From: Rhodospirillaceae bacterium
GTDB taxonomy: Bacteria; Pseudomonadota; Alphaproteobacteria; TMED109
Length of the DNA stretch: 34,621 bases
Assembly (NCBI GenBank): GCA_902571315.1
Contig: CACGBM010000007.1
Span: 1 to 34,621 of the forward strand
Direction: 5' to 3'
This document shows positions 1-34,621 of this stretch, in pieces (the stretch's first letter is position 1; each line of letters starts with the position of its first letter). Below the pieces are notes generated by a model. That model had not been told where the DNA came from, ran no database searches, and saw only the letters and a list, made by a program, of their open reading frames with translations. The position numbers were made by a program, and so were the translations under genes.

Positions 1-2312
1 TTTATTACTAAATGGTCTTCTGTGTAAAAAATCTTAACTTTGTTTTTGGGCTCTATTTTTAGACTAGCTTTAATGTTTCTGCAAGCTGATATTATCTTAA
101 TTATATCTTCAATTTCATTGAATTTGTCTTGTTTAAAGTTAAAAGAGATTGTGTTCGGCCATTCTTCTTGCATTATAAATTTTTTATTGTTTAAGTAATT
201 CATATAAATATCGTCAGTCATAAAAGGCATAAAAGGGTGAGCCAATTTAAGAATGTTTTTAAAAACTATACTTGCACATACTTTAATCTCGTCATTAATA
301 TTTTGTTTATTATTATTAAAATGAATTTTAATAAATTCTAAATACCAATCGCAAAATATATTTTTTGTAAGCTTGTATATATCTTTAGTAGCTTCATTAA
401 ATTTATAGTTTTCGATATTATATGTAATGCTATCTATATAATTGTTGAGTGATTTTAAAATCCAAATATTTTCACTATTATTAAGATTACGATCTATTTT
501 TTTTGAATGTTCAAAACAACCATTTTTATTTAAAAAATTATATGCATTTCTGATTTTAGTTATAAAATTTCTATTTATTTCAACATTCTGTTCAGAAAGT
601 TTTATATCTCTGCCCTGTGCAGCCATCAAAGATAATGTATATCTTAATGCATCAGCGCCAAATTTATTAATAATATTAAGTGGATCTATGATATTACCTT
701 TTGACTTTGACATTTTATTTCCATGTTGATCCCTCACTAGAGCATGAATGTAGACATTTTTAAAAGGAACCTTATTTGTGAAATTAACTGATTGTATCAT
801 CATTCTGGCCACCCAAAAGAATATTATATCAAAACCTGTAACTAAAACGTTTGTTGGAAAATATTTTTTAAAAAAAGTATTTTTGGTATCTGGCCAACCT
901 AAGGTAGACATTGGCCACAAGGCAGAAGAAAACCAAGTATCAAGGACGTCAGTTTCTTGCTTTAATTTTTTTTTCTCTTTATAAAAATCTATTGCTAATT
1001 TATTAGCTTGTTCTTCACAACTAGCAGCAAATTCTTTACCATCTGGACCATACCAGATGGGTATTCTATGACCCCACCAAATTTGTCTTGAAATACACCA
1101 AGGTTCTATTTCTTTCATCCATAAAAAAAAAGTTTTATTCCAAGAAGTAGGATAAAACTTTGTTTCATTATTTTTAACAAATTTTATTACTTTTTTAGCT
1201 AGTGGTTTTACATTCATAAACCATTGATCAGTCAGATAAGGTTCTATAATGCTTGCTGATCTGTCTCCGTAAGGTACTGTATGATTTATTTTTTCTATTT
1301 TAATAAAATTTTCATTCTTTTTTAAATCTTGAATGATAATATTCCTAGCTTTTATCCTATCTATTCCTTGATATTTTAAAGGCACATTTTTATTTAATTT
1401 TCCATATTTATCAAATACTACCTTCAATTTTAGTTTATTTTTCTTACCTATTTTGTAATCATTAAAATCATGAGCTGGTGTAATTTTTAAAACACCACTT
1501 CCTTTATCAATATCAACATACTCATCAGATATAATAGGTATAGTCTCCTTGCACAGAGGTAAGAATACTTTTTTTCCTATTAAGTCTTTGTACCTCACAT
1601 CATTAGGATTTACAGCTAAACATTGATCTCCAAACAATGTTTCCGGTCTAGTTGTCGCTACCTCAAGATATTTTGAACTACCAACAATAAAGTATTTTAG
1701 ATAATAAAACTCTCCTACTTTTTCTACTTGTTCAACTTCTAAATCAGATATGGCGGTTTGCAAGCTAATATCCCAGTTAATTAGTCTTTTATCTTTATAA
1801 ATTAATCCTTTGTTAAAAAGTTCAATAAAAGTAAAATTAACAGCAGCAGACATATCATTATCAAGGGTGAATCTTTGTCTTTTCCAATCCGGTGAAGCAC
1901 CTAACCTTTTTATTTGGTTAATTATTGTATTGCCAGATTCATTCTTCCATTCCCATACCTTTTTTATAAACTGGTCTTTTCCTATATCATTTTTACTTAT
2001 ATTGTTTTCATTTTTAAGCTTAGCTTCAACTATTTTTTGAGTGGCTATTCCTGCGTGATCAGTACCAGGCTGCCACAGGACATCTTTTTTATTCATTCTC
2101 CAATATCTTGCTAAAATATCTTGTAACGTCATATTTAAAGCATGCCCTATATGCAGTGTTCCTGTTACATTAGGTGGCGGCATCATAATAGAAAACTTAT
2201 CATTTTTTTCTTCAGGTCTAGCTTTAAATAAATCTTTATCTAACCACTTAAGATACAGTTTCTTTTCTAACTCTAGATGATCAACATCTTTTTCAATATG
2301 TTTAAATTCCAT
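1..2312 (-). CDS. valS: Valyl-tRNA synthetase, C-terminus cut by window edge
   Basis: Charges tRNA-Val with valine in the cytoplasm (class I aminoacyl-tRNA synthetase). Translating the minus strand from the ATG at 2312 gives an uninterrupted frame to the window edge, about 770 residues. The class I signatures are HIGH at residues 54-57 within PPPNVTGTLHIGHAL, and KMSKSKGN at residues 533-540 (bases 693-716). The IWWGHRIP stretch typical of ValS is also present near base 1060. Bacterial ValS is usually 870-950 residues, so roughly 100 or more residues, including the C-terminal coiled coil, lie outside the window. The gene follows the DUF2497 gene with an 11-base gap, a common alphaproteobacterial order. 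Identification is secure. Confidence 0.98.
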   Translation of the reverse strand, partial: MEFKHIEKDVDHLELEKKLYLKWLDKDLFKARPEEKNDKFSIMMPPPNVTGTLHIGHALNMTLQDILARYWRMNKKDVLWQPGTDHAGIATQKIVEAKLKNENNISKNDIGKDQFIKKVWEWKNESGNTIINQIKRLGASPDWKRQRFTLDNDMSAAVNFTFIELFNKGLIYKDKRLINWDISLQTAISDLEVEQVEKVGEFYYLKYFIVGSSKYLEVATTRPETLFGDQCLAVNPNDVRYKDLIGKKVFLPLCKETIPIISDEYVDIDKGSGVLKITPAHDFNDYKIGKKNKLKLKVVFDKYGKLNKNVPLKYQGIDRIKARNIIIQDLKKNENFIKIEKINHTVPYGDRSASIIEPYLTDQWFMNVKPLAKKVIKFVKNNETKFYPTSWNKTFFLWMKEIEPWCISRQIWWGHRIPIWYGPDGKEFAASCEEQANKLAIDFYKEKKKLKQETDVLDTWFSSALWPMSTLGWPDTKNTFFKKYFPTNVLVTGFDIIFFWVARMMIQSVNFTNKVPFKNVYIHALVRDQHGNKMSKSKGNIIDPLNIINKFGADALRYTLSLMAAQGRDIKLSEQNVEINRNFITKIRNAYNFLNKNGCFEHSKKIDRNLNNSENIWILKSLNNYIDSITYNIENYKFNEATKDIYKLTKNIFCDWYLEFIKIHFNNNKQNINDEIKVCASIVFKNILKLAHPFMPFMTDDIYMNYLNNKKFIMQEEWPNTISFNFKQDKFNEIEDIIKIISACRNIKASLKIEPKNKVKIFYTEDHLVI

Positions 2313-2323
2313 AACTAAAAATA

Positions 2324-2731
2324 TTACTTATGCTTTTGAGTAGCTTTAGAAATTAATTTCATTTCTTCAATAACAATAGTCTTAACAAATTTTTTTAAAT
2401 TTTTACCTATCCATTTTTTTATGATTGGCTTTATCTCTCTATCTACTAGTGCAGCAACTGGATCTTTAGGTTTTTTTTCTGGATTGGATATCTTATTGAT
2501 TATACTTTTTTTGGAACTTTTTAGTTTTTTATCAGCTTTAATTATTTTATTTTTTTCTTCAGTGTCTTTTTTTTCTAAGTCATTCTTATTTTTATCATCA
2601 TACTTTTTACTTCTTGTAATTATTTTATCCAACAGTATAAAATCAGTATCAGTTAGTGGCTCACTTTTTTTATTGATGCTATTTTTTATGTGATCAAGTT
2701 CTTTATTTATATTTGACTTATCATTATCCAT
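2324..2731 (-). CDS. DUF2497/PopZ-like pole-organising protein
   Basis: A 135-residue, highly charged protein. Residues 1-90 are Lys/Asp/Glu-rich and look disordered. The C-terminal 45 residues (PVAALVDREIKPIIKKWIGKNL...) match the DUF2497 pattern, in which a helical C-terminus follows a disordered acidic stretch. The Caulobacter member of this family, PopZ, self-assembles at cell poles and tethers the chromosome origin region. The position directly upstream of valS and downstream of tolC is the usual alphaproteobacterial arrangement and supports the call. The disordered segment here is Lys-rich as well as acidic. A polar role is inferred from the family; the sequence itself shows only the C-terminal signature. 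Confidence 0.8.
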   Translation of the reverse strand: MDNDKSNINKELDHIKNSINKKSEPLTDTDFILLDKIITRSKKYDDKNKNDLEKKDTEEKNKIIKADKKLKSSKKSIINKISNPEKKPKDPVAALVDREIKPIIKKWIGKNLKKFVKTIVIEEMKLISKATQKHK

Positions 2732-2756
2732 AATTCTTAATATATCTTAAATTTGA

Positions 2757-4115
2757 TTAGTCTTCAAACCCTAACCACATATTTTTGACTGCCAAGTAAT
2801 TTTTTTCTAGATCATATGAATCAACTTCTAAATTTAAATTAGTAGCTGAAAGTTTTCCCATAGATGCAATTAACTTAAAAATAGTTATAAATTTTTCTCT
2901 TTTAACCTTAATAGCTTCTACTTTTTCTTCTAATAAATCTTGTTCTGTATCTAATACATCTAATAGTGTTCTAGAGCCTACCTCATATTCTTTTTTTACT
3001 CCTTCTACAGCCATTTCATTAGCTTTTATTGCAGAATTAATAGAAATAATTTGAGCATTTAAGCTACTAAGGTCTATCCATAAAATCTCAACTTCTTTAA
3101 TTGCGTTTTTGATATTATAATCGAGAGTTTTTGAGTTTTGCATTGCTTCTTTCTTTTTTTGTCTTACATCTGAGTAATTATGTCCTCCTGTATATAGTGG
3201 AATCTTAAAATTTAATTCCATCTTATAATTCTCGTATTCGTCAAAAAAGGTATTAGGAGCCCAAGCATTTTGTGCAGATAAATTTAAATCTAGGGAAGGT
3301 AATAATTCAGACGCTGCTGATGAAATCTTACTAAATGATAACTTTTTTCTAAAACCACTTGCTATAATTTTTGGATTACCTTGAAGTGTTTCTTTAGTAA
3401 TGTCTTTTAAATTATTAGGAATATCTATTACCATTTCAGGAAATAATAACTTTTTAGGAGCTTCTACTCCTATTAAAGAAAAATATTTGGATCTTTCTTT
3501 CTCAATATCACCTCTAGATTTTATTTCATCAGATCTAGCTCTAAGATATCTAGCTTTAGCTAATGATAAATCAGTAGAAGTTGCTTCTCCTAAATTAAAC
3601 TTATCAGAAGTCGCTTGATAATGTTTTTGCAACAAAGATAAATTATTTTTTGCCAATTTATTTATTTCTGTGCTAGCTAATAAAAAAAGATATATTACTG
3701 ATGCTTCTAATAAAACTTCTTGCTCTTGATTTTTTAAATCTGCTCTTTGCGCAAAAATAGTATTATCTGCAATATTTATTGCACTCCTAGTTTTACCAAA
3801 ATCATATAAGTTTTGCTGAATTTCTAAAGTTACTGATTTTGGATTATTATTTTTCTTACTTTCAACACCAATAGTGTTTACAGTAGTAGTTTGATCACTT
3901 CCAACACTGCCATGAAAACTTACCAGTGGCCTATTTTTACTAAGAGCTTTTGCTAATTCTTCATTTATGGCTTCTAGCTTAAATCTATTACTTTTTAATA
4001 GCGGACTAGTATTGTATGCCTTAGAAAGCGTATCATATAAAGTTTGAGAGGAACTAATGCTACTTAATATAAAAAGTAGAAAAATTTTGCTTAAAAATAA
4101 AAATATACTATACAT
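2757..4115 (-). CDS. tolC: TolC-family outer-membrane efflux protein
   Basis: A 452-residue outer-membrane channel of type I secretion and RND/MFS efflux systems. Residues 1-24 form a signal peptide (hydrophobic stretch ending SSISSSQ). The mature protein shows two OEP repeats, with the typical LYDTLSKAYNTSPLL start, the internal NLYDFGKTRSAI turn, and in the second repeat LNFKIPLYTGGHNYSDVRQKKKEA and YEVGSRTLLDVLDTEQDLLEEKV. Length fits the family. It lies 14 bases downstream of the PCMT-like gene and 25 bases upstream of the DUF2497 gene, so probably in one transcript. The window also holds an RND/MMPL exporter and an MFS exporter, but no adjacent membrane-fusion protein, so its partner is not known. 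Confidence 0.93.
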   Translation of the reverse strand: MYSIFLFLSKIFLLFILSSISSSQTLYDTLSKAYNTSPLLKSNRFKLEAINEELAKALSKNRPLVSFHGSVGSDQTTTVNTIGVESKKNNNPKSVTLEIQQNLYDFGKTRSAINIADNTIFAQRADLKNQEQEVLLEASVIYLFLLASTEINKLAKNNLSLLQKHYQATSDKFNLGEATSTDLSLAKARYLRARSDEIKSRGDIEKERSKYFSLIGVEAPKKLLFPEMVIDIPNNLKDITKETLQGNPKIIASGFRKKLSFSKISSAASELLPSLDLNLSAQNAWAPNTFFDEYENYKMELNFKIPLYTGGHNYSDVRQKKKEAMQNSKTLDYNIKNAIKEVEILWIDLSSLNAQIISINSAIKANEMAVEGVKKEYEVGSRTLLDVLDTEQDLLEEKVEAIKVKREKFITIFKLIASMGKLSATNLNLEVDSYDLEKNYLAVKNMWLGFED

Positions 4116-4129
4116 AGAAATAATTATAC

Positions 4130-4795
4130 CTAAATGAAATTGAATTCATTGCCATCAGAATTACTTTTTACAATTGGAATATTAATATCAAATAATGATT
4201 GTTTGAAAAAACTATTTTTTGATTTATAAATAACACTAAGCTTACTTTCTTTTATCTCAGAATTATGTTGTTCGCAGAAAAAAACCTTACCTTTATCAAC
4301 AAGTTGATTAATCACATCTTTATTCACATCACAACTTAAATCCAGACTAATTATTATATCATAAAGTCCCAACTTTTTATAACCTTCACTGTGATTACTA
4401 TTTAAAAAAACTAAGTTTTCAATATTTAAGTTTTTGATGTTTTGCTCTCCTAGATTAAATAGATTAACATCTTGTTCAATAGCAATTACGGTGTCAACCA
4501 TATAAGAGAGTAAAACCGCTTCATACCCATAATTTGCTCCAATTAACAAAACTACTTCTTTTCCTGTAAAATTTGCTTCTTGAAAAATTTTTGCTGAATT
4601 TAAAGGGGAAGGTAAATATCTATACTGAGCTACTTTAATATTTAAATCACTGTATGATAAAGATATATAATTTTCAGGCAAAAATTTTTCTCTAGGAGTA
4701 GACCCAAAAACTTTAAGTATTTCTTTATTTTTTATGGACTCAGGTAAGAATTGACCTAAAATCATATTTTTTCTCATTTGAATGAAATTGCTCAT
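4130..4795 (-). CDS. Divergent protein-L-isoaspartate methyltransferase-like protein
   Basis: A 221-residue protein with the fold pattern of the protein-L-isoaspartate O-methyltransferase (PCMT) family: VFGSTPREKFLPENYISLSY near residues 30-49 matches the family's PRE-F-PE motif. The SAM-binding loop, normally a glycine-rich GxGxGY, reads LLIGANYGYEAVLLSYMV and keeps only part of it. The acidic end of strand 2 is kept as AIEQD. The substrate-side motif is RYLPSPLNSAKIFQEA, as in the alphaproteobacterial branch found next to tolC, rather than the TISQPYM-like sequence of true Pcm. SAM binding is plausible, repair of isoaspartate less so. Operon position before tolC is conserved in alphaproteobacteria. 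Confidence 0.8.
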   Translation of the reverse strand: MSNFIQMRKNMILGQFLPESIKNKEILKVFGSTPREKFLPENYISLSYSDLNIKVAQYRYLPSPLNSAKIFQEANFTGKEVVLLIGANYGYEAVLLSYMVDTVIAIEQDVNLFNLGEQNIKNLNIENLVFLNSNHSEGYKKLGLYDIIISLDLSCDVNKDVINQLVDKGKVFFCEQHNSEIKESKLSVIYKSKNSFFKQSLFDINIPIVKSNSDGNEFNFI

Positions 4796-4837
4796 ATTAT
4801 AATAATAATTAATTTAAAAAAAATAAAAAGACTAAAG

Positions 4838-5332
4838 TTAGCCTTTGAGTTTAAAGTAAATTATTTCATATACTATATTGGACAAGAAAACAGCAACCGC
4901 TAGAATAAGTAATATACCTAAATAATAAACAAAAGTTTTGAAAAAATCTTTTCTTTTTTTTACTACAGCGTTATCTCCTTTTGGAACCAAAGGACAAGTA
5001 TGAGGTAATTGTTTTTCAATTTTTTTTATAGTTCTTCCCGAAACCTCATTTTTTTCTGTTATTTCATTAATAAGTTTTTCTAATATTTTCGTGTTTCGAT
5101 GGAAACTGGTAAGAATTTTAGTAGAGTCATAAGCGTAATTGTAAAATGTTTCTTCAAGTTTAGCCAGTCTATTATCCATAGATCTAACATCATTAAATAT
5201 TCCTGTTGCTTTAGGGTTTTCCTTTGAATTTATATTTGCTGGCTTTAGTTCTTTTTTATCTTCGTCATTCTTTTTATCAAAAAGAGAACTTCTTAATTCA
5301 TTTATTTGTTTTTTTAATCTTATTTCAGACAT
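4838..5332 (-). CDS. Coiled-coil protein with C-terminal membrane anchor, unknown
   Basis: A 164-residue protein that I do not recognise. Residues 1-45 are charged and probably disordered. Residues about 47-107 have heptad-like spacing (VRSMDNRLAKLEETF, TKILEKLINEITEKN), suggesting a coiled coil. Residues about 133-156 form one strong membrane helix (FVYYLGILLILAVAVFLSNIVY) preceded by a KKRK cluster, which fits an N-in, C-out tail-anchored topology. The ATG at 5332 starts just after the OYE-type gene and the protein reads in the same direction as the PCMT-like/tolC/DUF2497/valS run. Real gene on length, composition and spacing. No function is assigned. Confidence 0.7.
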   Translation of the reverse strand: MSEIRLKKQINELRSSLFDKKNDEDKKELKPANINSKENPKATGIFNDVRSMDNRLAKLEETFYNYAYDSTKILTSFHRNTKILEKLINEITEKNEVSGRTIKKIEKQLPHTCPLVPKGDNAVVKKRKDFFKTFVYYLGILLILAVAVFLSNIVYEIIYFKLKG

Positions 5333-5376
5333 CTTGCACCATTATTTTGATTGCTAAAAATATGCCAAATAAAAAA

Positions 5377-6540
5377 TTATTTAACATTATTAAATTTTTC
5401 TATACTAGATCTCCTATTTACTCCCCACCTATATTGATCAGGCCATAAATTATAATTAGGATCTACTCCTAAAGTTTGAGCAGCGTGTAATAACCAAAAG
5501 GGATTATACATTAGCTCTCTTCCCATAGCAATTAAGTCTGCTTTTTCATCTATTAAAATATTTTCTGCTTGGTTAGGGTCGACTATTACTCCCACAGCCA
5601 TTGTTTTTATTTTACTATATTTTTTAATTTCATGTGCGTAAGGCACTTGAAAACCAAGTCCTCTATCAGTATTATTTTTAAGCACACTTCCATCATCATT
5701 TGCAGCAAATCTTGGTCTGCCAGCAATTCCTCCTGACGAACAATCAATTACATCGATACCAACTTCAGAAAGTATTTTAGCTAAAGAAATAGAGTCATTT
5801 ATGCCCCACCCATTTTTTTTACCGTCTACTGCTGATATTCTACAAAATAAAGGTACTTTATCAGGAATATTGTTTCTTATTGAAATAGCTATTTCTTTTA
5901 ACATTTTAGCCCTGCCCTCTAGACTACCTCCATACTCATCATTTCTTTTATTAGCAATAGGAGAAAGAAAACTATGAAGCAAATAACCATGAGCTGCATG
6001 GATTTCTAAGACTTGAAAACCGGCTTCTATAGCTAGTTTAGCACTCTTTATATATGATAAAACTAGATCATCTATTTCTTGCTTATTAAGAGCTTTAGGA
6101 ACTTGCCAACCATCAGCTAAAGCTATAGGTGAAGGTCCTATTGTATCCCATTTATGTATTCCTATTTTTTCATCCTCTCTATCAAGGGGTAATCCACCCT
6201 TCCATGGCTGTTTTGCTGATGCCTTCCTACCTGCGTGGGCTAATTGGAATGCTGGAATAGAGCCCATTTTTTTAATAAAGTTTACTATTGGCTTAAAAGC
6301 ATTTTTTTGATTTTCATTCCATAACCCTAAGCAATAGGGTGTAATTCTCCCATCTTCTCTAATTGCAGTTGCTTCAGCAAAAATACAACCTACTTTAGCT
6401 CTAGCAAAAGTACTTAAATGGGAAAAATGCCAGTCATTAGCAATACCATCTTTTGCAGAATACATACACAATGGAGACAAAACTAATCTATTAGGAAACT
6501 CTATCCCTCTAATTTTTAATTTAGAAAATAATTTAGACAC
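5377..6540 (-). CDS. NADH:flavin oxidoreductase, Old Yellow Enzyme family (YqjM type)
   Basis: A 387-residue FMN-dependent ene-reductase of the OYE family, a TIM barrel that reduces activated C=C bonds with NAD(P)H. The thermophilic-like/YqjM class markers are visible: Cys25 and Tyr27 in LSPLCMYSA, the LAHAGRK motif, the paired active-site histidines in HAAHGYLLHSFLSPIANKR, and the FMN-phosphate region ending in AMGRELMYNPFWLLHAA. Length is slightly above YqjM. The native substrate cannot be read from sequence; relatives act on enones, nitro compounds and oxidised lipids. It is the first gene of the minus-strand run that continues to valS, although the 44-base gap leaves room for a separate transcript. 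Confidence 0.93.
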   Translation of the reverse strand: MSKLFSKLKIRGIEFPNRLVLSPLCMYSAKDGIANDWHFSHLSTFARAKVGCIFAEATAIREDGRITPYCLGLWNENQKNAFKPIVNFIKKMGSIPAFQLAHAGRKASAKQPWKGGLPLDREDEKIGIHKWDTIGPSPIALADGWQVPKALNKQEIDDLVLSYIKSAKLAIEAGFQVLEIHAAHGYLLHSFLSPIANKRNDEYGGSLEGRAKMLKEIAISIRNNIPDKVPLFCRISAVDGKKNGWGINDSISLAKILSEVGIDVIDCSSGGIAGRPRFAANDDGSVLKNNTDRGLGFQVPYAHEIKKYSKIKTMAVGVIVDPNQAENILIDEKADLIAMGRELMYNPFWLLHAAQTLGVDPNYNLWPDQYRWGVNRRSSIEKFNNVK

Positions 6541-6652
6541 AATTATTTATATCATAATTAAAAAAATAATCCTTTCTTTTTTAAAATTATATTTGATTAC
6601 GTTATAGAATAACATTGAAACTGCAATTCTATAATGTTAACTTATTTTTTGT
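6541..6652. promoter_or_regulatory. Divergent promoter region with 9-bp inverted repeat and TATAAT box
   Basis: This gap separates the OYE gene (minus) from tRNA-Cys (plus). A perfect TATAAT lies at 6630-6635, 17 bases before the tRNA, at the right distance for a -10 box. No good -35 hexamer is seen 16-18 bases upstream. The box overlaps the right arm of a perfect 9-bp inverted repeat, TTATAGAAT at 6602-6610 and ATTCTATAA at 6626-6634, with a 15-base loop. The repeat could be an operator or chance in AT-rich DNA. Confidence 0.4.
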
Positions 6653-6726
6653 GGCTCGGTGGCAGAGTGGTTATGCAGCGGATTGCAAATCCGTCTACGG
6701 CGGTTCGATTCCGTTCCGAGCCTCCA
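6653..6726 (+). tRNA. tRNA-Cys (GCA) with encoded CCA
   Basis: Cloverleaf read by eye: acceptor stem GGCTCGG pairs with CCGAGCC. The anticodon stem GCGGA/TCCGT flanks the loop TTGCAAA with anticodon GCA. The T-loop is GGTTCGATTCC. The discriminator base is T, as expected for tRNA-Cys, and CCA is encoded at 6724-6726. The thiolase gene begins only 15 bases after the CCA with no terminator between, so the two are probably transcribed together and separated by 3'-end processing. Confidence 0.97.
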
Positions 6727-6741
6727 TAATTTGGAGTTTTT

Positions 6742-7920
6742 ATGAGACAACCATGTATAGTTGGTGTTTGTGATGCTAAAATCAATGAAAGAGGTTGTGT
6801 TAGTAAAGACTCATCTGTACTAAGTATTCAAAAAGATTGCGCAATAGAAGCTATCAATGAATCTGGCTTAAGTTTTTCAGATATAGATGGTTTAGCAGTT
6901 GCTGGATTATGGGGTATGCCAGGACCAGGTGTTATGCAACCAAATGTTATTACTGAGTATTTAGGTATCTCTTATCCAAAATGGCTAGATGGAACAAATA
7001 CTGGAGGGTCAGCTTTCATTTTTCATCTACAGCATGCATACCAGGCTATTAAAAATAATATATGCAACAATGTTTTAATTTTATATGGAAGCACCCAAAA
7101 ATCTAATAAAGAGAGAAACTTTTTAGATAGACCTGCAATTTTCAGTAGTCAATTCGATATGGTAGCAGGACTTCCTTCTCCTGTTGGAGCATATGCTTTA
7201 GCTGCACAAAGACACATGTATGAATTTGGTAGTAGCAAAGAGACTTTAGCTGAAATAGCTGTAGCTGCAAGAAATTGGGCAAAATTAAATCCTAATGCTT
7301 ACAAAAAAGATAATCTAACAATAGATGATGTAATAAATTCTCAAGCTATTTGTTCACCTTTAAATAAATTAGATTGCTGTCTTGTTACTGATGGAGGTGG
7401 AGCAATTGTACTATCTAATACTGATAGAAGAAGTGATTTTAAAAGTGAACCTATTTTCATTAAAGGTTTTGGTGAGACCTCCTCGCATTCTAGTATTAAC
7501 TATATGGAAGATATGTCTAGATTAGATGTCGCCATCAAAAGCAGTGAAGATGCTTACAAAATGTCTAATCTGTCTGCTAGAGATATAGACTTTGCAATGA
7601 TTTATGATTCTTTTACTATTACAGTTCTTATGTCTCTTGAAGCTTTAGGCTTTTGTGAAATTGGAGAAGGAAAAGACTTTATTAAAAATGGCAATTTAGG
7701 CCCTAACGGATCATTTCCTATTAATACAAATGGTGGTGGCTTAAGCTATTGCCATCCTGGCATGTATAGTATTTTTACATTGATAGAAGCTTGTAGGCAA
7801 TTATGGGGGCATTGTGGCGAGAGGCAACTCAAAAAAAATCTTACCAACGTTCTTTGCCATGGAACAGGAGGAGTTTTATCAAGCGCTGCTACTACTATTC
7901 TTTCAAAGGAGAGTTCATAG
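6742..7920 (+). CDS. Thiolase-fold acyl-CoA enzyme lacking the nucleophilic Cys (SCPx/Ltp type)
   Basis: A 392-residue member of the thiolase superfamily, SCP-x/lipid-transfer type. Where thiolases carry the acylated Cys, the sequence reads DGTNTGGSAF (residues 83-92), with no Cys. The other active-site regions remain: AMIYDSFTITVLMSLEALGF, GGLSYCHPGM with a His, and the C-terminal LCHGTGGVLSS with His373. Family members without the Cys that pair with DUF35 proteins include Ltp2-type retro-aldolases of steroid side-chain degradation, so carbon-carbon lyase activity on an acyl-CoA is possible. The ATG has a GGAG at 6733-6736, spacing 5. It overlaps the DUF35 gene by one base, as expected for a two-subunit complex. 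Substrate unknown. Confidence 0.88.
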   Translation: MRQPCIVGVCDAKINERGCVSKDSSVLSIQKDCAIEAINESGLSFSDIDGLAVAGLWGMPGPGVMQPNVITEYLGISYPKWLDGTNTGGSAFIFHLQHAYQAIKNNICNNVLILYGSTQKSNKERNFLDRPAIFSSQFDMVAGLPSPVGAYALAAQRHMYEFGSSKETLAEIAVAARNWAKLNPNAYKKDNLTIDDVINSQAICSPLNKLDCCLVTDGGGAIVLSNTDRRSDFKSEPIFIKGFGETSSHSSINYMEDMSRLDVAIKSSEDAYKMSNLSARDIDFAMIYDSFTITVLMSLEALGFCEIGEGKDFIKNGNLGPNGSFPINTNGGGLSYCHPGMYSIFTLIEACRQLWGHCGERQLKKNLTNVLCHGTGGVLSSAATTILSKESS

Positions 7921-8315
7921 TGTTTAATTTAATGATAGATAAAGATTCTAGAACTTTTTGGGAAGGTGCTAGAAAAAATAAGCTAATGCTTCAAAAATCA
8001 AAAAATAATGGTAATTATTTTCTTTATTCTATAGGCCATTCTAATGTTTCGGCCAATCATGAGTTTGAATGGGTTGAAGCATCTGGAAATGGTAAAATTT
8101 ATTCTTTTACAGTTTCTTATATACCTGGTGGTTCTAAATACTTTTTAGATAAAACCCCTTATGTTATTGGAAGTATATTACTAGAAGAGAAAGTTCGAAT
8201 TATGAGTAATATCATAACTAATGACATAAAAATCGTTGAAATTGGAAAAAAGGTAAAAGTATGTTTTAGAAAATTAACTGATGATATAATTTTTCCCTGC
8301 TTCAAACTAGTTTAA
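7920..8315 (+). CDS. DUF35 OB-fold acyl-CoA-associated protein, zinc ribbon without cysteines
   Basis: A 131-residue DUF35 protein, the usual small partner of thiolase-fold enzymes. The OB-fold core is clear: FEWVEASGNGKIYSFTVSY, PYVIGSILLEEKVRIMSNI and IGKKVKVCFRKL. The N-terminal rubredoxin-like ribbon, normally CxxC...CxxC, reads MLQKSKNNGNYFLYSIGHSNVS with none of the four cysteines. The chosen start is the GTG at 7920, which shares a base with the upstream stop (TAGTG) and has GGAG at 7908-7911, spacing 8. The next in-frame ATG is at 7932. A longer upstream frame exists but only overlaps the thiolase coding sequence. It probably shapes or activates the thiolase-fold subunit. Confidence 0.85.
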   Translation: MFNLMIDKDSRTFWEGARKNKLMLQKSKNNGNYFLYSIGHSNVSANHEFEWVEASGNGKIYSFTVSYIPGGSKYFLDKTPYVIGSILLEEKVRIMSNIITNDIKIVEIGKKVKVCFRKLTDDIIFPCFKLV

Positions 8316-9080
8316 ATCTTGTAAAATTTGATTTAATTTTTTTAATTCCTTAATTGCAACTCTTCTGTATTTTTTTTCAAAAATACCTAAATTATTTTCT
8401 AATTTATTTAGGTTAGTTTCGTTATTTTTTAATACATCTTCTTTCAAACTTTCTATTTCTAATTCCGATAAGTTACTAATACTAACAATTTTATTATATA
8501 TTTTTTTCCCTTTTTTATATTCTACATCAGTTAAATAATATTTATATTGATCTATATTAAATTTTTTATAAAGATTTAATTTGTACATAATAATAATCCC
8601 TAAAATAATTTGATTTTTATCAATTTTAATTTGATCTTTATTTTCTTTTTGTAATTTACTAATTTGTGAGCCTTTCTTTTTAAAACCATAATACAAATTA
8701 AAATATTCTGCACTTTTAGTGAAATCCTGTAATTCAAACTTATCATTACTATGTATCCAGCCTAAGTTAATATATGCTTCAATGAACCCTCTTCTGGCAG
8801 ATTCCTTTAAATAATTAATAGATTGGTTTTTTATATATTTAAAATTTTCTTTAGAAATTTCTAAATTGTCAAAATTGTTTAAAAAAATTTTTAAGCCTAA
8901 AAAATTTAAACATTTTGAGGTATCTATAAACCTGTCATTTTCAAAACACTTTTCTATAAAAACTTGTTTATCATTTAAGTTTAAAAAATTTAAGTCACTT
9001 TTAACCAAGTTTACTGATAACAAGTAACTAGGATAACTTAAAAAAAATATAATTATAAAAATATTTTTTAAAACTTTCAT
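8307..9080 (-). CDS. Exported Sel1-like repeat protein, unknown function
   Basis: A 257-residue Lys/Asn/Leu-rich protein with an N-terminal hydrophobic stretch (residues 5-22, IIIFFLSYPSYLLS) acting as a signal peptide or anchor. One segment, ARRGFIEAYINLGWIHSNDKFELQDFTKSAEYFNLYYG (about residues 97-134), has the A--G-xEA--NLG pattern of a Sel1/TPR-like repeat; a second repeat is not convincing. Sel1 proteins usually scaffold protein-protein contacts. The 3' end overlaps the DUF35 gene tail-to-tail by 9 bases. The gene is separated by about 90 bases from the dehalogenase gene. Function not assigned. Confidence 0.65.
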   Translation of the reverse strand: MKVLKNIFIIIFFLSYPSYLLSVNLVKSDLNFLNLNDKQVFIEKCFENDRFIDTSKCLNFLGLKIFLNNFDNLEISKENFKYIKNQSINYLKESARRGFIEAYINLGWIHSNDKFELQDFTKSAEYFNLYYGFKKKGSQISKLQKENKDQIKIDKNQIILGIIIMYKLNLYKKFNIDQYKYYLTDVEYKKGKKIYNKIVSISNLSELEIESLKEDVLKNNETNLNKLENNLGIFEKKYRRVAIKELKKLNQILQDLN

Positions 9081-9123
9081 TTTTTTATACTAAATTCATC
9101 AAATACCTTAAGTTACCATGCGT

Positions 9124-9158
9124 AAATATTTTTACTTAGCATATAAATAAAAATATTT
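9124..9158. repeat. Perfect 11-bp AT-only inverted repeat
   Basis: AAATATTTTTA at 9124-9134 is repeated inverted as TAAAAATATTT at 9148-9158 with a 13-base loop. It lies between the dehalogenase stop and the start of the Sel1-like gene. It could end the dehalogenase transcript weakly, but the stem is all A-T and no separate U run follows, so it may be chance in this composition. Confidence 0.3.
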
Positions 9159-9170
9159 GTTATAATGATA

Positions 9171-10022
9171 TTAATTTAACCATTTTTCTATAGCTTGTGC
9201 TATCTCATCTGGAGAGTCTTCTTGAATGAAATGTTTACCTTTTACAGTGATTTCCTCTTGATTTTTCCAACTTCTACAAAATTCTCTTTGAGGACCTATT
9301 AAAATAGAGCCTGGCTCCGCATTAATGAATAGTTTTTTAATATTATTTTTTTTCATAAACTCAGCATAGTCATTAACAATATCAACAACTTCATTTGGCT
9401 CGCCCTCTAATGGGATTTGTCTTGGCCAACTTAAAGTAGGCTGTCTATCTGTCCCAGCTTTAAGAAAAGGTCTTCTATATTGGCTCATTTCTTCTTCACT
9501 TAGCTTTCTGATGATTGAAGAAGGTAAAATTCTTTCAACAAATATATTTTTTTCTAAAATTAATTCTTCGCCAACTTCACTTCTCATTAATTTGAATATC
9601 TTAGTTGCATCTGCAGGCCAGGCACTCCATTTCATTGGACAAACTATTGCCTCCATATAAACAATACCTTCAATTCTATCAGGATATTTTTTTGCAAAAT
9701 CAAAACCTATTGCTGAACCCCAGTCATGAATTACAAGTATTATTTTTTTTTCTATATTTATATTATCAATAAAACCATTAAACCATTTTATGTGTTCTTT
9801 TAGGCTATAACTTTCCTGAGATGGATTATCTAATTTATCTGAATCGCCCATACCTATTAAATCAGGTGCTATACATCTATATTTATTTACTAAATTCTTA
9901 ATTATGTTTCTCCATAAATAAGAAGAAGTTGGATTTCCATGTATAAACAACAAAGGTTGCCCCTCACCTTCATCTAAGTAAGCTATATTTTTTGATTGAA
10001 AAGTAATAAATTTTTTATTCAT
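9171..10022 (-). CDS. dhaA: Haloalkane dehalogenase (alpha/beta hydrolase, HLD-II type)
   Basis: A 283-residue alpha/beta hydrolase predicted to hydrolyse haloalkanes to an alcohol plus halide. Counting from the ATG at 10022, the HLD-II set is complete: nucleophile Asp100 and halide-binding Trp101 in IHDWGSAIGF, halide-binding Asn30 in FIHGNPTSSYLW, acid Glu124 in YMEAI, and base His264 in GKHFIQED. The cap has QYRRPFLKAG and the SWPRQIPLEGEP signature. A GTG at 10046 would add 8 residues; the ATG is preferred because its overlap with the upstream hydratase gene is only 8 bases, typical of coupled translation, although neither start has a strong Shine-Dalgarno site. Some family members prefer non-halogenated substrates or luciferin-like compounds, so activity is inferred. 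Confidence 0.9.
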   Translation of the reverse strand: MNKKFITFQSKNIAYLDEGEGQPLLFIHGNPTSSYLWRNIIKNLVNKYRCIAPDLIGMGDSDKLDNPSQESYSLKEHIKWFNGFIDNINIEKKIILVIHDWGSAIGFDFAKKYPDRIEGIVYMEAIVCPMKWSAWPADATKIFKLMRSEVGEELILEKNIFVERILPSSIIRKLSEEEMSQYRRPFLKAGTDRQPTLSWPRQIPLEGEPNEVVDIVNDYAEFMKKNNIKKLFINAEPGSILIGPQREFCRSWKNQEEITVKGKHFIQEDSPDEIAQAIEKWLN

Positions 10023-10803
10023 TAAAGTTTGGTTTTCTTTTTTCACTGAAAGCTTTTAAACCCTCAATACCGTCTATACTCTCAGCATTTTCGGAAATTT
10101 TTATACCTTCTATATCCATTTGTGTCTCAAGGCCATTATCAAAGCTAATATTTAATAATTTTTTAACTCCAGCATATGCGTTTCTGGGACCTTTGGAAAA
10201 TATTTCTGCTTGCTTCTCTAAAGTTTTATCAAGCTGTTCTTGATCATCTAAGACTTGATCTATTAGATTCATCTCTAATGCCTCTTCAGCAGAAAATATT
10301 CTGTTAGTTAACATAAGTTCCTTGGCTCTTTTCATACCAACAATTCTTGGAAGGAAATAAGTCGAACTGCCATCTGGTGATAATCCAGCATTAGTATATG
10401 CTACGGTAAACTTAGCACTCTTAACTGAATAAATTATGTCTCCCGTGATCGCTAGACTAAAACCACCACCTCCAGCAGTTCCATTTATGCCTATTATTAC
10501 AGGGGCTTCCATTCTAGTCATCCTAGCTATAGCTCCATGAAAATAATGTGTCATCTCGAGGAGTGTTTCCTTTATTTTATCTTCATTAGATAAAAGAAAT
10601 TTTAAATCACCACCTCCACAAAATAACTTTCCCTTACCTGTTAAAATTAGTGCTTTAATATTATTATTTGTAGAAACTATATTCGTTGCTTTATATAATT
10701 CTTTTGCTAATTCAATGTTTAGAGTATTACCTGCATCAGGCCTGTTTAAAGTTATCCTCGCTATATTATTTGATATTGAAAAATTTATATTATTAAAATG
10801 CAT
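10015..10803 (-). CDS. Enoyl-CoA hydratase/isomerase family protein
   Basis: A 262-residue crotonase-fold enzyme. The oxyanion-hole segments are visible at GKLFCGGGDLKFL (residues 58-70) and INGTAGGGGFSLAITGD (106-122). The first catalytic Glu of true hydratases is replaced around FSLA, and the second position is Asp144 in GLSPDGSSTYFLPRIVG, as in PaaG-like isomerases. This suggests isomerase activity or another crotonase reaction rather than simple hydration. It is translated just before the haloalkane dehalogenase with an 8-base overlap, implying a shared pathway in which a dehalogenation product or acyl chain enters CoA metabolism. Exact substrate unknown. Confidence 0.9.
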   Translation of the reverse strand: MHFNNINFSISNNIARITLNRPDAGNTLNIELAKELYKATNIVSTNNNIKALILTGKGKLFCGGGDLKFLLSNEDKIKETLLEMTHYFHGAIARMTRMEAPVIIGINGTAGGGGFSLAITGDIIYSVKSAKFTVAYTNAGLSPDGSSTYFLPRIVGMKRAKELMLTNRIFSAEEALEMNLIDQVLDDQEQLDKTLEKQAEIFSKGPRNAYAGVKKLLNISFDNGLETQMDIEGIKISENAESIDGIEGLKAFSEKRKPNFNE

Positions 10804-10838
10804 ATTTTAAAAGTAGCACAATTAAAAGCTGGTGTAAA

Positions 10839-11423
10839 TTAGGGAACCATGTAGTATTTTTTATCAGAACTTTCGGTGTAAACAAACTCTACTCTAATAT
10901 TATTAATATTTAATAGTTGTAAACATTCTATTTTAGAGACTTTAAAATTTATCAATGAGAAATTATAAAATGCTTCTTCATTATCTGCATTATAATTTAG
11001 ATTAGCTAAACTGTTTATTTTTTCTCCCGGAGAAATTGTTGATAGGTAATTTTTTTTTGAAAAATTATTTAAACTATTCCAAATACCTTTAGTTTTTTCT
11101 GTTTTATTTTCAATATTAGCATATCCATATAGTTGTACTTGCAACTTAAACCTGGGTTCATATAAATGTGCTGTAACATTATTATTTTGCTTTATGTTTA
11201 AAACTTTTCTACTTCTAGTATCTGAATAAAAAAACAACATTTTTGTTTTGCGATCAACTTTTCTCAAAATAATAGTTCTTGAGTTTATCGCATTACCATT
11301 AAATGTGCTTATAGTCGGAGTATGAAATTTTGATTTTTTATTAACTACGCCTTGAGCTAGTAAATCCCAAATTTTTAATTCCCCTTTATCTAAATCACTA
11401 AAAAAGTTTGTAAAGTTACTCAA
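10839..11423 (-). CDS. Pyridoxamine 5'-phosphate oxidase-like flavin-binding protein
   Basis: A 194-residue split-barrel protein of the PNPOx-like family. Visible markers are NSRTIILRKVDRKTKMLFFYSDTRSRKVLNIKQNNNVTAHLY (about residues 47-88), the FMN-phosphate-binding stretch with RTIILR and the SRK region, and the C-terminal LLNINNIRVEFVYTES. It is shorter than canonical PdxH and lacks its C-terminal signature. It therefore looks like an Alr4036-type FMN protein rather than the vitamin B6 enzyme. It ends next to the enoyl-CoA hydratase gene (35-base gap) and follows gmhA by one base, so it is probably in the same transcript. Function beyond flavin binding is not clear. Confidence 0.8.
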   Translation of the reverse strand: MSNFTNFFSDLDKGELKIWDLLAQGVVNKKSKFHTPTISTFNGNAINSRTIILRKVDRKTKMLFFYSDTRSRKVLNIKQNNNVTAHLYEPRFKLQVQLYGYANIENKTEKTKGIWNSLNNFSKKNYLSTISPGEKINSLANLNYNADNEEAFYNFSLINFKVSKIECLQLLNINNIRVEFVYTESSDKKYYMVP

Positions 11424-11424
11424 T

Positions 11425-12000
11425 TTATTTTTTTTCTAATATTTCTAATTCAACTAAAATACATAACAAATGTATAATAGTAATATGTAATTCTTGTATA
11501 TGAGAAGTAATTTCACTAGGCGCTTTAATGCATATGTCACTACATTTTTCTAATTTTGAATTTTTTGCGCCAGTTAAGCCTATTACTTTTATTTTTTTAT
11601 TTCTAGCAGTCAAAGCAGCTTCAATAATATTCTTACTTTTACCACTTGTAGATATTGCAAAGAGTAAATCCCCTTTACTTCCAATACCTTCTATTTGCCT
11701 TGAAAAGACTTTACTATAATCATAGTCATTAGCTATTGCGGTAATTGCAGATGTATCGGTATTAAGAGAAATTGCTGGAAATGCTCTTCTATCTAATTTA
11801 AATCTGCCTATTAATTCTGCAGCAAAGTGTTGTGCATCGGAGGCTGAACCTCCATTACCACATATAAGAATTTTTTTATCTTGTTTTATTGTTTCTATTA
11901 ATATTTTTGCAGACGAAATAATTTCTTTATTTTCAATATTTAATAAATTATCAATATTACTCTTACTTTTTTTAAGATAACTTTCTATGACATTTTTCAA
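11425..12000 (-). CDS. gmhA: Sedoheptulose 7-phosphate isomerase
   Basis: A 191-residue SIS-domain isomerase that converts sedoheptulose 7-phosphate to D-glycero-D-manno-heptose 7-phosphate, the first step of heptose synthesis for LPS inner core. GNGGSASDAQHFAAEL at residues 48-63 carries the substrate loop with zinc ligands His58 and Glu62. AISTSGKSKNIIEAA is the second SIS phosphate loop, and ITSHIQELHITIIHLLC holds the C-terminal Gln and His ligands. Length matches GmhA. DiaA-like regulators share this fold but usually lack the full metal set. It is 11 bases from queF and 1 base from the PNPOx-like gene. The window has other envelope sugar genes at 19767-21508. Confidence 0.9.
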   Translation of the reverse strand: MKNVIESYLKKSKSNIDNLLNIENKEIISSAKILIETIKQDKKILICGNGGSASDAQHFAAELIGRFKLDRRAFPAISLNTDTSAITAIANDYDYSKVFSRQIEGIGSKGDLLFAISTSGKSKNIIEAALTARNKKIKVIGLTGAKNSKLEKCSDICIKAPSEITSHIQELHITIIHLLCILVELEILEKK

Positions 12001-12011
12001 AATTAAATTCC

Positions 12012-12461
12012 TTATCTATTTATTCTTAATGAACTAAAATCAATTTCTGGTAAATATATATTGTTAGGTTGTTTTGATGATTGCCAAAAAACATCAATAG
12101 GTATACCACCTCTTGGAGCAAAAAAACCCTGAACTCTAATCCATTTAGGCTTTAAACTCTTAAATAATTGTTTGCCTATAAACAAAGTTACATCCTCATG
12201 AAAGATTCCATAATTTCTAAAAGATTGTATGAACAATTTAAAAGATTTAGACTCAACTATTGACTGTTTAGGAACGTAATCAACTATTATAGTAGCAAAA
12301 TCAGGCTGTCCTGTTACTGGGCAAATTGAAGTAAATTCTGGAACAGTAATTCTTATATTGTATAAAGAGTTTTTATTTTTATTATTTATCTTATCAAATT
12401 TATATTTAATGGGGCTATCAACCGCTTTTACATTTTGCCCTAGAACATTTTTTTTTTTCAT
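12012..12461 (-). CDS. queF: NADPH-dependent 7-cyano-7-deazaguanine reductase (preQ0 reductase)
   Basis: A 149-residue unimodular YkvM-type QueF, which reduces preQ0 to preQ1 in queuosine tRNA modification. Catalytic Cys47 is in TSICPVTGQPDF, with the conserved Asp54. The QueF motif ESKSFKL at residues 70-76 is followed by FRNYGIFHED with the conserved His-Glu. Near the C-terminus, RGGIPIDVFW is typical. Length matches the short form, not the 280-residue E. coli form. The start ATG at 12461 is followed by a Lys run. The 70-base divergent leader shows no preQ1 riboswitch by eye. Confidence 0.95.
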   Translation of the reverse strand: MKKKNVLGQNVKAVDSPIKYKFDKINNKNKNSLYNIRITVPEFTSICPVTGQPDFATIIVDYVPKQSIVESKSFKLFIQSFRNYGIFHEDVTLFIGKQLFKSLKPKWIRVQGFFAPRGGIPIDVFWQSSKQPNNIYLPEIDFSSLRINR

Positions 12462-12531
12462 TTTTGTCTTTACTTAACAAATTATTTAATTAACTCTATT
12501 ACCATGATTAGTAATTAGCAATAATTTATTT

Positions 12532-12990
12532 ATGATTAATATGAAAAAATTAAAGAATAATAAATATATTTTTATAAAAGGTTTTTTTTCATTAATTTTG
12601 CTTAAATATTTATACCTCGACTTATCATATGCAGAAGAAGATACAAACTATATACTAAATGGTCCCCTTGCTGGAAGTTTTTATTATACGAAAAACAAGC
12701 CTGGGAATAAAGAAAATGTGATACAATCTCACTTGCCTTTATTAGAAATTAATGAAAATACGTTAAGCGTATCTACACCACATGAAATGAAAGGTTATGA
12801 ACACTACATAATTAAACACATAGTTTTAGATAGTAGATTTAATATTATTTCAGAGAAGGTATTTGATCCTTCTAAAGAAATACCTATATCCAGGCATGAT
12901 ATAATAGGCTATGAAGATAAGCTTTATGTTTTAAGTATTTGTAATAATCATGATACTTGGGTTGATATTATTAAAATTAAAAAACCTTAA
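12532..12990 (+). CDS. Exported superoxide-reductase-like (desulfoferrodoxin domain) protein
   Basis: A 152-residue protein with a positively charged N-terminus and hydrophobic residues 12-33, ending LSYAEED, a probable Sec signal peptide. The rest aligns by eye with the desulfoferrodoxin/superoxide reductase iron domain. All five iron ligands of the His4Cys site have counterparts: His67 in SHLPLLEI, His84 in TPHEMKGYEHYI, His91 in the same motif, and Cys137 and His140 in SICNNHDTW. There is no N-terminal rubredoxin centre, so it is the single-iron class. Expected role: reduction of superoxide, or redox chemistry, in the periplasm. His84-His91 spacing is one residue longer than in classic SOR. 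It heads a plus operon, its stop overlapping the DUF3108 gene by one base. A start at 12541 is also possible. Confidence 0.75.
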   Translation: MINMKKLKNNKYIFIKGFFSLILLKYLYLDLSYAEEDTNYILNGPLAGSFYYTKNKPGNKENVIQSHLPLLEINENTLSVSTPHEMKGYEHYIIKHIVLDSRFNIISEKVFDPSKEIPISRHDIIGYEDKLYVLSICNNHDTWVDIIKIKKP

Positions 12991-13778
12991 TGAATAAAAA
13001 ATCATTTCTTAAAATTAGTTTTACTTTTATTATTTTCTTTATTAATAAGATGATATTTGCGACGACAATAGAAAAAAAAATACTTTTCTCTGCTTATTTA
13101 AAAGGTATTAACCTCGCTAAAGCTGAAGGACAAATTAAAATAGAACCTAATATATTAGAGTTATATTTTGCTGCACATACAGTAGGAGTCTTTTCTTTAA
13201 TCTCTGAATGGAAACAAAACCTTAGCATAAACGCTCTATTAATAAATAATAAATTGAAGAGTCAGCAATATAAGTCTGATGACTCAAGAGGTAATAAAAA
13301 AGGACACATGTACTTAAGCTTTAAAAATGAAATACCTAAAATAGTATCTGCCCAACCAGATCCTAGAGAAAATGATAGAAGAGAAAAAATTAATAAAAAG
13401 CTTCTTAAGAACACAATTGATCCTATTAGTGGTGTCTTAAATATAGGTTTAGACGGAAACTGTAATAATAAAGAAATTATTTTTGATGGGAAAAGAAGGT
13501 ACATTATAAACGCTAGCCTTATAGAAAAAGAAATAATTAAACAAAATCACTTCTTCACGGAAAACTTTAACAGTATAAAGTGTGTTTTTAGTATTAAAAA
13601 ATTAGAAGGGTATACAGAAAAAGAAAAAAAAAGATATCCAAGTAACGGATACATCTGGTATAAAGAAGTAAGTAAAGATTTGTTTTTTCCTGCTAAAATT
13701 GCTATCGAAACTAGATGGGGAGAGTTTTTATGTTTGATAAAAGAAAAGGAATTAAAAAATGAAAGCAATAGTTTGTAA
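12990..13778 (+). CDS. DUF3108-family exported protein
   Basis: A 262-residue protein with a signal peptide (residues 1-26, ending MIFATT). The mature part follows the DUF3108 pattern: ILFSAYLKGINLAKAEGQIKI, the VGVFSLISEWKQNL segment, YKSDDSRGNKKG, NTIDPISGVLNIGLDGNC, IFDGKRRYIINASL and a final AKIAIETRWGEFLC. DUF3108 proteins are periplasmic, predicted beta-rich, and without firm biochemical function. Its ATG overlaps the upstream stop (TAATG) and its 3' end overlaps the quinone oxidoreductase gene by 20 bases, so the three genes form an operon. Confidence 0.8.
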   Translation: MNKKSFLKISFTFIIFFINKMIFATTIEKKILFSAYLKGINLAKAEGQIKIEPNILELYFAAHTVGVFSLISEWKQNLSINALLINNKLKSQQYKSDDSRGNKKGHMYLSFKNEIPKIVSAQPDPRENDRREKINKKLLKNTIDPISGVLNIGLDGNCNNKEIIFDGKRRYIINASLIEKEIIKQNHFFTENFNSIKCVFSIKKLEGYTEKEKKRYPSNGYIWYKEVSKDLFFPAKIAIETRWGEFLCLIKEKELKNESNSL

Positions 13779-14736
13779 TGAATGGTGTAAACCAGAAGAT
13801 TTAAAAGTTTCCGAAATAAAAAATCCTACTTTAGATGATAATTCAGTAAGAGTTGAAATTCACGCATCTGGTGTTAATTTTCCAGATGTATTAATTGTAC
13901 AAGGAAAATATCAATACAAACCCCCTTTTCCATTTTCTCCTGGATCTGAAGTAGCAGGAATAATTTCAGAAATTGGAAAAAATGTTAAAAACCTAGAAGT
14001 AGGTGATAGGATCATGGCTGTTACTGGACATGGAGCTTTTGCAGAAGAAATATGTGTTCCAGAGAATAAAATAACACTAGTACCTGAAAATATGGATTTT
14101 ATAACTGCAGCTAGTATGAGTTTAACTTATGGAACTTCGTCATATGCTTTATTTCAAAGAGCTAATATAAAGGAAAAAGATGTAGTATTAATTCATGGTG
14201 CTACTGGAGGAGTAGGAATAACTGCAATTGAAATTTCTAAAGCAGTAGGAGCGAAAGTGATAGCAACAGCCAGTACAGATGAAAAACTTGAAATAGCTAA
14301 AGAATATGGCGCTGATTATTGTATTAATTACAGTCAAAATGAATTTAAAGATAAAGTAAAGGAATATACTGATGGAAAAGGTGCAAATATTATTTATGAT
14401 CCTGTTGGAGGAGATGTATTTAATCAATCTCTAAGATGCATAGCATGGAATGGCATTATTTTAGTCATAGGATTTGCATCTGGTACTATTGCATCTGCAC
14501 CTACAAATTTACCTTTATTAAAAAACTGTTCAATAGTAGGTGTTTTTTGGGGCGCTTGGAGAGAAAGAGAGCCGAATGGACATAATGTTAATATGGAAAA
14601 AATATTAAAATGGTGGAAAGAAAACAAGGTTAAACCTAAAGTATCCAAAGTCTTCAATTTAGAGGATACAAAGTATGCGTTGCAAGCATTAATTAACAGA
14701 GAGGTTATAGGTAAAGCAGTTATAAAAGTAAGATAG
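13759..14736 (+). CDS. NADPH:quinone oxidoreductase (zinc-independent MDR family)
   Basis: A 325-residue medium-chain dehydrogenase/reductase. The N-terminal GroES-like domain shows HASGVNFPDVLIVQGKYQYKPPFPFSPGSEVAGII (residues 35-69), and the NADP-binding loop is HGATGGVG at 146-153, followed by AKVIATASTDEKLEIAKEYGAD. No structural or catalytic zinc ligands are evident, as expected for quinone oxidoreductase types. Expected to reduce quinones or activated enones with NADPH in the cytoplasm. It starts inside the end of the DUF3108 gene, with AAGGAA about 9 bases upstream of the ATG. It ends flush against the convergent gene at 14737. Confidence 0.9.
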   Translation: MKAIVCNEWCKPEDLKVSEIKNPTLDDNSVRVEIHASGVNFPDVLIVQGKYQYKPPFPFSPGSEVAGIISEIGKNVKNLEVGDRIMAVTGHGAFAEEICVPENKITLVPENMDFITAASMSLTYGTSSYALFQRANIKEKDVVLIHGATGGVGITAIEISKAVGAKVIATASTDEKLEIAKEYGADYCINYSQNEFKDKVKEYTDGKGANIIYDPVGGDVFNQSLRCIAWNGIILVIGFASGTIASAPTNLPLLKNCSIVGVFWGAWREREPNGHNVNMEKILKWWKENKVKPKVSKVFNLEDTKYALQALINREVIGKAVIKVR

Positions 14737-15267
14737 TTAAAATTTAATTTTTTTTAAAACTGATGAATCATAGTCAATTGATAAATTATTTTTCTTAACA
14801 AATTTAACTATGTTATGATTATTTCTCGAAGCTTTATCTAAAGATTCTATAATTTGCTCTATATAGTCTTTTGGAAAATCATGATTAACAATTAAAAACA
14901 TGTTTTTAAAAGAGTAAAGAGTTTTAGCATGTTCCAAAAGATTTTTATAATCCTTAGAATTTTCATTTGTTAATTTTATTAGTAAATTATTAGAAATGAT
15001 AGCTAAAGGAATTTGGTTTGTTATTAATAAATCAACCAATCTTTCAGTATCTCTTGCTCTTGCAACTCTGGCTTTTGCTTCTGGTAAATACTCATCAAAT
15101 ATTACTTTTATATTTTTAGTAAATTCAAAGGCACCATCATCCTTTTTAGAGCACATTACCAACATATGAATTTGTCTGTAAACTTCGTGCTGTCCCCAAG
15201 GTGCGTGTCCGCAAACGAAGAAATACATAACTATTAAAAATAATTTTAATTTAAAACGAATATACAT
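14737..15267 (-). CDS. Short exported TAXI-like substrate-binding protein, unknown ligand
   Basis: A 176-residue protein starting at the ATG at 15267, with a signal peptide (MYIRFKLKLFLIVMYFFVCG). The rest resembles part of a periplasmic TAXI/NMT1-like binding protein: HEVYRQIHMLVMCSKKDDGAFEFTKNI and ARVARARDTERLVDLLITNQIPLAIISNN. These families are normally about 300 residues, so this is about half length, either a truncated relative or a distinct small family. An in-frame TTG at 15306 would extend it through an intergenic hairpin and lacks a ribosome site, so I reject that start. It follows the amidase gene on the same strand at 46 bases and probably shares its transcript. Confidence 0.55.
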   Translation of the reverse strand: MYIRFKLKLFLIVMYFFVCGHAPWGQHEVYRQIHMLVMCSKKDDGAFEFTKNIKVIFDEYLPEAKARVARARDTERLVDLLITNQIPLAIISNNLLIKLTNENSKDYKNLLEHAKTLYSFKNMFLIVNHDFPKDYIEQIIESLDKASRNNHNIVKFVKKNNLSIDYDSSVLKKIKF

Positions 15268-15274
15268 TTTTTTT

Positions 15275-15300
15275 ACGGAGATGCATTTCTGCATCCCCGT
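15275..15300 (-). ncRNA. Intercistronic hairpin with GAAA tetraloop
   Basis: Arms 15275-15285 and 15290-15300 (ACGGAGATGCA and TGCATCCCCGT) pair over 11 bp with one G-U wobble and a 4-base loop. In the minus-strand transcript the loop reads GAAA, a GNRA tetraloop. It sits between the amidase stop at 15314 and the next start at 15267 and is GC-rich for the region. A run of A, not U, follows in the transcript direction, so it is not a classical terminator; an mRNA-stabilising or processing role is plausible. Confidence 0.5.
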
Positions 15301-15313
15301 AATCAATATTTAC

Positions 15314-16564
15314 TTAGTTTCTATTTTTATCAAACACATCAAGATTTAAAACAGCTGTAACTATGTAATTAGGAACATCTACAACTTGTCCAACTCTTAA
15401 GTCCGCTGCTACGGAACACAGTATATAAGCTTGTTCTCTAGAAAGCCCATATTCATCTACTATGTAATCTATCATTTGTAACAAAGCATGTCTTGCAGCT
15501 AAAGTCAAAGATTCAGATAAATTGGCAAGATTAGTAACCTTTTCCCCACCTAAATATTTATAATAAATTAATTCTGCTCCTGGGTCTTTAAGAGGAATAC
15601 CAACTGTTTGATAGAATTTAGTTGGTTCTATATCTCTAATCTCATCATTTCCTTTAGTCGCAGGCATTTGCATCTTTTTACCTTGTCTTTTAAGGATTTT
15701 AGTTCTTACTTTAACAATTGCGCCCATCTCAATAGCTGTACCTGAAACTTCTCCATCTCCTTGAGCATAATGAACGTCTCCTGCAAATAAACCACATCCA
15801 TCAATGAAACATGGAAAAATAATTTTTGTACCAACCTGCATTTGCTGTACATCCATATTACCTCCATTTTCTCTTGGTGGTATAGTTCTTAAACAATCAT
15901 CCTTATGTTTACCATTTTCTCCACAAACATCTGCAGGAAGAGCAAAAGCTGGGTCTGGAGTTAGAGCCACTCCTCCAGCAGCAGCTAAGTTAGCTTCTCT
16001 TTCTTTCCAACTACTAATTTCTTTATTTCCTGGTAATACTCCTATAGAACCTGGAAATGCTTCATAAGGAATTGTAACTCCTGGCATATTATCTGATACA
16101 GCTCCAGTCCTTGTTAATTTCCAGTTGACTATAAATGGTTCAGTAAAAATATCTCTCAAAAAACCAAATCCTGGAACAATTACTGTGTATCCATATTCAT
16201 CTGGAACTATATCTAAAAGTTCTACTTCTAGAGCATCTCCTCTTTTTGCACCCTTAATATACACAGGACCAGTCATAGGGTGGACTTCTCCTAAATTAAA
16301 AGTAGGAACATCTTCAGCTACTGCATCAAAACTATAGTTACTGTCAAGAGCATCTCTAGTATGCAATACAATAATATCACCAGGTTTTGCTGTAGCTCTT
16401 GGCTGTATTGCTGGATGATATCTATTGAAACAATTTGCATCATCTTTACAATGTTCTCCTGTTTTTTTTAGTTCAATAATGTTTTTCCATTTAGAGTCTG
16501 TGGTGTCAGCTTGTGTGTTAAATACGAACATAACAGATAAACAGAAAGTAAATATTTTAATCAT
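15314..16564 (-). CDS. Exported acetamidase/formamidase family amidohydrolase
   Basis: A 416-residue FmdA/AmdA-family protein that hydrolyses short amides such as formamide or acetamide to ammonia and the acid. Family motifs: GPVYIKGAKRGDALEVELLDI, GFGFLRD, GSIGVLPG, ENGGNMDVQQMQVGTKIIFPCF and LFAGDVHYAQGDGEVSGTAIEM. The start is the ATG at 16564, with GGAG at 16571-16574, spacing 6; a TTG at 16576 is rejected. The N-terminus MIKIFTFCLSVMFVFNTQADTT is a clear signal peptide, whereas characterised formamidases are cytoplasmic, so this enzyme is probably periplasmic. It is divergent from an ABC substrate-binding gene and followed by a short binding-protein-like gene. Confidence 0.9.
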   Translation of the reverse strand: MIKIFTFCLSVMFVFNTQADTTDSKWKNIIELKKTGEHCKDDANCFNRYHPAIQPRATAKPGDIIVLHTRDALDSNYSFDAVAEDVPTFNLGEVHPMTGPVYIKGAKRGDALEVELLDIVPDEYGYTVIVPGFGFLRDIFTEPFIVNWKLTRTGAVSDNMPGVTIPYEAFPGSIGVLPGNKEISSWKEREANLAAAGGVALTPDPAFALPADVCGENGKHKDDCLRTIPPRENGGNMDVQQMQVGTKIIFPCFIDGCGLFAGDVHYAQGDGEVSGTAIEMGAIVKVRTKILKRQGKKMQMPATKGNDEIRDIEPTKFYQTVGIPLKDPGAELIYYKYLGGEKVTNLANLSESLTLAARHALLQMIDYIVDEYGLSREQAYILCSVAADLRVGQVVDVPNYIVTAVLNLDVFDKNRN

Positions 16565-16643
16565 AATTTTCTCCAATAATGTAGATTATTTCTATTGTTT
16601 AATATATTATTTATAACATATTTCTAAATAAAAGGAGAAAAAA
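16565..16643. promoter_or_regulatory. Divergent promoter region, amidase / binding protein
   Basis: This 79-base AT-rich region must hold the promoters of both divergent genes. Shine-Dalgarno sequences are strong on both sides: GGAG at 16571-16574 (minus) and AAGGAG at 16632-16637 (plus). No clear operator is visible. Shared control of amidase and binding protein is likely from the arrangement. Confidence 0.4.
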
Positions 16644-17927
16644 TTGTATAAAGCAAAATATAAATTATTAATAATTTTATCCTTATTATTTATTGGTTAT
16701 TCTAACGCAAAAGATGAAATAAAAATTGGAATATCTACCTTCCTATCTGGAGGTGCTGCATCTAGTTTTGGAATACCCCTAAAACAGGGTATAGAATTTA
16801 TGTTTAATGCAATCAATGAAGGTAAAGTACCTGCTCCTTATAATACACCAGGCATAGGAGGAAAAAAAGTTTCATTCTTTTTTATTGATGAAGCTGGAGG
16901 TGCAACTAAGCAAGTATCAGAATTTAGAAATATGGTACAAAGACAAAAAGTAGACGTAGTAATGGGATATATATCTTCAGGAGATTGTCTAGCAATTCCA
17001 GCAGTTGCAGAAGAACTCAAACAATTAACTATTCTTATAGATTGTGGAACACCAAGAGTTTTTGAGGAAGCTAGCTATAGATATGTATTCAGAACTGGAC
17101 CACATGCAGCTATGGATAATATAGCGGGAGCTCTCTATTTAAAAAGAAAAGGTATAATTCCAAAAAAAATTGCTGCTATAAACCAAAACTATGCTTGGGG
17201 ACAGGACTCATGGGCAGATTTTAAGGGTTCTATAGACATATTTTTTCCTGGAACGAAAATTGTTTCTGAACAATTTCCAAAATTTTTATCTGGTCAATAT
17301 GGCAGTGAAATTTCTGCTATGATGGTGGCTAAGCCAGATTTAATCCACTCTTCAATGTGGGGAGGAGATTTAGAATCTTTTATTATACAAGGTGCAACTA
17401 GAGGCTTATTTAGATACTCGAAGGTCTTTTTAAGTGCAGGTGATCATGTTCTACCTTCTTTAGGAAGAAATATGCCTGAAGGTGTTATAGTAGGAGCAAG
17501 AGGACCTCACGGAGATTTGGCTCCAGACACTCCATTAGCTAACTGGTTCAAAGAGAATTTAAAAAAAGAACTTGGAATTAAAATGACCACACAACCAATG
17601 CATAAAGGTGCAATGGCAGTTTTATTTTTAAAAAAAGCATATGATCAAGCTATGCAAGAAAACACAGTTTTTCCCTCTACAGATGAAGTTATCAAAATTA
17701 TGGAAGGCTTAGAATGGGACACTCCCAGTGGGTTAGCATCTATGGCTTTAGGAAATGGCCATCAAGCAATTCAAGATATGGCATTAGGCGTTACAGCATG
17801 GGATAAAGAAGAAAAAAGAGCTAAATTAATAGACATAGAGTATTTTAAAGCTGAGTGTGTTAACCCTCCGGAAGGAATTAAAGCTTTAGATTGGATCAAA
17901 GGTGGTTTTAAAGGTTCAAACTGTTAA
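16644..17927 (+). CDS. ABC transporter substrate-binding protein, LivK/amide-urea type
   Basis: A 427-residue type I periplasmic binding protein (Leu/Ile/Val-binding superfamily). A signal peptide occupies residues 1-22 (ending IGYSNA), followed by DEIKIGISTFLSGGAASSFGIPLKQGIEF, then VDVVMGYISSGDCLAIPAVAEE and FRTGPHAAMDNIAGALYLKRKG. The start codon is TTG at 16644, fixed by AAGGAG at 16632-16637, spacing 6; no ATG is available that keeps the signal peptide intact. No permease or ATPase gene is beside it, so the transporter is encoded elsewhere. The divergent amidase suggests a short amide, urea or amino acid as ligand, but this is inference from context. Confidence 0.9.
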   Translation: MYKAKYKLLIILSLLFIGYSNAKDEIKIGISTFLSGGAASSFGIPLKQGIEFMFNAINEGKVPAPYNTPGIGGKKVSFFFIDEAGGATKQVSEFRNMVQRQKVDVVMGYISSGDCLAIPAVAEELKQLTILIDCGTPRVFEEASYRYVFRTGPHAAMDNIAGALYLKRKGIIPKKIAAINQNYAWGQDSWADFKGSIDIFFPGTKIVSEQFPKFLSGQYGSEISAMMVAKPDLIHSSMWGGDLESFIIQGATRGLFRYSKVFLSAGDHVLPSLGRNMPEGVIVGARGPHGDLAPDTPLANWFKENLKKELGIKMTTQPMHKGAMAVLFLKKAYDQAMQENTVFPSTDEVIKIMEGLEWDTPSGLASMALGNGHQAIQDMALGVTAWDKEEKRAKLIDIEYFKAECVNPPEGIKALDWIKGGFKGSNC

Positions 17928-17949
17928 ACTGATAAAAATATAATAAAGT

Positions 17950-18372
17950 TTAGGAATTAATTGCTCCATTTTTAGAATTTATTTTTTCTTTACCATTTTT
18001 TTTAGTAATTAATTTATTTTGCTTACTTATACCGAGTTCTCCTTGAATTCTACCGCCTGATTCAACAACCAATATTTCATATTTAGCTCTACCTTGAAGT
18101 AATCCTCCTATTCTTACGTGAAGATTTTTAATTGTGAATTTTCCTTTAATAGTGCCGTTAATAATTAATATATCAGCAATTATCTCACCATCGAATTCTC
18201 CATTTGGTCCTATAACTACCTCAGAAGCTCTTATAACACCACTCATAGAACCATCTATATGAATATTGCCTTCTGTATTAATCTCTCCAGATAGCTCAAT
18301 ACCCTCACCAATTATAGATAGTGAATTATTCTTTCGGCTGTCAGAAAATAAATTAGAGGTTTTTAAAAACAT
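17950..18372 (-). CDS. Bactofilin (polymer-forming cytoskeletal protein)
   Basis: A 140-residue bactofilin. The central beta-helix, residues about 18-115, repeats the family pattern: SIIGEGIELSGEINTEGNIHIDGSMSGVI, SEVVIGPNGEFDGEI, and FTIKNLHVRIGGLLQGRA, ending GGRIQGEL. The short charged tails at both ends are typical. Bactofilins form membrane-associated filaments that localise cell-wall enzymes. The gene overlaps the M23 peptidase by 20 bases, the conserved bactofilin/LmdC-type pair, so the two products probably act together in cell shape or local peptidoglycan remodelling. AGG lies 5 bases before the ATG in the transcript. Confidence 0.93.
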   Translation of the reverse strand: MFLKTSNLFSDSRKNNSLSIIGEGIELSGEINTEGNIHIDGSMSGVIRASEVVIGPNGEFDGEIIADILIINGTIKGKFTIKNLHVRIGGLLQGRAKYEILVVESGGRIQGELGISKQNKLITKKNGKEKINSKNGAINS

Positions 18373-19753
18373 TTTTACCTATTTTAAGAAATGGATATGG
18401 ATTTCGAGCTTTGTCATAAACTTTTATTTCGTAATGCAAGTGTTTTCCTGTTGATCTTCCAGTGTTACCTATCTTACCTATAATATTACCTAAATCAACT
18501 ATTTCTCCTTTTTTTACAAAAATTTTTGATAAATGTGCATATCTAGTTTGTATTCCATTTCCGTGATCTATAAAAACAGATTTACCATAAGAACCATAAT
18601 TACCCACAAAGGAAATTCTTCCTGAAGCTGTCGAAACTATGTCTGAACCCCAAGCAGCTCCTAAGTCTATTCCCTTATGAAATGCCCTTCTCTTAGTATA
18701 AGGATCTTTTCTATAGCCATAACTACTTGTAATATAATACTTTTTAATTGGTGCTGCTAGCGGAACAGATAAAAATATCTCTCTCAATAATTCAAATCTG
18801 GCAGCTTTATCATATATAGCATAAGCAACCTTATTTTCTTGATCTTCTATTTCTAATGGCCCACCAATTTCATCCTCATTTTTTACATTATTTAAATCGC
18901 TTAAATCATAAGACCTAGTTTTAGTAAAAATATTTTCTAAGAAATCAATTTTTTTTTCTAAAATATCTAAGGTGCTGCTTCTTACTTCATTATTGAGGTC
19001 AAAATAAAACTTTTCTTTTTCTTTTTGTAAAGCTAAGTTGTAGCTCAACATTTTTAATTCAGCAGTTGCTTTGATGCTTTCATCAATAGTTTTATTTAAA
19101 TTTAAAAAAACCTTTTTACTCTTGTTTAACTCATCTTTATTCTTATTAAATTTATCTACATCTTTGTTATTGTAAAAAACAGATTTAAAGTCAGTATCTA
19201 AATAAAATTTATCATTGCTTTGTTTATATATTTTTTCAATATTTTTTTGTAAGCTATTTATAATGCTATCTAATTCTGTTAGCATTTTTTCTCTGTCTTT
19301 TTTTTCATTTATAATACTTTCTAATCTATCCTTAACTTCCAATAATTTATGATCCTTTTCAATATCGCTATTTTGATTAATTAGCGTTAAATCTTGCTGT
19401 AATAAATCTAATAATTTTGTTATTTTTTTTATTTGCAATTCTACATTTAAGTCTGTCTCAGTAAATTTATCGGTATTTGTATAAAGTTCTTCCCTTAAAC
19501 TAACTACAGCATTAGTGAATTTTGCATACCTTATCCTTAAATCTTTTAAAGCCAAGTTTTGTTTATAGTTAACTGTTTGTAAAAATTGCATTTTGTACGT
19601 GAAAAGCCCTACAAAACAGCCAGTAGTAATAAGTATTGACATTAAAATTATTTGCATAGCTGTACCTAACTTAAAATATTTTATTCCACCGGTACTTCTA
19701 AGCATAAATTCCTTAGGAGGGAAGGTATTATTTAACCAATTTATAAATCTCAT
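18353..19753 (-). CDS. M23 family peptidase with coiled coil (LmdC/Csd1-like)
   Basis: A 466-residue membrane-anchored endopeptidase. One membrane helix is at about residues 32-52 (AMQIILMSILITTGCFVGLFTYK), followed by a long Lys/Glu/Leu-rich coiled coil at about 60-290. The LytM domain follows from about residue 340: zinc ligands His359 and Asp363 in HKGIDLG, His407 in AHLS, and HLHYEI with His438 and His440. The full ligand set argues for an active enzyme, unlike degenerate EnvC-type regulators. It is expected to cut peptide crosslinks in peptidoglycan. Translational overlap with the bactofilin gene suggests the bactofilin positions it through its cytoplasmic N-terminus. Confidence 0.93.
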   Translation of the reverse strand: MRFINWLNNTFPPKEFMLRSTGGIKYFKLGTAMQIILMSILITTGCFVGLFTYKMQFLQTVNYKQNLALKDLRIRYAKFTNAVVSLREELYTNTDKFTETDLNVELQIKKITKLLDLLQQDLTLINQNSDIEKDHKLLEVKDRLESIINEKKDREKMLTELDSIINSLQKNIEKIYKQSNDKFYLDTDFKSVFYNNKDVDKFNKNKDELNKSKKVFLNLNKTIDESIKATAELKMLSYNLALQKEKEKFYFDLNNEVRSSTLDILEKKIDFLENIFTKTRSYDLSDLNNVKNEDEIGGPLEIEDQENKVAYAIYDKAARFELLREIFLSVPLAAPIKKYYITSSYGYRKDPYTKRRAFHKGIDLGAAWGSDIVSTASGRISFVGNYGSYGKSVFIDHGNGIQTRYAHLSKIFVKKGEIVDLGNIIGKIGNTGRSTGKHLHYEIKVYDKARNPYPFLKIGKNVFKNL

Positions 19754-19766
19754 AAGAACAACTCAT

Positions 19767-20696
19767 CTACATTGTAAACGTTCTTTTATACCAAAGACAA
19801 GTCTTTTTAATTCCTTCACTATAATGATAAGGCGGTTTCCAACCAGTATCTGATATGAATTCTTTATTAGTAACTATAAATTCTTTCATTATTTTATTAA
19901 AAAGCTCTTTTTTTCCAAGTATTTTAAGTATAATGTATAACAATTTTGGATTTAAATAAAATAATTTGGCTTTTTTACCTAAACCATTGGCTAAAAATCT
20001 TGCTAATCTCTCATTTGTAATTAAACAATTATCACTAATTTCATAAGTCTTACCAATAAAATGATTTTTTTTTAAAATTAATAAAATAGCGTCAGTTAAA
20101 TTTTCAATATACATATAACTTCTTTTTTCTGATTGTTTTTTTAACGGCAAAGGAAGATTATTGTATATTGCCTTCATTAAACTAAAAAAGTTTGCTTTTA
20201 CATTTGGCCCATAAATTAAAGGAGGTCTAAGTATAATATGTTTTTTATAATTTTTTCTTATAACACTTTCACCTTCTTTTTTTACTCTTGCGTAAAGTGT
20301 TTGATTATCTTTAATTTTTTCAGAAACTTTAGCTGAACTTAAATGAATTATCTTTAAATTTTTATTTTTGAAGTTTCTAATTATATTGTCTTCAATATTA
20401 TTGATTTTATATGAGTTAGACTGATTTTTTAAAAAATTCTTTGTATTTATATGAGCCAATGCAGCAAGGTTAATTAAATACTCTACTTTAGAAAAGTTAT
20501 TATTAAATGTTTTTTTCTCAAATAAATCTCCTATCTCAATTATTTCAATATCCATTTTTAATAATTTTTTTGCTTCTCTAGATTTTTTGCTTCTTATTAG
20601 AGCTAGTATATCAATATTTTCATTTACTAATTTTTTACACAAGTGCTGCCCAATAAAACCAGAAGCTCCTAAAATTGCAATTTTATCTTTTACCAT
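19767..20696 (-). CDS. NAD-dependent epimerase/dehydratase family protein (extended SDR)
   Basis: A 309-residue extended short-chain dehydrogenase acting on a nucleotide sugar. Rossmann glycine motif GASGFIG at residues 10-16, NLAALAHIN in the cofactor region, LSSAK (120-123) and the catalytic YARVK with Tyr135 and Lys139. The C-terminal half has RPPLIYGPNVKANFFSLMKAIYNNLPLPL, typical of UDP-sugar epimerases/4-ketoreductases. Which sugar is used cannot be read. It lies 13 bases upstream of the M23 gene on the same strand and is divergent from a glycosyltransferase, so a cell-envelope polysaccharide role is likely. Confidence 0.85.
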   Translation of the reverse strand: MVKDKIAILGASGFIGQHLCKKLVNENIDILALIRSKKSREAKKLLKMDIEIIEIGDLFEKKTFNNNFSKVEYLINLAALAHINTKNFLKNQSNSYKINNIEDNIIRNFKNKNLKIIHLSSAKVSEKIKDNQTLYARVKKEGESVIRKNYKKHIILRPPLIYGPNVKANFFSLMKAIYNNLPLPLKKQSEKRSYMYIENLTDAILLILKKNHFIGKTYEISDNCLITNERLARFLANGLGKKAKLFYLNPKLLYIILKILGKKELFNKIMKEFIVTNKEFISDTGWKPPYHYSEGIKKTCLWYKRTFTM

Positions 20697-20737
20697 TTTT
20701 ATATTTCAATTAATGTAATAATAATGATTAAAAAATA

Positions 20738-21508
20738 ATGAAAAACAACATAAAAATAAGTGCCTTAGTAGTAGCACATAACGAACAAGATAAACTCGCA
20801 AGTTGTTTAAAAAAACTTATTTTTGCAGATGAGTTAGTTGTCGTATTGGATAAAACAAATGATAAAAGTGATATTATCGCAAAAAAATTTGGAGCTAGAG
20901 TTTTTAAAGGAAATTGGAATATTGAAGCAAATAGAAGGAACTTTGGAATAAAAAAATGTACAGGCGATTGGATTTTAGAAGTAGATGCCGACGAGCATGT
21001 ATCCAAAGAACTATTCAATGAAATAAGACAAAAAACTAAAAATACTGAACCTGGGTATTTTTTAATACCTTTTGATAATTATATAGGAAAAAGAAAAATA
21101 AGATATGGTTGGGGAGCCTCATGGGGTGTTTCAGCTGCGCCTAGATTACACTTTAAAGGGTGTAAAATCTGGGAAAAAAGGAATTTAATTCATCCTTCTA
21201 TATCTCTCAGTGGAAAAAAAATGTGGTTAAAATCTAGAATAAAACATTACGTAGATGAAGATATAAACGATATGATACTTAGATTAATTAGATATACCGA
21301 CTTAAAGGCTATTGATCTTGCAAAACAAAATAAAAATATGCCTCATTTTCTAATTATTATAAGAAAAGGTATTACTAGGTTTTTTAAATGTTTTATTTCT
21401 CGTAAGGGTTATAAGGAAGGAAAATGGGGATTTATTATAGCTATAATGGCAAGTCTTTATATTATCTTATCATATATGAAGGCATCAGAGATAAAAGAAA
21501 AAAAATAG
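20738..21508 (+). CDS. Glycosyltransferase family 2, LPS core WaaE/KdtX-like
   Basis: A 256-residue GT-A glycosyltransferase. N-terminus IKISALVVAHNEQDKLASCLKKL is the nucleotide-sugar binding start, NRRNFGIKKCTGDWILEVDADEHVS (residues 66-89) carries the metal-binding Asp-Ala-Asp at 83-85. The C-terminus has a weakly hydrophobic stretch (WGFIIAIMASLYIILSYM) for membrane association. The pattern resembles WaaE-type enzymes that add glucose to inner-core heptose, which fits with gmhA in the window. It is divergent from the epimerase gene with a 41-base gap. Confidence 0.85.
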   Translation: MKNNIKISALVVAHNEQDKLASCLKKLIFADELVVVLDKTNDKSDIIAKKFGARVFKGNWNIEANRRNFGIKKCTGDWILEVDADEHVSKELFNEIRQKTKNTEPGYFLIPFDNYIGKRKIRYGWGASWGVSAAPRLHFKGCKIWEKRNLIHPSISLSGKKMWLKSRIKHYVDEDINDMILRLIRYTDLKAIDLAKQNKNMPHFLIIIRKGITRFFKCFISRKGYKEGKWGFIIAIMASLYIILSYMKASEIKEKK

Positions 21509-21509
21509 T

Positions 21510-21707
21510 CTATTTTTCTTTCTTGATCTTCCAACTATCGTCTTTTATTAATGCCCACTCAGACAAAACAACGGTCTTAGGAGATCTTATATCCTTTAAT
21601 TCATAGTGCACTATGTCAAAAATTAATTTTGTATTAATGACTTCCCACTGAGTAGGATATGCAAAACCCCTTAGAAACACATCACCAACTTTAAATTTGG
21701 TATCCAT
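21510..21707 (-). CDS. Small hypothetical protein
   Basis: A 65-residue protein that I do not recognise: MDTKFKVGDVFLRGFAYP, then a mixed beta-like middle (TQWEVINTKLIFDIVHYELKD) and a basic C-terminus. There is no signal or membrane segment. It fills the gap between the glycosyltransferase and the alcohol dehydrogenase and is convergent with the former, one base apart. Codon pattern and composition look coding. The plus-strand frame over the same bases is a shadow. Function unknown. Confidence 0.5.
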   Translation of the reverse strand: MDTKFKVGDVFLRGFAYPTQWEVINTKLIFDIVHYELKDIRSPKTVVLSEWALIKDDSWKIKKEK

Positions 21708-21805
21708 GAACTAAACCCTTGTTAATATTGTTTAATTGAATATTATATAAATAAGATTTTTTTACAAATAAAATTTTAAATAATTATACCCAAATTGAGT
21801 AACTG

Positions 21806-22963
21806 ATGAGTGACATTATATTACCTAAATTTATGAATATTGGTGGTGGTAAAATCAGCTCCATAGCTGACATTTTACAAAAAATAAACTGTAAATACCC
21901 TTTGATAATAACAGATAAAACTATGGTTAAATTAAATATTATTGAACCACTAGAAAAAGCTTTGACAAAGATGCAAATTAGATATGAGATCTTTGATGAT
22001 ACTGTACCTGAACCTACTGCTAAATCTATTGAAAATGGCGTTAATACTATAAAAAATGGATCTTATGATTGCATTATAGCTTTTGGAGGTGGTAGCCCTA
22101 TAGACTCTGCAAAGGCCATAAGTGTGTTAGCTACAAAAGGAGGACTGATTGAAGACTATAAATTTCCTTTCATAAATTTAGAAAACGCTATGCCTATAAT
22201 TGCAATACCTACTACTGCAGGAACTGGTTCAGAGGTTACAAAATTTACAATTATTACTAATGAGAAAAATGATGAAAAAATGCTTTGCGTAGGTCCAGCT
22301 TTCATGCCAACTGCTGCCATTGTTGATTATGAATTAACTTACTCCGTACCAAAAAGAACAACAGCTGATACTGCCGTAGATTCACTTACTCATGCTATTG
22401 AAGCTTATGTAAGTAAAAAATCAAATCTATTTAGTGATACACAAGCGATTTCAGCAATGCAACTTATAGCTCCTAATATCAGAAAAGCTTACAATAATGG
22501 TAAAGATAAAGAAGCAAGAGAAAAATTAATGACAGGTGCAACTTTAGCAGGAATTGCATTCAGTAATTCTTCAGTTGCTTTGGTGCATGGCATGAGTAGA
22601 CCTATAGGTGCTTTTTTTCATGTTCCGCATGGCCTTTCTAATGCTATGCTATTACCAACTGTTACAGAATTTTCAATACCTGGAGCACCTGAAAGATACT
22701 CTCAATGTGCTAAGGCAATTGGAATTGCAAGTTTTAAAGATAGTATTGAATTATCGAATATAAAACTAATAAGTGAATTAAAGCAATTAAATTTAGATCT
22801 TGAAGTTCCTTCATTAGCAGAATTTGGAATTAAAAAAGAAGTATTTATTGAAAATATTGATACTATGGCGACTCAAGCTTTAGCATCTGGATCACCCAGT
22901 AATAATCCCTTAGTACCAAATCATAAGGAACTTGTTTTGCTATATAAAAAGCTATGGAATTAG
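21806..22963 (+). CDS. Iron-containing alcohol dehydrogenase
   Basis: A 385-residue group III (iron-dependent) alcohol dehydrogenase that interconverts alcohols and aldehydes with NAD(H). The cofactor loop GGGSPID is at residues 94-100. AIPTTAGTGSEVTKFTII and the metal-site helix DSLTHAIEAYVS follow, with HGMSRPIGAFFHVPHGLSNAMLLP containing the metal-binding histidines. Length matches the family. The gene stands alone on the plus strand, convergent with msrA one base beyond its stop. Substrate unknown; small alcohols, lactaldehyde or 4-hydroxybutyrate-type substrates are all possible. Confidence 0.93.
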   Translation: MSDIILPKFMNIGGGKISSIADILQKINCKYPLIITDKTMVKLNIIEPLEKALTKMQIRYEIFDDTVPEPTAKSIENGVNTIKNGSYDCIIAFGGGSPIDSAKAISVLATKGGLIEDYKFPFINLENAMPIIAIPTTAGTGSEVTKFTIITNEKNDEKMLCVGPAFMPTAAIVDYELTYSVPKRTTADTAVDSLTHAIEAYVSKKSNLFSDTQAISAMQLIAPNIRKAYNNGKDKEAREKLMTGATLAGIAFSNSSVALVHGMSRPIGAFFHVPHGLSNAMLLPTVTEFSIPGAPERYSQCAKAIGIASFKDSIELSNIKLISELKQLNLDLEVPSLAEFGIKKEVFIENIDTMATQALASGSPSNNPLVPNHKELVLLYKKLWN

Positions 22964-22964
22964 T

Positions 22965-23489
22965 CTAAATTTTAAAAATTTTAGGATATTTAATTTGTAA
23001 TTTTTTCAACTTAGGCGGTATAAGAGCATTACAGTAAACACTGCTAGGATTTTTTGAATAATAGTCATGATGATATTGCTCTGCTACAAAAAAATTAAGT
23101 TTATTTGATAATTCTGTTTGAATTTTATTTTGGTAATATTTTTCAGCTTTTTTAAAGGCTTCCCCGGCTTTTTTTTTCTGATCTAAATTTGTATAAAAAA
23201 TAGCCGATCTGTATTGAGTTCCTATGTCATTACCTTGTCTATTTTTTTGAGTAGGATCATGAGCAGCAAAAAAAACTTCTAAAAGCATATCTAGTGAGAT
23301 TTTTTTATCATCAAAATCACATCTAATAGCTTCGGCATGTCCTGAATTACCTTCGCAAATTTCTGCATAGGTAGGATTTTTGGAAATTCCGCCTATATAA
23401 CCAGGTATAACCTTTTTTACACCATATAATTTTAAAAAGATAGCTTCTATACACCAAAAACATCCACCGGCTAAATAAATTGACTGCAT
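22965..23489 (-). CDS. msrA: Peptide-methionine (S)-S-oxide reductase
   Basis: A 174-residue MsrA that repairs oxidised methionine. The catalytic motif GGCFWC gives Cys10 at the N-terminus, followed by YLAGGCFWCIEAIFLKLYGVKKVIPGY-type spacing, then CEGNSGHAEAIRCDFD, FFAAHDPTQKNRQGNDIGTQYRSAIFY and AEQYHHDYYSKNP. Full length and all family signatures present. The MsrA domain stands alone without MsrB. The start ATG at 23489 leaves a 51-base divergent gap to the MFS gene. Confidence 0.97.
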   Translation of the reverse strand: MQSIYLAGGCFWCIEAIFLKLYGVKKVIPGYIGGISKNPTYAEICEGNSGHAEAIRCDFDDKKISLDMLLEVFFAAHDPTQKNRQGNDIGTQYRSAIFYTNLDQKKKAGEAFKKAEKYYQNKIQTELSNKLNFFVAEQYHHDYYSKNPSSVYCNALIPPKLKKLQIKYPKIFKI

Positions 23490-23540
23490 AATATATATTG
23501 TAATAACCTAATAAAAATAATCTACATTTTTATTATTTTA

Positions 23541-25013
23541 ATGGTAGAAAAAAAAAATATATTTACCTTATGTTTTATTTGCTTAGCAACAAGCTTATTC
23601 ACGATAGATATGGGTATAATAACAATTTCATTTTCAGAGATTGAAAATTTTTTTTCTACTACTAAATCTGTAACATCCTGGGTTCTGACAGTTTTTTCAA
23701 TTTCTTCAGCTATAGGCATAATTAGTTTAGGATTCATGTCTAAATTATTTGGACGAAAAAAAATATATACACTTGGTATATTGGGATTCTCTTTCTTTTC
23801 TGGATTATGTGGATTATCAAATAGCATAGAACAATTACTTATTTGCAGATTTTTTCAAGGATATTTTGGATCTGGTTTAATCGCTCTAAGTCAAGCATTT
23901 GTTATAGATATTTTTTCAAAAGAAAATAGAAGTAAGGCAATATCAGCTTGGACATTTGGATTGCTTGCTGGACCTGTTGTTGGACCTTTGCTTGGTGGCT
24001 ATTTAATTGAATATTTTAATTGGAGGTTTATTTTTTTTATAAATTTACCTCTCGGTTTATTTGCATTTTTTGGATTAAGTTATTTTTTGAAAGGCGATAA
24101 AATAATACCAACGACTAATATAAATTATCTTAGCTTTATTTTTTTAAGTATTTCTGTAGCATGCTTTCAGATATTTTTAGATAGAGGGGAACTAGAAGAT
24201 TGGTTTCAGTCTGAATTTATAATTTTCTTAATAGCTTTATCTTTCATTGCCCTAGTCTTTTTTATTTTAACTAATTTTAATTCTAAAGTTTCTCTATTTT
24301 CATATTCATTATTTAAAGATAACTATTTTGCTGGAGGTATAGTATTCGCTTTTTTGTTTGGTTTTATTCTGATACCTCCCTTTATTTTAATACCAATTTA
24401 CTTAACAGAAATACAGAAATTTCCCATATATTTTGTAGGTTTCATTTTAAGTTTATCAGGATTAGGTGGAATGATAGCTACTCTATTCACATCTAAAATT
24501 ATTTTATATATAGGAAATGTAAAAACTATGTTACTGGGACTTTTTATTTATATTGCTGCAAATTTAGAAATAGTATACTGGAATTCTGACATTAGCACTA
24601 ATCAGATTATTATTAACAGCTTATATAGAGGGATTTCTATCAGTACATATTATGTTGCTTTAGCTAATATAACATATACTACTCTACCAAATAATCTAAG
24701 AACTGAAGGAGCTAGTTTATTTCAATTTTTAAGAACAATCGGAACAGGAGTATCAATTGCTATATTTATTACTCTATTAAATAGGTATTATTTAATTAAC
24801 TTTGAAGATCTTAGAAGTTATCTTGATTACTCAAATATAGGCTTATCACAATATACAAATATAGATAATTTTTTGTCTAATGATAAAATAATTATATTAC
24901 AAGAAATTCAATATCAGTCTAAAGTTAAATCATTTTTGAGTGACTTCTTTGTGCTATCTTTATCTCCTCTGATTTTTTTACCTTTTTTTATGTTTTTTAA
25001 AAAAAAAAATTAA
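23541..25013 (+). CDS. MFS drug exporter, DHA2 (EmrB/QacA) family
   Basis: A 490-residue major-facilitator transporter, hydrophobic throughout with a pattern consistent with 14 helices. Motif A is GFMSKLFGRKKIYTLG, and the DHA2 signature is AISAWTFGLLAGPVVGPLLGGYLIEYFNWRFIFFINLPLGL, split as ...GPLLGGYLI and EYFNWRFIFFINLP. It is expected to export small hydrophobic compounds using the proton gradient. No EmrA-like fusion protein is next to it, but a tolC homologue is in the window. Its stop codon overlaps the stop of the convergent RND gene by 4 bases (TTAA). Confidence 0.9.
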   Translation: MVEKKNIFTLCFICLATSLFTIDMGIITISFSEIENFFSTTKSVTSWVLTVFSISSAIGIISLGFMSKLFGRKKIYTLGILGFSFFSGLCGLSNSIEQLLICRFFQGYFGSGLIALSQAFVIDIFSKENRSKAISAWTFGLLAGPVVGPLLGGYLIEYFNWRFIFFINLPLGLFAFFGLSYFLKGDKIIPTTNINYLSFIFLSISVACFQIFLDRGELEDWFQSEFIIFLIALSFIALVFFILTNFNSKVSLFSYSLFKDNYFAGGIVFAFLFGFILIPPFILIPIYLTEIQKFPIYFVGFILSLSGLGGMIATLFTSKIILYIGNVKTMLLGLFIYIAANLEIVYWNSDISTNQIIINSLYRGISISTYYVALANITYTTLPNNLRTEGASLFQFLRTIGTGVSIAIFITLLNRYYLINFEDLRSYLDYSNIGLSQYTNIDNFLSNDKIIILQEIQYQSKVKSFLSDFFVLSLSPLIFLPFFMFFKKKN

Positions 25014-27478
25014 ATTTTATACGGCTTAAACGAACTTAATAGTCTCGGCACCAAAGTTAACGATGCTAATAAAGCTACTAGCATAGCTAAACTAGTTAGT
25101 AAACCAAAGTATATGCTAGGTATAAAATTTGAAAATATTAGAATTGAAAATCCTACAATAATAGTCAATGTTGTATAATATAAAGCATAACCAATACTAT
25201 TATGGGTTCTATTCATGGCCATATCATATTTTTTATGCTGTAAAAATTCATTTCTATGCCTAAAAATATAATGAATTGTATTATCAACGGCTATCCCCAT
25301 ACTTATTGCTGCAATAGTAATAGTCATCATATCCAATGGAATATTTAATATTCCCATCAAACCAAGAACAGATCCAATAGATAATATATTTGGAACCAGG
25401 GCTATAAGTGAAATTTTTATTGATTTAAATAATATTAAAAACATGCAAAACAAAACCAAAACTACTAGGCCAAGTGTTTTAATCTGTGAATTAAATAAAC
25501 TCTGTAACATATTATTATATAAAATAAGAATATTTGACAATCTAATCTGATCATCTTGAACACCAATTTTCTCGGGAGCTTCATTTTTAATTTTATTAAT
25601 TAAGAAATTTCTTCTCAATGAGGGATCAGAGTCTTTTACTCTTAAAGTAATTTTTGCCTGATTATACTCTGTAGATATATATGGATTTAATATAATTTCT
25701 TTATATTCGTCAGGAAGTTTTTCATATAGTAGAGCCAGTTGAACGCTATCAAGGTCGTTACCATTATTTAAATCTCTTCCTATTTTTAAAATGGTAGCGA
25801 AGGATAAAACTGTTCCTGTATGCTCTATAGTGTCTAGATAATCATGTAAACTTTCTATTTTGAGCATCTTATTTCTAGTAAACCAGTATTTAGGGTCATT
25901 TGAAACTTCATCAAATTCTTCAAAAATATCATCAAATTCGTCATCATCTGATATCTGTTCTGATTTCAGTTTTTCTTTATCATTAAAATCAAGAGTGATA
26001 TCTAACAATGTAGTACCTCCTAGATCTTTATCTATTACTTTCATACCCCTATGTATTTCTGTATTTGTTTTGAAATAATCAATAAAACTATTTTCTACTT
26101 TTAACCGTATTACACCAATAATACTCAAAATAGATAAACCAATCGCAACACTAAAAATTAGATTTTTATAATTAATAGTAAATTTTGCTATTTTGTTAGG
26201 AAGGTTAAAAATTCGCTCAAAAGAAGTATCAGGTTTTAATATTTTAAACTGACACATTAACGCTGGAAACATTATAAAAGTTAAAATTAAAGATATGCTT
26301 ACTCCTACGCTCATCATCCATCCAAAGTTAATAACTGGTAATAATCCAGATAGTATGAGTGAGCTAAAACCAGCTATGGTAGTTATTACTGTAAAAAAGC
26401 ATGGCTTTATCATCTGTTTTACTGTGTCTAATAGAAGATATTGTTGGTTTTTATAATCTTTAGCAGATAATTCCCTATACCTTACTATTAAATGTATAGT
26501 TATTGCCATTGTTAATATAAGTTGCAATGAAATAAAATTAGAAGATATAACTGTAACTTCCCAATCAAAAAAACTAAAAGTACCTGCTGTTATAATCACA
26601 GAACTAAAACAAGTGACTATAGGCATTATTACCCACCTACTTTGTCTAAAAATAATCATTAAGGTGAAAATTAAAAAAAAGAGTATAGCTATTCCAAATA
26701 CTTTCAAATCTTTTTTAACATAAGAAACTACATCATTAGCTATCATGGGTATTCCTCCCAAATAAAGTTCTCCATATTGCTTATATTCATTAACTATATT
26801 TCTTACATTAAGAATTAATTCGTTTTGTATTATTCTAAGTTTCTCCCTTTCTTTAATAATGTCCTGTTTTATAGTATTAAGGCCATTTATTTCAATATCA
26901 GTCAAATTCCTTTGTTCTAAAATATTTTCATATTTTTGTTTTTTTTCTCTTAGTAGAAGTAAGTTTTCATTCTCTTTGAGATTAATTAAAATTGCTGTGG
27001 TTTTAAAATCCTCGCTAACAAGGTTATTTTTATAAAGAGGACTAGAGGTAAATTCTTCTCTAATCAAGCTATCTTCTATTAAATTATCTTCGACGGTTGG
27101 TACCCCCTCTAAAATATCAGCTAAAGACTTTTTTGAACTTAAAAGTAAAGGAACATTTAATATAGAAGTTATATTTTTAATAGGCGCTAACTTTTCTAAA
27201 TCTTTAGAGATATCTCTTAAATTCTTTTTAACCTCCTCTGATAAAAGAGGCTTGTTAGGTTTAAATGCTATTATAAGAAATTCTGGTGATTTATATCTTT
27301 TATTTAACAACTGAAAATATTTTAAATCTTTATCTTTTTCTAAAATTAATGTATCGGAAGATGCGTCAATTTTTAATTTAACAGCAGAAAAAAAAAAGAG
27401 TGTAGTTAAACTCAACATTAGGAAAATTATTATTTTAGAGAATTTAAAAATGATTTTATTATAAATTAAATCAATCAT
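25010..27478 (-). CDS. RND/MMPL superfamily exporter
   Basis: An 822-residue RND-superfamily transporter with two halves. Each half has one N-terminal helix, a large periplasmic loop and a helix bundle: first half helices from about residue 15 (IIIFLMLSLTTLFFFSAVKL) and 260-410, second half from about 440 and 665-815. The second bundle carries GIAVDNTIHYIFRHRNEF, typical of the MMPL/HpnN-like group that moves lipids or hydrophobic compounds. The second loop has an Asp/Glu-rich insert at about residues 500-535 (SDDDEFDDIFEEFDEVS). The gene lies 11 bases downstream of the SbmA-like gene on the same strand. No membrane-fusion partner is adjacent. Confidence 0.88.
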   Translation of the reverse strand: MIDLIYNKIIFKFSKIIIFLMLSLTTLFFFSAVKLKIDASSDTLILEKDKDLKYFQLLNKRYKSPEFLIIAFKPNKPLLSEEVKKNLRDISKDLEKLAPIKNITSILNVPLLLSSKKSLADILEGVPTVEDNLIEDSLIREEFTSSPLYKNNLVSEDFKTTAILINLKENENLLLLREKKQKYENILEQRNLTDIEINGLNTIKQDIIKEREKLRIIQNELILNVRNIVNEYKQYGELYLGGIPMIANDVVSYVKKDLKVFGIAILFFLIFTLMIIFRQSRWVIMPIVTCFSSVIITAGTFSFFDWEVTVISSNFISLQLILTMAITIHLIVRYRELSAKDYKNQQYLLLDTVKQMIKPCFFTVITTIAGFSSLILSGLLPVINFGWMMSVGVSISLILTFIMFPALMCQFKILKPDTSFERIFNLPNKIAKFTINYKNLIFSVAIGLSILSIIGVIRLKVENSFIDYFKTNTEIHRGMKVIDKDLGGTTLLDITLDFNDKEKLKSEQISDDDEFDDIFEEFDEVSNDPKYWFTRNKMLKIESLHDYLDTIEHTGTVLSFATILKIGRDLNNGNDLDSVQLALLYEKLPDEYKEIILNPYISTEYNQAKITLRVKDSDPSLRRNFLINKIKNEAPEKIGVQDDQIRLSNILILYNNMLQSLFNSQIKTLGLVVLVLFCMFLILFKSIKISLIALVPNILSIGSVLGLMGILNIPLDMMTITIAAISMGIAVDNTIHYIFRHRNEFLQHKKYDMAMNRTHNSIGYALYYTTLTIIVGFSILIFSNFIPSIYFGLLTSLAMLVALLASLTLVPRLLSSFKPYKI

Positions 27479-27489
27479 ACTTAGATACT

Positions 27490-28497
27490 CTAGCTATTCT
27501 GCTCAACTACACTAGTACTTTTAGATTTATTATATTCTAAATTTTTTTCAAACTCTCGTAATCTTTTCCAAACTGAGAGCAATTCAACAATAGTTGCCCA
27601 GCTTTTTACTAAATATTGAAGTGAACCTTCTACTCTACCAAAAGCCCTGGTAATTTGTTGAACGAAGCCCAATGTTATAGCTCCTGATACTATGGTGGGA
27701 GCTAAAGCTAAATAAGGAACGATTACCATTCCTTGAAAATAAGTCCATTTAACCGTATTAAAATATAAATAATGAAAATATGACTTAAAATGAATACCTC
27801 TTACTCTACTGTATAATTGGCCTATTGTTGGAGGAGCAGCTCTGATTGGGTCATCTTCTCCTAAAACTAACTCTTTTCTATATCCAGCTTCTTCTTTTTG
27901 AATATCATATTCTATACCTGGTAATTTAATACCTACAGCAGCTAAAACTACTGTACCTCCTAGCGCGGAAATAATTGCAACCCAAACAAGAGCGTGATCT
28001 ACTTCTCCAATCCATGGTAAACTACTCACTTGCTTGGATAAACCCCATAAAATTGGTAAAAAAGCTGCTAGGGTCATAATACTATCCAATAATCCTACAC
28101 CTAATCCCTCCATAATTCTGGCAAATTTCAGAGTATCCTCTTGTACTCTTTGAGAAGCACCTTCAGTCATCCTTGCATTTTTCCACTGTTCATGGTAATA
28201 CTCTGCCATTGAAGTTCTCCACCTAAAGACCCAATGACTTACTAAAAAACCTGTAAATACTGCTATTATAACCCAGCCTCCCGCTACCTTAGCAAATGAA
28301 AATAAATAGGATATAAACTCTTTTTCGGTTACTGAACCAGGCGTGGTTAAAGCTTTTTGCAAAGTATCATAAAATTCTCCAAACCATTCATTGATTTTTA
28401 CATCTAATTGTACTTGATACCAAGTTGAAAATAGTATCACCAAGGTACCACCTATGCTCCATAAGAACCAATTTTTATCCGTGAAGAATTTAAACAT
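27490..28497 (-). CDS. SbmA/BacA-like peptide transporter, N-terminally short
   Basis: A 335-residue inner-membrane protein that closely follows SbmA/BacA, the proton-driven importers of antimicrobial peptides and other peptides. Recognisable blocks are the membrane segments of residues 10-30 and 71-95, FLVSHWVFRWRTSMAEYYHEQW, EGASQRVQEDTLKFA, AVGIKLPGIEYD, GYRKELVLGEDD, RVRGIHFKSYFHYLYFN and the C-terminal VKSWATIVELLSVWKRLREFEKNLE. E. coli SbmA is about 406 residues; this protein lacks roughly the first 70, including the first membrane helices. BacA of rhizobia matters in symbiosis and very-long-chain fatty-acid lipid A modification. It precedes the RND gene by 11 bases. Confidence 0.88.
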   Translation of the reverse strand: MFKFFTDKNWFLWSIGGTLVILFSTWYQVQLDVKINEWFGEFYDTLQKALTTPGSVTEKEFISYLFSFAKVAGGWVIIAVFTGFLVSHWVFRWRTSMAEYYHEQWKNARMTEGASQRVQEDTLKFARIMEGLGVGLLDSIMTLAAFLPILWGLSKQVSSLPWIGEVDHALVWVAIISALGGTVVLAAVGIKLPGIEYDIQKEEAGYRKELVLGEDDPIRAAPPTIGQLYSRVRGIHFKSYFHYLYFNTVKWTYFQGMVIVPYLALAPTIVSGAITLGFVQQITRAFGRVEGSLQYLVKSWATIVELLSVWKRLREFEKNLEYNKSKSTSVVEQNS

Positions 28498-28543
28498 TAT
28501 TATATAATATCATATATGAGCACTCATATCATATTAAAAATAA

Positions 28544-29956
28544 TTAGTTGCTAATTTTTTTAAAAGCATCAAGAGCTCTTTTTCTAGATTCAGGATAATC
28601 AATTATAGGATGCGGGTAGTCTATACCAAGAGTAATATTAGCATCTTCTAAATCTTTCCTATCAGCCAACCATGGCGTGAATATAAGTTTATTTGGTAAC
28701 TTAGCAATCTCAGGTATATATTTTCTTATATATAAAGCATCTTTATCAAATTTTTGGGCTTGAGTAATTGGATTAAAAATTCTAAAAAAAGGGGCTGCAT
28801 CAGAACCTGTGCCAGCAACCCACTGCCAGCTCGCACTATTATTTGCAAGGTCGGCATCTAATAAACAGTTCCAGAACCACTTTTCACCTTCCTTCCAATG
28901 AATTAGCAAATTCTTAACTAGAAAAGAAGCAGTAATCATTCTTAATCTATTATGCATATAGCCTGTCTCCCAAAGTTCTCTCATACCTGCATCTACAATT
29001 GGGAAACCTGTTTTACCGTGTTTCCATTTTGACAAAAGTTGCTCGTCAACATTCCAATCTAATTTATCAAATTGTCTTTTTAAATTCTGTTTATTTATAT
29101 TTGGATAATGATAAAGAAGATGATAAGAAAATTCTCTCCACCCTAATTCACTTAAAAAAATTTCTAGATGCTTTCCTAACATTTTTCTTTTAGCTTCATA
29201 CCATAATCTAAAAGGTGAGATTTGGCCCCAATGTAGATAAGCAGAAATTTTAGACACACTGTTTTTATAAGGAAAATTTCTACCTTCACTATAGTCTCTG
29301 GCTCCATTATTTAAAAAATTATCAAATTTTGCTCTAGCTGCAGTCTCAGATATGTTCCAAATTTTTACAAATTTTAAATACCATTTATGTTTTTTATGTT
29401 GGTACTTAAACTGATAGTTATAATTTCTTTTATGCGGTTTTAAGAAAAATAAATTTTTAGGTTTATTAAGGGGTTTTCTCGGTTCTACTGATTCAAGACA
29501 ACCTTTTTTAAAAAATGGAGTAAAAACTTTATAAAAGTTTCCACTTTTATTTTTAATATTCCATGGTTCCCATAATAAACTTGAGTTAAAAGATTTAGTT
29601 ATAACATTAAGTTTTCTAATTTCTTTTTTAATAAGTGTATCTGCGTCTATTCTATCTGGTTCATAACACCTATTCCAATATATATACTTAGCTTTTTCTT
29701 CTTTAATTAGATTTATAATAATTTCTAAACTGTTACCTTCCAAAATACTTAACTTGTTATTAAGGTCTTTATTAAGAGAAATTAATGAATTTTCTAACCA
29801 CCAATAACTTGCCTCACCAATACTATTGTATTCTTCTAAATTTCTATCAAATATAAAAATAGGAATGATTTCTGTGTGTTTTGACGCCTCCAAAAGAGCT
29901 GGGTTATCATCTAATCTAAAATCTTTTCGAAACCATAAAATGCACTTATCGCTCAT
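28544..29956 (-). CDS. phr: Deoxyribodipyrimidine photo-lyase (class I CPD photolyase)
   Basis: A 470-residue blue-light DNA repair enzyme that splits cyclobutane pyrimidine dimers. The N-terminal antenna domain starts CILWFRKDFRLDDNPALLEA. The FAD domain has HWGQISPFRLW, LGWREFSYHLLYHYPN, DAGMRELWETGYMHNRLRM and the class I signature SWQWVAGTGSDAAPFFRIFNP. Start: the ATG at 29956 is preferred because it places the domain start normally; an upstream in-frame ATG at 30028 would add 24 unusual basic residues and overlap the glutathione-transferase gene by 41 bases. The gene follows that transferase on the same strand. Confidence 0.95.
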   Translation of the reverse strand: MSDKCILWFRKDFRLDDNPALLEASKHTEIIPIFIFDRNLEEYNSIGEASYWWLENSLISLNKDLNNKLSILEGNSLEIIINLIKEEKAKYIYWNRCYEPDRIDADTLIKKEIRKLNVITKSFNSSLLWEPWNIKNKSGNFYKVFTPFFKKGCLESVEPRKPLNKPKNLFFLKPHKRNYNYQFKYQHKKHKWYLKFVKIWNISETAARAKFDNFLNNGARDYSEGRNFPYKNSVSKISAYLHWGQISPFRLWYEAKRKMLGKHLEIFLSELGWREFSYHLLYHYPNINKQNLKRQFDKLDWNVDEQLLSKWKHGKTGFPIVDAGMRELWETGYMHNRLRMITASFLVKNLLIHWKEGEKWFWNCLLDADLANNSASWQWVAGTGSDAAPFFRIFNPITQAQKFDKDALYIRKYIPEIAKLPNKLIFTPWLADRKDLEDANITLGIDYPHPIIDYPESRKRALDAFKKISN

Positions 29957-29987
29957 ATACTTTCTACGTACTAAATTAAAAAAAGAT

Positions 29988-30596
29988 TTAGGTATTAATA
30001 GCTTTTTGAAAAGTCTCTTTTTCACCAATTAAATTCAAATATCTCTTGATATTTATCATTTCATCAGATACACATTTAAGCTCGTTAGACATAAATAATG
30101 AGTGACCTAACATAAAATCTACTCCTGAAAATTTGTCTATAAGGTATTTGTTCTTTTCTAGTAACTGGTTAACAGGAACTAACGCTTTAGTTAGAAGATT
30201 TTTCGCCTGTCGTAAAACCTCTTCATTTCTTCTTTCCTCTGGTAATATTAAGGTATGAACTACTATAGTATTCATTGGAGGCATAATCATTCCCTCACAA
30301 TAGTGAAACCACTGTAAATAATCTGGAAAAGATGGATCAGAAATTTTCGGTTTGAGTTCGCCATTACTATGTCTTGCAATAACATATTCTACTATAGCAC
30401 CTGATTCATATATGGTTACTTCCCGATCTTCTAGTACTGGTACCCTACCCAAGGGATGCCTTCTCCTATGCTCTTCTGATTTAAGTTCTGAAGGATGGAA
30501 TTTAATTACGTTTAAACTATATTCCAATTTAAGTTCTTCAAGCAGCCATAATATTCTTTGTGCCCTAGAATTACTGCTATAATGTAATGTTAACAT
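29988..30596 (-). CDS. Glutathione S-transferase family protein
   Basis: A 202-residue cytosolic glutathione transferase. The thioredoxin-like N-domain has LTLHYSSNSRAQRILWLLEEL (residues 2-22), the cis-Pro loop HPLGRVPVLED, and the glutathione gamma-Glu binding YESGAIVEYV. The C-domain is all-alpha, with the usual KFSGVDFMLGHSLF buried motif. Electrophilic substrate unknown. It lies 31 bases upstream of the photolyase gene on the same strand and 40 bases downstream of the ScfR-type regulator stop. A stress-response grouping with photolyase is plausible but only inferred. Confidence 0.92.
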   Translation of the reverse strand: MLTLHYSSNSRAQRILWLLEELKLEYSLNVIKFHPSELKSEEHRRRHPLGRVPVLEDREVTIYESGAIVEYVIARHSNGELKPKISDPSFPDYLQWFHYCEGMIMPPMNTIVVHTLILPEERRNEEVLRQAKNLLTKALVPVNQLLEKNKYLIDKFSGVDFMLGHSLFMSNELKCVSDEMINIKRYLNLIGEKETFQKAINT

Positions 30597-30635
30597 TAAT
30601 TTATATATTACATATTTTTTTTCTAAATTAAAGTT

Positions 30636-32066
30636 TTAATTATCAGGATCAATGTAACCTGATAAACCTCTTACATTTTCATTAAATTTAAGATTTTTAT
30701 GTATTGGAGGAAAAGCTCGTTGTCTACAGTTTTCTCTTTCACAAGTTCTGCAAGATAATCCTGTAGGTACAGAATATTTACTATCTAAATTATCTGCATA
30801 AATGCAATCTTTACTATGACTAATATCAAAACCTAATCCAATAGAAAAAAAAGTTTCTGGTGAGCGATAATCTCCTATTCTTTTGCTCACAGTTCTAGCT
30901 AGACATACAAAAGTTTTTCCATCTAACATTTTAGATAATTGCACTTTTATTTTTCCAGGATTTAAAAATGCTGTATAGACATTCCATCTAGGACAAGCAA
31001 CAGAGTATCTTGGTATTTTTAATCCAGATAAAGAAAATCTTTTCGACACATTGCCAGCAATATCAACTCTCATAAAATGAAAGGGTATTCCTTTACTACC
31101 TGGTTTTTGTAATGTAGTAAGTCTGTGACAGACCTGCTCAAAAGAAGTCTCAAATTTATTAGAAAGCATATCAATGTCATATCTGTGTCTTTTAGCATAT
31201 GTTAAAAATTTTTCATATGGCATTAATAAACATGACGCAAAATAATTTGCTAATACTGTTTTTCCTAATGCTAATGTATTGCTATCACTAATGCCCTCTT
31301 TTTTGAGCTTATTCTCAATACTATCTTTGGCTACGATTAGGCCTATTTGATGAGCTATTAAAAACTCCTTACTCTCCCTTGAAAGAGCGTTAGAAATTTT
31401 TAAAAGCTTTTTTTCAATTATATACTTCTTAACAAAGTTATTTTTTAAATTTTCCTCTTCGAAATCTATTTTAATAGAAAATTTCTTATTTAAAAAATCC
31501 ATCATATTCCTGAGTCTATTTCCATTCTCAAAATCAATTAAAGATAATTCTTTTTCTGAAATTTCTTCAATATCTGAAAAGTAATTATTATTTGATTGAA
31601 GCATGTCTGAGATAAAATCAGCGCTAGATCTTTCTGAACCCACAGTATCAGAAATTTCTTGCTTTACAGAAATCATTTGATCGGCCAGTTCACCTAAATC
31701 TTTTTTATTTTGCAAGTATTTATCATACAAAGTTCTTACTGCATCACCTACTATTGGAGAATTTAAAGAAAAATCTTTAATGTCATTGTTTTTTAACTCA
31801 TGCTCATCAAATATATTATCGCTAAAAATATCCATCAGATCTGAGTTTAATTGTTTATTGTAGTCATTTGTTAATTCTGATAATTCTATATTAAATAAAC
31901 TTGCTACTTTTAGAAGTAATGGAACTGTAATACTTCTTCTATTATTTTCTATGAGATTGATATATGCTACAGATATATCTAATTTGTTAGCTAAGTCTCT
32001 TTGAGTTAAACTTTCACCTCTTCTTAATCTTCTAATTACTACGCCTAAATTTGAACTTATTTCCAT
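30636..32066 (-). CDS. ScfR-type XRE regulator of short-chain fatty-acyl metabolism
   Basis: A 476-residue regulator with an N-terminal helix-turn-helix at about residues 9-62 (GVVIRRLRRGESLTQRDLANKLDISVAYINLIENNRRSI), an ImmA/IrrE-like middle domain without an obvious HExxH zinc motif, and a C-terminal short-chain-fatty-acyl-regulator domain with Cys439, Cys442 and Cys447 (CRTCERENC). This is the ScfR family (RamB, PrpR, PccR, MccR), whose members sense acyl-CoA and control isocitrate lyase, methylcitrate or propionyl-CoA carboxylase genes. None of those targets are in this window. The gene is divergent from a structured RNA-like element and a PsiE gene, and its own start region is covered by four TGTAAA boxes, suggesting autoregulation. 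Confidence 0.9.
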   Translation of the reverse strand: MEISSNLGVVIRRLRRGESLTQRDLANKLDISVAYINLIENNRRSITVPLLLKVASLFNIELSELTNDYNKQLNSDLMDIFSDNIFDEHELKNNDIKDFSLNSPIVGDAVRTLYDKYLQNKKDLGELADQMISVKQEISDTVGSERSSADFISDMLQSNNNYFSDIEEISEKELSLIDFENGNRLRNMMDFLNKKFSIKIDFEEENLKNNFVKKYIIEKKLLKISNALSRESKEFLIAHQIGLIVAKDSIENKLKKEGISDSNTLALGKTVLANYFASCLLMPYEKFLTYAKRHRYDIDMLSNKFETSFEQVCHRLTTLQKPGSKGIPFHFMRVDIAGNVSKRFSLSGLKIPRYSVACPRWNVYTAFLNPGKIKVQLSKMLDGKTFVCLARTVSKRIGDYRSPETFFSIGLGFDISHSKDCIYADNLDSKYSVPTGLSCRTCERENCRQRAFPPIHKNLKFNENVRGLSGYIDPDN

Positions 32067-32068
32067 AA

Positions 32069-32104
32069 TTTACAATATTTTACATGTTTACAAAATTTTA
32101 CAAT
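32069..32104 (-). promoter_or_regulatory. Array of four TGTAAA boxes, probable operator of the ScfR gene
   Basis: Four 8-base boxes, each containing TGTAAA on the minus strand, lie at 32069-32076, 32079-32086, 32087-32094 and 32097-32104. On the plus strand they read TTTACAAT, TTTACATG, TTTACAAA, TTTACAAT. Within each pair the boxes are two bases apart (10-base period); the two inner boxes abut. They overlap the expected -10 to leader region of the regulator gene; a promoter TTGGTA (32124-32129) and TATATT (32102-32107), 16 bases apart, fits. ScfR proteins bind paired 8-base TTTGCAAA-like sites, and these differ by one base. Confidence 0.6.
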
Positions 32105-32146
32105 ATAATTATTATCAAAAAATTACCAAATATTCAAACTTTTTAC

Positions 32147-32175
32147 TTGATTATTGTAAATAAATTTACTATTAT
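32147..32175 (+). promoter_or_regulatory. Sigma-70-like promoter upstream of a structured RNA
   Basis: A TTGATT -35 box at 32147-32152 and TATTAT -10 box at 32170-32175, spaced 17 bases, point right. Expected start is near 32182, the base of the 15-bp inverted repeat. It is one of the best-spaced hexamer pairs in the window. It could drive a small RNA, the psiE leader, or both. Confidence 0.55.
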
Positions 32176-32179
32176 ACAA

Positions 32180-32242
32180 AAGAGTTTAGTAATTATATCA
32201 TTACTCCTCCCTAGTAACAATATTCACAATTACTAAACTCTT
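32180..32242 (+). ncRNA. Candidate small RNA: nested hairpin with CUCCUCCC loop
   Basis: A perfect 15-bp inverted repeat, AAGAGTTTAGTAATT at 32180-32194 and its complement at 32228-32242, encloses a 33-base loop. In the loop TTACT (32201-32205) pairs with AGTAA (32213-32217), leaving a 7-base CCTCCCT loop. The string CUCCUCCC would be presented on the RNA, complementary to Shine-Dalgarno sequence, as in alphaproteobacterial CcsR/cuckoo small RNAs. There is no strong U run after the stem, so the 3' end is unclear and it may instead be the psiE leader. On the minus strand the loop reads AGGGAGGAGTAATG, a ribosome-site-like string with a two-codon frame. Confidence 0.5.
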
Positions 32243-32281
32243 CTCTTTAAAAAATAAATTAAATCTGCATAATATTATATA

Positions 32282-32713
32282 ATGGAAAATGGTATTGAAA
32301 AAAAAGCAAATCAAATAGGCAACTTTCTAGTTAGATCTTTTCATTATCTGGCTTTATTTGCAATAGGCTCTGCTATTGTATGGTCAGCATTCTTCACTTT
32401 TTTAGATTTATTAGAAAAAACTTCTGCAAGTATAGAAGATATTTTATTGTTATTTATATACTTGGAGTTAGGCGCAATAGTAGGTATATATTTTAAAACT
32501 GATCATATGCCTGTAAGATTTTTAATTTATGTTGCTATAACTGCATTGACTAGAATGTTATTGGAGTATTTAAACGAGTGGCATAACTCACCTACAGGAC
32601 AAATTGATTATGAAATATTAATTATTTGTGGAGGTATAGTCTTCTTAGCTATAGGTATATTTATTCTAAGATATTCCTCTCATAATTATCCTTCTAGCTC
32701 TAACAAAAAGTAG
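32282..32713 (+). CDS. psiE: PsiE-family inner-membrane protein
   Basis: A 143-residue membrane protein of the phosphate-starvation-inducible PsiE family. Four helices are predicted at about residues 20-42, 53-70, 78-97 and 108-128. The conserved patches are LFIYLELGAIVGIYFKTDHMPVRFLIYVAITALTR, kept in order here: LELGAIVGIYF and MPVRFLIYV. Function is unknown even in E. coli. There is no Shine-Dalgarno site before the ATG, so a structured or nearly leaderless transcript is possible; the inverted repeat described above ends 40 bases upstream. No Pho box was seen. Confidence 0.85.
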   Translation: MENGIEKKANQIGNFLVRSFHYLALFAIGSAIVWSAFFTFLDLLEKTSASIEDILLLFIYLELGAIVGIYFKTDHMPVRFLIYVAITALTRMLLEYLNEWHNSPTGQIDYEILIICGGIVFLAIGIFILRYSSHNYPSSSNKK

Positions 32714-32751
32714 TTTTGTTCTATTTTTGTTCTTGATATTTTTTTTTTTTT
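32704..32751 (+). terminator. Weak terminator candidate after psiE with T13 run
   Basis: A bulged stem, CAAAAA plus TAG at 32704-32713 pairing with CTATTTTTG at 32721-32729 (9 bp, one bulged G, 7-base loop), is followed after ten bases by 13 T at 32739-32751. The stem is A-T rich and the gap to the T run is long, so this is tentative. Confidence 0.3.
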
Positions 32752-32767
32752 CTTTACTATAAATCTT

Positions 32768-32941
32768 ATGGATAATTACGACTTATATAAAATTTGGTAC
32801 ATAATCATGAAAGCATTAGAGTATGGTCCACTTAAAAATGACATTGTTCATCTAGACCAAATTATAGAAAAGAAAGTTGCCCATCATCATATCAAATATA
32901 AAGGAAAAAAGTTTTATGTTAAAATAATAAATAAATCTTGA
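32768..32941 (+). CDS. Possible 57-residue small protein
   Basis: An open frame from ATG 32768 to TGA 32941, too short for ordinary gene finding. The product (MDNYDLYKIWYIIMKALEYG...KKFYVKIINKS) is mixed charged and aromatic, and has no membrane or signal segment. No Shine-Dalgarno site precedes it. It may be a real small gene or chance, since AT-rich DNA gives few stops in some frames. Not recognised. Confidence 0.3.
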   Translation: MDNYDLYKIWYIIMKALEYGPLKNDIVHLDQIIEKKVAHHHIKYKGKKFYVKIINKS

Positions 32942-32972
32942 AATATTTAGCTTTCTATATACTATATGTAGT

Positions 32973-33191
32973 ATGCTAAGATTTTTAATTGTACTTTTAA
33001 ATGTATATTCTTCAGTAATTTTTAATGTGTCATCAGATATGAATATCATTGAAAATGGAAAAATTTTAAAGAGCAAACCCTACTCTACCAATGAAGCGAC
33101 TTTGGTTGTAAGTAAATCCAAAAAGATATATATATGCAGCGTTTTAAATGATTTAACAAAATGTATTTTGACTAATGAAAAATTAAATTAA
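32973..33191 (+). CDS. Small exported protein, unknown
   Basis: A 72-residue protein with an N-terminal hydrophobic signal (MLRFLIVLLNVYSSVIFNVSS) and a short mature part containing a conserved-looking pair of cysteines: KKIYICSVLNDLTKCILTNEK. The Cys pair could form a disulfide in the periplasm. I do not recognise the family. The minus-strand frame over the same bases (32852-33076) is a shadow. Convergent with the next gene, five bases apart. Confidence 0.5.
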   Translation: MLRFLIVLLNVYSSVIFNVSSDMNIIENGKILKSKPYSTNEATLVVSKSKKIYICSVLNDLTKCILTNEKLN

Positions 33192-33195
33192 ATAG

Positions 33196-33588
33196 TTAAT
33201 TACTATCTTTATTAAATTGATTTTTTAAAGATTCAAAAATATTATCTAATCTTTCTGAGTTTGAGCAATCTGCAACTAATATCGTATTGTAGGTAACATT
33301 AACTGGAATACTAGTAAAGTGAAAACCTGGATATTCGTCGCTTACAACTAATTGTACTTTACTAGATTTTTTTAAAAACATTTCAGTTTTTTTATTAATA
33401 AACCTTGCTGTCTTTCCTGAAGGTACAGCTTTTACCATAAAGACTTTATCGAAAAAATCGCATTTGTTATCTAACGTAATTTGTACTTTAATAATTTTAT
33501 TTTTTTCTTTTTCAATTTTTGCTAGTTGTGTTGATAAAAAAGTTACAATTGATAGAGCAATTAAAACGAAAATAAATTTATAAAGCAT
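33196..33588 (-). CDS. Membrane-anchored or exported hypothetical protein
   Basis: A 130-residue protein with an N-terminal hydrophobic helix at residues 4-22 (KFIFVLIALSIVTFLSTQL), then a charged linker and a likely beta-rich soluble domain, KVQITLDNKCDFFDKVFMVKAVPSGKTARF and SKVQLVVSDEYPGFHFTSIPVNV, with two cysteines (Cys43, Cys108) that may pair. It lies downstream of the 93-residue exported protein on the same strand, 27 bases apart. Family not recognised. Confidence 0.55.
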   Translation of the reverse strand: MLYKFIFVLIALSIVTFLSTQLAKIEKEKNKIIKVQITLDNKCDFFDKVFMVKAVPSGKTARFINKKTEMFLKKSSKVQLVVSDEYPGFHFTSIPVNVTYNTILVADCSNSERLDNIFESLKNQFNKDSN

Positions 33589-33615
33589 ACTGTCATAATA
33601 AGTATAACTGAGAAA

Positions 33616-33897
33616 TTAGTAATTGTAATTTAAAATTTCTTTTGCATTCTTAATTTCTATACTGTATGATTTAGCAATTAAGTTTGCTATTACTCTTCTT
33701 TGTTCCAATGGAATATTTACTAAGGCTTTATCTAGAACACATTTGCCGTCTTTGTAGGCTTTTGAAAATGGAGAGTTATCTCCCAACCATGTAGAAATTT
33801 TATTATTGCTCACATCCACTAAATCATTATCACAAGCAAATGACCACTTTGCAATTATAAAAGTTAATAAAATAGTAAAAATTTTTAAGTATTTCAT
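33616..33897 (-). CDS. Small exported hypothetical protein
   Basis: A 93-residue protein with a clear signal peptide (MKYLKIFTILLTFIIAKWSFA, residues 1-21) followed by CDNDLVDVSNNK. The mature protein has two cysteines (Cys22, Cys53) and a helical C-terminus (LEQRRVIANLIAKSYSIEIKNAKEIL). A good Shine-Dalgarno, AGAGG, lies 8 bases before the ATG in the transcript. A cluster of TTTACA elements lies 60-90 bases upstream. Family not recognised. Confidence 0.6.
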   Translation of the reverse strand: MKYLKIFTILLTFIIAKWSFACDNDLVDVSNNKISTWLGDNSPFSKAYKDGKCVLDKALVNIPLEQRRVIANLIAKSYSIEIKNAKEILNYNY

Positions 33898-34040
33898 ATA
33901 TTTGACCTCTAAAGTATCTTATTTAAAAAATAGTTATGCAGTAATATAACTAAATCATTTACATAATTTACATTATTTACAATTTATATACCAATTATCA
34001 AAAAAAGTCGAATAATATAAACATATATCTGTAAATAGTT
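33898..34040. promoter_or_regulatory. Intergenic region with TTTACA triplet
   Basis: A 143-base gap upstream of the 93-residue exported protein. Three copies of TTTACA begin at 33958, 33967 and 33976, a regular 9-base step, followed by TTGATA (minus strand) nearby. This resembles the TGTAAA boxes at the ScfR gene. Three more TTGTAAA copies begin at 34053, 34061 and 34070, inside the end of the DMT gene. No gene is visible in the gap. Confidence 0.4.
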
Positions 34041-34621
34041 TTACATATACAATTGTAAATTTGTAAAGTTTGTAAAATTTATAACAAAAACTACACCGCA
34101 CACAACTATAGATACGGATAGTATTTTTTTTAGATTAATTTCTTCTTTAAAAACAAAATATCCAAAAAAAAGAGATAACATTATTCCTACACCTCTTTTG
34201 AGCGACTCTAACTCAGCAACGAAAACAAATTGTAAAGCTTTTAATTGAATAAATGTAGTTAAAAAACCTAATATAATTACAGAAAGAAGTATCACGTCGA
34301 CATGCATCTTTTTTGTTAACATTGATGGGTTTTGTTGTGTAGTTAAAAATATTAATGGAAATAAAATCAACATTCCTAAGGACTGCAAAAAACCATGCAA
34401 ATATAGATCTGTATATTTTAAACATTCCTTGTCTAAAACAGGAGTTAAACTCCATATTAGTGAAACTATTAAAATATATAATAAATTTTTATTAAGAAAA
34501 ATATTATAAATCGTAGATAAGTTTTTATTAGATTTGTATTGTGAACTATGCAGAGTTAAAGACCCAAATACTATAAATAACATACCTAAATATTGAAAAA
34601 ACCCTAATTCTTCATTTAAAA
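34041..34621 (-). CDS. DMT superfamily transporter (EamA domain), N-terminus cut by window edge
   Basis: The C-terminal 193 residues or so of a drug/metabolite transporter. The frame is open from the window edge, so residues before the internal Met at 34583 are part of the protein: NEELGFFQYLGMLFIVFGSLTLH is the end of the first EamA repeat. The second repeat runs from NKNLLYILIVSLIWSLTPVLDKECLKY through four to five helices to KEEINLKKILSVSIVVCGVVFVINF. The C-terminus NFTNFTNLQLYM is a short duplication caused by TTGTAAA repeats in the DNA. Substrate unknown. Confidence 0.85.
   Translation of the reverse strand, partial: LNEELGFFQYLGMLFIVFGSLTLHSSQYKSNKNLSTIYNIFLNKNLLYILIVSLIWSLTPVLDKECLKYTDLYLHGFLQSLGMLILFPLIFLTTQQNPSMLTKKMHVDVILLSVIILGFLTTFIQLKALQFVFVAELESLKRGVGIMLSLFFGYFVFKEEINLKKILSVSIVVCGVVFVINFTNFTNLQLYM

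Follow-up and report, generated by a model that had tools for sequence, protein, structure and literature searches.

A conserved hairpin with an anti-Shine-Dalgarno loop facing scfR: a probable new small regulatory RNA of uncultured alphaproteobacteria

A hairpin with an anti-Shine-Dalgarno (anti-SD) loop lies between scfR and psiE and is conserved across three genera within a single alphaproteobacterial family. It probably represents a new small regulatory RNA controlled by ScfR. In the window (i.e., the whole 34.6-kb stretch of DNA analyzed), scfR encodes a RamB-like short-chain fatty acyl-CoA regulator (positions 30636 to 32066, minus strand; assigned by Pfam domains and NCBIfam), and a psiE-family gene for a small membrane protein (32282 to 32713, plus strand; PF06146, E = 1.4e-18) lies on the other side of the hairpin. 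The order scfR (minus strand), promoter, hairpin, and psiE was the same in all eight hairpin-bearing genomes. We consider it reasonably probable that the locus encodes a single-hairpin small RNA (sRNA) that is expressed from its own promoter, is repressed by ScfR, and pairs in trans with ribosome-binding sites through its loop. To our knowledge, few trans-acting RNAs are known in small-genome uncultured alphaproteobacteria. If our reading is true, a metabolite-sensing ScfR is linked to translation control via an sRNA in such organisms, and the RNA represents a new family for Rfam.

Structure, promoter, and conservation of the hairpin

A sequence-only reading of this DNA had described a promoter (TTGATT, 32147 to 32152; a 17-base spacer; TATTAT, 32170 to 32175) leading into a perfect 15-bp inverted repeat with a nested TTACT/AGTAA hairpin that exposes CCUCCCU, and all of these elements are present on the plus strand. 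The arms of the outer stem lie at 32180 to 32194 (AAGAGTTTAGTAATT) and 32228 to 32242 and pair perfectly. The inner hairpin, UUACU-CCUCCCU-AGUAA, occupies 32201 to 32217 (stem arms, 32201 to 32205 and 32213 to 32217; loop, 32206 to 32212) and contains the anti-SD core CUCCUCCC at 32204 to 32211. The same reading had judged a repeat of this kind unlikely to arise by chance, and our counts agree with it. A search for perfect 15-bp inverted repeats with arms separated by at most about 60 found this one alone in the window and six in 1.68 Mb of a relative (G010). The fold energy of 32170 to 32290 was -18.8 kcal/mol (z = -4.8), which none of 200 shuffled sequences equaled, and the 67-nt RNA from G32182 folded by itself with a z score of -7.3.

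The promoter scored 9 of 12 in our scan, and shuffles of the AT-rich region also gave about three promoter-like matches. Since AT-rich DNA yields many such matches, the promoter claim rests on conservation: the segment from 32141 to 32178 was 91.9% identical among eight genomes of three genera. The transcription start predicted from the promoter spacing falls exactly where the conserved stem begins. We infer an RNA of about 65 to 70 nt on the plus strand, starting near 32182 and extending to about 32248 with an uncertain 3' end (covariance model R1, 87 bits). No canonical terminator was found after the hairpin in a scan of the locus; a pyrimidine-rich tail 3' of the stem (32243 to 32248, read from the aligned sequences) is a possible weak terminator. 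There is no ATG from 32182 to psiE in the window, so this interval holds no small open reading frame (ORF) with that start.

A psiE search recovered the matching scfR-psiE gap in relatives, and whole-genome searches then found the unit, with scfR divergent from it and psiE downstream, in 8 of 28 family genomes (G000, G001, and G003 of genus g1; G007 of g3; and G010, G014, G017, and G020 of g6); searching at the level of the order yielded these same 28 genomes. The 17-nt core (UUACUCCUCCCUAGUAA) that makes up the inner hairpin was identical in all eight. The sequence-only reading had named a covariance search with synteny and an analysis of compensatory changes as ways to check its proposal, and a lack of conservation of the stems and loop as part of the evidence that would speak against it; when both analyses were run, the scfR-hairpin-psiE unit with its stems and loop proved to be conserved. 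The covariance model matched strongly once in each of the eight RNA-bearing genomes and had no credible match in the remaining 20 genomes of the family, which include incomplete ones. Among 385 genomes sampled across the class under stricter filters, it recovered the copy of the window alone, and Rfam gave no credible match for the hairpin either at the gathering score or at E values up to 10. Two-mismatch matches of the core elsewhere in the family genomes lacked the stem and were dismissed as chance. An exact 17-mer in a viral contig was likewise attributed to chance, as it lacked the outer stem and lay within a large phage ORF whose sequence reads like a terminase. Members of the family have been deposited as Rickettsiales, Pelagibacterales, and Rhodospirillaceae (L009, L010, and L011), and their public taxon names are thus inconsistent.

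RNAalifold applied to the alignment gave an 18-pair structure identical to the one drawn independently by hand, in which 98.6% of the alignment cells of the eight genomes were paired. Seven two-sided compensatory cells were observed versus a mean of 1.8 in shuffles, and none of 500 shuffles reached seven, although these shuffles leave relatedness in and the sequences are few (eight genomes, four of them from one closely related genus). Sliding the stem partners out of register abolished the signal. Three outer-stem pairs had changed on both sides (U-A/C-G, A-U/U-A/C-G, and C-G/U-A/A-U), and the covariation support for the outer stem appears to be good but not overwhelming. The inner stem never varies, and covariation therefore says nothing about it. 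When five of the sequences were folded, one rearranged the inner hairpin and still left the loop unpaired. An unpaired anti-SD seed, CCUCCCU, invariant in eight of eight genomes, sits within a predicted RNA structure whose stem carries compensatory pairs.

The four g6 genomes have a G-U at one stem pair (a single change inherited by four). Read on the other strand, it would be A-C, which favors the plus strand as the RNA. A minus-strand RNA, whose loop GGGAGGAG would mimic an SD sequence and is followed by ATG in some genomes, was considered and rejected, since the ATG is not conserved and the G-U pair favors the plus strand. We also weighed a DNA element instead of an RNA, namely, a palindrome bound by a protein or one that is mobile (REP or MITE-like). 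At the outer ends of the arms, the bases GAGTTTAG/CTAAACTC do not vary, as expected of a protein-binding palindrome; however, the best-conserved part is the nonpalindromic loop, the compensatory and G-U changes preserve stem pairing, and the element occurs as a single copy per genome. On the covariance model search, this single copy led us to reject a mobile palindrome, and a DNA element of any kind seems very improbable. The conserved hairpin is very likely an RNA.

Relation of the hairpin to psiE

The sequence-only reading had offered, as an alternative, that the hairpin is a leader of psiE. Such a cis-acting 5' untranslated region (UTR) would control psiE expression or stability through its stem, or through an RNA or factor binding the C-rich loop. 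This accords with the position of psiE as the next gene downstream on the same strand in all eight genomes, with the lack of a terminator between the two in our scan, and with the different upstream sequences of psiE homologues that lack the hairpin in genus g5. However, the distance from the stem to psiE varies (41 nt in g1, 37 nt in g3, and 23 nt in g6), and the 41 bases of this gap are only 34.8% identical across the eight genomes; judging from the alignment, the promoter and hairpin are conserved and their join to psiE is not. Besides, psiE lacks an SD sequence ahead of it in all eight genomes, so that the loop has none to mask.

Hexamers resembling a promoter, located 6 to 8 nt before the psiE start in most of the genomes, also argue against the leader. 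They read TTTAAA-16-CATAAT in the window (32246 to 32273, plus strand; promoter scan) and are weaker in G007; in the four g6 genomes, TATCAT or TATTAT lies 6 nt ahead of the start codon. They suggest a possible separate promoter giving a near-leaderless psiE mRNA, in which case the hairpin would be a separate gene. The leader has thus become the less likely reading, and we regard it as rather unlikely. A combination of both roles would have the transcript processed or partly terminated into a hairpin sRNA and otherwise continuing through psiE, as with sRNAs that are freed from a 5' UTR. It fits the conserved gene order and the absence of a clear terminator, but psiE seems to have promoter-like hexamers of its own, and we think such a double role quite improbable.

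Outside the family, the best psiE relatives among the matches listed included many from Pseudomonas, at 52 to 57% identity, and in other sampled alphaproteobacteria psiE was mostly missing or matched at about 30%. Horizontal transfer of psiE is possible on these comparisons.

The loop, its candidate targets, and known small RNAs

In the sRNA reading, which we prefer, the long closed stem would protect the RNA and display the invariant loop, which would pair in trans with purine-rich ribosome-binding sites of the GGGAGG or GGAGGAG type and thereby block translation, probably with the assistance of Hfq. The 3' end of 16S rRNA in this clade reads ACCTCCTT / GGATCACCTCCTTT, and CUCCUCC overlaps its anti-SD sequence. 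G010 encodes an Hfq-like protein, of which 60 residues align with E. coli Hfq at 40% identity. The anti-SD loops of NfeR1 and the seed of SisA silence mRNAs at translation start regions (PMC10746234, PMC12559287), and by analogy the new RNA should pair with GGGAGG/GGAGGAG sites in trans. No site of this type occurs before the start codon of either neighbor, scfR or psiE, in the window, and local targets are therefore unlikely.

Targets were predicted in G010 versus part of G003 (about 0.4 Mb) plus the window. Four joint hits had energies at or below -14 kcal/mol, and two of these seem to lie inside genes. By comparison, 30 shuffled C/U loops gave 1.07 such hits on average, and several of them gave three. 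This excess is small and too weak to support a claim, and we treat the candidates as leads only. The two credible conserved ones, with sites in both G003 and G010, are a sodium:solute symporter (SSF in Pfam; UUAGGGAGGAUUAUAUG / UAAGGGAGAGUAAAUAUG; 88% identical protein) and a [2Fe-2S] oxidoreductase small subunit, named from sequence alone, with GGGAGGAAAUAUG in both genomes. In G007, G010, and G020, the pattern GGGAGG-N-ATG was more frequent than the reversed control, and in the others hardly or not at all; this excess may simply reflect ordinary SD sites.

CcsR carries a C-rich anti-SD loop motif, and the sequence-only reading had proposed that the hairpin is an anti-SD RNA that may belong to the CcsR and cuckoo (CIN1 locus) RNAs, which it resembles in having such a loop in an alphaproteobacterial context. 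A hairpin RNA with a promoter of its own between ScfR and psiE is upheld by synteny, the invariant loop, and compensatory changes, whereas the family membership is not supported. CcsR/cuckoo RNAs have tandem CCUCCUCCC hairpins, but the new RNA has a single hairpin with ACUCCUCCCU and a sigma-70-like promoter. CcsR1-4 share a transcript, driven by an RpoH promoter, with ccaF1, which encodes a DUF1127 protein, and undergo processing by RNase E (PMC10253847), whereas DUF1127 (PF06568) was found in 0 of the 28 family genomes, some of them incomplete, with a positive result in one control genome, E. coli.

In alpha-r14 of the Rhizobiales (NfeR1, SmelA075), the sRNA gene is repressed by its partner transcription factor, NtrC, as we propose for ScfR in the present case, and the hairpin loops bear the anti-SD motif CCUCCUCCC, eight of whose nine letters are present in the new RNA. 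However, alpha-r14 has three hairpins with identical motifs (PMC10746234, PMC3927594) rather than one long stem, its context differs, and no Rfam match was obtained. Similarities also exist to alpha-R8 (SisA-D; suhB, MmgR; RF00519), whose seed UUUCCUCCCU shares UCCUCCCU with the new loop and which has a role in carbon status in Caulobacter (PMC12559287). Yet in alpha-R8/SisA the seed is single stranded after a weak hairpin and a Rho-independent terminator is present (PMC12559287), whereas here the seed is in a loop and no terminator was found; RF00519 matched neither the locus nor any of the 28 family genomes. The new RNA may thus act like alphaproteobacterial anti-SD loop sRNAs, but it departs from the named families in those of their defining features that were tested, and membership in cuckoo/CcsR or alpha-r14 is not supported.

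ScfR, its putative operator, and isocitrate lyase

The ScfR of the window has ScfRs, Peptidase_M78, and helix-turn-helix (HTH) domains in Pfam, its best NCBIfam model is RamB, with a score below the cutoff, and it probably senses acetate-type metabolites. An operator-like inverted repeat, TTGTAAA-TAAA-TTTACTA, lies within the spacer of the RNA promoter (32154 to 32171), and TTGTAAA-N4-TTTACTA is found there in eight of eight genomes; the sequence-only reading had not included it. We infer that the divergent RamB-like ScfR would bind this repeat, most likely repressing the RNA, and acyl-CoA status would thereby set the RNA level. The position of the operator in the spacer suggests repression, although this is a guess, as in Paracoccus RamB acts as an activator and has direct boxes (PMC10370305). 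Two near-identical boxes, TTTACAATATTTTACA and TTTACAAAATTTTACA, whose starts are 18 bp apart, precede scfR itself (32069 to 32102) and are proposed to be autoregulatory ScfR boxes; their TTTAC repeats are conserved only in part in other genomes.

Nongenic TTGTAAA-type repeats were few in G010 (1.676 Mb read), the one near-complete RNA-bearing genome in which this rarity was counted: the RNA promoter, a second ScfR/isocitrate-lyase pair, and two others. One of the latter is 31 bases before a called ORF start and is probably inside the true gene, and the other lies at a place with no called gene.

In Paracoccus denitrificans, scfR (RamB) faces a malate synthase-isocitrate lyase operon with binding boxes between them (PMC10370305). 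The sister genera g2, g4, g5, and g8 likewise keep scfR divergent from a gene that, judging by its translation, encodes isocitrate lyase (in g4, a short stretch separates the two), and TTTTGTAAATATTTACAAAA-type repeats are located between these genes in the AT-rich sister genera. In the RNA-bearing genera, by contrast, the divergent unit is the RNA plus psiE, which occupies the place of isocitrate lyase facing scfR; isocitrate lyase, where found, is elsewhere, and no ScfR-type repeats are upstream of it. We tentatively suggest, as a possibility well short of an even chance, that a RamB-type acyl-CoA sensor has been rewired, with direct control of isocitrate lyase lost and the sRNA as its main remaining output, passing carbon status to many mRNAs via their ribosome-binding sites. 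ScfR thus faces isocitrate lyase in some of these genera and the RNA in their sisters, a contrast that opens such regulatory rewiring to a direct test.

Several further observations concern these genes and repeats. The displaced isocitrate lyase genes (L178, L180, L181, and L183) share a conserved upstream region that contains TTGACA. At about 1500 to 1620 of L286 (G010:C24), a second ScfR (39% identical) is divergent from a second isocitrate-lyase-like gene, and direct and inverted TGTAAA repeats lie in the intergenic region. In the window, three TTTACA repeats at 9-bp spacing (TTTACATAATTTACATTATTTACA) are found at 33958 to 33981, and TGTAAAGTTTGTAAA is at 34062; these elements are upstream of a minus-strand ORF of 93 amino acids that looks secreted, and their half-sites are similar to those before scfR.
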